A DNA stretch of 64,000 nucleotides, taken from positions 124,001-188,000 of the forward strand of contig NZ_FOKE01000013.1 in NCBI RefSeq assembly GCF_900112065.1, given 5' to 3'. The first letter of the stretch is position 1; the number at the start of each line of letters is the position of its first letter. This DNA is from Cohnella sp. OV330. Lineage in GTDB: Bacteria; Bacillota; Bacilli; Paenibacillales; Paenibacillaceae. A model generated the notes under the pieces. That model was not told the DNA's origin and ran no database searches. It worked only from the letters and a program-made list of their open reading frames with translations. This document shows, piece by piece, positions 1 through 64,000 of the stretch. The position numbers were made by a program, and so were the translations under genes.

Positions 1-1118
1 CTCGCTGCGGAAGCTTCGCTGCGCGCCGCGCTCTCGGACGCCTCATCGCCCGCGGCCAGCACGCCGAAGCGCCGCTTCATCTGCAGCACGCGTTCCACCG
101 CATCGTCCAGCCGCTCCATCGTCAGCGCCCCCGTCTCGAGCGCTTTTTCCGCCTCCTCGAAGTATGTGAGCTCCGGCCACAGCAGCATGTCCGTGCCCGC
201 GTTCAGCGTGTGCAGGTACGCTTCGTTGCGCTCGTACCATTTCAGATAGCCGCCCATGATGAGCGCGTCGCTGACGATGGCGCCCTTGAATCCCATCTGC
301 CGCTTAAGCAGTCGGTCGCTCAGCTCCGCCGACAGCGTCGCGGGCAAGTATCGGCCCCCAAGTGCGGTCTGCGACTGGAACGCGGGCAGCGAGATATGAC
401 CCGTCATGATGGACGCGAGCCCGTCGTCGACGAGCGCCTGGAACACCGCGCCGTGCTGCGCGAGCCACTCTTCGCGGGACAGCGAGTTGGTCGTCGTCGT
501 CATATGCTGGTCTCGGTAGTCGACGCCGTCGCCCGGGAAGTGCTTGGCAGTCGCGGCCAGCCCGTGATCCTGCATGCCCCGCACGACCGCCTTCAGCAGC
601 GGGATCGCCCAGGAAGGCTTGTCGGAGATCGCCCGGATGGCCGTGATCGGATTGAAGCGGTTGACGTTCAGGTCCGCCACCGGCGAGAACGTCCAGTTCA
701 CGCCCGCGAGGCCCGCCTCGAGCGCCGTCGCCTTGCCGTAATCGTACGCGAGCTGCTCGCTGCGCGTCGCGCCCAACGCCATCGGGAACGGCAATTTCGT
801 GAGGCCGGGAATCATGCTGCCGCAGCCGTTTTCCAAGTCCGATGCGAAAATGAGCGGGATGCGCGTCGCCGCCCGGTACTGCTCGGTCGCTTCCTTCACC
901 TGCTCGAAACCGTTGCTCGTCATGACGTCCTTGATGATCTCCGCGCCGACGAAAAAGCCGCCCACAGGATAACGCTCCAAAAAGGCCTCCAGGCTGCCGT
1001 GCTTCTCGATCTCCTGCGACCGGCTGGACAGCAGGACGACGGTCTGGCCGATTTTCTCCCTGACGGACAAGTCCGCGAGCTTGACGCCGCGAAGCTTATG
1101 ATTGTTGTTCGTATGCAT
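1..1118 (-). CDS. Glycoside hydrolase family 3 beta-N-acetylhexosaminidase (3' end missing)
   Basis: Translation of the minus strand from the ATG at 1118 gives 372 codons with no stop before the left edge, so the C-terminus lies outside the window. The NagZ-type signature is complete: Lys192-His193-Phe-Pro-Gly-Asp197-Gly followed by Asp203 and His205 (the His/Asp acid-base dyad) and the nucleophile Asp284 in an SDAL context. Family members remove terminal beta-GlcNAc from muropeptides or other glycans. No signal peptide is visible in the first 30 residues, so a cytoplasmic enzyme acting on imported sugars is likely. AAGGGGAG lies about 8 nt before the start. It points the same way as the uronate genes behind it but is separated by a repeat-filled gap of about 400 bp, so co-transcription is uncertain. 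Confidence 0.9.
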   Translation of the reverse strand, partial: MHTNNNHKLRGVKLADLSVREKIGQTVVLLSSRSQEIEKHGSLEAFLERYPVGGFFVGAEIIKDVMTSNGFEQVKEATEQYRAATRIPLIFASDLENGCGSMIPGLTKLPFPMALGATRSEQLAYDYGKATALEAGLAGVNWTFSPVADLNVNRFNPITAIRAISDKPSWAIPLLKAVVRGMQDHGLAATAKHFPGDGVDYRDQHMTTTTNSLSREEWLAQHGAVFQALVDDGLASIMTGHISLPAFQSQTALGGRYLPATLSAELSDRLLKRQMGFKGAIVSDALIMGGYLKWYERNEAYLHTLNAGTDMLLWPELTYFEEAEKALETGALTMERLDDAVERVLQMKRRFGVLAAGDEASESAARSEASAA

Positions 1119-1322
1119 ATAGTTCTCCCCTTCCAATTGCGTTCATCGACCAGTATGGGGTCTTGAACAGGGGCGCGCCTACTGTAAATTATCCATTTTG
1201 TTGCCTTCCGGACTGTCCATTTTTAACTTTACTGTACGGAGGCGGACAGGAAGAAAAAAGAAGCGCTCCTGCGTCATAAAAATGACCGAAGGGCGCTCCT
1301 CGTCTATGTGCTTTGCCGACAA

Positions 1323-1507
1323 TGCGGACTATGGATTCGCTATTTTCGCGATATTGGATCGTTTAGCGAAGATTGCGGACCGTGAGTCCGCTATTTCGGC
1401 TGAAAGAGGGACACGCCTGCTGCTTCATCGCGAATAGCGGATCCTGAGTCCGGAATATCGGCAGCATGCGCGTTATGGGGACAAATAGCGGATCCACGGT
1501 CCGACCG
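1323..1507. repeat. Degenerate ~51 bp-periodic palindromic repeats in the GH3-uxaA gap
   Basis: Four imperfect copies of a GCGGAYYnnnGRGTCCGCTAT-like dyad begin near 1324, 1375, 1437 and 1488 (spacing 51, 62, 51). Each copy can form a short hairpin. The rest of the 1119-1526 gap shows no supported gene; a possible reading frame at 1198-1437 only traverses the repeats. Confidence 0.6.
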
Positions 1508-1526
1508 GGCGGGAAAATGGGCTATA

Positions 1527-3194
1527 TTACAGGATGACCCCGTCCTTGAAAATGGCGATCTCGCGGAATCCGTTCCGCTCGTTGTTCGTCTGCGTCTCGC
1601 CGGAAACCAGGCCGACGATCTGCGCGAGCAGTTCGTCCCGCAGCGCGTCCATGCCCATGCCTTCGATCAGGCGGCCCGCGTTGAAGTCGATCCAGTTTTT
1701 CTTGCGATCCGCGAGCTGGGAGTTGGTAGCGATCTTCACGGTCGGCACCGGTCCGCCGAACGGCGTGCCGCGCCCGGTCGTGAACAGGACGACGTGCGCG
1801 CCCGCGGCGGACAGGGCGGTGACCGAGACGAGATCGTTGCCCGGCGCCTGCACGAGATTGAGTCCCGGCTTGCGCGAAGGCTCGCCGTAGGCCAGCACGT
1901 CGGTGACCGTCGCATGGCCGCCCTTTTGCGTGCAGCCGAGCGACTTCTCCTCGAGCGTCGTGATGCCGCCGTCTTTGTTGCCCGGCGACGGATTCTCGTA
2001 AATCTCCTGGCCGTGGCGGATGAAGTAGTCCTTGAAGTCGTTGACCAGCTTCACGATGTCCCCGAACACGGCCTCGTCGGCCGCCCGCTCCATCAGGATC
2101 GTCTCCGAGCCGAACATCTCCGGCACCTCGGTCAGCAGCGCCGTGCCGCCGACCGACGTGATGGCGTCGGCCACGCGGCCGACCAGCGGGTTGGCGGTGA
2201 TGCCGGAGAAACCGTCGGACCCGCCGCATTTGAGCCCGATGCGCAGCTTGGACAGCGGCACCTCCGTCCGGACGAAGCGCTCCGCATAATCGACCAACTC
2301 GCCGATCAGCGACAGCCCTTCCTCCAGCTCGTCTTCGACCTCCTGCGACTTCATGAACTTCACGCGCTCGGGGTTATAATCGCCGATGACCTTCTTGAAC
2401 GCGTCGACCTGGTTGTTCTCGCAGCCGAGCCCGACGACGAGCACGCCGGCGGCGTTGCCGTGGCGCACGAGCGCGGCCAGCAGCTTCTGCGTGGCGGTCA
2501 GGTCGTCGCCGAGCTGGGAGCAGCCGTACGGGTGCGGGAAGTGGAACACGCCGTCGATGCCGCGCCCCTCGAACTGCCGCGACGCCAAGCGGGCGAGCGT
2601 CTCGCACGTCTTGTTGATGCAGCCGACGGTGTTCACGATCCAGATCTCGTTGCGGATGCCGACCTCGCCGTCGTCGCGTACGTAGCCCTTGAAGGTGGAC
2701 TGTCCGCCGGGAAAAGACGCCGTCGATGCCGCCTCCGCGCCGGACTCGGCGGGTTGCGGCTTATAGGTATAATCGAGCACCGCGCCGAGGCCGGTCTTGA
2801 GATTATGCGTATGCACCCAGTCGCCGACCGCGATGTCTTCCTTCGCGATGCCGATCGAATAGCCGAACTTGTTCACGTGCTGTCCCGCCGCGACCGGCTT
2901 GATCAGCAGCTTGTGCCCGCGCGGCACGTCCCGCAGCGCGCGCGCCGCGCCCTCGCCTCCCGCGCCGTCGGACCAGTCCACCGTCTCGCCGGCGCCGATG
3001 TCGCGCAGCGCGATGGCCACCTGGTCGCGCAGATTCAGCACGATGGTGTCGTTCGCCGCGGCAGCCGCAACCGCCGCTTCTGCGGATCCGACAACCGCCG
3101 TGCCGGCTGCTATGGCGCCGTCGACAACCGATCCGGCTGCCGCCGTGACGTCCATTCCGGCCGGCGTCGGCTGCCCCTTATCCCTCTCGCTCAT
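1527..3194 (-). CDS. uxaA: Altronate dehydratase
   Basis: Converts D-altronate to 2-keto-3-deoxy-D-gluconate, the last step before KDG kinase in galacturonate catabolism. The ATG at 3194 is preceded by GGAGG about 9 nt away and overlaps the uxaB stop (ATGA), giving 555 residues. A SAF-type N-terminal domain (about residues 70-160, with the GQHVNKFGYSIG and GDWVHTHNL segments) is followed by the large UxaA catalytic domain with the conserved GLKCGGSDGFSG segment. The family is usually about 495 residues long; the excess is an alanine-rich stretch around residues 15-55 that looks like a low-complexity extension. It is the last gene of the uxaCBA operon. Confidence 0.93.
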   Translation of the reverse strand: MSERDKGQPTPAGMDVTAAAGSVVDGAIAAGTAVVGSAEAAVAAAAANDTIVLNLRDQVAIALRDIGAGETVDWSDGAGGEGAARALRDVPRGHKLLIKPVAAGQHVNKFGYSIGIAKEDIAVGDWVHTHNLKTGLGAVLDYTYKPQPAESGAEAASTASFPGGQSTFKGYVRDDGEVGIRNEIWIVNTVGCINKTCETLARLASRQFEGRGIDGVFHFPHPYGCSQLGDDLTATQKLLAALVRHGNAAGVLVVGLGCENNQVDAFKKVIGDYNPERVKFMKSQEVEDELEEGLSLIGELVDYAERFVRTEVPLSKLRIGLKCGGSDGFSGITANPLVGRVADAITSVGGTALLTEVPEMFGSETILMERAADEAVFGDIVKLVNDFKDYFIRHGQEIYENPSPGNKDGGITTLEEKSLGCTQKGGHATVTDVLAYGEPSRKPGLNLVQAPGNDLVSVTALSAAGAHVVLFTTGRGTPFGGPVPTVKIATNSQLADRKKNWIDFNAGRLIEGMGMDALRDELLAQIVGLVSGETQTNNERNGFREIAIFKDGVIL

Positions 3195-4746
3195 GATCCG
3201 CTCGCCTCCATTTTCGTCAGCGCGCCGGTCAGCGCCGCGCGCAGCCCTTTGATCTCGCCCAGGTCCCTTCCCCACCAGCTAACGCGGCCGAGGATGTCCG
3301 CGACGAGACCTTCCAACGTCAGCTCTCCCCGGTCCAGCCGTGCCCACAGCGCGGCCAGCTCCGTCAGCGTAGCCGCATCGTCCCGCAGCGCGACCGGCCT
3401 GCCGTCCAGCCGGCTGCCCGCGAACCCGCCGTCCCCCGTCTCCCGCGCGCGGTACAAGCGCAGCAACGAGGCGAACGCCTCCACGATTCGCGGCGGCAGT
3501 CCGCCGGTCCTCTCCGCGTAAGCCTCAAGCGTCGGCAGCAGCCGCACCTTGAACTTGGACAGGCTGTTCAGCGCGATGTCGGCCAGCTTGTGCCGGACGT
3601 GCGGGTTCGCGAAGCGCTCCAGCACCTCGCCGGCGTAGCGGCGCATGTCATCCTCAGGCAGCGGCACCGACGGCACGATCTCGTTGATGATCGCGTCGCG
3701 GATCAGCTCGCCGTAAACGGGGTGACCTACCGCCTCGCCGACCGTCTCCAGCCCGTTCAACAGCCCAACGCTCGCCATCAGCGTGTGCGCGCCGTTCAGG
3801 ATGCGCACCTTGCGAAGCTGGTACGGCCGAAGATCGTCCGTCCACAGCACGTTCAGCCCGGCGCGCGCCAGCGGCAGCCTCGCGTCCAGCGCGGCTTCGC
3901 CCTCGATCGCCCACAGATGATACGGCTCCGCCGCGTTCAGCAGCCGGTCCTCGGTTCCCTGCGCCGCGAAGACGCGCCCGGCCTCCTCGGCCGGGTAACC
4001 GGTCACGATCCGGTCGACGAGATTGTTGAGGAAGCGGTTGTGCGCGCGGATCCAGGACTTGAACGCCTCCGGCAGTCCCCAGTCCTCCGCATGCCGCAGC
4101 ACGATGTCCCGCAGCTTGTCGCCGTTATTCTCAACCAGCTCGCACGGCAAGAGCAGCAATCCCTTCGCGGAATCGCCGCCGAACGTCTCGAACCGCCGGT
4201 GCAGCAGCGCCGTCAGCTTGCCCGGATACGACAGGATCGGCCGCTCCGGCTGCCATTCGGACGCCTGGTAAGCAAGGCCCGCCTCCGTCGTGTTGGAGAC
4301 GACGACTTCAAGCTCCGGCAGATCCCCCAGCGCCAGGAATCGATCCCACTGCGCGTAAGGATCGACCGTCACAGCGAACACCGACACCAGGTCAAGCTCG
4401 TCGACCGGACGGCCGTCCTGCAGACCGCGAATCCACTGATAATACAAGCCGTCCTGCTCCCGCAGCTCGGCCAGCTTGGCCGCGCCCGAAGGACGAGGCT
4501 GGCAGACGGCTACGCCGCCTTCGAACAGCCCCTGCCGGTTGCAGCGGTCGATCATCCAGTCCGCGAACCCACGCAAAAAGTTGCCTTCGCCGATCTGCAG
4601 CACCTTGACCGGATACGCCTTCATCCGGTCGTAACGCGCCGCCGCTTCTCCGTCCAGCGTCGCCCGGCTCAGACGGGGCAGCGCCGTCCCCTCCTCTGCA
4701 GCCGCTACGTTCGCTTGGTTTGCGCGCTCCGCGCCCGCGCCCCCGC

Positions 4747-4750
<4 letters not shown>
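3191..4750 (-). CDS. uxaB: Tagaturonate reductase (altronate oxidoreductase)
   Basis: NADH-dependent reduction of D-tagaturonate to D-altronate. The 519-residue product carries the mannitol-dehydrogenase-family nucleotide-binding start VLQIGEGNFLRGFADWMID near residue 45 and the downstream KVRILNGAHTLMASVG segment of the C-terminal catalytic domain. The ATG at 4750 sits in an ATGA overlap with the uxaC stop and the gene overlaps uxaA the same way, so the three are translationally coupled; the ribosome site before uxaB is weak, which fits coupling. About 30 alanine/glutamate-rich residues precede the conserved core, similar in style to the uxaA extension. Confidence 0.93.
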
Positions 4751-6201
<1,451 letters not shown>

Positions 6202-6228
6202 AGGTTATTCAACCTCCACATCGTAATA

Positions 6229-6242
6229 TGCAATCGCTTTCT
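6229..6242. promoter_or_regulatory. Possible cre (CcpA) site before uxaC
   Basis: TGCAATCGCTTTCT matches the CcpA consensus TGWAANCGNTNWCA at 12 of 14 positions and sits in the uxaC leader. Carbon catabolite repression of uronate genes is common in Firmicutes, but the two mismatches make this tentative. Confidence 0.35.
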
Positions 6243-6266
6243 GTTCACAGATTATCGCAAAAAAGG

Positions 6267-6296
6267 TTGGAAGTCTCCGCGATTTTTGCTTATATT
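6267..6296 (+). promoter_or_regulatory. Candidate promoter of the AraC regulator at 6368
   Basis: TTGGAA (6267-6272) and TATATT (6291-6296) are 18 nt apart and about 70 nt before the start codon. No experimental support. Confidence 0.35.
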
Positions 6297-6367
6297 ATAA
6301 AAAATCAACTTATTTTGTTCGGAAGCGGAAGATCGAACCCAGGTTGGCGCGGAAAGGAGCGGCGGGG

Positions 6368-7252
6368 ATGTACGACGAGACGGACGCTTTGACCTACGGC
6401 GACGAAGAAGCGGACTTTTACTACCACCGCATACGCCGCACGCGACCCTTCGAGCGGACGAACCACTATCATCGCACGTACGAGATTTATTACCTCGTCT
6501 CGGGCGAGCGGCTCTATTTCATCAAAGAAGAGACGCACCATATCGCCGCCGGCTCGCTCGTATTCATCGACAAGCAGCAGGTGCACAAATCGTCGATGAA
6601 GGACTCGCACGCGCACGAGCGCGTCGTCATCAACTTCAGCGACGCCTTCCTCGGCATGGAGCGGCTGCCGCACTACGACGAGCTGTTCCGCGTATTCCGC
6701 GGCGGCTCGCGCGTATTCCGCCTGTCGCCCTACGAGCAGGCCGGCGTGCTCGCGCTGCTGAACCGGATGGGCGCCGAGATCGCGGGCCGCCAGCCGGGCT
6801 TCGAGACCGGGCTGCGCCTGCTCCTCGCGGAGCTGCTGCTGTTGGCTTCCCGGCTGCCGGATCCCGGCGGCGAGGGAGCGCAAGCTACGGCCCACCCGCT
6901 CCACAGCAAGATTGCGGACGTCGTCAGACATCTGAACGCCTATTATGCGGATGCCGTGACGCTGGCGGATCTGGCGGCCCGTTTCTTCTTGAGCCCCTCC
7001 CATTTGAGCCGGACATTCAAGGCCGTAACCGGCTTTACGCTCGTCGGCTATCTGAACCTGATCCGCGTCCGGGAGGCGCAGGCCTTGCTGCGCGAGACGA
7101 ACCGCAAGATCATCGACGTCGCGGCCGCCTGCGGCTTCGAGAGCGTCACGCACTTCGAGCGCACGTTCAAAAAGACGGCCAAGCTGACGCCGATGCAGTA
7201 CCGCAAGCTGCACGATCGGCCGACGGCTAAAACGCTAAACCACCCCTCATAG
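6368..7252 (+). CDS. AraC-family regulator with cupin sensor domain, divergent from uxaCBA
   Basis: The 294-residue product has an N-terminal cupin-like sugar-sensing half (residues about 10-120, with HYHRTYEIYYLVSGE and the GSLVFIDKQQVHKSS turn) and a C-terminal double helix-turn-helix (about 185-285, ending in the signature region with SVTHFERTFKKTAKLTPMQY). The ATG at 6368 follows AAGGAG by about 9 nt; an upstream in-frame TTG at 6344 lacks a ribosome site. Its position back to back with uxaC makes it the likely uronate-responsive regulator of uxaCBA, but a role in the neighbouring oxidoreductase cannot be excluded. Confidence 0.88.
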   Translation: MYDETDALTYGDEEADFYYHRIRRTRPFERTNHYHRTYEIYYLVSGERLYFIKEETHHIAAGSLVFIDKQQVHKSSMKDSHAHERVVINFSDAFLGMERLPHYDELFRVFRGGSRVFRLSPYEQAGVLALLNRMGAEIAGRQPGFETGLRLLLAELLLLASRLPDPGGEGAQATAHPLHSKIADVVRHLNAYYADAVTLADLAARFFLSPSHLSRTFKAVTGFTLVGYLNLIRVREAQALLRETNRKIIDVAAACGFESVTHFERTFKKTAKLTPMQYRKLHDRPTAKTLNHPS

Positions 7253-7287
7253 CAAGGGGTTCGTCCCGACGTCCCGCCAAACTGCGA

Positions 7288-7319
7288 AGGCGCCTCCCCG
7301 TCCGTCCGGAGAGGCGCCT
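7288..7319. terminator. Hairpin between convergent genes
   Basis: AGGCGCCTC / GAGGCGCCT form a perfect 9 bp stem between the AraC gene and the convergent oxidoreductase. There is no clear T-run, so termination is plausible but unproven. Confidence 0.5.
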
Positions 7320-7343
7320 GTCGATCATGCGACCCAGTCTTTT

Positions 7344-8633
7344 TTAATAAAACTTCACGAGCTCGTCGACCTTGACCGCCTGGCCGGTTCGAATCGACTT
7401 ATTGGCCGCGATGCCCGTCAAAATCGAGCGCGCGCCGTCGACGTGGTTCGCCGCTCGATGGAACTCGTCCTCCACCGGTACGCCGAAGATGTCGTTCAGC
7501 AGCACCGGATCGCCGCCTCCGTGTCCGCCCTCGCCCATCTCGAATTCGGCCTTGTACGGCTCGCCGAACATCGGGAAGACGAGAATCGTGACGCCCTGCA
7601 CCGCGCCCTCGAGCGCCTTGTCCCCGCCCGAATTGACGTACGACTGCTCGACGATCTTCATCTCGATGCGACCCTTCGTGCCGTTAAACGCGATCTGGTA
7701 GCCCTCCCAAGGCAGGTAGGCGTTCAGCGAATAAGTGAGCTGCGCTTTGTTCTTGTACTTCACGAGCACGCTCATCGTGTCCTCGATCGAGATGCCGTCG
7801 CCGAACACGCTCTGGTCGCGCCGGTAGCCGTCCTCCGGCTCCGCGTCGAGGTACATCGCCTTCAGATGCGGATTGTCGTCGAGCGGCAGGGCGAACGGAT
7901 CGCCGGCGGCGTTCGGATTGCCCGTCGCGCGCTCGTAGAACTTGGTGACGCCGCGCTTCTCCGCGTTTTCCCGGCCGTAGAAGAGTAGATCGCCCATCGC
8001 GAACACGGTATCCGGCTGCGAGCCGATCCAGAAGTTCACCAGGTCGAAGTGGTGCGTCGACTTGTGCACGAGCAGGCCGCCGCTGTTGCGCTTGTCCCGG
8101 TGCCAGCGGCGGAAGTAGTCCGCGCCGTGCTGCGTATTCAGCAGCCATTCGAAGTGGATGGACGTGACGTCGCCGATGACGCCGCTCGCGATCAGCTCGC
8201 GCGCCTTCGTGTGATGCGGCGCGTAGCGGTAGTTGAACGTCACGCGTACGCTTCTTCCCGTCCGTTCGACCGCGTCCAGAATTTCCTGGCACTTCTCCTC
8301 GTCGACCGTCATCGGCTTTTCCGTGATGACGTCGCAGCCGAGCTCCAGCGCGCGGATAATGTACGTATGGTGCGTCCGGTCCACGCTCGTCACGATGACG
8401 GCATCCGGCTTTTCGGTCTCGATCATCCGGTCGAACTCATTGCTTTTGTAGGTGCGCACCGCCGGGTAATCGTATTTTTCCTGCAGCAGCTTGTTCGCGT
8501 AGTCCATGCGGGTCTGGTTGATGTCGCAAAAGGCGAGCAGCTCGCTCGTCTCGCGATACGAATTGGCGATCGCCGAGTAGAAAAACTCTGCCCGTCCGCC
8601 TGCGCCTACCTGCACGTATGTTTTTTTTGCCAT
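7344..8633 (-). CDS. Gfo/Idh/MocA-family NAD(P)-dependent oxidoreductase
   Basis: A 429-residue dehydrogenase or lyase-type enzyme of unknown sugar substrate. The N-terminal Rossmann fold starts at VQVGAGGRAEFF, the family EKP motif appears in VITEKPMTVDEEKC near residue 95, and the C-terminal alpha/beta domain holds HKSTHHFDLVNFW, whose His/Asp pair is typical of the catalytic site. The start is placed at 8633 because AGGAG is 11 nt upstream; the ATG at 8642 would be only 2 nt from it. It is divergent from the AraC regulator at 8763, with a 129 bp shared promoter region, suggesting control by that regulator and a role in sugar or cyclitol catabolism. Confidence 0.88.
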   Translation of the reverse strand: MAKKTYVQVGAGGRAEFFYSAIANSYRETSELLAFCDINQTRMDYANKLLQEKYDYPAVRTYKSNEFDRMIETEKPDAVIVTSVDRTHHTYIIRALELGCDVITEKPMTVDEEKCQEILDAVERTGRSVRVTFNYRYAPHHTKARELIASGVIGDVTSIHFEWLLNTQHGADYFRRWHRDKRNSGGLLVHKSTHHFDLVNFWIGSQPDTVFAMGDLLFYGRENAEKRGVTKFYERATGNPNAAGDPFALPLDDNPHLKAMYLDAEPEDGYRRDQSVFGDGISIEDTMSVLVKYKNKAQLTYSLNAYLPWEGYQIAFNGTKGRIEMKIVEQSYVNSGGDKALEGAVQGVTILVFPMFGEPYKAEFEMGEGGHGGGDPVLLNDIFGVPVEDEFHRAANHVDGARSILTGIAANKSIRTGQAVKVDELVKFY

Positions 8634-8762
8634 CGCTGCCATCTCTCCTCGTCTTAAACAATCTTATGAGGAAAATGTACCGCAAAATGTGCTTATTCGC
8701 TCCGCAATTTATGTTATTATTCTTGAAAACCCGCATTTTTTGTCCTCTTGGAGGCGATTGGC

Positions 8763-9626
8763 TTGAACTTGAACAGCACGCTTCGCTACGGAGACCCGCA
8801 CGACCCTTTTTACGCAGAATACAATCGGCGGAAGGGCCACTATTCGATGGCCGGCGATCATATGCACGGTCAGCACGAGCTTTATTACCTGTTCGGCGGC
8901 GAACGGTTCTACTTCATTAAAGACCGCGCGTATCAGGTTCAGCCCGGCGATCTCGTGATCGTGCCTGGCGACGAGGTGCACAAGACAAGCGATACCGGCG
9001 TGCCCAACCACGAGCGCATCGTGCTCTACTATGACGAGCGGTACTTCGCGCAATTCGGCGAGGCGGAGGCCGAGCTGCTGCGCTCGCCGTTCCGCGGGAC
9101 GCGCCGCCTGCTGCGGCTGGGCGCGCCCGAACGACTGCGTGTCGAACAGCTGCTGTACGGCATGCTTCGCGAGATCCAGGATCGCCCGCCCGGCAGCGAT
9201 CTGCCCATCCGTCATGCGGCCGCGGAGCTGCTGTTGTTCGCGGCCCGGCACGCGCTCGGCGCGGAAGCCGAAGCCGCAGATGAGGCGCCGTCGCCTACCG
9301 CGGCCAAGATGACCGAGGTCGCGCAGCATATCGCCGCGAATTTTCGTGAGCCGATATCGCTGGACAAGCTGAGCAGCCGCTTCTACTTGAGCCCCAGCTA
9401 CCTGAGCCGAACCTTCAAGCGGTGCACCGGCTTCGGCATTGCCGAATACGTCGGCATCACGCGGGTCAAAGAGGCGCAGCGGCTGCTCCGGGAGACGGAC
9501 GCGCGGATCACCGAGGTGTCCGAGGAAGCCGGATTCGATAACTTTTCGCATTTCGAAAAGGTATTCAAGGCCTTTACCCGCATGACGCCCAGAAGCTATA
9601 GGGCCCAGTTCAGGCGTCCGGGCTAA
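8763..9626 (+). CDS. AraC-family regulator with cupin domain
   Basis: About 288 residues, built like the regulator at 6368: an N-terminal cupin region (GQHELYYLFGGERFYFIKD, then GDLVIVPGDEVHKTS) and a C-terminal AraC double helix-turn-helix (about 180-285, with FSHFEKVFKAFTRMTPRSYR). A TTG start at 8763 lies 8 nt after GGAGG. The two AraC proteins are evidently paralogues. Divergent placement suggests it controls the Gfo/Idh/MocA gene at 7344-8633. Confidence 0.87.
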   Translation: MNLNSTLRYGDPHDPFYAEYNRRKGHYSMAGDHMHGQHELYYLFGGERFYFIKDRAYQVQPGDLVIVPGDEVHKTSDTGVPNHERIVLYYDERYFAQFGEAEAELLRSPFRGTRRLLRLGAPERLRVEQLLYGMLREIQDRPPGSDLPIRHAAAELLLFAARHALGAEAEAADEAPSPTAAKMTEVAQHIAANFREPISLDKLSSRFYLSPSYLSRTFKRCTGFGIAEYVGITRVKEAQRLLRETDARITEVSEEAGFDNFSHFEKVFKAFTRMTPRSYRAQFRRPG

Positions 9627-9733
9627 ACACGCAGGCTATCTTTCTGCATGACAGCTGGAGTCGGAGGAAGCCGCCCGGCAGCCCGCTCTTCCTTGACAGC
9701 AAAGGCAGCTTAAGCGAAGATGGTTTATATCGT

Positions 9734-9807
9734 TTCAAGGCGCGAAGCACGCGCCCTGCGTCGATCCTGTGTTCTTCTTCAGGACGGCGAAGGGCGCGTT
9801 TTTTGCT
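9734..9807 (+). terminator. Terminator-like hairpin leader of the first Rpn gene
   Basis: GCGCCCT (from 9751) pairs with AGGGCGC, reinforced by TCCTG/CAGGA inside, followed by a T-run at about 9799-9804. It could end transcription of the AraC gene upstream. A related element, sharing GCGAAGCACGCGCC, sits in the same place before the second Rpn copy (19236-19305), so it may travel with the gene. A TATGATATACT -10-like segment follows it at about 9847. Confidence 0.6.
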
Positions 9808-9872
9808 TTTTTCCGGCGTGCGGCGCCGTTCGAAAAATCGCGCGATTATGATATACTGGAGGCAAAATAGCG

Positions 9873-10745
9873 TTGAAAAAGCGATTGAATCCGAAGAACG
9901 ACTACCTGTTCAAGCGTCTGTTCGGCGAAGCCGACAGCAAGCCGCTGCTGATCGGGCTGCTTAACGCGGTCCTTCGCAGAGGCGAAAGGGACGCGATCGC
10001 GGACCTGGTCGTGCTGGACGGCAAGCTGCTCACCAAGCGCCTCGTCGAAGACAAAGAGGGCGTGCTCGATATCCGCTGCGAGACGGCGAACCGGGAGCAG
10101 ATCAACGTGGAGATGCAGGTCGGACGCTATCGGCACATGGAAAAGCGAAGCCTGTTTTATATGGGCCGGCTCCTCGCGGATTCGATTCGCGAAGGCGAGG
10201 ATTACGGCCAGCTCAAGAAAACGATCTGTATCAATATGCTGGATTTTTCTTTTCTTCCGCTGGAAGGCTTCCATCGCTCGTTTCACTTGTTCGAGGATAC
10301 CGAACGGCAATTCAGACTGACGGACCTGATCGAGCTGCACTTTATCGAGTTCCCGAAGTTTCGCTCGGCACCGTACGCCGTGGCGGACCCGCTGCATCGT
10401 TGGCTGAGGTTTCTGGACGAACGCACGACCCACGAACAATTGGAGGAGCTGATCGCCATGGATCCGACGATTCGTACGGCCGAAGAACGGCTGAGTCATC
10501 TCAGCGAAGACGACATGACCCGCATGCTGTACGAGGCCAGGGAAAAGGCTAACCGGGATCGGATTAGCTTTTTGAAGGACGCGCGGGAGCAGGGGTTGGA
10601 AGAAGGCAGGGAGTTGGGCATTGCGCAAGGCAAGGTTGCCGTCGCAATCAATTTGCTGAAGGCTGGAAACGGCATCTCCGTTGTAAGCAGCTTGGCGGAG
10701 CTTCCCGTGGAACAGGTACGGCGCCTAGCCGCACAACTGAAATAA
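9873..10745 (+). CDS. Rpn family recombination-promoting nuclease / putative transposase (PD-(D/E)XK)
   Basis: A 290-residue protein of the PDDEXK_2 (RpnA-like) family, which in Escherichia coli promotes RecA-independent recombination. The start MKKRLNPKNDYLFKRLFGE is the family hallmark; the nuclease core is visible as GVLDIRC (Asp) followed by INVEMQVG (Glu-x-Gln). The C-terminus carries the charged, repeat-like EGLEEGRELGIAQGKVAVA tail typical of the family. A TTG start at 9873 lies 10 nt after GGAGG. A second, frameshifted copy is at 19355-20217. No terminal inverted repeats or target duplications are visible, so it is not a complete insertion sequence. Confidence 0.9.
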   Translation: MKKRLNPKNDYLFKRLFGEADSKPLLIGLLNAVLRRGERDAIADLVVLDGKLLTKRLVEDKEGVLDIRCETANREQINVEMQVGRYRHMEKRSLFYMGRLLADSIREGEDYGQLKKTICINMLDFSFLPLEGFHRSFHLFEDTERQFRLTDLIELHFIEFPKFRSAPYAVADPLHRWLRFLDERTTHEQLEELIAMDPTIRTAEERLSHLSEDDMTRMLYEAREKANRDRISFLKDAREQGLEEGRELGIAQGKVAVAINLLKAGNGISVVSSLAELPVEQVRRLAAQLK

Positions 10746-10757
10746 TAGGCAAACAGC

Positions 10758-10796
10758 AAATAGACGGCTCGGGCATTTAGCCCGAGCCGTCTATTT
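10758..10796. terminator. Bidirectional terminator between rpn and the SLH gene
   Basis: A 17 bp perfect stem (AAATAGACGGCTCGGGC and its complement) with a five-base loop is flanked by A/T tracts on both sides and lies between two convergent genes. Confidence 0.88.
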
Positions 10797-10814
10797 GTTG
10801 CGCTTATGTCGCTT

Positions 10815-12905
10815 TTACTTCGAGATCAATCCCTGCTTTAGCAGGTTCGACGCGATGACCGCCGCCATCTCGCGGGTCACCTTGGCCTTCGGATCGAACG
10901 CGGTGCCGGAGGTGCCCTTCAGCAGTCCCTTGTCGTAGACTGCGCGAACCGAAGCCAACGCATAGCCGGAGATCTGGCCTTGATCGGAAAATGAAGTCTT
11001 CGATCCCGTGCCGTCAAGCTTGAAGGCGCGGGCCAATACGACCGCCAGATCCTGGCGGGAGATCGCCTCGTTCGGCTTGAACGAAGTCGCCGTGACGCCG
11101 CCGATCAGTCCCTTGGACTTCGCGGTCATGACCGCATCGAAGTACCAGACGCCCGGCGCAACGTCGGCGAACGACTGCTTGGCGCCGGCGGCCGGCGTCT
11201 CGCCGAGCAGACGAAGGATCAGCGCGGCGAACTGAACGCGGGTCAGCTGCTGCTTCGGCGCGAATCTCAGCTCCGTCGTGCTTACGCCTTGGAGCCAGCC
11301 GGCCGCATATGCTTCGCTGACAGCGTCGCTAGCCCAGGTAGCGATGTCCGCAGCGTCGGCGAACGACTCGCCGCCTGCCTGACCTGCGCCAACGGCTACC
11401 GTGCCCGAATACTTAAGCACGAGCGGCGCGGCGCCTGCGCGGTATCCCGTCACGGTGTAAGCAAGCTCTCCTGCGGACAGCCCTTTGAAGGTTGCCGTGC
11501 CGTTCGCGTCCGTCGTCGCCGTTTGGCCGCCGATCGCGACCTGCACGCCTGCCGCCGGTCCCGTCACTTCCTTAAAGCTGCTGTCGTAATAGGTGTATTG
11601 CACGTTCACTGCCGTAGCGCCGCCCGCCGCGGCTTTTGCCGTGACGGACTTTACGAGGCCGCTGTCCGAGCCGGACAGATACAGGTACAGCTCGTCTCCC
11701 GCCTGCAGGCGGAATTTCTCAAGCGAGGCGTCGATCGGCGCATAGGCGCCGCCGCGCTTGACCGCGTACAGCCAGTAGACGCTCTGGTCGCCCTTGGCGT
11801 CGCCGATCGCGGACAGGAACTTGCCGTATTGCGGATCGTCCGTATAGCCGAGCTTCAGCTTGTTGCGGTCCGCGATCTCGACGAGAGCGTCCCACGCATA
11901 TACCGCCTGCGTAGCGCTCAGCGCGGCAAGCGGACCGTTCAGTCCTTCGATGGCGACGCCCGTCGCGACCCACTGGCTGGCAGCGTTGACGTACACCGAA
12001 CGGTGCGATGTGCCGAACAGCCCGTACGCGGCCAACGCGCGCAGCGCCTGCTCGGTGGCGAACGCCTTGTCCGACGCGGCGTCGGACAGCTGGTGCTTGA
12101 AGCCGCCGTCCGTATTTTTGAACGCCAGCAGGCGCTGGACCAGGTTCGATCCGTCCTTGGCGAACTTCGCGTCCGCCGGATCGATGCCGTAGGCGGCGAG
12201 GCCGACGATCGTCTGCGCGATCGCCTCGCTGTTGTCGCCCCCGAGATTGGCGGCCAGCCAAGCGACGGCCTTGTCCGCCGCGGCTGCAACCTCGGGGCGG
12301 TCCTTGTACTTGCCCAGGGCGCTGAGCGCCATGCCGTACAGATCCGGTACCGTGGAGCCGTCGATGCCGGAGACGATGGCCGCGATCAGATTGCCGCGCG
12401 TCCACGCGGTGCCGGCAGGCAGCTCGTAGTTGCCCGAATCGAGCGCGAGCAGCACGAAAATGTCGGCATACACGTTGGCGAAGGACGGATAGCTCGCCAG
12501 CTTCGCGATCAAGTCGTGGCCGCCGATGCTGCGGGCGTCCAAGCCGACCGCGTTCGCGACCAGCGCGAAGCGCGCCAGCGCCGTCGGATCCGGCGAAGCC
12601 TTCGCCCACTCGGTCTCTACGCCGGCAGCCAGCTTCGCTGCATAATCGGCAGGTACCGCTTGTCCCGCGCGCGCGAAGCTGAAGGCCAGCCAGTCCGAAG
12701 AGACCCCGCCGTTCGCGTTGACGTAGCCGATCGCGGCTTGAATGTCCGCCTGCACGTTGACGGAAGCGGCCGCGGCGACCGTCGTGGCGCTGGCGCCCTC
12801 CGCGTAGCTCTTGCCCGCAGGCAGCGCAGCCGACAGCCCGGCGACCGCGAGCGATACCGACAGCGCAAGCGATGCCAGCGATTTGAAACGTTTGAAGCCC
12901 AACAT
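10815..12905 (-). CDS. Secreted SLH-anchored transcobalamin-like protein under B12 riboswitch control
   Basis: The 696-residue product starts with a Sec signal peptide (FKRFKSLASLALSVSLAVAG, cleavage near the ALP/AGKSYA region). Residues about 50-350 are alanine-rich helical repeats of the alpha/alpha-toroid type (for example AIAQTIVGLAAYGIDP and TDGGFKHQ), as in prenyltransferase-like and transcobalamin folds. Around 370-410 a short segment (SVYWLYAVKRGG, then LQAGDELYLYLSG) resembles the DUF4430 domain that caps cobalamin in intrinsic factor/transcobalamin. A carboxypeptidase-regulatory-like beta domain (about 425-505) and three SLH repeats (about 515-695) follow; the latter would hold it on the cell-wall polymer. 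AAGGGG lies 9 nt before the ATG. With the cobalamin riboswitch in its leader, an extracellular cobalamin-capturing role is a strong inference; binding itself is not shown. Confidence 0.85.
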   Translation of the reverse strand: MLGFKRFKSLASLALSVSLAVAGLSAALPAGKSYAEGASATTVAAAASVNVQADIQAAIGYVNANGGVSSDWLAFSFARAGQAVPADYAAKLAAGVETEWAKASPDPTALARFALVANAVGLDARSIGGHDLIAKLASYPSFANVYADIFVLLALDSGNYELPAGTAWTRGNLIAAIVSGIDGSTVPDLYGMALSALGKYKDRPEVAAAADKAVAWLAANLGGDNSEAIAQTIVGLAAYGIDPADAKFAKDGSNLVQRLLAFKNTDGGFKHQLSDAASDKAFATEQALRALAAYGLFGTSHRSVYVNAASQWVATGVAIEGLNGPLAALSATQAVYAWDALVEIADRNKLKLGYTDDPQYGKFLSAIGDAKGDQSVYWLYAVKRGGAYAPIDASLEKFRLQAGDELYLYLSGSDSGLVKSVTAKAAAGGATAVNVQYTYYDSSFKEVTGPAAGVQVAIGGQTATTDANGTATFKGLSAGELAYTVTGYRAGAAPLVLKYSGTVAVGAGQAGGESFADAADIATWASDAVSEAYAAGWLQGVSTTELRFAPKQQLTRVQFAALILRLLGETPAAGAKQSFADVAPGVWYFDAVMTAKSKGLIGGVTATSFKPNEAISRQDLAVVLARAFKLDGTGSKTSFSDQGQISGYALASVRAVYDKGLLKGTSGTAFDPKAKVTREMAAVIASNLLKQGLISK

Positions 12906-12972
12906 GAGTCATACCCCTTTTCCCGAAAAAAATGATGAGTCCTCTTGACCCGCGCCGCTCGTCCGTACCGCA

Positions 12973-13002
12973 TTAAAAAACCACTCCGCAAGGGAGTGGT
13001 TC
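12973..13002 (-). terminator. Riboswitch-controlled intrinsic terminator
   Basis: On the minus strand ACCACTCC-CTTGC-GGAGTGGT is followed directly by six T residues. It lies in the leader between the cobalamin riboswitch and the SLH gene start, so it is the expected OFF switch when B12 is bound. Confidence 0.9.
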
Positions 13003-13103
13003 AAGATCGCAGCATGACGCCGCGCCACAGGTCGCGTCCGCCGGAGGGCGGCTTAGCTGGCACAGCCGGTCCCGCCGCTCACTCCGCGAAGCGGGCGGGA
13101 TAC

Positions 13104-13279
13104 AGTCGTATCGAGGCAGGTCTCCTGGCTCTGCTTCATCGCGACTCCGACGCCTTCCCATTCGGCTGAACAGTGGCATCGCTCGGAGCGCTCGGCATAT
13201 ACAGTGGCGGGACCGCGCCGGACTCTCACCGGACTTCCCTATTAAGCGGCATGGCAGCATGCGCGCGCCTGGTACGAGG
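13104..13279 (-). ncRNA. Cobalamin (AdoCbl/B12) riboswitch
   Basis: Read on the minus strand, the leader carries the B12 box AGCCAGGAGACCTGCC (13115-13130) and the other class hallmarks: GGGAAGTCCGGTGAGAGTCC followed by CGGCGCGGTCCCGCCACTGT. A closing P1 helix can form between 13273-13277 and 13106-13110 (TCGTA/TACGA). Downstream lies a terminator hairpin (12973-13002) and then the SLH/transcobalamin-like gene, so B12 should repress transcription of that gene. Confidence 0.95.
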
Positions 13280-13408
13280 ATATGCAGTTATGCCCTAATG
13301 ATAGCGGGTCGTCCGACCTTTGTCTATGAAAAGGGTCGCACATCGTCGGAGAAATCCGCTTCAGTACGCAGCACCCGCCCGGAAATCCTATATGCCTGAC
13401 TCGGAGCC

Positions 13409-13446
13409 TTGACTCGCGACCTCGTTGTAGCTATTATGGTTACAAC
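13409..13446 (+). promoter_or_regulatory. Promoter with overlapping operator dyad for the QorB-like gene
   Basis: TTGACT (13409-13414) and TATTAT (13432-13437) are exactly 17 nt apart. An inverted repeat GTTGTA (13424-13429) / TACAAC (13441-13446) brackets the -10 box, the arrangement expected for a repressor such as an HxlR-type QorR. No cognate regulator is adjacent. Confidence 0.7.
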
Positions 13447-13524
13447 GGATGCCGACGCATTCCCCATCTTCGCACGCCAAGGCGTCGATGCTATCCAATA
13501 CGACTCCCAGGAGGTTCATTTTTT

Positions 13525-14385
13525 ATGAAAATACTAGTTACCGGCGCAACGGGCCATCTCGGCTCCCTTGTCGTAAAGACGCTGCTCGACCGCGTATCCG
13601 CGGAGCAGATCGCCGTGAGCGTTCGCGACCCGCAGAAAGCGGCTGCGCTGGCCGAGCGCGGCGTGGACGTTCGGCACGGCGACTTCGAAGATCCGGCTTC
13701 GCTTGCGCAAGCTTTCGCTGGCATCGATCGCCTGTTGATCGTCTCGACCGACGGAGACACGGAAACCCGTATTCGCCAGCACGCGAACGCCGTGGAGGCG
13801 GCCCGCAACGCCGGCGTCGGCTTCATCGCCTATACCAGCGCTCCGAATGCCCAAGAGAGCGAGCTGTTCCTGGCGGAAGTACACCGCGAGACGGAAAACG
13901 CGATTCGCGCGACGGGCATCCCGTATGCCTTTTTACGCAATAATTGGTACATCGAAAACGAGGCCGGCGCGATCCAGGGCATCGTCGCGGGCGCCCCGCT
14001 CGTCACGTCCGCCGGGGACGGCAAAGTCGGCTGGGCTGCGCGCGGCGACTATGCCGAGGCGGCTGCAGCCGTGCTCGCCGGCGCCGGGCACGAGAATAAG
14101 GTGTACGAGCTCGGCGGACCGCTGCGTACGTACGCGGAGCTGGCTGGCGCGGTATCCGAAGCGCTCGGGCGCGAGGTTCCTTTTCAGCAGGTCGACGACG
14201 ACACTTACGTCGGCATTATGAAGAGCGCCGGCGTGCCGGAATTCGCCCTGCCGATCGTCACCGCGATCCAGCAGGCGATTCGCGCAGGCACGCTCGCCGT
14301 GGAGAGCGGCGATCTGGAAAAGTTGCTCGGGCGTCCGGCGACGCCGTTGACGAAGGCGGTCGCGGAGATCGCGGGCGTGCAATAA
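13525..14385 (+). CDS. NmrA/QorB-like NAD(P)H-dependent SDR oxidoreductase
   Basis: A 286-residue atypical short-chain dehydrogenase of the quinone-reductase-2 (QorB) type. The nucleotide-binding motif TGATGHLG starts at residue 6; residues near 80-120 show VSTDGDTETRIRQHANAVEA and IAYTSAP, and the family segment PYAFLRNNWYIEN follows near 135. AGGAGG lies about 8 nt before the ATG. It is a single-gene unit bounded by its own promoter and a strong terminator. Likely role is reduction of quinones or electrophiles; the substrate is not readable from sequence. Confidence 0.88.
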   Translation: MKILVTGATGHLGSLVVKTLLDRVSAEQIAVSVRDPQKAAALAERGVDVRHGDFEDPASLAQAFAGIDRLLIVSTDGDTETRIRQHANAVEAARNAGVGFIAYTSAPNAQESELFLAEVHRETENAIRATGIPYAFLRNNWYIENEAGAIQGIVAGAPLVTSAGDGKVGWAARGDYAEAAAAVLAGAGHENKVYELGGPLRTYAELAGAVSEALGREVPFQQVDDDTYVGIMKSAGVPEFALPIVTAIQQAIRAGTLAVESGDLEKLLGRPATPLTKAVAEIAGVQ

Positions 14386-14392
14386 ACGATTA

Positions 14393-14444
14393 GCCGGCCG
14401 ATAACGGCGCCTAGCGCGCCGTTACCGGCCGGTTTTCCTTTTAT
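14393..14444 (+). terminator. Rho-independent terminator after the QorB-like gene
   Basis: CCGGCCG plus TAACGGCGC form a long near-perfect stem around a short loop, followed by TTTTCCTTTT. Confidence 0.9.
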
Positions 14445-14459
14445 AGGGGATGCCAGGCA

Positions 14460-15194
14460 TTAAGACGACGGCGCCTCCAAGTATAAATGCGCGAGCGCAA
14501 CCGCCTCGTCCGGATCCATGCTCCAGATGCTGATGCAGGTCACGATCTCTTTTTCGGCTTCCTTGTGATAGAGCATCATCTGCCACCTTCCCTTCTGCAG
14601 ATTCATCAGAATCGCGAGATCGTCGCCGAAGCCCTTTATAAACTTGGAGCCGTGCGGATATTCCGAGTTAAACGTCTGGTTCGGCTTCTTCTTCAAGGAC
14701 ACGGTATAGCTGCTGTCGAAGGCTTGTCTCACGACGGCGCGCCTGCCTTGGGGATCGAGCAAGAAGGTCCAATATTCGGCGTTGCCCGGATCCATTCCGG
14801 TGGATCGAACCTCTGTCCAGCCGGCCGGCAAGACCGGGATTCGAATCGGGATCGGGGCCTTTCTTCTGGTTTCCTGCAAAGATAGTGGTGGATACCCCTC
14901 TAATAAACGCTTACCGTCGAACGCTTCCAGCGGCGTCAGCATATCCGTCAGATCGTCTTTCTTATCGCTAAAAGAGACGGTCGTGTTAGACCAGTTAGTC
15001 ATGCCTTGGTAGACCGCCGTGCACGCCCCTGCCAATAGCGCCGCGAGCAGAGGAAGCGCCACGAGCCAATAGCGCCGAAGAGGCCTGCGCGTACGGCTAT
15101 CCGCCCGCATCCAGAGCTGGTCGAAGGAGGCGATCGGTTTTTCCGATGCGAGCGCTTCATGAATCACCCGTCGATACTTCGAGACATCACTCAT
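14460..15194 (-). CDS. Putative anti-sigma factor, single-pass membrane protein
   Basis: The 244-residue product has a cytoplasmic N-terminus of about 45 residues, one hydrophobic segment (LVALPLLAALLAGACTAVYQG, about residues 43-62) and an extracellular remainder with no domain I recognise. The start ATG at 15194 has GGAG 11 nt upstream and overlaps the end of the sigma gene by 8 nt. Overlap with an ECF sigma gene and the topology make an anti-sigma role likely, but no zinc-binding HxxxCxxC motif is present, so this rests mainly on context. Confidence 0.65.
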   Translation of the reverse strand: MSDVSKYRRVIHEALASEKPIASFDQLWMRADSRTRRPLRRYWLVALPLLAALLAGACTAVYQGMTNWSNTTVSFSDKKDDLTDMLTPLEAFDGKRLLEGYPPLSLQETRRKAPIPIRIPVLPAGWTEVRSTGMDPGNAEYWTFLLDPQGRRAVVRQAFDSSYTVSLKKKPNQTFNSEYPHGSKFIKGFGDDLAILMNLQKGRWQMMLYHKEAEKEIVTCISIWSMDPDEAVALAHLYLEAPSS

Positions 15195-15726
15195 GGGTAC
15201 CATCACTCCCGTATGCGAAATAACGATCCTTCTTTGGCAATCGCGCCCTCAGGTTGTTCAGCGCCGCATGCAGCCTGGATTTGCAGGTTCCGAGCGGTAT
15301 ACCCAGCAAGTCGGCCGTCTCCTGAAGCGTCATCTCCGCATAAAAATGGAGCGTCACGACCTCCCTCGTCTTGAGCGACAGCCCTAAAACCTCGGTCCAT
15401 AACTCCTGATCGCGCTCGTCCGACAGGACGATGGCTTCGATCGAATCCGGGTCCGCTCGTTCGGGCGGTTGACCGATCAAGTAGAGCCAGCGGCTTTTTC
15501 GCTGCGCGTTGCGCGTCAGATTGACCGCGATCCGGGACAGCCACGGCCGCGCCGAGCCGGTGCGCTGCGGATCAAAGCTGCCGTATTTGCGAAAGGCTTG
15601 CATAAAAACGTCTTGGGTAATGTCCTCCGCCAGCGATCTGGATTTCGTCAGCATCAGCACGAGACGGTAGATATAAACGGCGTTCTCTTCGTAAAGCCGC
15701 TGCGCTTCCGCTTTAGCGATCTCCAT
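15187..15726 (-). CDS. ECF-type RNA polymerase sigma factor
   Basis: A 179-residue sigma-70-family regulator. Region 2 is visible as LTKSRSLAEDITQDVFMQAFRKY (about 30-55) and region 4 as LSLKTREVVTLHFYAEMTLQETADLLGIPLGTCKSRLHAALNNLR (about 115-160), which contains the -35-recognition helix. The ATG at 15726 follows GGAGGAGAGGGG; a longer frame upstream has no better site. Translationally linked to the membrane protein that follows. The target regulon is unknown; no obvious autoregulatory AAC-type -35 was identified. Confidence 0.92.
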   Translation of the reverse strand: MEIAKAEAQRLYEENAVYIYRLVLMLTKSRSLAEDITQDVFMQAFRKYGSFDPQRTGSARPWLSRIAVNLTRNAQRKSRWLYLIGQPPERADPDSIEAIVLSDERDQELWTEVLGLSLKTREVVTLHFYAEMTLQETADLLGIPLGTCKSRLHAALNNLRARLPKKDRYFAYGSDGTHE

Positions 15727-15803
15727 TCCGCCCCTCTCCTCCCTTCCAAGCGTATCGCAACTTATACACTCCAACTTGGAAAAGAGTTCGGTTCGCCGCC
15801 GCC

Positions 15804-16685
15804 CTACTCCGCGAGTTCATCCCGCAACGCAGCGTACAGCTTCGCCCCCGCCGGCGTAAGCGGCGACTCCGATGCTCTGCTGAGCAGGCCGCATGCCATA
15901 TCGACGGCCGTTCCCTCGATCGGACGAGAGGCGACGCCGGACGGAGGCTCGTCCGCCAACACGCGGGGAACAAGGGCGACCCCAAGCCCCATCGCGACAT
16001 AGGAAGCGAGGGCGGTCATGCTGCCGATCTCCATCGTCTCCGCCGCCGGCGCGGCGCCCCCGGCCAGCAAGAGCTCGAGCTTGCGGCGATAGGGACAATT
16101 CGAGGCCGTGACGAGCAGCCTATGGGCGGCGAGTTCCTCCAGCCGGACAACCGCCTGCGATGCCAATGGATGGTCGGCAGGCAGGAGCGCGGCGAAGGGC
16201 TCGCGGTACAGCTGCTCGAAGTGCAGGCCCTCCGCATGCTCCGGCATGGCGCAGAGCGCCAGGTCGAGTTCTCCTTTAAGCAGCCGCTCGCTCAAGACCG
16301 GCGTACTTGCGGACTCGATGGAGACTCGAATCTTCGGATAGCGTTCCGCGAAGCGCCTCAGCAGCGCCGGCAGCCGGCAGCTGACGGCGGGCTCCGTCGC
16401 GCCGAGCCTGACCTCCCCCGCTTCCCCATTGCGCATCTCCGTCAGCGACCGCCGCAGACGGTCCATATCCTGCAGGAGCGGCAGGCTCCGCTCCCTGAGC
16501 AATCTGCCTTCCTCGGTCAGCCGAAGCCCGCCGGTACGTTCGAACAGAACGACGCCGAGGTCTTCCTCCAACCGCTGAATCTGCATCGTTACCGTGGACT
16601 GGGCGTAATTCAGCTCCTCGGCCGCGAGGCGGAAGCTTCCGAGCGCCGCGATCCGGTGAAAGGCGCGAAGCGATTTGGGATCCAT
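15804..16685 (-). CDS. LysR-family transcriptional regulator
   Basis: A 293-residue protein with the N-terminal winged helix-turn-helix (residues 1-60: LRAFHRIAALGSFRLAAEELNYAQSTVTMQIQRLE) and a LysR substrate-binding domain (about 88-290). GGAG lies 9 nt before the ATG at 16685; the ATG at 16694 is too close to it. It is divergent from the frameshifted SDR gene at 16808, its probable target; the AT-rich 122 bp between them is where a T-N11-A LysR box would lie. Confidence 0.9.
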   Translation of the reverse strand: MDPKSLRAFHRIAALGSFRLAAEELNYAQSTVTMQIQRLEEDLGVVLFERTGGLRLTEEGRLLRERSLPLLQDMDRLRRSLTEMRNGEAGEVRLGATEPAVSCRLPALLRRFAERYPKIRVSIESASTPVLSERLLKGELDLALCAMPEHAEGLHFEQLYREPFAALLPADHPLASQAVVRLEELAAHRLLVTASNCPYRRKLELLLAGGAAPAAETMEIGSMTALASYVAMGLGVALVPRVLADEPPSGVASRPIEGTAVDMACGLLSRASESPLTPAGAKLYAALRDELAE

Positions 16686-16807
16686 GAGACGCATCTCCGA
16701 TCGATTTTTATGAATGAAATCTTCAATTTATTCAATTATACGAAACGCGCTACCTCTTATAAACTAAATAACGAATAGATCTCGGCAGAATAGAAGGAGG
16801 CGCAGCG

Positions 16808-17547
16808 ATGGATTTGAAAAATCGAACGGCGATCGTAACGGGAGGCGGCACGGGGATCGGAAGGGCGGTATCGCTGGAGCTGGCCGCGCTTGGCGTGTCC
16901 GTCGTCGTCAATTACTCGGATCTCGAACCGAAGCGGAAGAAACGGCCGAGGCGATCCGGGCATTCGGCGGACAGGCGATCGCCGTGCGGGCGGACGTGTC
17001 ATCGGACGCGGAGGTCAGGGCCATGTTCGGCATAGCGGACCAGACGTTCGGATCGGTGGACCTGCTCGTGAACAACGCGAGCGTCACGCGGCATATACCG
17101 CTGCAGGACCTGGAGGCGGTGACGGACGACGCATGGGACGAGCTCGTCAACACTAACGTCAAAGGGATGTTCTACTGCGCCAGAGCGGCCGCGCCGCTCA
17201 TGGTCCGCGGCGGCGGAGGCGCGATCGTGAACGTCGGCAGCATCGCCGGCAAGACCGGCCGCGGCTCCTCGCTGCCGTATGCCGTCTCCAAGGCTGCCGT
17301 CCATGGCCTGACGCTGTCGCTGGCGCATGCGCTTGCCCCGCTCGTCCGCGTGAACGCGATCGTGCCCGGCGCCGTGAGCACGCGTTGGTGGGCCGGTCGC
17401 GAAGAACAAATGCGCAAGCTCGCGCCCTCGACGCTGCTGGCCTCGATCTCGTCGCCCGAGGATATCGCCCGCGCCATCCGCTTCGCGCTGGAACAGGAGG
17501 CGATGACCGGACAGCTCGTCACCGTGGACAGCGGACAGACTCTCTGA
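16808..17547 (+). pseudogene. SDR family oxidoreductase, frameshifted
   Basis: The 5' part encodes a classic SDR start ([15 protein letters not shown], then VVNYS) and the 3' part, in another frame, the rest: [17 protein letters not shown], the catalytic Ser...Tyr-x-x-x-Lys (YAVSKAAV) and the C-terminal VTVDSGQTL. The frames join if one base is missing near 16927-16930, where GAACCGAA replaces a probable GAAgCCGAA; continuing from there reads [23 protein letters not shown]. The intact gene would give about 246 residues. It may be a real inactivating mutation or a sequencing/assembly error in a GC-rich stretch. GAAGGAGG precedes the ATG. Confidence 0.85.
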
Positions 17548-17708
17548 CCACGGGAGCTGCGCGCCTGCTCGCACCTTTTAGCATAACGTCCGGCCCGGCG
17601 CCTCCGTCTGCAGTCTGATTCTGCGCTATGCGCAAGTTGGACGACAGGGCCGAGATCGAGGTGTTAAGCTATAAGCAACCAAGCTTTGCTTATAAGGAGC
17701 GATCAATT

Positions 17709-18221
17709 ATGAAAATCCATCGCGGCACGCTGCTCGGTCCCCTCCTGCTTCTGGCCGGCCTTTTTCTGCTGTTTCGCGGCGATCTGCATTTGGGCACGGG
17801 CTCGATTTTCGCGTATTTCTGGCCTACGCTGTTCGTTCTCCCGCTGGGTATTTTCTTCCACTGGCTCTACTTCTCGGTGCTCGGCGGCAAAGGCGTCGGC
17901 GTGCTTGTCCCCGGCGGCGTCCTGCTCACGGTGTACGGCGTCTGCCAGATCGCCATGCTGCTGGACAACTGGTCGATGATGTGGCCCGGCTTTATTCTCG
18001 CCCCTGCCGTCGGCCTGTTCGAGCTGTACTGGTTCGGGGGCCGGAACAAGTGGCTGCTCATCCCGATCAACATTTTGACTTTCCTTTCGCTTCTCTTCTT
18101 CGCCATCTTCTCGATCGGCTACGTGCTCGGGAAGCTGACGGGCGGCTCCTCCATTCTGGCCATCCTGCTGATCGGGGCTGGCGCGCTCGCCCTGATGTCC
18201 CGCAGGCGGGAATCGATCTGA
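17709..18221 (+). CDS. Small multi-pass membrane protein (LiaI/LiaF-like transmembrane region)
   Basis: A 170-residue hydrophobic protein with about five transmembrane segments: LLGPLLLLAGLFLLF, FAYFWPTLFVLPLGIFFHW, GVLVPGGVLLTVYGVCQIA, WLLIPINILTFLSLLFFAIF and SSILAILLIGAGALALM, ending in the basic tail SRRRESI. The ATG at 17709 has AAGGAG about 9 nt upstream; an extended frame from 17628 has none. The topology resembles the transmembrane domain of LiaI-LiaF-type cell-envelope proteins, but no catalytic or binding motif is visible, so the function is unknown. It is followed by a regulator gene after 89 bp. Confidence 0.72.
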   Translation: MKIHRGTLLGPLLLLAGLFLLFRGDLHLGTGSIFAYFWPTLFVLPLGIFFHWLYFSVLGGKGVGVLVPGGVLLTVYGVCQIAMLLDNWSMMWPGFILAPAVGLFELYWFGGRNKWLLIPINILTFLSLLFFAIFSIGYVLGKLTGGSSILAILLIGAGALALMSRRRESI

Positions 18222-18310
18222 CCGGCAAGCCGGGGCTGTTCGCGAAGAGCACGCCAAGACAGGCGAATCCGGCATGCGGATGATAGAGTGGAGTCAGAGA
18301 GGGGATGCGC

Positions 18311-19177
18311 ATGGAGTGGCTTGAGCGAATGCGGCACGCGCTGGACCGGATGGAACGGATGGTAGAGGAGCCCTTCGACATGGCTGAGATCGCGCATGCG
18401 GCGTGCACCTCGCCCTATCATTTCCAACGGATGTTCCACATGCTGACGGGCATGACGGTCGCGGAATACATGCGCAAGCGCAAGCTGACGCTGGCGGCTC
18501 AGGAGCTCGCGATGGGCGCGGCCAAAGTGCTGGACGTGTCGCTGAAGTACGGCTACGAATCGCCGGAGTCGTTTGCGAAGGCATTCCGCAAAGCGCATGG
18601 CATCGCGCCGTCGGAGGCCAAGGCCCAAGGCGCCTCGCTTAAGGCCTACCCGCGTATTTCCTTCCACCTGTCGTTGAAGGGAGACAAGGAAATGGATTAT
18701 CGGATCGTCAAAAAAGAAGCGTTCAAGGTCGTCGGCAAAATGATCCGGGTCGGCACCGAGAACGGGGAGAACACCCGGAGAATTCCGGCTTACTGGGGAG
18801 AATGCGAGGCCGACGGGACGCTCTCCAGATTAGCGGAGATCGGCTCCGGCAACCCTTTGCTTGGCATCTGCTCGATGCCGCCTGGCGAAGAACTGCTCAC
18901 CTACTTGGTCGCGGTGGAGTGCGACGCGGAGGCGGAGACGCCGGAAGGCTGCGTCTCGTGGATGGTGCCCCAGGCCACCTGGGCGGTGTTCACCTCGGTC
19001 GGCCCCGTGACGCCTTCGATTCAGCGGCTATGGGGACGCATCTATAGCGAATGGTTCCCGTCCTGCGGCTACGAGCATGCCCCGGCACCCGAGCTGGAGG
19101 TGTACCTGGAGGGAGACACGAACGCGGAGGATTATCGCTGCGAGGTATGGATTCCCGTCGTCGCGAGTCAGGCGTAG
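18311..19177 (+). CDS. AraC/Rob-like regulator with GyrI-like ligand-binding domain
   Basis: A 288-residue protein with the DNA-binding part at the N-terminus (residues 1-110: FDMAEIAHAACTSPYHFQRMFHMLTGMT, then PESFAKAFRKAHGIAPSEAK) and a C-terminal GyrI/AraC-effector-binding domain (about 130-288: YRIVKKEAFKVVGKMIRVG ... APELEVYLEGD ... CEVWIPV). This order is that of Rob/SoxS-type multidrug-responsive activators that sense small amphipathic ligands. The ATG at 18311 is preferred over 18305 because AGAGG is 8 nt from it. No dedicated target operon is adjacent. Confidence 0.86.
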   Translation: MEWLERMRHALDRMERMVEEPFDMAEIAHAACTSPYHFQRMFHMLTGMTVAEYMRKRKLTLAAQELAMGAAKVLDVSLKYGYESPESFAKAFRKAHGIAPSEAKAQGASLKAYPRISFHLSLKGDKEMDYRIVKKEAFKVVGKMIRVGTENGENTRRIPAYWGECEADGTLSRLAEIGSGNPLLGICSMPPGEELLTYLVAVECDAEAETPEGCVSWMVPQATWAVFTSVGPVTPSIQRLWGRIYSEWFPSCGYEHAPAPELEVYLEGDTNAEDYRCEVWIPVVASQA

Positions 19178-19235
19178 CACCCTCGGATTGACAAACCCTC
19201 CCGCGCGAGCGAAGATGGATTCAAGCAAGGCAAGC

Positions 19236-19305
19236 GGACGCGAAGCACGCGCCGCCGTTAACCCCGATTTTGCGGGTTTAACGGACGGCGCGTGCTTTTT
19301 TTGCG
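19236..19305 (+). terminator. Terminator-like hairpin leader of the second Rpn copy
   Basis: GCACGCGCCGCCGTTAA pairs perfectly with its complement around CCCCGATTTTGCGGG, followed by seven T residues. It may end the Rob-like gene's transcript. The preceding bases (GCGAAGATGG and GCGAAGCACGCGCC) match the leader of the first Rpn gene at 9715-9755. A TATGGTATACT -10-like segment follows at about 19327. Confidence 0.75.
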
Positions 19306-19354
19306 TCCTCCAAGCGCTCAAAAGGCTATGGTATACTGAGGGGAGAACGGGAAC

Positions 19355-20217
19355 ATGAAGAAGCGATTGAATCCGAAAAACGATTACTTGTTCAAACGGC
19401 TGTTCGGAGAAACCGACAGCAAGCCGCTGCTGATCGGGCTGCTTAACGCGATCCTGCGACGGACGGACCGGGCGGCGATCGCCGATCTGACCATCCTGGA
19501 CGGCAAGCTGCTTACCAAGCGCCTCGTCGAAGACAAAGAAGGCGTGCTGGATATACGCTGCGAGACGGCCGACCGGGAGCAAATCAACGTCGAGATGCAG
19601 GTCGGACGCTACCGGCACATGGAAAAGCGCAGCTTGTTCTACATGGGGCGCTTGCTCGCCGACTCCATTCGCGAAGGCGAAGACTACGGCCAGCTCAAAA
19701 GACGATCTGCATCAACATATTGGACTTTCCGTTTTTGCCGCTTGAACACTTCCATCATTCGTTCCAACTATACGAAGACGGCGCCAGGCAATATCGGCTT
19801 ACCGATTTGATCGAGCTGCATTTTATTGAATGCCCCAAGTTTAGAGCCGGGCCGTACCGCCGCGAGGATCCGCTGCATCGCTGGCTGCGGTTTTTAGACG
19901 AACGGACGACCCCAGAACAGTTGGAGGAGTTGATCGAGATGGATCCGACGATTCGAAACGCCGAAGAGCGTCTGTCTTACCTGAGCGAGGACGACATGAC
20001 CAGAATGCTGTACGAAGCGCGGGAAAAGGCGCAGCGGGATCGAATCAGCTTCATCAAAGACGCGCGGGAAGAAGGATGGGAAGAAGGACGAGAAGCCGGG
20101 ATCGTCGAAGTTGCTCGCCGTATGCTAAATGAGGGCGCCGACGTCGCGCTCGTTAGTCGGCTAACGGGAATGCCGACGGAAAGCGTTCGGACACTCGCAG
20201 AACAGAATGAACGCTAA
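19355..20217 (+). pseudogene. Second Rpn-family nuclease/transposase gene, frameshifted
   Basis: Clearly homologous along its whole length to the intact gene at 9873-10745. The frame breaks at 19697-19701, where CTCAAAAGACG replaces CTCAAGAAAACG of the intact copy: one A is missing from the run. Upstream it encodes MKKRLNPKNDYLFKRLFGE and the nuclease core; downstream, in the shifted frame, DFPFLPLEHFHHS through the C-terminal TESVRTLAEQ. Intact length would be about 287 residues. The run is not a canonical -1 slippery heptamer, so recoding is unlikely; loss of function or a sequencing error are the main options. Confidence 0.88.
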
Positions 20218-20218
20218 T

Positions 20219-20258
20219 AAAGCGAAAGGGGCCGCTCAACGGGCCCCTTTCGCTTTAT
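20219..20258. terminator. Bidirectional terminator
   Basis: AAAGCGAAAGGGGCC and its exact complement form a 15-16 bp stem around GCTCAAC between the convergent Rpn pseudogene and rlmN, with A/T-rich flanks on both sides. Confidence 0.9.
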
Positions 20259-21326
20259 TCAATTCGCCTTCGCGATCTGCTTGCTGCGCAGCTGCCCGCA
20301 GGCCGCGTCGATGTCGGCGCCGTGCTCCAGCCGCACGCTCACGCTGACGCCGCGCTTCTTGAGCGCGTCGTAGAAGCCCCGTACCGCCTCCTGCTCGCTG
20401 CGCTGGTATTGGCTGTGCTCGTCTACCGGATTGTACGGGATGAGATTTACGTTCACCTGGCTCCGCCGCGCCTCGCCGATCAGATCGGCCAATTCCTCGG
20501 CATGCTCCCTCCGATCGTTCACGTCCCGCAGCAAGATATACTCCAGCGTAAGCCGCCGGTTCGTCCGCTCCAGATAATAATCGATCGCCTCCATCAGTTT
20601 CGCGATCGGAATGGCGCGGTTGATCTTCATGATGCGCGTGCGCAGCTCGTCGTTCGGCGCATGAAGCGACACGGCCAGGTTCGTCTGCAAGTCCGAATCC
20701 GCGAATTCCCGCAGCTTGTTCGCCAGCCCGCTCGTGGATACGGTGATGTGACGAGGCCCGATGGCCAGCCCCTTGTGGTCCTTCATGACGCGGATGAAAT
20801 CCGCCATGTTGTCGTAGTTGTCGAAGGGCTCACCGATGCCCATCACGACGATATGGCTGACGCGCTCTCCGCCGCCTGCGGCGTCGAGATGCGCCTGAAC
20901 CTGCATGATCTGCTCGGCGATCTCGCCCCCCGACAGATCCCGGCTCTTGGCGAGCAGTCCGCTCGCGCAGAAGCTGCAGCCGATATTGCAGCCGACCTGG
21001 GACGTCACGCAGACGGACAAGCCGAACTTGTGACGCATGAGGACCGTCTCGATGAGATTGCCGTCGGACAGCCGGAACAGGAACTTCACGGTTCCGTCCG
21101 CGGACTGCTGCTTGACGTGCTCCGTCATCGTCCGCAGCGCGAAGTTTTCTTCGAGCAGCGCGGCCGCCGCCGGTTCGAGAGCGGGGACCATTTCCGCAAA
21201 ATCCGCGACGCGGCTCCGGTACAGCTGCTCCCACACCCGGTCCGCACGGGACTTTTTGAAGCCCCGCTCCGCCAGCCAAGCGGCCAGCTTATCGTAAGGC
21301 AAGCCGTATATCGATGGCTTGGTCAT
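20259..21326 (-). CDS. rlmN: Dual-specificity 23S rRNA/tRNA adenine C2-methyltransferase RlmN
   Basis: Radical-SAM enzyme that methylates C2 of A2503 in 23S rRNA and A37 of some tRNAs. The 355-residue product has the radical-SAM cysteines Cys113, Cys117 and Cys120 (CNIGCSFC), the [10 protein letters not shown] motif and the C-terminal methyl-carrying Cys343 in DIDAACGQL. The N-terminal accessory domain begins [14 protein letters not shown], as in Paenibacillus members. AGAGG lies 9 nt before the ATG at 21326. The related resistance enzyme Cfr methylates C8 at the same base; the RlmN assignment rests on overall similarity, not on a diagnostic residue. Confidence 0.92.
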
Positions 21327-21343
21327 TTGCAAATACCTCTCTT

Positions 21344-21703
21344 CTAGCGGTTCAGCACGTTGTCTTCGAGCACCGCGTATTTGTCCCCGTATTCCTTGAT
21401 GATATGCTGCTCGCCCCAGTTGCACAAGGAGTCGAGTATCGACTTCAGGCTCCACCCGTAAGCGCTGAGCTCGTACTCGACGCGGGGCGGCACTTCGTTA
21501 TATACGATCCGGTTAACGATGCCGTCATCCTCGAGCTCGCGCAGCTGCTGCGTGAGCATCTTCTGCGTGATGGCGGGCATGAGGCGCTTGAGCTCGCTCG
21601 TGCGCTTCTTGCCGTGCGTCAGATGGCACAGGATGACGCACTTCCACTTGCCGCCGATGACTTCGAGCGTCGCTTCCACGGAGATGTTGTATTTTTTGGC
21701 CAA
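21344..21703 (-). CDS. HxlR-family winged-helix regulator
   Basis: A 119-residue regulator with the family core [38 protein letters not shown], then [25 protein letters not shown] start at 21703 is chosen because AGGAG lies 10 nt upstream and family proteins start at this point; the ATG at 21733 lies within the operator region and lacks a ribosome site. It is divergent from the MFS exporter gene and separated from it by a 12 bp perfect inverted repeat that is probably its operator. HxlR-type proteins often respond to aldehydes or redox-active compounds through a conserved Cys; here Cys33 (KCVILCH) and Cys38 are present. Confidence 0.9.
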
Positions 21704-21735
21704 TGCGATCGATCTCCTTCCGCATGCCGCCATGG

Positions 21736-21768
21736 GTACTTTTTAGTACCTATATCACTAAAAAGTAC
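21736..21768. promoter_or_regulatory. Probable HxlR operator
   Basis: GTACTTTTTAGT (21736-21747) and ACTAAAAAGTAC (21757-21768) form a 12 bp perfect inverted repeat with a 9 bp spacer in the divergent promoter region of the HxlR gene and the MFS/aldo-keto reductase operon. Confidence 0.8.
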
Positions 21769-21844
21769 GTACTGTCCATTCGGGCGACATTCATCCATAA
21801 TAGCATTCACCGGCCGGGATATCTACTACGGGAGTGATGCTCCA

Positions 21845-23077
21845 ATGACGTTAGCCGCCAAGAAAAGCACGGCTGCGCTGCTTGCGCTCGCGGTGAGCGC
21901 GTTCGCCATCGGCACGACCGAATTCATCAGCGTCGGGCTGCTGCCCCTCATCGCGGATGATCTTCATATATCCGAATCCATGGCGGGCCTTACGGTCACG
22001 CTATACGCACTGGGCGTTATGGCGGGAGCGCCGATCCTGACCTCGCTCGCCGCAGGCGTGCCGCGCAAGACGCTGCTCCTCTGGATCATGGTCGTCTTTA
22101 TCGCGGGCAACGTCCTCGCCGCCGCTTCCGGCAGCGTCGTCCTGCTACTCGCCGCCCGCGTGCTGTCCGCCTTCGCCCACGGCGTATTCATGTCCGTCGG
22201 CTCGACGATAGCGGCGGATCTCGTGCCCCGGGACCGCAGGGCCAGCGCGATTTCCACCATGTTTTCGGGTCTTACGATCGCGACCGTGACCGGCGTTCCC
22301 CTTGGCACGCTGCTCGGGCAGCACCTCGGCTGGCGGGCCGCCTTCGCGGCCATCGCGGCCGTCGGCATCGTAGCCTTCGCGGCCAATCTCGCCCTCGTCC
22401 CCTCGGGACTGCGCGGCGCCGCCCGGACCAAGCTTCGCCACCAGTTGCCGCTGCTGGGCAACCGCCGGCTGCTGCTCGCCTTTTCCATCACCGCGCTCGG
22501 CTATGGAGGCACGTTCGTCGTCTTTACTTATTTGTCTCCGCTTCTGCGGGATATAACCGGATTCGGCGAATCGTCGATCGCTTTGATCCTGCTGTTTTAC
22601 GGAATCGCCATCGCGATCGGCAACGTCGTCGGCGGCAAGGCCGCCAACAAGCGGCCCGTTCCGGCGCTGCTCGTCATGTTCGCCCTTCAGGCGATCGTGC
22701 TGCTCGCGCTGAACTTCGCCGCGCCCTACCGCGCAGCCGGGCTGGCGACCGTCCTGCTCATGGGCCTGCTCGCCTTCATGAACGTGCCGGGACTCCAGCT
22801 CTACGTCGTGATGCTGGCGGAGCGGTACGCCAAAAACGCCGTCGACTTCGCCTCGTCGCTCAACATCGCAGCCTTTAATGCCGGCATCGCGATCGGCGCC
22901 TTCCTTGGCGGCATCGTCGTGGATCGGCTCGGCGTCGCGCATACGCCTTGGGTCGGCGCCGTCATGGTCGCCGCCGCCGTGCTGCTGACGGCTGCAAGCC
23001 TGCGCCTCGAAAAGGCGGAAGCCCGATCGAACAATGACCGCCGAACGCCGGCGACACCAGCCTCAAACTCATTTTAA
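21845..23077 (+). CDS. MFS (DHA1-type) drug/metabolite exporter
   Basis: A 410-residue protein with 12 hydrophobic segments. The N-terminal segment LAVSAFAIGTTEFISVGLLPLIADDL is typical of the AraJ/PbuE/YdhP-like exporters, and the loop between helices 2 and 3 (TSLAAGVPRKTLLL) holds the reduced MFS signature. GGAG lies 10 nt before the ATG at 21845. It forms an operon with the aldo-keto reductase (24 bp gap), and is likely repressed by the divergent HxlR protein. The exported substrate is unknown; the pairing suggests a toxic aldehyde or drug. Confidence 0.9.
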   Translation: MTLAAKKSTAALLALAVSAFAIGTTEFISVGLLPLIADDLHISESMAGLTVTLYALGVMAGAPILTSLAAGVPRKTLLLWIMVVFIAGNVLAAASGSVVLLLAARVLSAFAHGVFMSVGSTIAADLVPRDRRASAISTMFSGLTIATVTGVPLGTLLGQHLGWRAAFAAIAAVGIVAFAANLALVPSGLRGAARTKLRHQLPLLGNRRLLLAFSITALGYGGTFVVFTYLSPLLRDITGFGESSIALILLFYGIAIAIGNVVGGKAANKRPVPALLVMFALQAIVLLALNFAAPYRAAGLATVLLMGLLAFMNVPGLQLYVVMLAERYAKNAVDFASSLNIAAFNAGIAIGAFLGGIVVDRLGVAHTPWVGAVMVAAAVLLTAASLRLEKAEARSNNDRRTPATPASNSF

Positions 23078-23101
23078 TCCGTTAAGGGGATCATTCAGAT
23101 C

Positions 23102-23959
23102 ATGACGACGCATAATGAGATTCAAAATCTCCAAAGCGCTTTTCCGCTCGCGAACGGCGTCCGCATGCCGTGGCTCGGCCTCGGCGTGTTCAATGTGCCG
23201 GAGGGCGCCGAGGCGGCGAATGCCGTTAAGGAAGCCATTCGCCAGGGCTACCGCAGCATCGATACGGCCGCGATCTACGACAACGAGACGAGCGTCGGCG
23301 CCGGCATTCGCGAGGCGCTCGCCGAGACGGGACTCGCCCGCGAAGCGCTGTTCGTGACGTCAAAGGCATGGAACGCCGACCTCGGATACGAGGAGACGCT
23401 GGCGGCTTACGAGACGAGCCTCCGCAAGCTGGGATTGGACTACCTGGATCTTTATCTGATCCATTGGCCGGTCGCGGGGAAATACAAGCACGCTTGGCGC
23501 GCCCTCGAAAAGCTGTACGCGGACGGCCGAGTCAAGGCGATCGGCGTGAGCAACTTCCACGTCCATCATCTTGACGACCTGCTGCAAACCGCGACCGTCG
23601 TACCGATGGTCGATCAAGTCGAGCTGCATCCGCGGCTGCAGCAGCCGGAGCTACGGGCCTATGCCGCCGAGCGCGGCATTCGGATCGAGGCCTGGTCCCC
23701 GCTCATGCAAGGCGGATTGCTGGACGATCCCACGCTGACCGCGATTGCGAGCCGGCACGGCAAGTCCGTCGCCCAGGTGATCCTTCGCTGGGACCTCGAG
23801 ATCGGCGTGGCGACCATCCCCAAGTCGACCCGGGCGCACCGGATCGCCGAGAACGCCGACGTCTTCGGCTTCTCGCTGACCGAGGAAGATCATCGCCTGA
23901 TCGCCGCGATGGATCTCGGCCGGCGGGTCGGACCCGATCCCGACAACTTCGATTTTTAA
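23102..23959 (+). CDS. Aldo/keto reductase
   Basis: NADPH-dependent reduction of carbonyl compounds. The 285-residue TIM barrel has the complete catalytic tetrad: Asp (GYRSIDTAAIY), Tyr (IYDNE), Lys (VTSKAWN) and His (LIHWP). The C-terminal cofactor-binding segment TIPKSTRAHRIAENADVF is typical of AKR5-type bacterial enzymes. Co-transcribed with the MFS exporter upstream and closed by a strong terminator, so it probably belongs to the same HxlR-controlled detoxification response. Confidence 0.93.
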   Translation: MTTHNEIQNLQSAFPLANGVRMPWLGLGVFNVPEGAEAANAVKEAIRQGYRSIDTAAIYDNETSVGAGIREALAETGLAREALFVTSKAWNADLGYEETLAAYETSLRKLGLDYLDLYLIHWPVAGKYKHAWRALEKLYADGRVKAIGVSNFHVHHLDDLLQTATVVPMVDQVELHPRLQQPELRAYAAERGIRIEAWSPLMQGGLLDDPTLTAIASRHGKSVAQVILRWDLEIGVATIPKSTRAHRIAENADVFGFSLTEEDHRLIAAMDLGRRVGPDPDNFDF

Positions 23960-23968
23960 GCAAACAAA

Positions 23969-24006
23969 CGGCGCCGCTTCCCGTCCGGGAGCGGCGCCGT
24001 TTTCGA
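23969..24006 (+). terminator. Rho-independent terminator of the MFS/AKR operon
   Basis: ACGGCGCCGCT pairs with AGCGGCGCCGT around TCCCGTCCGGG, followed by TTTTC. Confidence 0.9.
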
Positions 24007-24031
24007 TTCGCCGAGATCCGGCGGCTGCTGC

Positions 24032-24220
24032 TTATGGTTTGGACTTGTCCCGCTCCTGCTGCGACTGCTGGGACTGTTGAGACTGTTGGGACTGCTTGGC
24101 TTCCCATTCCTCGGCCTGGGGCTCGATGTCCTGCCTGCGGTCTATCTTCTGGTTCTGCTCGAGCGAATTGTTGTCCCGATCCTCGGCATTGCGCGCCTGA
24201 TCGCCGGTCAGCTTGGTCAT
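24032..24220 (-). CDS. Small hydrophilic Gln/Ser-repeat protein of unknown function
   Basis: A predicted 62-residue protein, acidic/polar in the first 40 residues (TGDQARNAEDRDNNSLEQ) and then carrying four QSQ-type repeats before a lysine-rich end. GGGAG lies 9 nt before the ATG at 24220; another ATG at 24229 is possible. It follows the HD-GYP gene on the same strand after 112 bp. No hydrophobic core is visible, so it is probably disordered. I do not recognise the family. Confidence 0.55.
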   Translation of the reverse strand: MTKLTGDQARNAEDRDNNSLEQNQKIDRRQDIEPQAEEWEAKQSQQSQQSQQSQQERDKSKP

Positions 24221-24332
24221 GGTCCTCATCTCCCGTCGGTTGGTTATACAGGACTTTACCCGCTGCCCGCAGGAGGCAAACCGCGCGCGTGCGCGCTCCA
24301 AAGCGATGACCGCAGGCACGTATGCTTAACGG

Positions 24333-25772
24333 TCAAGCGAGCGCCGATCTGCCCAGTCCCCGCTCCCACAGCGCCGAGCCCTCCCGGGTCATATCCGGTT
24401 CGGCCTGGCAGGCCCGTTCCCACGCTTCGACGCAGGCGGGCTCGAAGTGCGTCCCCTTGCTCGCGTTCAGGATCGCCATCGCATCCTCGTGCGACATCGC
24501 AGGCCGGTACGCCCGGTTGCTCGTCAGCGCGTCGTATACGTCCGCGACCGCCACGATTCGCGCCATACGGGGAATCTCTTCGCCGGCCAGGCGATCGGGA
24601 TAGCCTTCGCCGTTCCACTTTTCGTGATGCGAACGAATGATGCCCAGCTCCTCCTCCATGAACCCGAGGTTTCTGCACATCTCGTATCCTCTCGCCGGAT
24701 GCTCCTCGATGATCGCCCGCTCCTCCGGCGTCAGCCGCCCCGGCTTGTTCAGCACCGCGTCGGGCGTCTCGATCTTGCCGACGTCGTGCACGATCGTACC
24801 GCCGACGAGGGCGCGGAGCTGCTCCGGGCGAAGCTGCATCTGCTCCGCGATCTTAAGCGCGTACAGCGTCACGCGGAAGTTGTGGCCCGCCGTATACGGA
24901 TCCTTGCTCTCCGTGGCGAGCATAAGCGCGCGGACGCTCGGCTGCAGCGCGTTCGTGATGCGCTCGACCGGGTCGGTCGTGAACAGCCCTTTGATGGCGC
25001 CGGCGAGCGAACGCCTGGAGGCATATTGACGGTAGAGCCCGAACAGGACGACCAGCATCGCCGCAAGCAGCAGGAAGTGATACAGCCACCAACTGCTGCG
25101 CCATACGTCGCCTTGCGTCATGATGAGCTGGGCCGCGATCAGCCAAGCCGTGGCGTAGACGATCGCCAGTTCCAATGGAAAACGCGAATATAGATAAGAT
25201 CTGTAATACCGGTAGCCCGTGACGATATTGACGGCGATGACGAACAGCGTGGCCGAGGTGTTCAGCGGATGGACGTCGAGACGAATAAAGTCGACGATCT
25301 CGGGGCGCAGCAGGCCGATCAAGCCGACGAGCGCCAGCAGTATGGTCCATAGCGGTAAAAGCAGCCGTTCGCGGCAGGATAAAAAATGGATGAAAGGGTG
25401 GTCGGAGCGCCAGGAGGAGAGCCAAAGCCAGACGGTGGCGAAGATGACGCTGAGCGGGGCGCTGATCTTCGGCAAAGGCGTGACGCCTATAAGAAAATTA
25501 GGCGTAGACAATCCGTGCACCATGAAAAGCACGGCCAACGAGACGAAGGACAACGCGAGGAAGCTCACTTTGATGTTGCGCACGCGCCTGCCGGCGACGG
25601 CGACGAACCCGGCCACGACGAGCGCCAGCAGCGCGACCGAGCTGACGATGTAAAAGTGCGCGCCGGGCAGGACGAATATGCCGTCCCAGCCCGGATTCCT
25701 GCTCAATACGACGAACGCGGCATAAGGAAGAATCGAGGCGGCGAGCGGGCCAAGCAGAGAGCGTGCGTTCAT
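24333..25772 (-). CDS. Membrane HD-GYP domain cyclic-di-GMP phosphodiesterase
   Basis: The 479-residue product has about eight N-terminal transmembrane segments (to about residue 245), a short linker, and a C-terminal HD-GYP domain (about 275-450). The metal-binding HD is His329-Asp330 in GGTIVHDVGKIETPDAVL, followed by EEHPARGYEM, HHEKWNGEGYP (the GYP signature is intact) and AVADVYDALTSNRAYR. These residues predict active hydrolysis of c-di-GMP. The sensory membrane part is not a family I can name. GGAG lies about 11 nt before the ATG. Confidence 0.92.
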   Translation of the reverse strand: MNARSLLGPLAASILPYAAFVVLSRNPGWDGIFVLPGAHFYIVSSVALLALVVAGFVAVAGRRVRNIKVSFLALSFVSLAVLFMVHGLSTPNFLIGVTPLPKISAPLSVIFATVWLWLSSWRSDHPFIHFLSCRERLLLPLWTILLALVGLIGLLRPEIVDFIRLDVHPLNTSATLFVIAVNIVTGYRYYRSYLYSRFPLELAIVYATAWLIAAQLIMTQGDVWRSSWWLYHFLLLAAMLVVLFGLYRQYASRRSLAGAIKGLFTTDPVERITNALQPSVRALMLATESKDPYTAGHNFRVTLYALKIAEQMQLRPEQLRALVGGTIVHDVGKIETPDAVLNKPGRLTPEERAIIEEHPARGYEMCRNLGFMEEELGIIRSHHEKWNGEGYPDRLAGEEIPRMARIVAVADVYDALTSNRAYRPAMSHEDAMAILNASKGTHFEPACVEAWERACQAEPDMTREGSALWERGLGRSALA

Positions 25773-25878
25773 CGGCTTTTTTCTCCATTTCTCCGATCTG
25801 GGACATTAGGCCTGTCTCTCTCCATCTTAAAGCACGGCGTTCAAAATGAAAATACTAGAAATCGCCGCCGCCATCGCA

Positions 25879-26799
25879 TTAACGGCCGACGGGCGCCTCC
25901 GACCGTTCGTCCAGCCGGCGCGCCGCGTCCTCGATCCGCCTAAACGCTTCTACCGCGTCCTGAAGCCTGCGCAGGCTCTCTCCCGCCGAAGTCTGCGCTC
26001 TTTTCGTCCCGCTGCCGATCTCCGCCATCCGGGCGACGACCTCCTCCACCTCGCCGTTCGCCTTTTGGGCGGCGTCCCGGACTTGGCCCGAGAGCTTGCG
26101 CACCTCCGAGGCGACGACTTCGAACCCCCGCCCGAACTCGCCCGCGCGAGCCGCCTCGATCGCCGCGTTCAGGGCGAGCAGCTGCGTTTGCCCCGCCACC
26201 TCCCGGATCGCGCGCACGATGCCCCTGATCGCGTCGGCCTGACGCTCGAGGCGGCTCAGCAGCTCGAGATTGTCGAGCGAATCCGCGCGCATCCGGTCGA
26301 TGGCGGCTTCGATCTCTCCGCTCTTCGTTACGCCTTCTCCCGCCCGGCTCGACAGTTCCTGCGCCATGCCCTTCAGCTCTTCGGCATGCCGGATCGCGGC
26401 TTCCTCGCGAGACGTGATGTCCGTCGCGACCTTGATCACGGCTTCGTAGCCGCCATCCGCCCCGCGTACCGGCATATACGTCGCCTCCAACCAGAGCAGG
26501 CTGCCGTTCTTGGCGACCCGTTGGATTTTTTCCTGAAAGGACTTCCCGCTCCGCAGATTCGACCACAGTTCGCGATAGGCGTCGCTGGCCGCGAACGCGG
26601 GCGTGCAAAAGCGCCGGTGCTGCAGTCCCCGCATCTCCGTCTGGCCGTATCCCAGCGCGTCCGCGAAGTTACGGTTCGCCCACAGCACGGTACCTTCCAT
26701 ATCGAATTCGACCATCGCCAAGGACCGTTCCATCGCCCCCAATACGGCCTCCGCGTTCAACACCTGCGTATGGTCTTCGCATTGCGTCCGTTCGCCCAT
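25879..26799 (-). CDS. Soluble PAS-domain methyl-accepting chemotaxis-like protein
   Basis: A 306-residue cytoplasmic protein with no transmembrane segment: a single PAS domain (about 20-140: [35 protein letters not shown]) followed by a short MCP signalling domain (about 175-270) with the hairpin-tip region [39 protein letters not shown]. This architecture is known from aerotaxis-like and BdlA-like receptors. The coiled-coil arms are short compared with full receptors. The ATG at 26799 has AAGGA 4 nt upstream. It is divergent from the CarH-type gene, so it may be controlled by light through that regulator. Confidence 0.88.
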
Positions 26800-26828
26800 A
26801 ACGTCCTTACCGTCCTCTACCGTGTTTT

Positions 26829-26963
26829 TGTATATCTTTTGTATAGATATTGCTTTTAATTGTACACAATCTATACAAGACAAGCAATAAATAATGGTCT
26901 ATGTTATACCGAAAGCTCTCTTTCCGGATATACTAAAGAAGTTTTGTATCATTTATGTATAAT
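26829..26963. promoter_or_regulatory. Cluster of TTGTA half-sites between the PAS-MCP and CarH genes
   Basis: TTGTATAGAT (26839-26848) and ATCTATACAA (26869-26878) form a 10 bp perfect inverted repeat; further half-sites are TTGTATATC (from 26829), TTGTACA (26860-26866) and TTGTATC (from 26944). A TATAAT -10 box lies at 26958-26963 before the CarH gene. MerR/CarH proteins bind tandem or inverted sites of this kind, so this is the likely autoregulatory operator of both divergent genes. Confidence 0.65.
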
Positions 26964-26981
26964 GTTGGGTGGAGGTGCGCC

Positions 26982-27914
26982 ATGTACAGCATTCAGAAAG
27001 TATCGGACATGCTCGGCATCCCTGGCGTCACGCTTCGCGCCTGGGAAGCACGCCACCGTATCGTCAATCCGCTCCGGAGCGCCGGCGGGCATCGTCTATA
27101 CAGCGAAGAGGATGTCGCCACGCTCAGAAGCGTCAAGCGGCTGATGGAGGAGCAGGGTCTGAAGATCGGGGAGATCGCATACCAACTCAAACAAGAAAAA
27201 CAAATAGATAGGGCGGACCCTTATTCGGGCGGCCGCCCCCTTATTTCGAACGCGTCCGAAGCTGCGCGTTCCGTCCGGATCGATACGCATATCGCGGAGC
27301 GCTTGTACCCGGCGCTGGTCGCCTTCAATACCGAGGAGGCCAACCAGGCCATCGACCTCGCCATGTCCCTTTACGGCTACGAAAAAACATTCCACAGCAT
27401 TCTCGCTCCGCTCCTCGTCCGGATCGGAACCGACTGGGAAGCGGGTAAAATCGCCGTGGCCCAAGAGCATTTCGCCTCGCAGCTCATCTTGCAGCGATTC
27501 ATGCAAGTGTTCCGGTCGCTGCCGGTCGACCCGAACATGCCGAGCGCCGTCGCCTTCTGCCCGCCCGGCGAGCACCATCAACTCGGGCTGCTGCTGTTCA
27601 GTCTCTATCTGCGCAAGCGGGGCGTCGACGTCATCTATCTGGGCCCCGATACGCCCTATGAGGGGCTCGGCCAGCTGATCGAAATGAAGGATGTGCGGGC
27701 GGCGGCGATATCCGTCACCGATCCGGCGCATATCGCACCGCTCTCCGAGTGGCTGGATCGGGCGACCAGCCGATATCCAGCGCTTCGCGTCCTGCTCGGC
27801 GGCCCCGGCTTCGGTCCGCAGAGCGCCGACAGACGGCAGTGGGACCGCGTCAGCTACGAGGACGGCGTCGACTGGGAGGCATGGTGCCTCGCCGCTTTCG
27901 CTCCTAGGCAATAA
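26982..27914 (+). CDS. CarH/LitR-type B12-dependent MerR-family photoreceptor regulator
   Basis: A 310-residue protein with an N-terminal MerR helix-turn-helix (residues 1-70: YSIQKVSDMLGIPGVTLRAWEARH), a four-helix B12-capping domain (about 100-175) and a C-terminal Rossmann B12-binding domain (about 185-305). The light-sensing signature W-x9-E-H is intact (Trp152, Glu162, His163), and ExHxxG (Glu197, His199, Gly202) supplies the axial cobalt ligand. In CarH the dark AdoCbl tetramer binds DNA and light releases it. GGAGG precedes the ATG at 26982. Adjacent targets are the PAS-MCP gene and possibly itself. Confidence 0.92.
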   Translation: MYSIQKVSDMLGIPGVTLRAWEARHRIVNPLRSAGGHRLYSEEDVATLRSVKRLMEEQGLKIGEIAYQLKQEKQIDRADPYSGGRPLISNASEAARSVRIDTHIAERLYPALVAFNTEEANQAIDLAMSLYGYEKTFHSILAPLLVRIGTDWEAGKIAVAQEHFASQLILQRFMQVFRSLPVDPNMPSAVAFCPPGEHHQLGLLLFSLYLRKRGVDVIYLGPDTPYEGLGQLIEMKDVRAAAISVTDPAHIAPLSEWLDRATSRYPALRVLLGGPGFGPQSADRRQWDRVSYEDGVDWEAWCLAAFAPRQ

Positions 27915-28059
27915 GGCCCAATCGCGTCTGAACTTTTGCCCTGCGATTTGACGGATCATACAGGAGTTTGAATCATGCTGTCGAATTTTAGTTGGTAACA
28001 GGCAATTTTTCCCGCGGCAGATCTTGCCAAAGCATGCGGTATGTAAAATGGGGTGCAAT

Positions 28060-30000
28060 ATGAAAGCGGTTCGCTTAATCGCAGCGTTGGCATATGCGGT
28101 CGCCATCGCCGCGCTGTTTATTATAGGGCCGAATACGAGCTGGGCGGCGACGCCGGAAGCGAAAATCGACCATTGGCAGGTCATGTGGATTCCGGACGGC
28201 GCGCAGCCCGGCGTCTCGCCGCCCGACGGCGGCAAATGGATCGATGCCGAGGCGGGCACGCCGCTGGTCGATCTGCCGGCCGACGCCCAAGGCGCGTGGA
28301 TTCGCTTGCGGGTGCCGCCGACGGACGGCTGGCAGCGGCCGGGATTGCTGGTCAGGCGATTGTACGGACTGGAGTTGGCCGCCTTCAAAGAAGGCGATCT
28401 GCTCTTCGAGTCGAAGCGCGACTTCGACTTTCACCTGAACAGGCTGCTGCTGCCGCTTGGCTCCTACGACCAAGCGTCGAACATCGACGTGCGAATCCTC
28501 ACGACGGGGACGCGCGCGGGATTCATCACGAACGCCCGCGTCGGCGAGTTCGCGCCGCTGGAGGAGAGCTACATCCGAAGAGAGCTGCCCGATCTGATGC
28601 TGGGAGGCTCGATCTCGTTTCTGGCATTGATCATGCTGATTTGCTCGAGCTACCTGAACCGCCGGCAGCGAAGCTCCTGGATCTCGCTTTGCCTGATCGC
28701 ACTGACTATCGGCACGCTGATATCGGTCTATTCTCCGATGCTGTATATCTATTACAAGTCTTACGCCAATCTCTTTTTATCGCTATTCGACCTGTCGATG
28801 TTCGTACTCTTCCCCGCGCTTAGCTATTACGTCGACGAGGTACTGGGGAGTCGTTTCCGCTTCTTTACGAGATTCCGCAAATGGCAGGCAGGATTTTCCG
28901 CCCTTTGTTTCCTGGCCTTCATCGTTTATAAGGCGACCAACGAGCGCTACTATGACCTATACTACCTGCTCACGAACCCGATCCTCGGTTCGCTGATCCT
29001 GGTTCAGCTGCTGATCATTGCCGTGCTGTCCGTGATCAATGCGCTGCGCAAGAACAGGGACGCGATCATTTTATCCGCATCCCTCTTCCTCTTGGCGCTC
29101 TCGGGCGCCACGGATCTGATCCTCTACTATTCCAGCGGCAAGAGTTACATTCTTTTCTTGTGGAAAATCGGGGTCGTCCTGCTGATCGTCGGGCTCGTGA
29201 TCATCCTGGCAAGGCGGATATCCGCGGATTACCGGATGCTGCTCTCCTACTCCAAGCGTCTGGAGCTGTTCAACCATCGGCTGGAGCGAACGGAGAAGCT
29301 GAAGATCATCAGCGACCTGGCCGCGTCGGTCGCGCACGAGGTCCGCAATCCGCTTCAGGTCACGCGAGGCTTCCTGCAGCTGCTGGCGGGCCGGGGGGAT
29401 AGCGAGAGCAAGAAGCATTTTAACATCGCGGTGAGCGAGCTGGACCGCGCCTCGGGCATCATCACGGACTTTCTGACCTTCGCGAAGCCCGAGCTCGAGA
29501 CCGTCTCTCCCCTGAATCTGGCGGAGGAGCTGGCGCAGCTCGAAGTCATCATCGCCCCGCATGCGGCGATGCACGGCGGCAGGCTGCAGATTAACGCGGA
29601 TCCGGGATTGACCGTCATCGGCAGCTCGTCCAAGTTCAAACAGGCGCTCATCAATCTGCTGAAGAACAGCATCGAGGCCTTCAAGGAAGACGGCTATATC
29701 GAGATCAACGCTTATGAGGAAGACGGAGAAGCGACCATATGGATCAAGGATAACGGGGAAGGAATGGACGAAGCGCAAATCGCCAAGCTGGGCGTGCCTT
29801 ATTTCTCGACCAAATCGAAGGGTACCGGCCTCGGGACGATGGTCACCTTCCGCATCATCGAGGTGATGAAAGGGACCATCGAATTCAAGAGCCGCAAGGG
29901 GCAGGGAACCGAAGTGTTGATTCGGCTCCCGATTGCCAGCGATGCCGCCATGGAAGAGGCGGCCGCGGCAGGCATCCTACCAAACAACCTCGACGTTTGA
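28060..30000 (+). CDS. Membrane sensor histidine kinase (7TMR-DISM-like, HisKA)
   Basis: A 646-residue kinase. A signal-like hydrophobic N-terminus is followed by an extracellular beta domain (about 30-180), seven or so transmembrane segments (about 185-385), a linker coiled coil, HisKA with phospho-acceptor His426 (SVAHEVRNPLQVTRGFLQLL) and a HATPase domain with N, G1 and G2 boxes (LINLLKNSIEAF, IKDNGEGMD, KGTGLGTM). The H-box wording resembles sporulation-type kinases that feed a phosphorelay. No response regulator is adjacent. The ATG at 28060 follows GGGGTG. Its last 24 nt overlap, in antisense, the end of the NHLP-peptide gene. Confidence 0.88.
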   Translation: MKAVRLIAALAYAVAIAALFIIGPNTSWAATPEAKIDHWQVMWIPDGAQPGVSPPDGGKWIDAEAGTPLVDLPADAQGAWIRLRVPPTDGWQRPGLLVRRLYGLELAAFKEGDLLFESKRDFDFHLNRLLLPLGSYDQASNIDVRILTTGTRAGFITNARVGEFAPLEESYIRRELPDLMLGGSISFLALIMLICSSYLNRRQRSSWISLCLIALTIGTLISVYSPMLYIYYKSYANLFLSLFDLSMFVLFPALSYYVDEVLGSRFRFFTRFRKWQAGFSALCFLAFIVYKATNERYYDLYYLLTNPILGSLILVQLLIIAVLSVINALRKNRDAIILSASLFLLALSGATDLILYYSSGKSYILFLWKIGVVLLIVGLVIILARRISADYRMLLSYSKRLELFNHRLERTEKLKIISDLAASVAHEVRNPLQVTRGFLQLLAGRGDSESKKHFNIAVSELDRASGIITDFLTFAKPELETVSPLNLAEELAQLEVIIAPHAAMHGGRLQINADPGLTVIGSSSKFKQALINLLKNSIEAFKEDGYIEINAYEEDGEATIWIKDNGEGMDEAQIAKLGVPYFSTKSKGTGLGTMVTFRIIEVMKGTIEFKSRKGQGTEVLIRLPIASDAAMEEAAAAGILPNNLDV

Positions 30001-30213
30001 TTCGCCGTCGCCGATATCCTCGGGATTCGGGGGGATGACCAGATAGTAGTGCGAAGCGGTCTCTTCGACGGTCGTCACTTGAATCTCCTGCGGCAGATCG
30101 ACGCCGAACGCGTCCTTGACCGCGGCCTTAGGGTCGGCCAGCAGCTGTTGCTTGAACGCGGGATCTTCCCATGCTTTTTTGATGACCTGGACTTTGAGCG
30201 ATTCGAGGGACAT
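29977..30213 (-). CDS. NHLP-leader RiPP-like precursor peptide with C-terminal Trp
   Basis: A 78-residue peptide whose first 60 residues match the nitrile-hydratase-like leader family of RiPP precursors: a helical start, KKAWEDPAFKQQLLADPKAA (residues 12-31), FGVDLPQEIQVTTVEET and HYYLVIPPNP (55-64). The tail after residue 64 is acidic and ends Val-Val-Trp78. The ATG at 30213 has AAGG 11 nt upstream; a GTG at 30222 is too close to that site. It lies 71 bp downstream of, and on the same strand as, the isoprenoid-enzyme gene. A terminal Trp beside a ComQ-like enzyme recalls ComX pheromones, which are prenylated on Trp; modification here is inferred only. Confidence 0.85.
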   Translation of the reverse strand: MSLESLKVQVIKKAWEDPAFKQQLLADPKAAVKDAFGVDLPQEIQVTTVEETASHYYLVIPPNPEDIGDGESNVEVVW

Positions 30214-30284
30214 TCGATTCACGACCTTTTCATATGTTTGGGTCTATCAACCCATATCCTACCATACGAATAGGCGATTCGTCC

Positions 30285-31247
30285 CTATAATTCTTTCATT
30301 TTTGATAAAAAATATGAAAATCCGCCACCGCTAGCCAATTTATCCGTCGTATCCCGGGTCGCTTGGACATCGTTCATTATTCCCGCTACGATCTCCTGCT
30401 GGAACCGAACCAAACCCGGCGCGACGTTCGGCAGCGCGGACAACCGTTCGCCGTGACCGAGCAAGATTGACGCGAGCTGCTCCAGCGCGCCTTTGCGGTA
30501 GATCGCCTGCAGGACCAGCCGCTCCTGCAGCGGTTGATCCTCCGGCAGGGCGAGGCTCTCGCGCCTGACCAAGGTCAGGAAAGCGTTGCTTCGCTCTTCC
30601 CCGGGCAGGTCGTCCCGCCAGTCAGCCCAGTCGTCCGCCAGCTGCAAAGACGCGAGCGCTACCTCTACGGCCTCCGCCGCGTCGGCAATTTGGTCCGGAA
30701 GTCCTGCAGACAGCAGAGCCGCGACGGCGCCGAGCTTCACCGGGGCCGACTTGCGCGCCAGCGCGCGGAAGTCGCGCGGATCCGCCCGCCTCAGCCCCTC
30801 GTCGGAGACGGCGGTTGCCCATTCGGCCAGATACGTCCGGTAGTAGGCCCAAAGGGGAGAATCCGGCGGATAGTGGCGGCCGTAACGCTCCATGAAAAGC
30901 GCTTGCAGCAGCTGGCCGGCCGCTAAGGCGCGCTTGTCTTCCAGGCCGGCGTCACCTCCGTCCATCACGTCGTCGAGCAGAAAAAAATGCAGCATCGCAT
31001 AAACGTTACCTACCGCCAGATCGCGGCACAACGCGGGGTTGGCTCCCGTCAGCTCCCCGATCCAGGACGGCAGCAAAAAGGCGATATAGTTGGATTTGCG
31101 GTCCCGACCCGTCGGATCGGCCCGCATGACGAGCCCGCGGACCAAAGCGCCCAGCGGCTCGGGGTATGCATCCGCTCCCGCCGCGGCTTCCGCGAAGACG
31201 CCGGCGATCTCGCGTGCGGCATCATGCACGGCTTGTACGGTTTTCAT
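30285..31247 (-). CDS. ComQ-like class I isoprenoid synthase/prenyltransferase
   Basis: A 320-residue all-helical protein of the class I isoprenoid-synthase fold. Both metal-binding aspartate motifs are present: D92-D-V-M-D96 (FLLDDVMDGGD) and D205-D-W-A-D209-W-R-D-D213 (LQLADDWADWRDDL). It is more divergent than housekeeping polyprenyl synthases: no FARM chain-length context or GGKR-type N-terminal motif was found. GGAGG lies 7 nt before the ATG at 31247. With the 78-residue NHLP peptide gene directly downstream, peptide prenylation (as ComQ does to ComX) is the leading hypothesis; a stand-alone terpene or prenyl diphosphate synthase is the alternative. Confidence 0.83.
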   Translation of the reverse strand: MKTVQAVHDAAREIAGVFAEAAAGADAYPEPLGALVRGLVMRADPTGRDRKSNYIAFLLPSWIGELTGANPALCRDLAVGNVYAMLHFFLLDDVMDGGDAGLEDKRALAAGQLLQALFMERYGRHYPPDSPLWAYYRTYLAEWATAVSDEGLRRADPRDFRALARKSAPVKLGAVAALLSAGLPDQIADAAEAVEVALASLQLADDWADWRDDLPGEERSNAFLTLVRRESLALPEDQPLQERLVLQAIYRKGALEQLASILLGHGERLSALPNVAPGLVRFQQEIVAGIMNDVQATRDTTDKLASGGGFSYFLSKMKEL

Positions 31248-31344
31248 GAAGAGGCCTCCAATATGTAGGGCACCCCTCTTCCGTAGTCGCGTCTGCAGGC
31301 ATGCGGGACGGGGCGCATATGCTTCTATCATACCGTACGGCAGA

Positions 31345-31385
31345 CTAAAATTCTGTAACCGCGCTCGCAAATTTTAGAAATTCTA
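31345..31385. promoter_or_regulatory. Dyad upstream of the isoprenoid-enzyme gene
   Basis: CTAAAATT (31345-31352) and AATTTTAG (31370-31377) form an 8 bp inverted repeat, followed by the near-palindrome TAGAAATTCTA. A TATGAT -10-like box for the minus strand lies just downstream (about 31327-31332), but no good -35 was found. This may be an activator or repressor site for the isoprenoid/NHLP unit. Confidence 0.35.
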
Positions 31386-31462
31386 GGCCTATTTTCCCGC
31401 AACGACAGGCCCCTTCGAACAGGACTGACGACGCACCTGCAAACGAATGACGACGAAGCCGT

Positions 31463-32233
31463 TCATTCCGGCCCGCCTTGCTCTCCAAGGCTGCCGACGC
31501 GATCCCTACGCACGTATCCCGGCTCGATCTCCGCCGGCTCGCAGCCCGGCGGCATCTCGACGCGCGCAAGCGTCCGGGGCCCGGCGATCAGGATCAGATT
31601 GTCCCCCGCCTCGCCGCCCGGCGCTGCGGCCGATATCGCGGCCGCGTAAGGGAAAACCGCCTGCAGCGTCGCCAGCATGGAGGCGACCCGCCTGTCCCCC
31701 TTGCCGCGGCCGATGACGTTCAGCAGCATTGCGCCTCCGTCCCGCAGCCGATCCCGCGCCAGGCCGTAAAACTCCAGCGTCGCCAAATGCGGCGGCGTTC
31801 CTTCGGCGGTAAAGGCGTCGACGACGACATAGTCGAAGCTCCCCGCCTCCGTCCCGGCGAGCAGCTCGCGCCCGTCGCCGATCGCGACGTTCCCGTGCCG
31901 GCAGCCGAAGTAGACGCGGCTCCATTCCGCGACCAGGGCGTCGATCTCCGCCGCCTGGATCCTTTCGCTCCCGTAATGCCTCGCGATCGTCCCCGCCCCG
32001 TGCCCGATGACGAACGCCCGCCCGAAGGACGGATCGATCGCGTCCATGAGACGGATTAATGCCCGCTGGTAAGCCAGCACGACGCGCGAAGGATCTCTCA
32101 GGTCGATCGCTCCCTGGACGGCCCCGTCCGCGAATTGCAGGATGCGAAATCTGCCGACTTCGCCGTATAGCGCGGTCGTATCGTAGATCCTCAGCTCTCC
32201 GTGCGTTCCCTGTTCGTCCGCGATCAATTGCAT
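31463..32233 (-). CDS. Spermidine synthase-like SAM-binding protein
   Basis: A 256-residue protein of the spermidine/polyamine aminopropyltransferase-like family. The Rossmann core is visible as FVIGHGAGTIARHYG (motif I), QAAEIDALVAEWSRVYFG (acidic ribose-binding end) and DYVVVDAFTAEGTPPHLATLEFY. GGAGG lies 9 nt before the ATG at 32233. Many such proteins are uncharacterised methyltransferase-like enzymes rather than true SpeE, so the substrate is open. It precedes the isoprenoid/NHLP unit on the same strand but 215 bp away, so membership in that unit is uncertain. Confidence 0.8.
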   Translation of the reverse strand: MQLIADEQGTHGELRIYDTTALYGEVGRFRILQFADGAVQGAIDLRDPSRVVLAYQRALIRLMDAIDPSFGRAFVIGHGAGTIARHYGSERIQAAEIDALVAEWSRVYFGCRHGNVAIGDGRELLAGTEAGSFDYVVVDAFTAEGTPPHLATLEFYGLARDRLRDGGAMLLNVIGRGKGDRRVASMLATLQAVFPYAAAISAAAPGGEAGDNLILIAGPRTLARVEMPPGCEPAEIEPGYVRRDRVGSLGEQGGPE

Positions 32234-32349
32234 GGCCGACTGCCTCCCTTTCGTTCTTTGCAGCATAAGCGGCGCTTCATTCATTTTATTTTAAGGCTGG
32301 CGGCTTATAATAACCGGCATACATCCGACAACCGAAGGTCAGTGACATC

Positions 32350-32913
32350 ATGAGCTGGTATTCGCAATTTCCGCCGCTTCGCACGGAGCGACTGCTGCTG
32401 CGCCAAGTGACGGCCGAGGACGCGGAGGATCTGTACGCGCTCAGCGCGGATCCGCAGGTCACCAGCCTGCAGGATTGGCACGGCCCCGCCTCCGTATCGG
32501 AGACCGAGGCGATCATCGAGAGCTGGCGCCAAGGCTACGCCGACAAACGCGTGATCGCTTGGGGCGTCACGCTGCTGGGACGCAGGCCGCTCATCGGCAC
32601 GGTGACCCTGATGCCGACGCGGGGCAGTTTCGAGGACCTGCCGCGGTTTCCGCTGGCGCTGGGCTATGACCTGAAGCCGCGCTTCTGGAACCGCGGCATC
32701 GCGTCCGAGGCGGTGCGCGCCGTGCTCGACTTCAGCCGCGCGCATATCGGCCCGCACCGGATCCAGGCCGAGGTGCATCCGGACAATGCCGCGTCGCTGA
32801 AGGTGCTGAGAAAGCTTGGCTTCCAGGAAGAAGGCCTGCTGAGACACTATCTGATGCATGAGGCGACCCGGCAATTCATCGACGTCCTGATGCTCGCTTT
32901 GTTGTTCAACTGA
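32350..32913 (+). CDS. GNAT family N-acetyltransferase (RimJ/RimL type)
   Basis: A 187-residue acetyl-CoA-dependent acetyltransferase. The start LRTERLLLRQVTAEDAEDLYAL is typical of the RimJ/RimL group; the acetyl-CoA-binding region is YDLKPRFWNRGIASEAVRAVLDF (about 110-135), and the C-terminal VHPDNAASLKVLRKLGFQEEGLLRHY segment is the usual motif B. A weak AAGGT ribosome site lies before the ATG. The acceptor (protein N-terminus or a small molecule) cannot be read from sequence. Confidence 0.9.
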   Translation: MSWYSQFPPLRTERLLLRQVTAEDAEDLYALSADPQVTSLQDWHGPASVSETEAIIESWRQGYADKRVIAWGVTLLGRRPLIGTVTLMPTRGSFEDLPRFPLALGYDLKPRFWNRGIASEAVRAVLDFSRAHIGPHRIQAEVHPDNAASLKVLRKLGFQEEGLLRHYLMHEATRQFIDVLMLALLFN

Positions 32914-32944
32914 AGCCGCGGACGACCGCGGGCGACCGCTACGC

Positions 32945-33286
32945 CTACTGGTCCCAGACTGCGATCAGGATGCGGTTAACGGCCCAGACGCCGAGCAGCG
33001 CGGCCGCGCTCGCCGGGCGCCCCGCCGCGTACAAGGCGGCCGCGGCAACGCCGAACACCGCGAGCTCGATCGCCAGCTTCAAGCCGGCGTGCAGCGGAAC
33101 CGAAGCCTTGGGCGACAAGAATGCGCCCCAGACGACGGCCGCGACGGCCGGCGAGCCGATGCCGAGCATCCAGCGATACGCGGATGCCGCGTCCGCCTTG
33201 AATCCCCAATAGCCCAATGCGGCGAGCATCGCCAGTTCGAGCGCGAACCGGAGCGCCAGGTTCGCCGCTTTTATCGCTTCCATCAT
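32945..33286 (-). CDS. YrdB-like small membrane protein
   Basis: A 113-residue protein with four hydrophobic segments, beginning MMEAIKAANLALRFALELAML and including WGAFLSPKASVPLH in the middle, as in the YrdB (DUF2568) family. AAGGGG lies 10 nt before the ATG at 33286. The function of the family is unknown. Its promoter carries two near-identical palindromes, indicating tight repression by a regulator not encoded next to it. Confidence 0.83.
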   Translation of the reverse strand: MMEAIKAANLALRFALELAMLAALGYWGFKADAASAYRWMLGIGSPAVAAVVWGAFLSPKASVPLHAGLKLAIELAVFGVAAAALYAAGRPASAAALLGVWAVNRILIAVWDQ

Positions 33287-33312
33287 ACCGTCGCAGCCCC
33301 TTCGCCACAATG

Positions 33313-33358
33313 CTAATGTCATTAGTTTTAATATAACTAACGTCATTAGTTTAGTCAA
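33313..33358 (-). promoter_or_regulatory. Promoter with two TetR-type palindromic operators
   Basis: On the minus strand TTGACT (33358-33353) and TATATT (33335-33330) are 17 nt apart. The spacer is filled by ACTAATGACGTTAGT (33336-33350), and CTAATGACATTAG (33313-33325) lies just downstream of the -10. Two matching 13-15 bp palindromes on one promoter indicate a dimeric repressor, most likely of the TetR family. Confidence 0.82.
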
Positions 33359-33374
33359 TCCCTCATTACTAAAT

Positions 33375-33413
33375 CCCGGCGGCAAGAGACGAATAGCTCT
33401 CGTCGCCGGGTTT
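33375..33413 (-). terminator. Hairpin after the zinc-ribbon gene
   Basis: CCCGGCG...CGCCGGG with an inner CAAGAG/CTCT stem lies between two minus-strand genes. The T-run is short on either side. Confidence 0.55.
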
Positions 33414-33430
33414 GTGCGCTGTCCTTTACT

Positions 33431-33796
33431 TCACAAGCCGGGGGTCGCGTCGAACGTCCTGCCGCAGGAGGAGCAGAACTTTGCCTCTAGCGGCGCCGTC
33501 TTGCCGCAGGCGCATTCCTTTTCGTCGGAGAGGGCGTTGATCTGCGCCTTGTTCTCCTGGATCTCATGCTCGAGCGCCAGGATCCGATCGTACTTGGGCT
33601 GCAGCTCGTGAATCCCGACCTCGACGCGCCGGCCGACGGCAGCCTCGAACACCAGCTGGCCGATCTGCTGCTGGAGCTCTTCGATTTCTTTTCTTTTCGA
33701 GCTGTTCTGAAGCTTGAGGCGATTTACGTCGACCAGGACCTTGGCTTTGTTGCCCGCGTCGTTCAGCCCGGATTTGACTTTGTCCAGAAATCCCAT
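33431..33796 (-). CDS. Coiled-coil zinc-ribbon protein
   Basis: A 121-residue protein. After an N-terminal GFLDKVKSGLNDAGNKAK helix comes a long charged coiled coil (about 25-90, with KRKEIEELQQQIGQLVFEA), then a C-terminal zinc ribbon with two cysteine pairs (ECACG and FCSSCG, about 95-115). GAGGAGG precedes the ATG at 33796. Related small proteins occur widely in Bacillales but have no assigned role that I know of; a zinc-dependent scaffold is the most that can be said. Confidence 0.82.
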   Translation of the reverse strand: MGFLDKVKSGLNDAGNKAKVLVDVNRLKLQNSSKRKEIEELQQQIGQLVFEAAVGRRVEVGIHELQPKYDRILALEHEIQENKAQINALSDEKECACGKTAPLEAKFCSSCGRTFDATPGL

Positions 33797-34010
33797 TGTC
33801 ACGGCCTCCTCTATTCTCGCTCGGACTATTGTCCATTGCTGCCAGTATACTATATTTATGGAACGGCGAGACGACATATGCCTCGCGGAGCATACGCGAA
33901 AACGACGATTCCCGCGCGGCTTCGCGGCCCAAGGACATTATTCGCCGATTCCGCTAGGCCTCCGGCGTTCTTCCTGATAAACTCAGTATAAAGCGGGAGG
34001 AGGAACTTCT

Positions 34011-36620
34011 TTGGAGCATGCATTCGCGAACCCATCCTTGCCTTTTGAACAACTCTATTATCATTCGCCGATCGGCACGGCGTTCCTCTCCCCGGACGCG
34101 GACGCCTGGGTAGGCGCCAATCCGTCGTTTTGCGGGATGCTCGGGTACGGCGAGGAAGAGCTGCAGAGCATGCCATATTCGCAATTGGCCGTTCTCTCCG
34201 TCAGCGATCGCGAAGAGCGCCTCGCGCCTCTGCTTGCCGGCAGCCTGCCGAGCCTGGCGTTAACCGAGACCTTCGCGCGCAAAGACGGATCGCCCGTCAC
34301 CGCCCGCCTCCATTTGATTCCGATTCGAAGCGAAGGTATCATCCAAGTCATCGCGGTCCAGGTGACGGAGCTCATCCCGACCGCGCCGGCCGATACGCTG
34401 TCCGAGGAGACGATCCTGCGGCTCGTGCTCGATCACGCGCAGGACCTGATCACCGTCTCTACGCCCGACGGCATCACCCGCTATGTGTCTCCGGCGATTC
34501 AATCGGTATTGGGTTACGAACCGGCCGAGCTCATCGGCCGCAACAATATGGCGCTGTACCATCCGGACGATGTCAGGCAACTGATGACGCAGACCTTCCG
34601 CGACGTCGACGTGTTCGAGTGCCGGGTGCGCCACCGGGACGGACATTATCTCTGGTTCGAGACGACGTTCGAGGTGCTGCGGACCGCTAACGGCGAGTTG
34701 GACAAGATCGTCGGCATCGGGCGAGACGTCACCGCGCGCAAGAAGTTCGAGGAAAATCTGGCCGAGGCGCAGCGTCTCGCGCGCATCGGCTCGTGGGACT
34801 GGGAGATCGCCGGCGGCCGGTTCTCTTGCTCCGACGAGATGCATCGCATGTTCGAGGGCCGGATCGACCGGGACCGAATCGATCTCGAAGCTTTTTTCGC
34901 CTGCCTGCATGTCGACGACCGAGACCGCATTGAGGCGAATTTGCAGAAAGCGCTTAAAGGCGGCTTTCACGAGGCGGACTTCCGCATCGTGACCGCGGGC
35001 GGGGACACGCGTCTGATCCATGCCCGGATCCAGTCGATTCTTATGCCGGATACCGGCGAAGTCGAACGCTTGCTCGGCACGGTACAGGACATTACCGAGC
35101 GCAGGCAGATGGAAGAGCAGCTCCGGGAGAGCGAACAGCGCTACAAATCTCTGTTCAACTACAATCCGTCGGGCGTATATTCGTTCGACCTGGAGGGCAA
35201 CTTCACTTCGCTCAACGGGAGCCTGGAGAAAATGCTCGGGTACACGCGCGAGGAGCTGATGCCTGGATCGTTCGTCCGTCTCGTGTTCCCGCCGGACCTG
35301 CCGCGCACGCAAGCTAACTTCAATCGCGCCGCGCAGGGCGTGCCGCATAACTACGAAGCCCTCATCGTTCACAAAAACGGCTCGCTGCTCGACCTGAGCG
35401 TCACGAACGTGCCTATCTTCGTAGACGACCGCGTGGTCGGCGTGTTCGGCATCGCCTCCGATATTACCGAGCGCAAGCGCCACATGGAGCAAATCGAGAA
35501 GCTCAGCGACGAGCACGCGCTCATCCTGAGCTCGGTATCCGAAGGTATCTTCGGCGTCGACCGGGAAGGCCGCGGCATCTTCCTCAATCCGCCCGGCGCC
35601 CGCATGCTGGGCTGCGAGCCGGAGCTGTTCGCCGGTCGTCCGTACCAGGAATCGGTTCACCATACCCGCGCGGACGGCAGCCGTTACGCCGAGGGCAAAT
35701 CCCCCGTTCACCTGACGATCCAGGACGGCCAGCCGCGCGCGGCGCGAGAGGATGTCTTCTGGCGGACGGACGGTTCGAGCTTTCTCGCCGACTACCGCGT
35801 GACGCCGATCGCGGACCGCGGCGAGATCCGCGGCGCCGTCGTCGTGTGGCGGGATATTACGAGCGAAGTCGAGGTGCTGAAGGCCAAAGAATCCGCCGAG
35901 CGCGCGGACCACGCCAAGTCGGAGTTTCTCGCGATCATGAGCCATGAGCTGCGGACGCCGATGAACGGCATCATGGGCATGACCGACCTGCTGCTCGACA
36001 CGCCGCTATCGGATACGCAGCGCGAATATGCGGAGATCGTCATGAAGAGCAGCCGCAACCTGCTTCGCATCCTGAACGACATCCTGGACTTCAGCAAGAT
36101 CGAAGCCGGCAAGCTCGATCTCGAATGCGAGCCCGTCGACCCCGCCCAACTGCTCGAATCCGTCCGCGAGCTGTTCGAGGTCAAAGCCGACGAGAAGGGG
36201 GTCGTCCTCGACATGCGCATTGAAGACGGCACCCCCGCGACCTTCGGCGGCGATGCCGCCCGTATTCGGCAGGTGCTCGTCAATCTGGTCGGCAACGCGA
36301 TCAAATTCACCGACGCGGGCCGCGTCTCCGTCAGGCTTCGCAGGGCGCCTAACGAGCGACATGCGCCGGACATGCTCGAGTTCGAGGTGTCGGACACGGG
36401 CATCGGCATCCCGGCGGACAAGCTGGACCGCCTGTTCCAATCCTTCTCGCAGCTGCACCCGGGAATCAACCGCAAGTACGGCGGCACCGGCCTGGGCCTT
36501 GCCATCTGCAAGCGTCTAGTCGAGCTGATGGGCGGCCGAATCGAAGCCCGCAGCGAGGAAGGCGCAGGCTCCCTCTTTCGGTTCACGCTGCTCGCTTCGT
36601 GCGATTCGGAGCAGCGCTAG
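34011..36620 (+). CDS. Soluble multi-PAS hybrid-type sensor histidine kinase
   Basis: An 869-residue kinase without transmembrane segments. About five PAS domains occur in series (roughly 1-125, 130-250, 255-370, 375-500, 505-625; several end in the PAC signature DITERK/DITERR), followed by HisKA with His645 (SHELRTPMNGIMGMTDLLLDT) and a HATPase domain (about 755-865: LVNLVGNAIKFTD, VSDTGIGIPADKLDRLF, GGTGLGLAI). The sequence style is that of hybrid kinases, but there is no receiver or Hpt domain and no partner gene. The TTG start at 34011 lies 9 nt after AGGAGG. Cytoplasmic signals such as oxygen, redox or light are typical for such proteins. Confidence 0.9.
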   Translation: MEHAFANPSLPFEQLYYHSPIGTAFLSPDADAWVGANPSFCGMLGYGEEELQSMPYSQLAVLSVSDREERLAPLLAGSLPSLALTETFARKDGSPVTARLHLIPIRSEGIIQVIAVQVTELIPTAPADTLSEETILRLVLDHAQDLITVSTPDGITRYVSPAIQSVLGYEPAELIGRNNMALYHPDDVRQLMTQTFRDVDVFECRVRHRDGHYLWFETTFEVLRTANGELDKIVGIGRDVTARKKFEENLAEAQRLARIGSWDWEIAGGRFSCSDEMHRMFEGRIDRDRIDLEAFFACLHVDDRDRIEANLQKALKGGFHEADFRIVTAGGDTRLIHARIQSILMPDTGEVERLLGTVQDITERRQMEEQLRESEQRYKSLFNYNPSGVYSFDLEGNFTSLNGSLEKMLGYTREELMPGSFVRLVFPPDLPRTQANFNRAAQGVPHNYEALIVHKNGSLLDLSVTNVPIFVDDRVVGVFGIASDITERKRHMEQIEKLSDEHALILSSVSEGIFGVDREGRGIFLNPPGARMLGCEPELFAGRPYQESVHHTRADGSRYAEGKSPVHLTIQDGQPRAAREDVFWRTDGSSFLADYRVTPIADRGEIRGAVVVWRDITSEVEVLKAKESAERADHAKSEFLAIMSHELRTPMNGIMGMTDLLLDTPLSDTQREYAEIVMKSSRNLLRILNDILDFSKIEAGKLDLECEPVDPAQLLESVRELFEVKADEKGVVLDMRIEDGTPATFGGDAARIRQVLVNLVGNAIKFTDAGRVSVRLRRAPNERHAPDMLEFEVSDTGIGIPADKLDRLFQSFSQLHPGINRKYGGTGLGLAICKRLVELMGGRIEARSEEGAGSLFRFTLLASCDSEQR

Positions 36621-36638
36621 GCGCAGGCGAAGATCGGA

Positions 36639-37448
36639 TTAAAGCGGCAGATCCCTTCGTTTGAATACTAGTATAGCGGCTCCGAAGGAGGCTAGCCCGA
36701 TCGCCGCGAGCAGCGCGAAGCCGAGCGCGGGGAACGCCTCGCCGCCGACGATGTCGCCCGGCCTGTAGAGGGAGAAGATCGAGAGGCCGCGCATCCAGGC
36801 GATGCCGTCGCCGAGCTTGCCCAGCAGGTCGAGGCTGTAAAATCCGAAGACGATCGCGCCCGAGAGGCCGAGCGCCCGCTTCTCGTCGCTTGACGCGGCA
36901 GAGACGAGAAACGCGATGCCTGCGACTGCGAAGAACATCAAGAAGGCGGCGGCGTTGAGCAGGACGAAGCGACCGCCGTCGAACGCGTAGCGATCTCCAA
37001 GCAGCCATGCCTTGCCGGCAAAACCCGCGAGCGTCGTCGCGCCCAAGATGAGCAGCAGGCCTGAGACCAGCACGCAGGCCTGGGTAAGCGCGATCCGGAC
37101 CCGCGTCGTCGGCGTCGACAGCAGATAGGCAATAGAGCCCCGGTCGATCATCCGCGCCATGAGCTGCGTCGAGAGCTGCACGCTGACGATCGCGAGGATG
37201 AGCACGAGGATGAGGCCGTAATATTCGCCGGAGATGAAGGCCTCGGCACTGTCGAACCCGTTCAAGCTGAAGGCTCTTCCCACGCCCTCCGGCATCGTCG
37301 CGACGATGTCGTCGAGGGCTTCCGTATTTTTGGCGATGCCGGGATAAAGCCAGAACATGAGGAAAATGTAGAAGGCGGATCCGAAGGCGTAATTCAGAAA
37401 TCCCTTCAGGTTGACCCGCATCATCTGTTTGTACAGCGCTCCGCTCAT
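36639..37448 (-). CDS. ABC-2 type transporter permease
   Basis: A 269-residue membrane protein with about six transmembrane helices (for example FGSAFYIFLMFWLYPGIA, LILVLILAIVSVQLSTQLMA and LVSGLLLILGATTLAGFAG). An ATGA overlap couples it to the ATPase gene before it. The pair resembles half-ABC exporters for antibiotics or lipids, and the STPTTRVRIALTQ cytosolic loop is typical of ABC-2 permeases. The substrate is unknown. Confidence 0.88.
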   Translation of the reverse strand: MSGALYKQMMRVNLKGFLNYAFGSAFYIFLMFWLYPGIAKNTEALDDIVATMPEGVGRAFSLNGFDSAEAFISGEYYGLILVLILAIVSVQLSTQLMARMIDRGSIAYLLSTPTTRVRIALTQACVLVSGLLLILGATTLAGFAGKAWLLGDRYAFDGGRFVLLNAAAFLMFFAVAGIAFLVSAASSDEKRALGLSGAIVFGFYSLDLLGKLGDGIAWMRGLSIFSLYRPGDIVGGEAFPALGFALLAAIGLASFGAAILVFKRRDLPL

Positions 37449-38332
37449 ACCCCCTCCCCCTTCCGGTCATAGTAATCCATGAAGATGTCCTCGAGATTTT
37501 GCGTGAAAAGGTCGATATTGCGGACGCGCCGCTTCGCCGTCTCCTCCGCGAACCGCCCGTAGTCGCCCTTGACCGCGACGCGCACGCGGTTGCCGTCCAG
37601 CGACTCCACGCTGAGACCCGACTTCGCGAAGGCAGCCGCTTCTTCCGCGGTGTCGAAGGTGACCTCGAACAGCTTGCGCTGCATCCGCTGCAGCTCATGG
37701 ATGTCCGCGATCGTCACGATCGCGCCGTCCTTGATGATCGCCGCCCGGTCGCACGTACGCTCGATCTCGGGGAAGCTGTGCGAAGACATCAGGAACGTCT
37801 TGCCCCTGGCCTTCTCCTCCAGCACGAGCTCGACGAACACCTTCTGCATGAGCGGATCGAGTCCCGACGTCGGCTCGTCCAGGATGACGACCTCGGGATC
37901 GTGCATGAACGCCGCGACAATGCCCACCTTTTGCTTCATCCCTTTGGACATTTTGCGGATGGGCGTATTCGCGTCGAATTGCAGCCGCCCGATCAGCCGC
38001 TCCCTTCTGCCGCGGTCTCGCACCCGCTGCATGCCGGACAGAAAGTCAAGGAATTCTCGCCCGGTCATTCCTTCGATGAAGGCGATCTCTCCCGGCAAAT
38101 AACCGATTCCCGATTGTACCTCGCCCTGTCGCAGCCACGTGTCCATGCCGTTTACGATCGCGCGTCCGCGATCCGGCTTCATGAAGCCCATGATATGCCG
38201 GATCGTAGTCGATTTGCCCGCGCCGTTCGGTCCCAGAAAGCCGAACACCTCTCCCGGACGGACCGAGAAGGACACGTCCCGAATGCCTCTTCCGTTCTTA
38301 AAGGTCTTCGTCAGATGCTCCACCGTCAGCAT
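37445..38332 (-). CDS. ABC transporter ATP-binding protein
   Basis: A 295-residue ATPase with Walker A (GPNGAGKST, about residue 40), the degenerate signature MSKGMKQKVGIVAAFMHDP, Walker B (VVILDEPTSGLDP) and the H-loop (LMSSHSFPEIE). The C-terminal 70 residues form the extra domain common in drug-export ATPases. GGAGG lies 7 nt before the ATG at 38332. It is divergent from a TetR regulator that probably represses it, and it pairs with the permease at 36639. Confidence 0.93.
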   Translation of the reverse strand: MLTVEHLTKTFKNGRGIRDVSFSVRPGEVFGFLGPNGAGKSTTIRHIMGFMKPDRGRAIVNGMDTWLRQGEVQSGIGYLPGEIAFIEGMTGREFLDFLSGMQRVRDRGRRERLIGRLQFDANTPIRKMSKGMKQKVGIVAAFMHDPEVVILDEPTSGLDPLMQKVFVELVLEEKARGKTFLMSSHSFPEIERTCDRAAIIKDGAIVTIADIHELQRMQRKLFEVTFDTAEEAAAFAKSGLSVESLDGNRVRVAVKGDYGRFAEETAKRRVRNIDLFTQNLEDIFMDYYDRKGEGV

Positions 38333-38426
38333 AACGGCGCCTCCAATCGAAAAATAATGAAATTTTTTATCACCCATATTTCATATGTTATACTAGACCC
38401 CGAAGATGACTGCGTCAACGATTTCG

Positions 38427-38452
38427 TGAAATATTCATTTAAATATATTTCA
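38427..38452. promoter_or_regulatory. Probable TetR operator of the ABC exporter
   Basis: TGAAATAT (38427-38434) and ATATTTCA (38445-38452) form a perfect 8 bp inverted repeat around a 10 bp spacer, in the divergent region between the exporter operon and the TetR gene. Confidence 0.6.
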
Positions 38453-38488
38453 TCATTTTCCGGGTCGGCGGAAATAAGGAGCATGCGC

Positions 38489-39082
38489 ATGAACGGGTTC
38501 GAGAAACGAGCGCAGCAAATCAAAGAAAAAATCCGCGGCGCAACGCTGGAGATATTGCGAGAAGCAGGGCCCGGGAAGCTGCGTATCGCCGATCTGTCCA
38601 AGCGGGCCGGCGTCTCGCAGGTTACGATCTACAACTACTTCGGCAGCAAGGAAGCGGTGGTCCGGGACGCGTTCAAATCTTACATGGACCGTGCGGTCGA
38701 GGCGTTCGAGGCTTACATGCGCGAAGGACATTCGATGCGCGAGCAGATTGCCCATATTTTGCAGCTGGAGAAGGATTCGTACCGCGATTTTCCGCCGGGC
38801 CTGATCAAAGAGATGCTGGCGGAGGACGCGGAACTGGCTGCGTATATCGACACGTTGTACAAGGAAAGGACCGTTCCCTGGACCGTTCGCCTCATCGAAG
38901 AAGGCAAAGCCGCCGGCGAGATCTCGGGGCGCGTCGACGCGGAGCACGTACTGGCTTTTATCCAGTTGTACATGAACCAATATCAAACGTTGCTGGAGAT
39001 GGCGGAGCGGAGCGAGGACAAGGACAGCTTCCTGGAGGGAATGGTCCATATGTTCTTCTACGGGGTTTGCGGGAAGGAATAG
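38489..39082 (+). CDS. TetR-family repressor
   Basis: A 197-residue regulator with the N-terminal helix-turn-helix LRIADLSKRAGVSQVTIYNYFGSKEAVVRDAF (about 25-55) and an all-helical ligand-binding domain. The ATG at 38489 has AAGGAG 7 nt upstream; the ATG at 38483 is too close to it. Divergent orientation and the dyad at 38427-38452 indicate control of the ABC exporter and itself. Confidence 0.92.
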   Translation: MNGFEKRAQQIKEKIRGATLEILREAGPGKLRIADLSKRAGVSQVTIYNYFGSKEAVVRDAFKSYMDRAVEAFEAYMREGHSMREQIAHILQLEKDSYRDFPPGLIKEMLAEDAELAAYIDTLYKERTVPWTVRLIEEGKAAGEISGRVDAEHVLAFIQLYMNQYQTLLEMAERSEDKDSFLEGMVHMFFYGVCGKE

Positions 39083-39094
39083 CGTACGTTGCGC

Positions 39095-39132
39095 AGGACG
39101 CACGGAGAAGCGCCTCCGTTCGTCCTTTTTTT
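39095..39132 (+). terminator. Rho-independent terminator of the TetR gene
   Basis: AGGACG-C-ACGGAG pairs with CTCCGT-T-CGTCCT (one mismatch) and is followed by seven T residues. Confidence 0.88.
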
Positions 39133-39269
39133 GCGCGCTCCGCAGCCCCTGCCGACGCTATGCCCGATGCGGTTCGGACGCTGCCCGATTGACGAATCGG
39201 CCTCGGTTAACGGATGATACTCCTATTGATCCATTCGGAAGACCCCAGGTCAGGAAGGAGCCGGTCGGA

Positions 39270-40808
39270 ATGAATCCCGTGAAAGTCATGATCGTGGACG
39301 ACGAAGTGCTGGCGATCGAGCATCTGAAGAGCCTCGTCTCCTGGGAAGCGCTCGGCTACGAGATCGTCTGCACGGCGACGCGCCCCGCGCAAGTGCCCGA
39401 GCTGGCCCGCAAGCATCGCCCCGACCTCGTCCTTATGGACATCGTCATGCCCGGTCAAGACGGCCTGGCGCTCAGCAAGACGCTGCTCGCGGAAGGCACG
39501 GCGCTGAAAATCGTGCTGCTGACCTCGTACAAGGAATTCGAGTACGCCAAGGAGGCCGTCCGGCTCGGCGTCGCCAGCTACTGGGTGAAGCACGAGATGG
39601 ACGCCGATACCTTCAGCCGCGAGCTGGGCGGCCTGCGCGAGGAGATCGTCCAAGCCCGCAGCGCGCTGCGTAACGGTCGGGATCGGCTGCTGATCGACTG
39701 GCTCGGCGGGCGGGAGCTGTCCGACGCCGGCTGGCGGACGGCGACGGACGGGCGCTGCGACAGCTTCGACCGCTGGCAGCTCGTCGTCCTCCGGCCCGAC
39801 CGCCCGCCGTTCTCGCTGCCCGGGATGCCGGCGCTTCCGCCGCTGCCGGACGCCTGGCCCGCTTCGAACGAGCCCGGCCTGCTGGCGGCCCTCCCCTTTC
39901 TGGAGGAGTACTTCGTGCTCCTCTACGGAGACGTCGCCGCCCGCGGCGAAGGACGCCTTCGCGAGACGGCCGAAGCGCGGGCGGTCGAGGCGGCGGCCGC
40001 GCTGGCATGCCTCGCGGGCGGCACGGTCTCGGCCGCAAGCGCCCACGGGTTGGCGGACCGCGACGCGGTGCCCGGACGGCTCGCCGAAGGCTTGAGGCGG
40101 CTTGGGCTCGCCGTTTATTACGGGCCGCGGCAGCTGTTCAGGCTGAACGAGCCGCCGCCCGAGGCGGCCGCGGCAGCTGCCGGCACCTTCGACTGGAGCG
40201 CGGGGCTTGCCGCCGTGCGGGGAAGGCTTCAAGAGGGGCGGTATGCGGAGGCTGCACTCGGACTGCCCGGCCTGTTCGCGCAGGCGGGCGCCGCGATGGA
40301 CGTCCCCGGCCTGTCCGAGCTGTGCCGCCAGCTCGCATCCGCGATCGCCGGCTGCCGCGCGCAGCTCGGCATGTCCGACCCGGCCGAGCCGCAGGATGCC
40401 GCGGGCTGGACGTCGCTGGCAGCGATCGAGGCCGCGTTCGCGGAGCGGATCGCCGCCCTCGAAGCGGCGGCCGGCGCGCCGGCCGCCTCGCGCAAGGTGC
40501 GCGCGGCCATCGCGTACCTGGAGCGGCACTACGCCGATCCGGATATCGGCGCCGACGCCGTTGCCGGCCATCTGGGCATCAGCCGCGATCACCTGCGCCA
40601 CGTCTTCAAGGAGGAGACCGGCCATACGGTGCTCGACCGCCTGACCGAGATCCGCATGGCGCAGGCGAAGCGGATGCTCGCGGACGGCTCGCTCAAGATC
40701 TACGAGATCGCGGAGCGCGTCGGCTACCGCAACGGCCAGTATTTCAGCCAGGTATTCCGCAAGCAGACGGGCATGAATCCGAACGAATACACGGAGAAAC
40801 GCAGGTGA
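39270..40808 (+). CDS. YesN-type response regulator with AraC DNA-binding domain
   Basis: A 512-residue protein: receiver domain (1-120) with phospho-acceptor Asp57 (DLVLMDIVMPGQDG), a long central region (about 150-400) rich in Ala/Pro/Arg, and a C-terminal AraC double helix-turn-helix (about 410-510: IGADAVAGHLGISRDHLRHVFKEETG and NGQYFSQVFRKQTGMNPNEYTEK). AAGGAG lies 9 nt before the ATG at 39270. It precedes its cognate kinase (7 bp gap) and then a sugar ABC system, the usual YesMN arrangement controlling uptake and hydrolysis genes. Confidence 0.93.
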   Translation: MNPVKVMIVDDEVLAIEHLKSLVSWEALGYEIVCTATRPAQVPELARKHRPDLVLMDIVMPGQDGLALSKTLLAEGTALKIVLLTSYKEFEYAKEAVRLGVASYWVKHEMDADTFSRELGGLREEIVQARSALRNGRDRLLIDWLGGRELSDAGWRTATDGRCDSFDRWQLVVLRPDRPPFSLPGMPALPPLPDAWPASNEPGLLAALPFLEEYFVLLYGDVAARGEGRLRETAEARAVEAAAALACLAGGTVSAASAHGLADRDAVPGRLAEGLRRLGLAVYYGPRQLFRLNEPPPEAAAAAAGTFDWSAGLAAVRGRLQEGRYAEAALGLPGLFAQAGAAMDVPGLSELCRQLASAIAGCRAQLGMSDPAEPQDAAGWTSLAAIEAAFAERIAALEAAAGAPAASRKVRAAIAYLERHYADPDIGADAVAGHLGISRDHLRHVFKEETGHTVLDRLTEIRMAQAKRMLADGSLKIYEIAERVGYRNGQYFSQVFRKQTGMNPNEYTEKRR

Positions 40809-40815
40809 GCGCCGC

Positions 40816-42549
40816 ATGCGCATGAAGATCCGCACCAAGATCATGGCGAGCGCCGCGCTTGTCGTCTCGTTGTCGCTCGCCGTGAGCGGCTTCTTTATTT
40901 ACGACTACGCCCGCAATATCATCCGCGACCAATCGATCAAGGACAGCCGGACGAAGCTCGCGCAGATTTCTTTCCAGCTGGGCAAGATTCAGGAGCAGGT
41001 CGCCAAGACGGCCGAGTACATCGTGTCCGACGAGGAGATCGCGGACCAGATCTACGGGCAGCCGGGCGACAGCATCGAATCCGAATACTTTCGCAAGCAG
41101 GCGGTCCAGGAAAAGCTGGGCAGGTTCGTCGCGCTCGGCAACTTCATCTTGAACGTGCTGATCGTGCCGCCAAGCGGGGAGACGTACTCGAACTTCAGCG
41201 GCTACGAGGACTATTTCGCCGACTATCTGAAGCAGGACTGGTTCGCCAAGCTGGCCGGCGAGCGAAGCGCCTACAGCGAGCCGCACTCGTTTTTTTACAT
41301 CAGCGGGCAGCGGCAGGTCGTCAGCTACGTGCTCAAATACCGGCCCATCGGCATCAACGCGTCGGCGGACAGCTATCTCGTCATCGACGTCGCCTACTCG
41401 GAGCTGTCCAACGTCTTCCTCCAAACCGCGCGGGACTTCGAGCAGATCGAGCTGTACTCCGGCCAGGGCGCGCTGCTGTACGCCGCGAACGAGGAGCTGC
41501 CCGCGGCGGACCGCGACTTCATGGCGCGCGCGCTCGGCCCGGACGCGGACTATGCCGAGGACGACAGCCGCATCGCGCTCGCCGACGGCGGCATGAACTA
41601 CGGCTGGCGCCAGACGGCGCTCCTGTCCAAGCATACGCTTTTCGAGAAAATCAACCGGATCTTCTACTTCTACGTCCTCATCATCCTCTGCGGCATCGTG
41701 GCGTCGACGGTCGTCATGCTCCCGATCATCGTGGGCCTCACCCGTCCGCTCATCCGCCTGACGAACGCGATGAAGCGCGTCGCCGTCGGCGATCTGGGCA
41801 CGACGGTAGACATCCGCAGCGGGGACGAGCTGGAGATTCTGGGCGGCGGCTTCAACCGGATGGTCGGCGACCTGAAGGAGACGATCCAGGCCTCGGTACG
41901 CAGCGAAGCGGACAAAAGGCAAATGCAGATCGACCTGCTCATGGCGCAGATCAATCCCCACTTTTTGTACAATGCGCTCAATACGGTCATCTACCTGTCC
42001 CATGCCGGGCGCAGCGCGGAAGCCGCGGAGGTGACCCAGGCGCTCATCGCCATTTTGCAGGATACGATCAAGACGGGCGAAGGCGCGGTGCGAGCGCCGC
42101 TCGCCGACGAGAAGCGCATCGTGGACAAGTATGCGGTCATTCAGCAGACCCGTTATCCCGGCCGCTTCCGACTAATCTGGGAAGCCGACGAAGCGCTTCT
42201 CCCCCGCTCGGTCCCCCGGATGGCGCTGCAGCCGCTCGTGGAAAACGCGATTCTGCACGGCATCGTCCCCTCGGATGCGGAGACCGGCACGATTACGCTG
42301 CGCGCTTACCGGGATGGCCCGGACCTTTGCCTCGAGGTGGAGGACGACGGCCTCGGCATGACGCTGCCCGCCGCCGGCTGGCTGCCTCGCGGCGGCGCCG
42401 GACATGAACGGACGCGCGGCATCGGCCTGTCCAACATTCAAGAGCGGCTCCGCTCGCACTTCGGCGCGCGGGCGCGGCTCGAGGTCGAGAGCGAGCCGGG
42501 GCATGGCACGCTCGCCCGCATCCGGCTGCCCTGGACGGAGCCGGGCTGA
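40816..42549 (+). CDS. YesM-type sensor histidine kinase
   Basis: A 577-residue kinase with an N-terminal transmembrane helix (about 10-30), an extracellular dCache-like sensor, a second transmembrane helix (about 280-305), HAMP (about 305-355), a His_kinase domain with phospho-acceptor His382 (QINPHFLYNALNTVIYL) and a HATPase domain (VENAILHGIV, VEDDGLGM, RTRGIGLSNI). It pairs with the regulator upstream and presumably senses a sugar or an oligosaccharide-loaded binding protein. Confidence 0.93.
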   Translation: MRMKIRTKIMASAALVVSLSLAVSGFFIYDYARNIIRDQSIKDSRTKLAQISFQLGKIQEQVAKTAEYIVSDEEIADQIYGQPGDSIESEYFRKQAVQEKLGRFVALGNFILNVLIVPPSGETYSNFSGYEDYFADYLKQDWFAKLAGERSAYSEPHSFFYISGQRQVVSYVLKYRPIGINASADSYLVIDVAYSELSNVFLQTARDFEQIELYSGQGALLYAANEELPAADRDFMARALGPDADYAEDDSRIALADGGMNYGWRQTALLSKHTLFEKINRIFYFYVLIILCGIVASTVVMLPIIVGLTRPLIRLTNAMKRVAVGDLGTTVDIRSGDELEILGGGFNRMVGDLKETIQASVRSEADKRQMQIDLLMAQINPHFLYNALNTVIYLSHAGRSAEAAEVTQALIAILQDTIKTGEGAVRAPLADEKRIVDKYAVIQQTRYPGRFRLIWEADEALLPRSVPRMALQPLVENAILHGIVPSDAETGTITLRAYRDGPDLCLEVEDDGLGMTLPAAGWLPRGGAGHERTRGIGLSNIQERLRSHFGARARLEVESEPGHGTLARIRLPWTEPG

Positions 42550-42708
42550 CGCCGCGGCGCGGTGCGGCGCCGGGGCCTGCCTTGCTTAGCTTGGTTAGCT
42601 TAGTTTGGCTTGGCTTGGCTCGCATCGCCTTGATCGGCTCGCATTGCCGCCTTGTGCGCTGCCTTACACTCAATATCTCTATGTTGCAAAGAACGTGACA
42701 AAATAGCC
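42550..42708. other. AT/GC-biased low-complexity start of the intergenic region
   Basis: Between the kinase gene and the first tandem array lies a stretch of short CTTGG/TTAGC direct repeats (about 42580-42620). No gene, terminator or promoter could be supported. Confidence 0.4.
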
Positions 42709-42943
42709 GACGTTAGCGCCTATTTGCGCTTATCGACACCGTCCGGAGCGTCGCAGTTGCAGCGTTAGTGCCCTTTTGCGCTTATCGACACCGTCCGGAG
42801 CGTCGTAGTTGCGGCGTTAGTGCCCTTTTGCGCTTATCGGCACCGTCCGAGCGTCGCAGAGGCGGCGTTAGTGCACATTTGCGCCTATCGGCACCGTCCG
42901 GAGCGTCGCAGTTGCGGCGTTAGTGCACATTTGCGCTTATCGG
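42709..42943. repeat. Tandem array A, 52 bp unit
   Basis: The segment TTTGCGCYTATCGRCACCGT starts at 42723, 42775, 42827, 42878 and, in part, 42930 (spacing 52, 52, 51, 52). The rest of each unit, CCGGAGCGTCGCAGTTGC and GCGTTAGTGC, is 85-95% conserved between copies. The array is not coding on either strand in a convincing way. Confidence 0.9.
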
Positions 42944-43170
42944 TATGGAGTTGCGCGGTTTTTCCGCCCGAGCGGCGGTTTCTACGGGAGTTGCGCGGTT
43001 TTTCCGTGTAACTCCGCTCCCGAGCGGCGGTTTCTACGGGAGTTGCGCGGTTTTCCCGTGTAACTCCGCTCCCGGGCGGCGGTTTCTACGGAAGTTCCGC
43101 GGTTTCCCCGTGCAACTCCGCTCCCGAGCGGCGGTTCTACGGGAGTTGCGCGGTTTTTCCGTGCAACTCC
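42944..43170. repeat. Tandem array B, a different 52 bp unit
   Basis: The segment TTGCGCGGTTTTTCCG starts at 42951, 42991, 43043, 43095 and 43146 (spacing 40, 52, 52, 51). Each unit also holds CTCCCGAGCGGCGGTTTCTA and CGGGAG, whose ends can pair into a hairpin. It directly abuts array A but does not share its sequence. The array ends about 140 bp before the binding-protein gene. Confidence 0.9.
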
Positions 43171-43311
43171 GTTCCCGGCGGGTCGTTGCGCCGACGAACC
43201 TCCGGATTTTATACAAAATCGCCGGTTTCCCGCATTATCCGGACAGGCTCCCCCGGGTTACGATATTCATGCAAGCACTTACAACGAAGTTCTATAGGGG
43301 GTCCATCCAAA

Positions 43312-44703
43312 GTGAATCACTTGCTCACGAAAAGCCGTACAGCCGGCGCGCTCTCGCTGCTCCTGCTCTCCGGCGCGCTCGCGGCCTGCGGCGGCAACGG
43401 CAACGAAAACAACGGCGCATCGCCGTCCGCTTCGTCTCCCGCGGCAAGCAGCGCAGGCGCCTCGTCCTCCGCGCCCGCGGCCAGCGCCGACCCGACGCAG
43501 CTTAGCGGCACGGTCAAGGTGTGGGATTGGGACGAAGCGTTCCAGAAAGGCATGATCGCCGAGTTTAACAAAACCTACCCGAACATCAAGGTCGAGGTTA
43601 CCGTCGTTAACCCGAACGACTACCTGCAGAAGCTGCAAAGCGGCATCGCCTCCGGCTCGGACGTGCCGGACGTCATCCTCGGCGAATCCGCCTACCGCGG
43701 CAAGCTGTTCGATCTCGGCGTGCTCGACAACCTCGAAGGCGCGCCTTACAACTTCGACAAGAGCTCGGTGCTTGATTTCACCGTCCCGTACATCTCGAAC
43801 GGCAAGGGCGAAGTCATCGCGGTCGACCAGGCGATCACGCCGGCCGGCTTCGCGTATCGCCGCGACCTCGCCAAGGAATACTGGGGCACCGACGATCCCG
43901 CCGAGCTGGAGAAGCTCATCTCCACCTGGGACGACTTCGTCGCCAAGGGCAAGGAGCTGAAGGACAAGAGCGGCGGCAAGGTGCTCATGATGCCCGGCCT
44001 CGGCGACGCGTTCATCGCGCTGAAGGGCCAGAACTTCGCATCGTACGTGAATGGCACCGAAGTCGATCTGACTGCCAAGGTCAAGGAGCCGCTGACTCGC
44101 CTGTTCGAGATGCGCGACGCCGGCATCCTGGGCAAAAACGAGCTGTGGACGCCGGCCTGGTCGGCCTCGATGGCCAAGGGCGAGTTCATGTTCTATCCGA
44201 TGGCCCCGTGGGGACCGAAGTGGCACATCTCGGCCAACGATCCGGAAGGCAAAGGACGCTGGGGTCTCGTCAAGGCGCCGGAGGGCGGCTTCACCCGCGG
44301 CGGCACCGCCGTCGGCATTTACAAAGACAGCAAAAACAAGGAAGCGGCCTGGGCGTTCGTGCAGTATGCGTACCTGTCCGATGAAGGCTCCGCCTACAAC
44401 TTCAAGACATTCGGCAACATGACCGGCTCCAAGTCGTTCTATGAGACGCATAAGGACCTGATCGAAGCGCCGGGACCGTACGACGAATTCTTCGGCGGCC
44501 AGAACCTGGCGAAGTACTTCATGGAGAAAATCGTGCCCGACATGAAGGGCGAGCCGCAGTCGAAGTACGACTCGGTCGTGGACGGCGTGTTCAACGCGCT
44601 GTACCCGCTCTGGACGAAGGATACGTCGGTCACCGCGGACGCCGCGCTGCAGAAATTCATTTCAGAGACCAAAAACAAAGCGTCGGACGCGACCGTCAAG
44701 TAA
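43312..44703 (+). CDS. Extracellular sugar-binding lipoprotein of an ABC transporter
   Basis: A 463-residue family-1 solute-binding protein. The signal peptide ends in a lipobox (SGALAAC), so the mature protein starts at a lipidated Cys near residue 25 and is tethered outside the membrane; a Ser/Ala-rich linker follows. The ligand-binding part begins TVKVWDWDEAFQKGMIAEFNKTYPNIKVE. A GTG start at 43312 has AGGGGG about 11 nt upstream. It opens the operon with two permeases and a GH2 hydrolase, directly behind the YesN/YesM pair. Confidence 0.92.
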   Translation: MNHLLTKSRTAGALSLLLLSGALAACGGNGNENNGASPSASSPAASSAGASSSAPAASADPTQLSGTVKVWDWDEAFQKGMIAEFNKTYPNIKVEVTVVNPNDYLQKLQSGIASGSDVPDVILGESAYRGKLFDLGVLDNLEGAPYNFDKSSVLDFTVPYISNGKGEVIAVDQAITPAGFAYRRDLAKEYWGTDDPAELEKLISTWDDFVAKGKELKDKSGGKVLMMPGLGDAFIALKGQNFASYVNGTEVDLTAKVKEPLTRLFEMRDAGILGKNELWTPAWSASMAKGEFMFYPMAPWGPKWHISANDPEGKGRWGLVKAPEGGFTRGGTAVGIYKDSKNKEAAWAFVQYAYLSDEGSAYNFKTFGNMTGSKSFYETHKDLIEAPGPYDEFFGGQNLAKYFMEKIVPDMKGEPQSKYDSVVDGVFNALYPLWTKDTSVTADAALQKFISETKNKASDATVK

Positions 44704-44719
44704 CCTACAGAATAGAGGG

Positions 44720-45688
44720 ATGAACGTGAACGCGGAGCAAAGCCTCGCACCGGCCGCCGCCACCTCCGCCGCATCCCGCAAACGCAGATGGGGGCCACAT
44801 TTGTGGCCCTATCTTTTCGCGCTGCCGTTTGTGCTGGCTTATGCGGCTTTTCAACTGTACCCGGTCCTCTACTCCTTCGTGCTGAGCCTGCATGACTGGA
44901 ACGGCATTAGCGAGAAAACGTATATCGGCTTCAAAAACTACGTCCAGCTGTGGACGAACGACCCCTTGTTCATCAAGTCGCTGTGGAACACGCTGATCAT
45001 GATGGTCATGTTCATCCCCCTCACGCTGATCCTCGGCCTCGTGCTCGCGTACTGGACGTTCCAGCTGACGCGGGGCAAGCGCCTGTTCCAGACGATCAAC
45101 GTGCTGCCGTACATCACGACGCCCGTCGCGATCGGCTTCATCTTCTCCTACCTGTTCGACTGGCAGACCGGGCTCGTCAACCTGCTGCTGACGAAGTTCG
45201 GCTGGCTGCAGGAAGGCTTCTACTGGCTGCAGGACCCTTGGGGCTCGCGCGCGATCATCGCCTTGATGGTCATCTGGCGCAATCTCGGCTACTTCATGAT
45301 CATCTTCATGGCCGGCATGACGGTCATTCCGCAGGACGTGTACGAAGCGGCCAAAATGGACGGTTCGACGGGCCTGCACACATTCCGCAAGATCACGATG
45401 CCGCTGCTGCGCAACATCACCGTATTCCTCGTCGTTACCTCGGTCATCGGCGGGCTGCAGCTGTTCGACGAGCCGAAGCTGCTGTACGGCGGCTGGTCGG
45501 GCTCCGCGCAGGTCGGCGGACCGGACAACACGGCGCTTACCGTCATTTGGAAATTCGTGGACGAATCGTTCATTTCCAATACGCGTTTCGGGTACGCCTC
45601 CTCGATCGCCTACTCGCTGTTCGTCATCATCGTATTCTTCTCGATCTTGAGCTACCGGCTGACGGCGCCGAAGGAGGACAAGCGATGA
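44720..45688 (+). CDS. Sugar ABC transporter permease (MalF/UgpA type)
   Basis: A 322-residue permease with six transmembrane helices and the cytoplasmic EAA loop (YEAAKMDGSTGLHTFRKITMPLL, about residues 215-240) that docks the shared ATPase. No ATPase gene is in the operon, as usual for Firmicute carbohydrate systems that share an MsmX-like ATPase. A GTG at 44726 is better spaced from AGAGGG than the ATG at 44720, so the true start may be two codons later. Confidence 0.92.
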   Translation: MNVNAEQSLAPAAATSAASRKRRWGPHLWPYLFALPFVLAYAAFQLYPVLYSFVLSLHDWNGISEKTYIGFKNYVQLWTNDPLFIKSLWNTLIMMVMFIPLTLILGLVLAYWTFQLTRGKRLFQTINVLPYITTPVAIGFIFSYLFDWQTGLVNLLLTKFGWLQEGFYWLQDPWGSRAIIALMVIWRNLGYFMIIFMAGMTVIPQDVYEAAKMDGSTGLHTFRKITMPLLRNITVFLVVTSVIGGLQLFDEPKLLYGGWSGSAQVGGPDNTALTVIWKFVDESFISNTRFGYASSIAYSLFVIIVFFSILSYRLTAPKEDKR

Positions 45689-46506
45689 ACGCGGCAAAAA
45701 CGGCAAAAACGCTCATGTGGATCTGTCTCATCGTCATCTCGGCGCTGTCCCTGTTTCCGTTTTACATCATGATCGTCATGGGCACGCACTACAACGAGGA
45801 CCTGTTCAAGGGCATCCCGATCCTGCCCGGAAACTATCTGGCCCACAATCTCAAGACGGTCATGTCCGCCGACTTCATGGGCGTCTACCTCAACAGCCTG
45901 ATCGTGTCGGTCGTCTCCGTCGTCCTGGCAACGCTGACGAGCACGCTGATCGGCTACGCGCTCGCGAAGTTCGAATTCCGCGGACGGAAGGCGCTGCAGA
46001 CGTTCGTCGTCCTGACCATGATGGTGCCTACGCAGGTCGGCCTGATCGGCTACATCATCGAAATGCGCAACCTCGGCGTAGGCAATACGCTGTGGCCGGT
46101 CATCCTCGTGTGGGCGGCGTTTCCGTTCGGCGCGTTCTTCATGGTCCAGTTCATCCGCGATTCGATCCCCAACGACTTGCTGGAGTGCGCGCGCATCGAC
46201 GGATGCTCGGAGCCGGGCATCTTCGCCCGGATCGTGCTGCCGATCATGAAGCCGGGTCTCGCGACGCTCGCCACGCTCGTCTTCCTGTGGTCGTGGAACA
46301 ACTACCTGCTCCCGCTCGTGACGATCAACAAGTCGGAATGGTACACGCTGCCGATCTTCATCTCGAACCTCGGCATCGTCCACCGCACCGACTACGCGGC
46401 GCGGATGCTCGCGCTGACGCTGACGACCGTGCCGGTGCTGATCCTGTTCGTGCTGGGGTCGAAGACGTTTATGAAGGGATTGACCGCGGGGGCGGTCAAG
46501 GGTTAG
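45685..46506 (+). CDS. Sugar ABC transporter permease (MalG type)
   Basis: A 273-residue permease with six transmembrane helices and the EAA-type loop LECARIDGCSEPGIFARIVLPIMKPG. The ATG at 45685 overlaps the stop of the previous permease (ATGA) and has GGAGG upstream. It ends in the typical GLTAGAVKG. Confidence 0.93.
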   Translation: MNAAKTAKTLMWICLIVISALSLFPFYIMIVMGTHYNEDLFKGIPILPGNYLAHNLKTVMSADFMGVYLNSLIVSVVSVVLATLTSTLIGYALAKFEFRGRKALQTFVVLTMMVPTQVGLIGYIIEMRNLGVGNTLWPVILVWAAFPFGAFFMVQFIRDSIPNDLLECARIDGCSEPGIFARIVLPIMKPGLATLATLVFLWSWNNYLLPLVTINKSEWYTLPIFISNLGIVHRTDYAARMLALTLTTVPVLILFVLGSKTFMKGLTAGAVKG

Positions 46507-46606
46507 GGCAGGCGTCTGCCGCGACAAACGTTGCAGCGTTGCTCGCGTGGAGACTGCTCGATCGTACGGTGGTAGCACGCCGCATGTTGAGGCTGGTCGG
46601 CGACTT

Positions 46607-46632
46607 GAATAACTGCATTCATGCAGTTATTC
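46607..46632. repeat. Perfect 12 bp inverted repeat between permease and GH2 genes
   Basis: GAATAACTGCAT-TC-ATGCAGTTATTC lies in the 267 bp gap 46507-46773. It has no T-run; it may be an operator or a hairpin. The remainder of the gap shows no gene. Confidence 0.6.
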
Positions 46633-46773
46633 GCGCCGGACGGCCTCTTCTTGCCGCGGATAACTGCTAAATTGCGCTTAAAACCATTGATCGACTCCGC
46701 GACACAGACTTCGGAACGCTGGAAGTGCGCGAAGGTTACATAAAGTTACTTAGTAGAACGGAGTGTTGCGACG

Positions 46774-49761
46774 ATGCGGATGAACGACAGACAGATGCGG
46801 CTGGACGGAGAATGGCGGTTCCTGCTCGATCCGGACGATCGGTATGCGGATGCGCCGCCGGACGACGCCTTCGGCGAAGGCACGATTCAGGTACCCGGCT
46901 CCTGGGAGGAGCAGGGTTATGGGGACGAGCCGCCGTTCGGCCAGATCGATACTTGGACCAAGGTCCGCGAGTACGAGGGCGCGGCGTGGTATCGGACGAC
47001 GTTTCGCGTCGGGGACGGGGAGTCAGCGGACTGGACCGGGACGGCGACGGAAGGCGGTCGCGGAACGGGTGCCGTTGCCGGCGACCGGGCCGACGCAGCG
47101 AGCGCAGCGGAAGGCGGCGCGGATCGATTGTCCGAGGCAGCCTGGGCGCTGAGGATCGCTGGCGCGCGCTGGACGACGGAGGTATGGGTCAACGGCGCGT
47201 ATGCGGGCAGGCAAGACAGCCTGTCCGCGCCTCACGTACACCTGTTGGAGGGCCTTGTCCGAAATAGCGCGAACGAGCTGACCGTCCGCGTGGACAACCG
47301 GATGCGGCTGCCGCTCGCGGACAGCCATATTCATACGCGCCATACGGCCACGGCCTGGGGCGGCATCACGGGCGGCGTGCGGCTCGCGCGGCTTGCCCCC
47401 GCGCGGATCGCGCGCATCGCCATCGAGCCCGATCCGGCGGCCGGCCTCTTTCGCTGCCGGGTGACGGCTCGCGGCGAGCTCGCGCCGGGCGACGCCGTCG
47501 TCGCGACGTTCCGCGCGCCGGACGGCGAGACGTTCATCGCGACCGCGGCGTTCGTCCCGGCCGACGCGGCTAACGCCGTGCCGGGTGACGAAGACAACGC
47601 GAGCGGATCGCGCGATTCCGCCGCGGCGCCCTTCCTCGCGGAGCTCGCCTGCGTGCTAGGCGAAGCGCCCGCGCTGTGGAGCGACGTCCGGCCGCAGCTG
47701 TACGACGCCGAATTCGCGCTTGTCCGCGACGGCGAGACTCTGGACCGGACGACAAGGCGCCCTGGCCTGCGGCGACTCGCAGCCGAAGGCAAGCGTCTGC
47801 TGCTGAACGGGCATCCCGTCTGGCTGCGCGGCTACGTCGACTGCTGCATCTTCCCCCTGACCGGGTATCCCGTCTGGGACAAAGCGCATTACGAGCGTCA
47901 ATTCCGCATTGCGAAGTCGTACGGCTTTAATCATATCCGGCTGCATGGGTGGACGGCCCCGAAGCCGTTCTGGGAAGCGGCCGACGAGGCAGGCATGCTC
48001 GTACAGGCCGAGCTGCCGCATTGGTCGGCGCACTATCAACCGCGCGGGGCCGAGCCGCCCGCCGACGTCGACGCCTTCCTCGAAGCGGAGCTCAGGCGCA
48101 TTTACGCGCAGTTGAACGCGCATCCGTCCTTTGTCCTGTTCGCGATGGGCAACGAGCTCGTCGAAGACAACGGCCACCCGCGCTTGAACGAGCTTGTCCG
48201 GCTCGCCCGCGAGCTCGATCCGACGCGGCTCGCCACGGACAACACCGGCTTCGGGCAACTGCCGGAGCAGGACCGCGAGGGCGACTTCTTCATCCCGTCG
48301 TTCAACTGGCACGCGCCGCTCAAGACCGAGGAGATCGCGATGCCCGCCACGGAACGCGACTTTTCCGCCGTCGCCAGGCTCAGCGCCAAGCCGGTTATCG
48401 GGCACGAGCATGCGCAGTTCGCGATGTACGCGCGCCCCGAGGAGAAGGCCAAGTACACAGGCGTCCTGCGTCCGACTTGGCTGGAGACGATCGAAGAGAC
48501 GTTGGCGGAGAAAGGATTGGCGTCGCGCGTGCCCGCGTTCATTGAAGCGACCGGCACCCATCAGGCTCGGGCGCTCAAGGAAGCGATGGAGCGGGCGCGC
48601 CGGACGCCGGACGCGGCGGGCGTGCAGCTGCTGGACATTCGCGACTTTCCCGGACAAGGCCATGCGACGACGGGGCTGCTAGACGCGTTCTGGGACAGCA
48701 AGGGGACGATCGAGCCGGCGCGCGTGCTGGATTTCAACGGCCCTACGGTACTGCTGATGTCCTGCGCCACGCGTACGCTTTTCGCCGGCGAGCGCATATC
48801 CGTCCGATTGTCCGTCTCCCATTACGGCGAGGCGCCCGTACTGGAAGGACGCGTAGCATGGCGGTTGTCCTCTGGCGGGCGAACGCTTGCGGAAGGGGAA
48901 CTGGCCGTGGCAGGTCTAAACGCCGGGGAAGTGACCGAGGCCGGCGTCGTTCAGGTCGGATGCGGCGCGGACGCCGAGGCCGCCGAGCTTGTGCTCGAGG
49001 CGCGGTGGGCAGACCTCGGCACGGCGACGGACGCGGCGAAGATCCGCAATGCCTGGTCGTTCTGGGCGTTTCCCCGGGTCGCGTACGGCGATACCGAGGC
49101 GATATGGACCAGCGCGCCCGCCCTTAAATCCGTGTTGTACGGCGCGATCCACGAGCCGAACGCGCGCTTCGATCCCCGCCTCGATCCCGTGCGGCGCGGC
49201 GTCCGCCTCGCGATCGTCGAGCGTCTCACGACCAACGTGCTCCAGTACCTCGTCGCGGGCGGCCGCGTGCTGCTGCTCCCCGGCGAATCCGAGCTGTACG
49301 ACGCCGTCATGACCAAGTACCTGCCCGTGTTCTGGAACTATCTCATGTTCTCCGAGCAGGCGGGCGGCACGATGGGCGCGATCGTACGGGACCATCCGGC
49401 GCTCGGCGGCTTCCCGCACGACGGCCGTTCGGACTGGCAGTGGTACCATCTGCTGAACGGCACGCCGGCCATCTGCCTGGACGCGGCGCCGGGCATTAGT
49501 CCGATCGTCGAGATCGTGGACAACTTCAACCGCGCCAAGCGCCTCGCCGCCGTCTTCGAGGCGCGCGTCGGAGCGGGCCGCCTGCTCGTGTCCACGCTGG
49601 CTTGGCGGACGCCGGCCGACTTCAAGCGACCCGAATCCGCCTATCTGTTCGGCGAGCTGCTGGACTATGCCCTCGGCGATCACTTCGAGCCCGAAGCAGA
49701 GTTGACCGTCGGGCAGCTGCTCGGCATGGTGCGACTGCGCGGCATCCATTCGTTCTTATAG
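46774..49761 (+). CDS. Glycoside hydrolase family 2 (beta-galactosidase/beta-glucuronidase-like)
   Basis: A 995-residue intracellular hydrolase with no signal peptide. The order is a jelly-roll sugar-binding domain (about 1-205), an Ig-like domain (about 205-325), a TIM barrel (about 330-610) and a long C-terminal beta/alpha extension (about 650-995). The acid/base is Glu461 (AMGNELVED) and the nucleophile Glu545 (IGHEHAQF). A Gly/Ala-rich insertion (about 88-115) breaks the first domain. GGAG lies 10 nt before the ATG. Position behind a sugar ABC system suggests hydrolysis of the imported oligosaccharide; the linkage cannot be inferred. Confidence 0.88.
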   Translation: MRMNDRQMRLDGEWRFLLDPDDRYADAPPDDAFGEGTIQVPGSWEEQGYGDEPPFGQIDTWTKVREYEGAAWYRTTFRVGDGESADWTGTATEGGRGTGAVAGDRADAASAAEGGADRLSEAAWALRIAGARWTTEVWVNGAYAGRQDSLSAPHVHLLEGLVRNSANELTVRVDNRMRLPLADSHIHTRHTATAWGGITGGVRLARLAPARIARIAIEPDPAAGLFRCRVTARGELAPGDAVVATFRAPDGETFIATAAFVPADAANAVPGDEDNASGSRDSAAAPFLAELACVLGEAPALWSDVRPQLYDAEFALVRDGETLDRTTRRPGLRRLAAEGKRLLLNGHPVWLRGYVDCCIFPLTGYPVWDKAHYERQFRIAKSYGFNHIRLHGWTAPKPFWEAADEAGMLVQAELPHWSAHYQPRGAEPPADVDAFLEAELRRIYAQLNAHPSFVLFAMGNELVEDNGHPRLNELVRLARELDPTRLATDNTGFGQLPEQDREGDFFIPSFNWHAPLKTEEIAMPATERDFSAVARLSAKPVIGHEHAQFAMYARPEEKAKYTGVLRPTWLETIEETLAEKGLASRVPAFIEATGTHQARALKEAMERARRTPDAAGVQLLDIRDFPGQGHATTGLLDAFWDSKGTIEPARVLDFNGPTVLLMSCATRTLFAGERISVRLSVSHYGEAPVLEGRVAWRLSSGGRTLAEGELAVAGLNAGEVTEAGVVQVGCGADAEAAELVLEARWADLGTATDAAKIRNAWSFWAFPRVAYGDTEAIWTSAPALKSVLYGAIHEPNARFDPRLDPVRRGVRLAIVERLTTNVLQYLVAGGRVLLLPGESELYDAVMTKYLPVFWNYLMFSEQAGGTMGAIVRDHPALGGFPHDGRSDWQWYHLLNGTPAICLDAAPGISPIVEIVDNFNRAKRLAAVFEARVGAGRLLVSTLAWRTPADFKRPESAYLFGELLDYALGDHFEPEAELTVGQLLGMVRLRGIHSFL

Positions 49762-49849
49762 CGATCACGGCGCAGTTGCTGTCCCTTCTCTCAACCGGCG
49801 GGGACAATGACTGCGTTTGTCTTTGCTTTCGTCCCGATTTGTATCGCGC

Positions 49850-50090
49850 AATTGTGCATGATCCCGCAACAGCGGCGCGTTCATCGGGGGGCTATCAAGC
49901 AAAAGTGCATCATTCAGCGCTTAATATTTGCAAAAAATGGCCATTTGCCGGGATGCATCATGCAGATTTGCGCGATAGACACGGTAAAACCCGCTTGTTG
50001 GCTGCCTATCCTGCACTTTTGCACGATGCAAGAATTCTTGTCTATTCCTGCTTGTCTATCCTGCACTTTTGCGCCATGCGCGAGGTCTTG
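49850..50090. repeat. ~50 bp-periodic repeats between GH2 and the AraC gene
   Basis: TGCATGAT/TGCATCAT-type cores occur near 49855, 49906, 49954, 50020 and 50070 (spacing 51, 48, 66, 50); the CTATCCTGCACTTTTGC segment appears twice (50006 and 50056). The gap 49762-50127 contains no supported gene. Confidence 0.6.
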
Positions 50091-50127
50091 CTTTTTCCGC
50101 CCTCGCATGACGATCTCCCGCCCCGCC

Positions 50128-52380
50128 TCAGCTCCCCGTCTGCCGATACTCCGCCGGCGTCAGCCCGGTATATTTCTTGAACACCTTGTAAAAGTACGTG
50201 CTGTTGTTGTACCCCGTCCTCTGCGAGATCTCCTCGATCGAGTGCGGCGTGGCGACGAGCAGCTCCTTGGCCCGCTCCACGCGATACTCGTTCAAATAAT
50301 CCGGCACCGACTTCAACGTGAGCTTTTTGAAAATACGGCCGAGATACGCGGGAGACATATCGAGCATCTCCGCGATCTTGTACAGCGACAGCTCCCGGTC
50401 GGCATACTGCTGCCGGATGATGTCGTCGATCGAGGCGATCAAGTTATCGTGCTTCGCATTGTTTTTCTTTTCCCGGAAGCCCTGGCACAGCTGATCGATC
50501 AGCTCGCCGAAGTGATCGCGGACATCCTGCAGCGTCTCCAGCTGGTGCATCCGCTGGACGAAGGCGCCGAAGTCGTAGTCGGCCGCCGCGCCGGAGCCCT
50601 TGTCCATATAAGCCGTCGCCGAGCTGATCGAGAAGGCAAGCTGGTTGAACAGCATGTTGTAAACGAGATAAACGGGCGGATCGACGCAGCGGACGATCTC
50701 GTCGAACCGCCTCCTGGCTTCTTCGGCTTTGCCCAGCTTAAGCGTCTCCAGCATATTGTGCTCGAGCGTGGCCGGATAGATGAAGGCCGCGGTCGCCTGC
50801 GGCCGATGCCGGCGGCCGTGCAGCAAGCAGCGATAGCCTTCGGTGAACTTGAACTCCCATTGCAGGTGCGCCTCCTCGTACAAGTCGGACACCTCCGCGA
50901 GACCGTCGCCGATCCGGCTGACGGACGCGGACAACGACAGGCGTAAATATCGCTCGGTCGCATCCTGAACGCGCCTGACGGCTTCGTGGATCGACGGCTC
51001 GGCCAGCGCGCCGCCGTTCACGAGGACGGCGATCGTCTTCTCGTCCATATCGACGCACTCGCGGGCGCCGCCCATCGCGGCGAAGCACTCGGAGACGATA
51101 TTCATGACGCCGTACTTCAGGAGCACCCGGTCGTTGAACGGATACTGGCCGGCGAACGCGTCGAACCGGTCGATCTCGAACAAGACGACGACGAAGTCGC
51201 CGGCAGGGTCCAGCGCAATATCGAGCGCCTTCATTTCCGATTCAAGGTTCGGCCGCCATCGGTGTCCGCCGTGACGCAGAAGCTGGCGCATGAAGTTCTG
51301 CTTGAGCTGGTAATCGTTGTTGCGCTTCTCTTTCACGAGCGCGTTCAGCTTGGCGAGCACTCTCTCGATCGGCTTGTAGAGCGATCTGGACAAGAAGAAG
51401 GATACGCTCAGTCCTAACAGTAGGATGATGAAGCAGACGATCAACACGGTCTTTTTCATCGCGTCGATTTTCCCCATGATCGTGTCGTAGGGGAGCACGC
51501 GCATGAAAATCCAGCCGGTGGCCTCGTGCTTGGAATAGACGACGAGCGAGCGGGCCCCCTCCACTTCGCCCACGAAGTAGCCTGTCTCGCGCTCCGCGGA
51601 GCCGTTCAGCGCTTTCCGGACATACGGCTTGCCGCTCAAGTTTTTAAGAAAGGGATACGACTCGGTGCTGGTCACGAGCGTGCCCTTGCCGTCGACGACG
51701 AACGTCGATCCGTTCTGGTTGCGGTCGAGGCTCGCGATCGTGTCCTTCATCCAACTCTCGGGCACGTTCAACATGACCATATTATCGATATCGCGGGACG
51801 CGCCCTGCAGATCGTAGAAGACGAACGTATAGACGTTGGCCGTCTTCGGGTCCTGAAAGGGCGTCGGGACGGGTAGGATTCGCGGAATCGGGGCGAGCCG
51901 CTTGTAATCGCCGAACCGCTCGACCAGTCTCTTCGCGTCTCCATCGTAAAAGTCCTGATAAGCTTGCACCGCGTTGGCGGAAGACATGGAGGCGGTGTAG
52001 AACGTTTTCGAGTTTTTACTATAAATGTAGATCGAATGGAAGGAGTAGTTCACGTTCAAATAGGTCTTCAGCCGGTTAAGCGCGTTGTTCGTCTCCATGA
52101 CGGTGCCTGGGGACGCATAATGAAGCAGCTTGTCCAACTGGGGATCGGCATAGATCTGCAGCGCATAGTTGGTCGAGTAGTCGATCATCGACTTGGCGCC
52201 GTAGCTCGTCTGGGCCAGGCTGCTCTTCTCCGAGGCATAGATGTTGGATAAGGCGATCTTCTCGAAGCTCGTATACAGCGCGAAAGACAACGTCGCGATT
52301 GTGAGGACGATGCACACGCAAAACGAAAGAAAGATCTTGGCGTAAAGCTTGTTGGAGGTGCGTGCCTCGGCGGGGTTCAT
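50128..52380 (-). CDS. Membrane-anchored AraC-family regulator with Cache-like sensor
   Basis: A 750-residue one-component sensor: N-terminal transmembrane helix (about 12-33), an extracellular Cache-type domain (about 40-300), a second transmembrane helix (about 310-332: VLIVCFIILLLGLSVSFFL), a cytoplasmic middle region and a C-terminal AraC double helix-turn-helix (about 650-745: LSLYKIAEMLDMSPAYLGRIFKK, then NSTYFYKVFKKYTGLTPAEYR). AGGAG lies about 12 nt before the ATG at 52380. Such proteins regulate neighbouring polysaccharide-use genes; here the beta-helix gene and the Lpl-type operon are the likely targets. Confidence 0.9.
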   Translation of the reverse strand: MNPAEARTSNKLYAKIFLSFCVCIVLTIATLSFALYTSFEKIALSNIYASEKSSLAQTSYGAKSMIDYSTNYALQIYADPQLDKLLHYASPGTVMETNNALNRLKTYLNVNYSFHSIYIYSKNSKTFYTASMSSANAVQAYQDFYDGDAKRLVERFGDYKRLAPIPRILPVPTPFQDPKTANVYTFVFYDLQGASRDIDNMVMLNVPESWMKDTIASLDRNQNGSTFVVDGKGTLVTSTESYPFLKNLSGKPYVRKALNGSAERETGYFVGEVEGARSLVVYSKHEATGWIFMRVLPYDTIMGKIDAMKKTVLIVCFIILLLGLSVSFFLSRSLYKPIERVLAKLNALVKEKRNNDYQLKQNFMRQLLRHGGHRWRPNLESEMKALDIALDPAGDFVVVLFEIDRFDAFAGQYPFNDRVLLKYGVMNIVSECFAAMGGARECVDMDEKTIAVLVNGGALAEPSIHEAVRRVQDATERYLRLSLSASVSRIGDGLAEVSDLYEEAHLQWEFKFTEGYRCLLHGRRHRPQATAAFIYPATLEHNMLETLKLGKAEEARRRFDEIVRCVDPPVYLVYNMLFNQLAFSISSATAYMDKGSGAAADYDFGAFVQRMHQLETLQDVRDHFGELIDQLCQGFREKKNNAKHDNLIASIDDIIRQQYADRELSLYKIAEMLDMSPAYLGRIFKKLTLKSVPDYLNEYRVERAKELLVATPHSIEEISQRTGYNNSTYFYKVFKKYTGLTPAEYRQTGS

Positions 52381-52464
52381 CGGAAGTCCAGGCTCCTTCG
52401 TCGGGCGGGTTATGTGCTCATTATTATAATGAATAACGCGGCGACAAGTAAGGGAAGGTGCAAA

Positions 52465-52493
52465 AAGTGTAGCGCGAATGCAATTCGTATAAT
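52465..52493 (+). promoter_or_regulatory. AAGTGT-N17-TATAAT element, copy 1
   Basis: AAGTGT (52465-52470) and TATAAT (52488-52493) are 17 nt apart and match an element before the Lpl-type operon (55571-55599). It lies upstream of the AraC gene but points away from it, toward a hairpin (TCCGGCACC/GGTGCCGGA, about 52532-52560). Possibly a regulator binding site rather than a promoter. The rest of 52381-52736 holds no gene. Confidence 0.45.
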
Positions 52494-52703
52494 CCTCCTT
52501 TACGAACAACAGTTGAGAATAACATACAAGCGATCCGGCACCGGAAGCTCTGGTGCCGGACCTTCATGTCAGTACCTGTATCGTAATTCGCTACATTGAC
52601 GGTGTTCCTTTGGCCCAGAGACGATTTCGCGGTGATACAAGTTTAGGACTGGCGACAACCGATTTACCGCCGATTGTCTACATATTCCGTATCCCTGCAC
52701 ATC

Positions 52704-52736
52704 CTTTAAAAGGCGCGGAGCTGAGCTGGGCTCCGC
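52704..52736 (-). terminator. Terminator of the beta-helix gene
   Basis: Directly after the stop on the minus strand, GCGGAGC and GCTCCGC form a stem around CCAGCTCA, followed by GCCTTTTAA. Confidence 0.65.
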
Positions 52737-55031
52737 TCATGGCGTCGTGCCGTAGGCCTGCAACTCGACAAATTGATTGTAAGGGTCTGCCGAGTTCCCG
52801 CCTATCCAATACCTCGCGTATCTAGCCAATACCGGCTGAAAGTTGACGGTTTTCCCACTGCCGCTTTCCGCATATACGGCGTTGACGCCATAACCTTGGC
52901 CGGCACTGTTGTCCTTGTCGTTATTGAATACGGTCGTCACGTAACTGCTGAAATCCGCTGTTTGCGAGAGTTGGACGATGACGTCCCTGTACGTTCTTCC
53001 ATCGGAGAAAAAGTGCCACATCTTCACTTTGCTGACCTCATAAAGCACTCCCAAATCGATCTGCGCATAGACACTCTCATTGATTCCGCCTACTCCAACG
53101 TAGTCCGTCGTACTGCCATCCGTCAGTCGAGATGGCGAGCTCTCGTAGAGAACGGAACTGCTGCTGTACGTTGGCGTAAGGCCAGCTGAGAGAAGAGATG
53201 GAGCCGCCCCGTATTGGATCGCGCCGATGCTCGGGTTTGTGGGGTCCCACGGATAGCCGTAGTAATCAACGAAGCCGCTGCCTAGTGCAGATGCATATGC
53301 ATTCGTTCCCGAGGCCTTGATGGGCGAATTCGCGCTCAATCGGAAATCCCGGTTCGCAAAGTCCACGAATAGCGGGTCGCCTTCCGTGTTTGCATTGCAT
53401 GTGTCCGGAGTCGTATTAGGGCACGTATTCAACTCCGCGACGGTATAGTGAGCGGCGTTTGCCGGATCCTTGAAGCGAGCGACCACTGTACTGGAATCCC
53501 AGAACGCGTTGTTATTCACATGCAGTGTCCCAGTCACTTTGGGCGTAACATCGAGCGCCACCTGCGCATTCACGTCTCCGTTGTAGCCGTATTGCCCGAA
53601 TATGTTATTGGCGATCACATTATTCGTCACATTGCTGGGTGCGGCATTGTAGTCAGTCACTTGAATGGAAAACTGGTCCGTATTGAGAAACGTATTGTTT
53701 ACGATATACAAATCACGAGCTTCCAAAGGGATTTTGTTTACCGTACTCCCTTTTTCGTTCACTGGCCAGGGAGCGATATCGAGCGCATAAGGCTGCTGTT
53801 TTTGCGTAGATTGCGTGGTTAACGGAACCCCGACGAAAAGGTTGCTGTAAATTTGGTTGTTGCTTCCTCCAGCATGACTTACGCTTGTGAAATCATGAAA
53901 ATAGTTGCGCCTGATTATGTTATTGGTCGTTTTTCCAGGTAACCCGATCACGCCGAAGGCATGCATGTAGCCGGACTCGCCTGCCGAAACGTCATTTAAT
54001 TCGACGATCACGTTATGAACGCCGTGCGTGCTTGAGGTTGCAGATGCAGTACCCGTCTCCAGCGAAATGCCGCCGTGCCCGAAATTGACGACTTTATTTC
54101 CGCGAATGAGTCCCCCCTGCACCGCATCGAGGAGATAGATGCCTTCTCCGTTCAATTTGATAGCGGGATCGTTTTCATACGTCGTCCATACCTTGTCGAT
54201 CACATTGTTCGTAATCGTAATGTCGGACACGTATTGATTCCATTCGGTTGGAGTAGGGTCCGCTTTATTGTAGGCATCGTTTTTCCATACCCGAACCCCG
54301 GTTTGAACCATTTGCCGAATCGTATTATTATCGATCGTGATATGGGAGCTTGGCGCGTCGATATCGACGATTCCGCCCTTAATATCCAGGTTCTGAATGG
54401 TTACGTAGTTTGTGTTTTTCATATTAACGGTGGATTTGCTGTCGCGAATAAGCTCCACGTTCTTCGGTGCGCCCGTCGTGGAACCGACGTATACCCAGCC
54501 GGATTTGATGTACCATTCGTAGGATTGGTCAACGTTGGCTTCGTTGGCGCTCGTATTCGTCGTATTCACCTTGTATTTGGATACGCCGTTAACGAACAGG
54601 CGCAACGCAGTGGAGAAGTTTATCGCATGTTTCCAACGGTTGCCGCCATCGTTAACCCAATTGTCGTCAAGTCGGGTCAGGGTGGTGATGATCGGGGCGG
54701 CTCCGGCACCGTACGCACCGATCGTGATGGGCGAAGCGCTGCTCCCCGATTTATTTCTAAGATCAAGGCTGCCTTCCCAGACATCTCCTCGTTTGAATAG
54801 AATGGTTACTCCGGGGGCGATCAGGCTGATCGCCGCATTAATCGTTTTTTTGGGCTGGTCGATGGTACCTGAATTCGAATCACTGCCGGTCGAGCTGGAG
54901 AAGTAGTACACGGTTCCGCTGGCGGACGCAACCCGGGCCTGTGGGAAGGCAAAGGAGCCGACCGACATAACGAGGGTCAGAAAGGCAAACAACACGATTT
55001 TGAATGTCGACGCTTTAAATACTGATAACAT
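52737..55031 (-). CDS. Secreted right-handed beta-helix protein with discoidin-like C-terminal domain
   Basis: A 764-residue exported protein: signal peptide (FKIVLFAFLTLVMSVGSFAFPQARVASA), a pectate-lyase-like parallel beta-helix (about 40-630, with many NNTI/NNVI/RNYF coils and the opening YYFSSSTGSDSNSGTIDQPKKTI), and a C-terminal F5/8-type C (CBM32-like) domain (about 640-764) for binding sugar polymers. GGAGG lies before the ATG. No catalytic residues can be assigned with confidence, so it may be a lyase, a hydrolase or an epimerase. The gene is visibly more AT-rich than its neighbours, suggesting recent acquisition. Confidence 0.83.
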   Translation of the reverse strand: MLSVFKASTFKIVLFAFLTLVMSVGSFAFPQARVASASGTVYYFSSSTGSDSNSGTIDQPKKTINAAISLIAPGVTILFKRGDVWEGSLDLRNKSGSSASPITIGAYGAGAAPIITTLTRLDDNWVNDGGNRWKHAINFSTALRLFVNGVSKYKVNTTNTSANEANVDQSYEWYIKSGWVYVGSTTGAPKNVELIRDSKSTVNMKNTNYVTIQNLDIKGGIVDIDAPSSHITIDNNTIRQMVQTGVRVWKNDAYNKADPTPTEWNQYVSDITITNNVIDKVWTTYENDPAIKLNGEGIYLLDAVQGGLIRGNKVVNFGHGGISLETGTASATSSTHGVHNVIVELNDVSAGESGYMHAFGVIGLPGKTTNNIIRRNYFHDFTSVSHAGGSNNQIYSNLFVGVPLTTQSTQKQQPYALDIAPWPVNEKGSTVNKIPLEARDLYIVNNTFLNTDQFSIQVTDYNAAPSNVTNNVIANNIFGQYGYNGDVNAQVALDVTPKVTGTLHVNNNAFWDSSTVVARFKDPANAAHYTVAELNTCPNTTPDTCNANTEGDPLFVDFANRDFRLSANSPIKASGTNAYASALGSGFVDYYGYPWDPTNPSIGAIQYGAAPSLLSAGLTPTYSSSSVLYESSPSRLTDGSTTDYVGVGGINESVYAQIDLGVLYEVSKVKMWHFFSDGRTYRDVIVQLSQTADFSSYVTTVFNNDKDNSAGQGYGVNAVYAESGSGKTVNFQPVLARYARYWIGGNSADPYNQFVELQAYGTTP

Positions 55032-55405
55032 GAAATCACTCCTCCAAAAATGGTACGTGCAAGGAACTCAACCTGCGCTGACGTTTTCACGGCCATTCGG
55101 ATGCAAGTTCAAGCTGCTATTGCATGTAAGGAGAGCGATCACCTGCCTTTTCGAACATTCGTTCGAAGGATATCTATATCAAGCCAACCGTACAGACCTT
55201 CCTCGCAGTGCGAGCAAGCGGCAGGTTGGCGGGATACTCGGATTTCGTGATCGGTATGGAAGAAGCTAGAACGGGTAGGCGATCGAAAACGCCAGAAAAG
55301 AAGAGTGGGTATATCGCTGAGGATAATCGCATTGTAACGAATGCATCCATTTCATGTAAGTCGATGTACGAAAAGTATACGGAAAGATGTAATTTGTATA
55401 GATTG

Positions 55406-55455
55406 AAACACGAAGACCTAACGGCGTTTTGCTGCCGCTAGGTCTTCGTGTTTAC
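55406..55455. terminator. Long perfect hairpin in the 55032-55720 gap
   Basis: AAACACGAAGACCTA-A-CGGC pairs with GCCG-C-TAGGTCTTCGTGTTT, giving a stem of about 20 bp. It begins only a few bases after an AAGTATA-N17-TATAGA promoter-like element (55374-55402), so a transcript from there would be mostly hairpin. No gene was supported in this 689 bp gap. Confidence 0.6.
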
Positions 55456-55570
55456 GCTACGACTCCAACCGGTTTTCCGCGCGGAATTCACCGGAAACCT
55501 AGCCTTAATCGGGTGTTTTGGGCTCGCTATTATACCGAAAATGCAGATTCAAATTCAGTAAAGATGCGAA

Positions 55571-55599
55571 AAGTGTAAAGCAAGTCGGATTTGTATAGT
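55571..55599 (+). promoter_or_regulatory. Candidate promoter of the Lpl-type operon
   Basis: AAGTGT (55571-55576) and TATAGT (55594-55599) are 17 nt apart, about 120 nt before the first permease start. The poor -35 suggests dependence on an activator, perhaps the membrane AraC protein at 50128. Similar elements occur at 52465 and 55374. Confidence 0.5.
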
Positions 55600-55720
55600 T
55601 CGGATTCGCAAAAAAGTAGAGCCTTTTCGTCGATTTGTGAAGTATACAGGCCCCCCGCCGCTCTTCTAGTATGGAATCAGGAAATCGATTGTCCCCAGCA
55701 ACGGACGGACGGAGGGCTTC

Positions 55721-56611
55721 ATGAAAAAAAAAGCACGGATAGAAATGTATTCGTTTCAGATCATCGGCTATGTCTTCATCTCGTTGTTCGCGGCCTTGTG
55801 CCTGATTCCGTTTCTCATGATCGCGGCCGGCTCCTTAACGGAGGAGTCCCATATCGTGAAAAACGGCTACAGCCTCTTCCCGAGCGCTTTTTCATTAGAA
55901 GCGTATGCGCTCATCTTCAAAAATCCGAAGCAGATCATCGGCGCCTACGAGATCACGTTGCTCGTCACAGCGGTAGGCACGCTGGCCGCGCTGCTGCTGA
56001 CGACGATGACGGCTTACGTCCTTCAGCGCAAGGATTTTGCCATGCGCAACGCGTTCGCTTTCTACTTTTTCTTCACGACGCTGTTCTCCGGCGGCCTGGT
56101 GCCCTGGTACATCCTGATCGTCAAGTACCTGGGCTGGAAAGATTCGGTGCTCGCCTTGATCGTGCCTTCCTTGCTCAACGTGTTCTATATCATCATCATG
56201 AGAGCGTTCATTAGCTCGACGATTCCCGACGCGATCAGCGAGTCGGCCAAGATCGACGGCGCCGGGGACTTCCGGATCTTCGCGTCGATTATCCTGCCGC
56301 TCAGCAAGCCCGCGCTCGCGACGATCGGACTGTTCATCGCGCTCCACTATTGGAACGACTGGTATCTTGCCACCCTGTTCATCAACAAGGACCATTTATA
56401 TCCGCTGCAATATTTTCTCTATAAAATTCTAAGCAGCATCGCGTTCGCCAACTCGTCGGTGGCGCAGCAGGGCTCGTTCGTCGTCGACGCGCCGAAGGAA
56501 TCGTTCAAGCTGGCCATGACCGTCGTCGCGACCGGACCGATCGTGCTGCTGTATCCATTCGTGCAAAAGTACTTCATCCAGGGCATCACGATCGGCGCCG
56601 TCAAAGGATGA
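55721..56611 (+). CDS. Carbohydrate ABC permease (LplC/YtcP type)
   Basis: A 296-residue permease with six transmembrane helices and the EAA-type loop ISESAKIDGAGDFRIFASIILPLSKPA (about 175-200). GGAGG precedes the ATG. It is the first gene of an operon that continues with a binding protein and a second permease; in most Lpl-type loci this permease comes later in the order. Confidence 0.93.
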   Translation: MKKKARIEMYSFQIIGYVFISLFAALCLIPFLMIAAGSLTEESHIVKNGYSLFPSAFSLEAYALIFKNPKQIIGAYEITLLVTAVGTLAALLLTTMTAYVLQRKDFAMRNAFAFYFFFTTLFSGGLVPWYILIVKYLGWKDSVLALIVPSLLNVFYIIIMRAFISSTIPDAISESAKIDGAGDFRIFASIILPLSKPALATIGLFIALHYWNDWYLATLFINKDHLYPLQYFLYKILSSIAFANSSVAQQGSFVVDAPKESFKLAMTVVATGPIVLLYPFVQKYFIQGITIGAVKG

Positions 56612-56672
56612 ATCCGGCCTCAAGCCGGTTTATCGCATATAAACAATAGGATCTGAAGGGGTGCGTGCGTCA

Positions 56673-58265
56673 ATGATGAAAGGATCGAAAGCGCTAATGG
56701 CCGCTGGGCTGGCAGCGGCGGTACTAGCCGGTTGTTCGTCCAACTCGGGAAACAATTCCTCGGCTTCGCCCACGGCGAGCGAGAGCGGGAGTCCATCCGC
56801 AAGCCCAAGCGCAAGTCCAAGCGCGAGCGCGGCGCCGGAAGCGAACAAACCGGATACGTCCAAAGAAGTAAAGCTCAAAATGTACCTGATCGGAGACGCG
56901 CCCAAGGATCTCGGGCTCGTGTACGACGAGGTCAACAAGCTGATGAAGAAAGACATCAACGCCACGATCGAGCCGATGTTCCTGTCTTGGGGGGATTACG
57001 CCCAGAAATACCCGCTGCTGTTCGCGACGGGCGAAGACTTCGACCTGGTCTTCTCCGCCAATTGGAACAAGTACGGAGCGCAAGCGGACAAGGGGGCCTT
57101 CCTTGAGCTCACCCCTGAGATGCTGAATACCTACATGCCGCAAACGATGCAGGAGATGCCTCCGGAAGCTTGGGAGCAGGCGAAGGTGAAGGACAAGATT
57201 TACATGGTGCCTTCTTCGTACAAGGAATTCTCCCATACCGTCGTCGGCGTCCGAGGCGATCTGCGGGAAAAGTATGGCATCGCGGAGCTGAAGACGGTCG
57301 ACGACTTCGAGAAGTATCTGGATGCGATCGCCAAAAACGAGCCGGGTCTGGTCCCGTTCGATGCAGGCGCTAGCACTTATGCGACCGGCGATCTGATCAT
57401 CAATACCGAGTTCACGCCCAAGCTGATCATCGGCAGTTCGGGCGTCTCGATCGACCTGAAGGATACGTCCGGCAAGCTGATCGACATCTCGCAGACGCCG
57501 CAATACATGGAATACGCTAAGAAAATGGCCGATTGGAACAAAAAAGGCTACTGGTCCAAAAATGCGCTGCTCAACAAAACGCCGATCAAAGACTCGTTCC
57601 TGGCCGGCAAGAGCGCCTCCATGGCCGGCAATCTGCTCGATATGAGTCTCGGCATCGCGACGGCCAATCAAAACCACCCGGAATGGAAGGCCGAGCTGTT
57701 CGACCTGTACAACGGGGCGGCGACCTTCGTCAATCCGTATACCGGTAACGGCGTGTCCATTAACGCCAACTCGAAAAATCCCGAGCGCGCACTCATGGCG
57801 CTTGATCTGCTGCGCAATAATGAAGCCTACTTCAACTTGACGACGTACGGCATCGCGGGCACGCATTATGAAATGACGGCCGACGGCAAAGTACAGGCGC
57901 TCGGCGGCACGGAGTCCGGCTTCAAGGTCGACTCCGGCTCGCCGTGGGGGTGGAGAACGGCTGCGCTGTACAAGCCGCAAGCAGATCAGCCGCCTGCGTT
58001 CAAGGCGATCCAGGATACCTGGGCCAAAACCGCCGTCACGAACCCGCTGCTCAACTTCGTATTCGATACAACAAATGTGAAAAACGAACTGGCCGCGCTT
58101 AAAAACGTCGCGGAACAGTACCGGACGCCGATCACGCTCGGGGTCGTGGACGATCCCGTCGCGGCGGTGAATACGCTGAACGCCAAGTACAAGGAGGCCG
58201 GCCTCGAGAAGGTCGTGACCGAAGCGCAAAAACAAATCGACGCATTCCTGCAGGGCCAAAAATAA
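56673..58265 (+). CDS. Lpl-type extracellular solute-binding lipoprotein
   Basis: A 530-residue binding protein. The signal peptide ends in the lipobox VLAGC (Cys near residue 21), followed by a Ser/Pro/Ala-rich linker (about 25-55) and the LplA-like ligand-binding domain starting VKLKMYLIGDAPKDLGLVYDEVNKLMKKDINATIE. Proteins of this class bind oligosaccharides released by secreted enzymes. The ATG at 56673 has AAGGGG about 11 nt upstream. Confidence 0.92.
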   Translation: MMKGSKALMAAGLAAAVLAGCSSNSGNNSSASPTASESGSPSASPSASPSASAAPEANKPDTSKEVKLKMYLIGDAPKDLGLVYDEVNKLMKKDINATIEPMFLSWGDYAQKYPLLFATGEDFDLVFSANWNKYGAQADKGAFLELTPEMLNTYMPQTMQEMPPEAWEQAKVKDKIYMVPSSYKEFSHTVVGVRGDLREKYGIAELKTVDDFEKYLDAIAKNEPGLVPFDAGASTYATGDLIINTEFTPKLIIGSSGVSIDLKDTSGKLIDISQTPQYMEYAKKMADWNKKGYWSKNALLNKTPIKDSFLAGKSASMAGNLLDMSLGIATANQNHPEWKAELFDLYNGAATFVNPYTGNGVSINANSKNPERALMALDLLRNNEAYFNLTTYGIAGTHYEMTADGKVQALGGTESGFKVDSGSPWGWRTAALYKPQADQPPAFKAIQDTWAKTAVTNPLLNFVFDTTNVKNELAALKNVAEQYRTPITLGVVDDPVAAVNTLNAKYKEAGLEKVVTEAQKQIDAFLQGQK

Positions 58266-58278
58266 CTAGCTTAAGAGG

Positions 58279-58327
58279 ACGGGAGAGACGCGGTGCCGCT
58301 AAGCCCGACGTCTCTCCCGTTTCGTTT
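58279..58327 (+). terminator. Attenuating hairpin between binding-protein and permease genes
   Basis: ACGGGAGAGACG (58279-58290) and CGTCTCTCCCGT (58309-58320) form a 12 bp perfect stem followed by TTCGTTT. Inside an operon this would lower permease expression relative to the binding protein. Confidence 0.75.
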
Positions 58328-58344
58328 GATTGGAGGAGATTACC

Positions 58345-59265
58345 TTGCATCCCAAAAGAATATGGCGCGACCTGCGCAACAACCGCACGCTATACTGGAT
58401 GATCCTGCCTTCCGCGGTGTTCTTCTTCGTTTTTTGCTATTTTCCGATGGCCGGCATGATCGTGGCGTTCAAGGGTTATTCGTATGCCAACGGCATTTTC
58501 GGCAGCCCTTGGGTCGGATTCGACAACTTTCAATTTTTCTTTCAATCAGGCAAGGCATGGCTCGTGACGAAAAATACGGTTCTTTACAATTTGGCGTTCA
58601 TGATCGTGAACAACCTGCTGGAGATCACGATAGCCATCGTCCTCTTCGAGCTGGCGGGCAAGTATTTCAAGAAATTTTTGCAGTCGGTCATCTTCCTCCC
58701 GTACTTCATCTCCTGGGTGGTTGCCGGCGCGATCGTATACAACTTGTTCAACTTCGAATTCGGCGCGATCAACACGTTCCTCAAGTCGATCGGCGTCTCT
58801 CCGGTCAATTTTTATAACAATCCCGATCTGTGGCCATATATCCTGGTGTTTTTCAGCGCGTGGAAATCCGTCGGGTACGGCACCGTCGTCTATCTGGCGA
58901 CGATCGCCGGGATCGACAAGGAGATGTACGAGGCGGCCAAGATCGACGGCGCGAACGTCTATCAGCGCATCCTTCGCATCACAGTACCTTCGATCGTCCC
59001 GACGATCGTCGTGCTGCTCCTGCTTAAGGTCAGCCAGATAGCGAGAGGCGACTTCGGCATGTTTTACCAGTTAATCGGAGGCAACGGGCCGCTATACGAC
59101 AAGACGGACGTCATCGACACGTACTCGTTTCGCGCGCTGCTCGATCTGCAGGAGTTCGGGATGGCCGCCGCAGTGGGCTTGTATCAGTCCGTGCTGTGCT
59201 TCGCGATCATTCTGATCACGAACGAATCAGTCAAACGGGTTCGCAAGGACAGTGCGCTGTTCTAA
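58345..59265 (+). CDS. Carbohydrate ABC permease (LplB/YteP type)
   Basis: A 306-residue permease with six transmembrane helices (start KRIWRDLRNNRTLYWMILPSAVFFFVF) and the EAA-type loop YEAAKIDGANVYQRILRITVPSI. The TTG at 58345 follows GGAGG by about 10 nt. With the permease at 55721 and the binding protein at 56673 it completes the importer; no ATPase gene is present. Confidence 0.93.
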   Translation: MHPKRIWRDLRNNRTLYWMILPSAVFFFVFCYFPMAGMIVAFKGYSYANGIFGSPWVGFDNFQFFFQSGKAWLVTKNTVLYNLAFMIVNNLLEITIAIVLFELAGKYFKKFLQSVIFLPYFISWVVAGAIVYNLFNFEFGAINTFLKSIGVSPVNFYNNPDLWPYILVFFSAWKSVGYGTVVYLATIAGIDKEMYEAAKIDGANVYQRILRITVPSIVPTIVVLLLLKVSQIARGDFGMFYQLIGGNGPLYDKTDVIDTYSFRALLDLQEFGMAAAVGLYQSVLCFAIILITNESVKRVRKDSALF

Positions 59266-59370
59266 GCGGTCGGTACATGAATGGAGGTGATGCGAAGGTC
59301 GGATCGGAGTTGGCAAGAACAAGCTAGCTGCAAGAAACGGCAACGAAATGAATAAGGGAGGCCGAACGAT

Positions 59371-62300
59371 TTGATCAAACGTACGCGGCAAAGCAGAGTT
59401 TCAGCATTCATGGTCATGATCATGGGGTTAAGTTTATTTCTAAACTTGATCCCGTATCCGCATGCAAGCGCGGCTGTCGACAGCGCTGTCCTAGGACCCG
59501 AACTGGTGGCGAACCCAGGGTTCGAGCAGGTATCCGACGGCATGCCGGCGAATTGGACGAAGTATGCGAGCGGCACCCCTGCGGGTATTACCGTCGAAGC
59601 GGTCACAGACCAGGCAGCGGAAGGTTCATACAGCGCCAAGCTCACAGACACATCCACCGCCGCCGCAGCAGGCATTCAAAGTTCAAAGATTCCCTACTCG
59701 CCCGGAACGTCTTATAACGCCAGCGCCAAAGTTAGAGTCGAAGCCGGCGGCGTTTCCATGATCATTCGCTACTTCAAAGCCGACAATACGTCAACGCAAA
59801 CTGTCACAAGCAGCAAAGGTACGGGTACACAATGGCAAACGCTTCAGCTTAGCGCGACCCCGCCTGCGGATACCGTGGATATTCAATTAATTCTGGTCGT
59901 TCCCAGCTCCCATAACGTCGGCACGATCTATGTGGACGATACGTCGTTTAAGACGAACGAATTGCTCCTGAACCCCAGCTTTGAAGCTGTGACCGGCACC
60001 AGGCCCGACGGCTGGACCGCTACGGATCATGGCGCGTCCTCCAGCATCGCTACCGTGATTGGAGCCGTTTATTCGGCTCACGGCAACAAATCTTTGCACA
60101 TGCTTGATTCTTCCACGACGGATGCTTATCGCGTAAAAAGCGCGGCGACGCCCATCGTTAGCGGCAAGACGTATGCGGCGTCGGTCAAAGCGAAAGCGAT
60201 GTCCGGCACCGCAAGTCTGATCGTTCATTTCATCGGCTCTGCCGGACAAACATTCGTGGAAGCCCAATCAACCGGCACGGACAGCTGGGAAACGCTGACG
60301 CTGACTGCCGCCCCCCCCGCCGGGACGACCGATATCCAGGTTGAATTGTCAACTTCAGCCGCCGGGACGGCCGATCTTTACTTCGATCAGGCGACGCTGA
60401 CGATATCCGGCTCCTCGCCTAGCCCTACACCGCCCCTTACGCCTTCGCCTACCCCAACGCTTACGCCGCCTCCTGTCGGATCACTGGAGTGGCCTATCGT
60501 TCGGGACCCGGCGTTAATGAGGCCATTTCAGCCTGCTGACGATCTCGTCACGACCCAGAATCCGCCCGATTTTGGCTGGCCTTTTATCGATAACGCCGAT
60601 TCCTACGAATTGCAGGTATCGACGGACGGCGCCTTTCAGTCCATCGCCTACCAAAAAAACGGTATTACTTTTAATTACTATAACTTCCCTTACACCTTCG
60701 AAGACGGTCAGTCTTACTTCTGGAGAGTCCGGTTTCATAAGTCGGAAGGATGGTCGGCCTGGAGCGATGTCCGCAAGTTCCGCATCGACGCGGATTCCGT
60801 GCCCTTCCCTGTTCCTCCCGTATCAGAACTCATGGCGAAAGTGCCTGTTTCGCATCCTCGCGTACTGGCGACTGCCGATACGCTGAGCGAATTCCGTCTT
60901 AGAAAAGATGAAGGCGGCAAAAAAACGTTCGAACAGATTAAGTCGTTGGTAGACCTTACAAAACACACCATGCCAGGCGAGCCTTCCTCTGATAAAGACG
61001 ACGACATACTCGATCAAACGACAGCGGTAACCGAGCCGATGATTAACGCCGCCTTCGTCTATCTGATTACAGGCAATACCGCGTACGGGAACTTTGCCAA
61101 GGAACGGTTGTTGCACATCTCCACCTGGAGAACCAAGGAAGGCCCTACCCAATACGATAACCATGCCGGCGGAAACGACCAGGTTCACCGAGAGATCGCG
61201 CTGAGCGGCGCGATGGCTTATGACTGGATCTATGATCTCCTCAGCCAGTCCGAGCGGGAAACCGTATTGACGATGGTCCATGATCGCGCCTCAACGATTG
61301 CGAACCATGTCCTGTACGGCAGTAAACCGATCTCTAGCGCACCCTACGATTCTCACGGCTGGACCGTGTATGGCTATTTGGGAATGATCGCCACGGCTTT
61401 GCTGCACGACGACATTAGCGTGAACGGGACGGTCGTCTCGGACGATGCCCAAGAATGGTTTAATCTGATCGTTCCAGCCTACATTAACTTGGCGCCCACC
61501 TGGGGCGGCGAGGACGGCGGTTGGGGCAACGGCGTCGGCTACTGGCAGTGGTCTACGATGAGCAACAAGAGGTTCGTAGACACGCTTTATGTTGCAACCG
61601 GTTTCAGCATTTACGATAAGGCGTTCAATCGCAACGAGTACCTGTACCCCCTCTACACGCTGCCTTTCGGCCAGAAAACCGGCGAACTCGGAGACAACAT
61701 CGAGGGTTCGGGCGGTCTCGGAATCGATCGCGGCTATGTGCACGCCAGCTCGACGCGCAACGCGATGATGCAGCAGAACGAGGTGGCGCAGTGGTACGCG
61801 CAGCAATACAATTACAGCTTCACCAACTTCATTACTTATCTGTATGAAGACGTCAACCTGCCGGCGCGCCCTCCTGTCGAGTTGCCGACGGCCAAGTACT
61901 TCGATCAGATCGGCCTGGTCGCGATGCACTCCAGTCTATTCGATCCGAAGCGAATATCGCTCTATTTTAAATCCAGCAAATACGGCAGCTACAACCATAC
62001 GCATGCGGATCAGAACGCTTTCGTCATTAAAGCGTTCGGAGAGGACCTCACCGTTGACGGCGGGTTCTATGACGCATACAATTCCGACCATAACGGGAAT
62101 TATACCAGGCAGACGTTTGCCAAAAACGCTATCACGTACGACAACAAAAAAGGCCAAAAAGTCTTTGACATGACAGCTTCCGGTCAAATTACGGGTTTCG
62201 CGTCGAATAAGGACTTCGATGCGGCTGTCGGAGACGCTACCCAGGCTTACAACACGGATCCAAGCAACAACGGACTTGATCTGGCTCAGCGAAGCGTCAT

Positions 62301-64000
62301 CTACGTGAAGCCTGGCGCCTTTGTGATCGTCGATAATCTGGATGCGCGCGCGCAAGGCGGCTCCAGCTTTGAATACTGGCTTCACGCCGACCGAAGCATG
62401 ACGCAGGATGCGGAAAATAATGCGGTCACGATCGTACAAAACAAAGCGGCTCTGGACGTGAAGCTATACGCTCCGGGGTTAACGGCGATCCCCGTCACCG
62501 ACAAGTATCTGGACGCCGATGGCGTTGAGCATCCGCCTCTTGCAAAATCTCAATGGGCGGACGTCAAACGGCTTCATGGCGGGTTTGCGACGCCAAAAAC
62601 GGAGTATGCGACGATCGTTTCTACCTATGTGCCCTATCAGGTCGGCACCACGCCGCAGCATATTGTCTCCGAGGATCACGGCACCTATAGAAAGCTGCAC
62701 TTCTCCGACGGAACGGACGTTTATGTACGTACCGCGCAAAGCGGCGTCGTAGACACCGGCACCATGCAATTCGACGGCATCGCGGCTACGATAAAAGGAG
62801 AGTCCATACTACTGGTCGGCGGTACCCGATTGGTCATGAACGGAGTGACGAGGATCAGCAGCACGCAGGCGGCGACGGTCGCGCTCTCCGGTGAAGAGCT
62901 GTCGATCACAAGTACGCAAGAGGCCCAAGTCAGCCTGCATAAATCGGACGTGACGACCGTGCTCGACGAAAAGTACCGCAGTCTTCCGAAGGGCGGCAGC
63001 GTCACGGAAGCCGTGTACGCGCGTGGCGTTCACTGGGATTCGGTAGGCAGCACCTTAACGCTGAATGTCGAGCCCGGCCAACACCACCTCCTTCTCGACG
63101 ATGTCCCTGCGCCGGCTCCGATGGCTCCTATCTCCTATCCCATCGAGATTGACGGCAAGGCGTCGACGGTCACGCTGTCCGTGTATGGCGACGGACGAGG
63201 CGGCAGCGCCGCTTGGGGGTCGCTCTCGAACGCGGCTGGTCTGTACAAGGTTCTCGAGGCCCCGCCGGGCTTATACTTCGACAAGCTCACGATGGCGCAG
63301 CCGACCATCTTCTTGGGCGCGAACGCCCGTATTATTCTTCCTGATGTTTCCGGCACCTTGAAGCTGCGCAGCGTAGGGTCGGGCGAGACCACGCCAACGA
63401 CCGCGACGCAAGATTATGACGCCGTCAAGGAAGGCATGGATGTGTTCGCGGAAGCCGAGAGCTTCGTAGAGACCGATGGAGGCTCGTTTAACGTATACAG
63501 CTCGCGGCCTTGGCTGTCGGGCGGCAAGGGCGTCAGCAACTGGGCGACGCTCGGTCAAAATATTACGTGGAATCTGGACGTTCCCGAGGCCGGCACCTAC
63601 GATCTCGTCGTCAAATACGCCGCTTGGGAAGCGACCAGCGGTCTCCCCACGCGCCTCATTCAGCTAGGCGACCAATTCTATACGGCGGAAGCGGAGACCA
63701 CATTTGATTGGGGGACGCAGCCGGAATATTGGAAAGCCCTCACCGTTCACTCGGGCACAGTTCTGCCTGCCGGTCCGGTACAGCTCAAAATGTGGAATAT
63801 CAGAGGTCCCATGAACATGGACTGGATCGGCTTGGTCAAGACCGATGCGGCCGCCGAACCGACCGTCAAGGCGAGCCCGAGCGCAAGCGCGATAGCACCG
63901 GGTCAGCCGCTCGACGTCGGGCTCACGCTGGAACGGTCCGAACCGGCGGCTGGCATAGATCTGACGCTGTCCTACGATCCGGCTAAGTTTTCCTATAACG
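59371..64000 (+). CDS. Very large secreted heparinase II/III-like polysaccharide lyase (3' end missing)
   Basis: An open frame of over 1,540 codons runs past the right edge. After a signal peptide come two CBM4/9-like galactose-binding domains (about 35-190 and 195-350), a Pro/Thr linker (about 350-370), a fibronectin-like domain (about 375-475), the DUF4962 helical toroid (about 480-830, with [10 protein letters not shown] and [17 protein letters not shown]), a heparinase II/III-type beta-sandwich (from about 835, [12 protein letters not shown] with the conserved His), a CBM6-like domain (about 1370-1500) and a cohesin-like start ([27 protein letters not shown]). Uronic-acid-containing glycans are the probable substrates. 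The TTG at 59371 has GGGAGG 9 nt upstream. Confidence 0.85.

Follow-up and report, generated by a model that had tools for sequence, protein, structure and literature searches.

Closest described systems

In Paenibacillus alvei, the pal genes encode a histidine kinase (PalP), an NHLP peptide (PalX) and an enzyme (PalQ), described in 2023 by Miyata, Ito and Fujinami as a RiPP gene cluster and said to be conserved in various Paenibacillus (PMC10853753). In vitro, PalQ carries out forward prenylation at the indole C3 of the C-terminal Trp of PalX and accepts C5, C10 and C15 donors; a pyrroloindole product is reported. The PalX leader is helpful to the enzyme but not essential, and activity is lost when Ala residues are added after the Trp. 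The main text of the paper describes the C-terminal Trp as conserved. The motif residues of PalQ are D89/D93 and Q197/D200/D204. When recombinant PalX is exposed to a P. alvei lysate it is cleaved at the T72/D73 bond, and the paper proposes a core of 8 residues (PMC10853753).

The Cohnella locus

The window analysed here is a stretch of 64,000 nucleotides from Cohnella sp. OV330 (contig NZ_FOKE01000013.1, positions 124,001 to 188,000). On its minus strand lie a palQ homologue (30285..31247), encoding a trans-isoprenyl-diphosphate-synthase-like protein of 320 amino acids that is a putative Trp prenyltransferase, and, after a gap of 71 bp (30214..30284), a palX homologue (29977..30213). The latter encodes a 78-residue NHLP precursor that matches TIGR03793 with 71.3 bits (cut-off 50.9) and ends in Trp78. 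The gap is consistent with palQ and palX being a single transcription unit. An earlier sequence-only reading had noticed this pair, a 78-residue NHLP peptide with a terminal Trp encoded 71 bp behind an isoprenoid-fold gene on the same strand, and this is confirmed. It was right to couple the two genes but overlooked a third one on the plus strand, the palP homologue (28060..30000), which encodes a membrane histidine kinase of 646 amino acids. The start of palP was picked by eye at ATG 28060, the ORF listing beginning at TTG 28024. The palX and palP genes meet tail to tail and overlap by 24 bp (29977..30000), which on the minus strand encode the last palX residues, including Trp78.

The three-gene set, the NHLP leader and the C-terminal Trp are common to P. 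alvei and Cohnella. The two differ in genus and in the tail of the peptide, DNVRRFFW in P. alvei and SNVEVVW in Cohnella. A pattern for the published core of P. alvei PalQ matches none of 394 genomes, which places that enzyme outside the genomes searched. Judged from gene content and motifs, the locus closely matches the palQ-palX-palP module, of which it would be the Cohnella version. The proposal that such a locus makes a peptide with a RiPP-type leader and a prenylated Trp has support, since P. alvei PalQ has been shown in vitro to act on an NHLP PalX, but it is already in print (PMC10853753). The pal chemistry and gene set being known from P. alvei, the Cohnella locus is a further member, and for the window alone this means little, the pair having been published from a relative. 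As far as the literature searched goes, what appears to be new is the spread of palQ, the drift of the Trp register, the KinB-like character of PalP and the association of palX with palP where palQ lies elsewhere; the alignment that supplements the PalQ paper may include non-terminal Trp residues.

ComQXPA of Bacillus likewise combines a Trp prenyltransferase that shares the fold superfamily of PalQ, a small precursor with a Trp near its C terminus and an adjoining gene for a membrane histidine kinase. It differs in that its precursor has a ComX leader, the Cohnella one an NHLP leader, and in that ComP belongs to PF07730, whereas the Cohnella PalP belongs to PF00512, is encoded convergently and has no ComA found adjoining. 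ComQ has been assigned to PF00348 (PMC4008528), a family that does not match the Cohnella PalQ at E 1. The ComX precursor family, PF05952, is not among the Pfam matches of PalX, which are nitrile hydratase alpha, Frankia_peptide and, weakly, a DurB-like family. Membership of ComQXPA is rejected on three defining features: PalQ does not match PF00348 at E 1, PalX does not match PF05952, and the kinase is neither of PF07730 nor on the same strand, with no ComA among the three module proteins and three neighbours scanned. It appears that the pal system works like ComQ-ComX-ComP, yet it is separate by its leader, its kinase class, the lack of a ComA among the neighbours scanned and its convergent layout.

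Spread and linkage of the module

In a draw of Paenibacillales genomes, palQ is present in 272 of 392 genomes and 23 of 49 genera, the count being identical with a single-sequence query and with a 67-row profile. It is missing from the other 120 genomes (26 genera), indicating that palQ is not essential to sporulation there. A phylum-wide draw of 398 genomes yields only seven matches, six of them from the family of the window; the seventh, elsewhere, is borderline (E 5e-4 over 52 positions), so that palQ was not convincingly found outside the Paenibacillales in this draw.

Linkage was read in 149 distinct loci (14 named, the window's own and 134 others, 6 duplicates of 155 having been set aside). 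This is a non-random set, made up of the best-scoring palQ matches plus 30 low-scoring genomes chosen for spread. The palX gene accompanies palQ in 147 of the 149 loci; in 141 it lies at most 250 bp away, and in the remainder at 274 to 2135 bp. A total of 166 palX ORFs was counted, with two to five in 11 of the 147 loci. A convergent kinase gene whose stop lies at most 250 bp from that of palX is found in 141 of the 147; the six others (L039, L055, L071, L132, L144 and L151) show no such kinase within the stretch covered. The overlap of palX and palP seen in Cohnella recurs in 34 of the 141 paired loci.

NHLP matches occur in 279 genomes of a 381-genome draw, namely in all 266 palQ-positive genomes versus 13 of the 115 palQ-negative ones. 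This draw comprises G000 to G380, as read from the handle numbers, and six palQ-positive genomes (G381 and above) fall outside it.

Clustering of ORFs of at least 120 amino acids in the 14 named loci revealed no fourth conserved gene: palQ and the kinase are common to all 14 and nothing else is, palX or pieces of it being seen in 14 of 14. Two clusters present in nine loci are antisense to palQ and the kinase, judging by the coordinates of one example, and the other clusters, among those in at least four loci, are confined to L003, L004, L005 and L009. Within the module as clustered in these loci, no exporter or protease gene was found, nor does any immunity gene or transporter among such ORFs recur throughout. 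In the window, a Pfam scan of the three module proteins and three neighbours detected no response regulator.

The enzyme

The Cohnella PalQ has its FARM at D92-D96 and its SARM at D205/D209, preceded by Q202. Residues D92/D96 and Q202/D205/D209 are invariant in an alignment of 67 homologues. The D-x3-D spacing of the FARM and the Q-x2-D-x3-D spacing are common to P. alvei, the likeness to PalQ (K4ZRG6) being one of motif spacing, and Q202 sits where the published enzyme has its Trp-contacting glutamine. At E 1, neither a Pfam family nor a PDB sequence matches the protein; a single NCBIfam match falls far under the cut-off. In PDB comparisons with the AF2 model (pLDDT 94.3), the closest solved folds among the matches listed are polyprenyl diphosphate synthases. 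Taken together, model, PDB, Pfam and NCBIfam place the enzyme in the isoprenoid-synthase superfamily by fold, outside the named subfamilies.

A structure that grouped with ordinary polyprenyl synthases had been offered by the sequence-only reading as evidence against a ComQ-like enzyme. The fold does group in this way, yet the test cannot discriminate, because PalQ and ComQ belong to the same superfamily (PMC10853753). ComQ, PalQ and Ord1 are absent among the 50 matches listed per fold search, which is uninformative about all three. The same fold similarity could be taken as the mark of an ordinary polyprenyl diphosphate synthase lying beside an NHLP gene by chance. This reading is highly improbable: neither Pfam (at E 1) nor NCBIfam (above its cut-off) returns a family, and we reject it on the linkage to palX in 147 of 149 loci and the invariant Q202, which corresponds in position to the glutamine that contacts Trp in the published PalQ.

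With PalQ read as a Trp prenyltransferase, its Asp-rich motifs would ionise a prenyl diphosphate, likely C10 or C15, after the NHLP leader had helped to bring PalX to the enzyme. The chain would be attached forward to C3 of Trp78, which we infer to be the prenyl acceptor, probably yielding a pyrroloindole as in P. alvei. By analogy with that species, Trp78 is very probably prenylated in Cohnella. A protease encoded outside the locus would then release a short C-terminal lipopeptide.

The kinase and the fate of the peptide

PalP consists of an N-terminal hydrophobic segment, a predicted beta-sandwich (approximately residues 30-163), some seven membrane helices and then the HisKA and HATPase domains; its H-box is AHEVRNPLQVTRGFLQLL. 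The best sequence relative in the PDB is Geobacillus KinB (179.8 bits, against 106.7 for ZraS). In the fold comparison KinB is again among the best, after ZraS, the matches listed being kinase halves.

Six HisKA specificity positions were considered, +7, +8, +11, +12, +14 and +15 from the phospho-histidine. They were anchored on what we take to be the KinA H-box, in such a way that it yields the printed TAGFQL. The residues given for KinA to KinE are TAGFQL, TVGFQL, TSGFQI, TGGFQL and TAGFQL (PMC6136694). PalP shows the corresponding pattern xxGFQ(L/I), with QVGFQL in 133 of the 137 readable PalPs among the 141 paired kinases. Five of the six residues are thus equal to those of KinB (TVGFQL), the first position being Q in PalP versus T in KinA-E. 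Among the best 30 of the 57 HisKA matches in the Cohnella genome itself, 24 are readable and one has xxGFQL (AVGFQL). The three neighbouring proteins scanned include no response regulator. PalP is distinguished from the phosphorelay kinases by its sensor, the predicted outer beta-sandwich with some seven membrane helices, and by a gene tied to a peptide gene. The genome carries Spo0A and a Spo0B-like gene.

The lipopeptide would most likely be an extracellular signal, sensed by PalP through the predicted outer beta-sandwich and the membrane helices, with the KinB-like kinase half feeding Spo0F and the Spo0A phosphorelay. We give this role of the peptide slightly better than an even chance. For the account as a whole, a ComQXP-like prenyl-peptide signal system with an NHLP leader that acts on the Spo0 phosphorelay, our confidence is moderate. 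A gene as widespread as palQ (272 of 392 genomes) fits a role in signalling better than membership of a sporadic antibiotic cluster. PalX and PalP would make a concrete, testable signal-receptor pair, through which sporulation in Paenibacillales may be tied to population density.

An alternative keeps the same chemistry and makes the product an antimicrobial or membrane-active lipopeptide. PalP would then serve as a sensor for feedback or self-protection and not as a quorum receptor. The discoverers of PalQ do describe a RiPP gene cluster (PMC10853753), and a 2026 review states that PalQ-prenylated antimicrobial peptides are most active with C10 and that prenylation increases membrane disruption (PMC13290415). 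The variable PalX tails and the loci with several palX ORFs point the same way. We nevertheless consider it unlikely in view of the KinB-like residues in the kinase half, the presence of palQ in most genomes of the Paenibacillales draw and the lack of an immunity gene or transporter common to the named loci.

Two split genomes of the window's genus, G328 and G363, also speak against an antimicrobial product. In both, palQ has no palX nearby, and another contig has a palX with a penultimate Trp, tail to tail with palP. In G363, where one of three NHLP matches was read, palQ faces a second palP. In these two cases the peptide gene stays beside the kinase gene although the enzyme gene is elsewhere, as would be expected of a ligand and its receptor.

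Prenyl groups generally serve as membrane anchors. This, the absence of an exporter or protease gene from the module, and palX and palP overlapping or abutting tail to tail, could be read as a sign that the prenylated peptide is never secreted, and instead is an intracellular, membrane-anchored regulator of PalP or the phosphorelay (compare the kinase inhibitor Sda). This is rather improbable, as the P. alvei lysate cuts PalX at T72/D73 and a core of 8 residues is proposed (PMC10853753). The variable half of PalP is moreover the sensor and the conserved half the kinase, although this is usual for sensor kinases.

Among 87 full-length kinases, the sensor half diverges about as fast as palQ and the kinase half more slowly. 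Such a pattern being usual for sensor kinases, it is only consistent with co-diversification of sensor and ligand. In a partial Mantel test of 87 loci, the peptide tail co-varies with the sensor (partial r 0.28, 0 of 2000 permutations), but also with the kinase given the sensor (r 0.19, again 0 of 2000). Since the latter is equally "significant", relatedness has not been removed, and the tail-sensor co-variation, which is weak, is given little weight.

The position of the tryptophan

Homologous loci without a terminal Trp had been named in advance as evidence against prenylation of Trp78. Such loci are common: the Trp is non-terminal in 64 of the 146 readable palQ-linked palX loci (L003, where palX is frameshifted, lies outside this set). 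A Trp among the last five residues is found in all 146, so that its terminal position did not hold as a general feature and its place near the C terminus did. Counted from the C terminus, 82 loci have their last Trp at -1, 37 at -2, 17 at -3, 2 at -4 and 8 at -5. The terminal Trp is therefore the commonest state, as the PalQ paper implies (PMC10853753), yet no rule. One short second ORF (L119) has no Trp in its last five residues. In eight of the 13 palQ-negative genomes with NHLP matches, a Trp occupies the last five residues in none of 19 NHLP-type ORFs; nine of the 19 are longer than 200 amino acids, like nitrile hydratase alpha chains.

In a 145-row tree of palQ, made by a quick method that leaves 48 of 142 inner branches open, the register changes at least 14 times. 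Switches between terminal and internal Trp number at least 10, 5 of them forced by starred branches. The loci read suggest that the acceptor Trp does not have to stand at the very end of the peptide. The P. alvei PalQ is inactive on Ala-extended peptides, in contrast to the frequently non-terminal Trp of the wider family; residues after the Trp may be tolerated by the cognate PalQ or trimmed beforehand, and the sequences fit both.

The comparison turns one enzyme with a strict C-terminus requirement into a family with natural substrates in five register classes, which is useful for peptide lipidation. What makes the system worth following is this drift, together with its KinB-like partner kinase. 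We would give a little under an even chance to a broader proposal, in which palQXP is the prevalent quorum system of Paenibacillales that uses a prenylated peptide. A pheromone with an NHLP leader and a prenylated Trp would act on a receptor kinase of KinB-like type, which would pass information on cell density directly to the Spo0 phosphorelay; the acceptor Trp would have moved repeatedly between the C terminus and places up to four residues inside, and PalQ lineages without the strict C-terminus rule would bridge the specificities of PalQ and ComQ.

No column of the PalQ alignment was found to divide the 82 terminal-Trp from the 64 internal-Trp enzymes. At position 42, a K or R occurs in 47 of the former and 41 of the latter. 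By our own count, this position lies near the published K39.

A regulator gene upstream of palP

Upstream of the membrane histidine kinase gene palP, the window carries on the plus strand, at 26955-27914, a gene for a regulator that combines MerR and B12-binding domains. The top NCBIfam match of its product is CarH, with a score of 157 bits that lies below the cut-off of 400. When the ORFs of the 14 named loci were clustered, the regulator's cluster was found only in L003, L004, L005 and L009. Two of these loci, both from draft Cohnella genomes, contain frameshifts, in palX and palP (L003) or in palQ and palP (L009), which may reflect either decay or assembly error.

Variation in palX and in the kinase genes

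The precursor gene palX occurs in five tandem copies in Paenibacillus cellulosilyticus (L010:7017-8502), where the tails differ (YTWV, FVWI, YNWL, YVWF and PFIWT), while L038-L040, L042, L043 and L047 each have two to four copies. A single palX among 166 ORFs, that of L087, lies upstream of the prenyltransferase gene palQ on the opposite strand. At L035, L057, L085 and L116 the open palX frame extends upstream into palQ, which leaves some doubt about where translation begins in some palX genes.

At 17 loci (L070, L074, L080, L081, L083-L085, L088, L090, L091, L102, L103, L108, L109, L112, L116 and L120), palP has another, related histidine kinase gene behind it on the same strand, ~2.2-2.5 kb from palQ. 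In two Cohnella genomes (L198 and L199, with L193 and L194), palX is paired with palP on contigs separate from palQ. At L194 palQ and a second palP face each other, with no palX in between.
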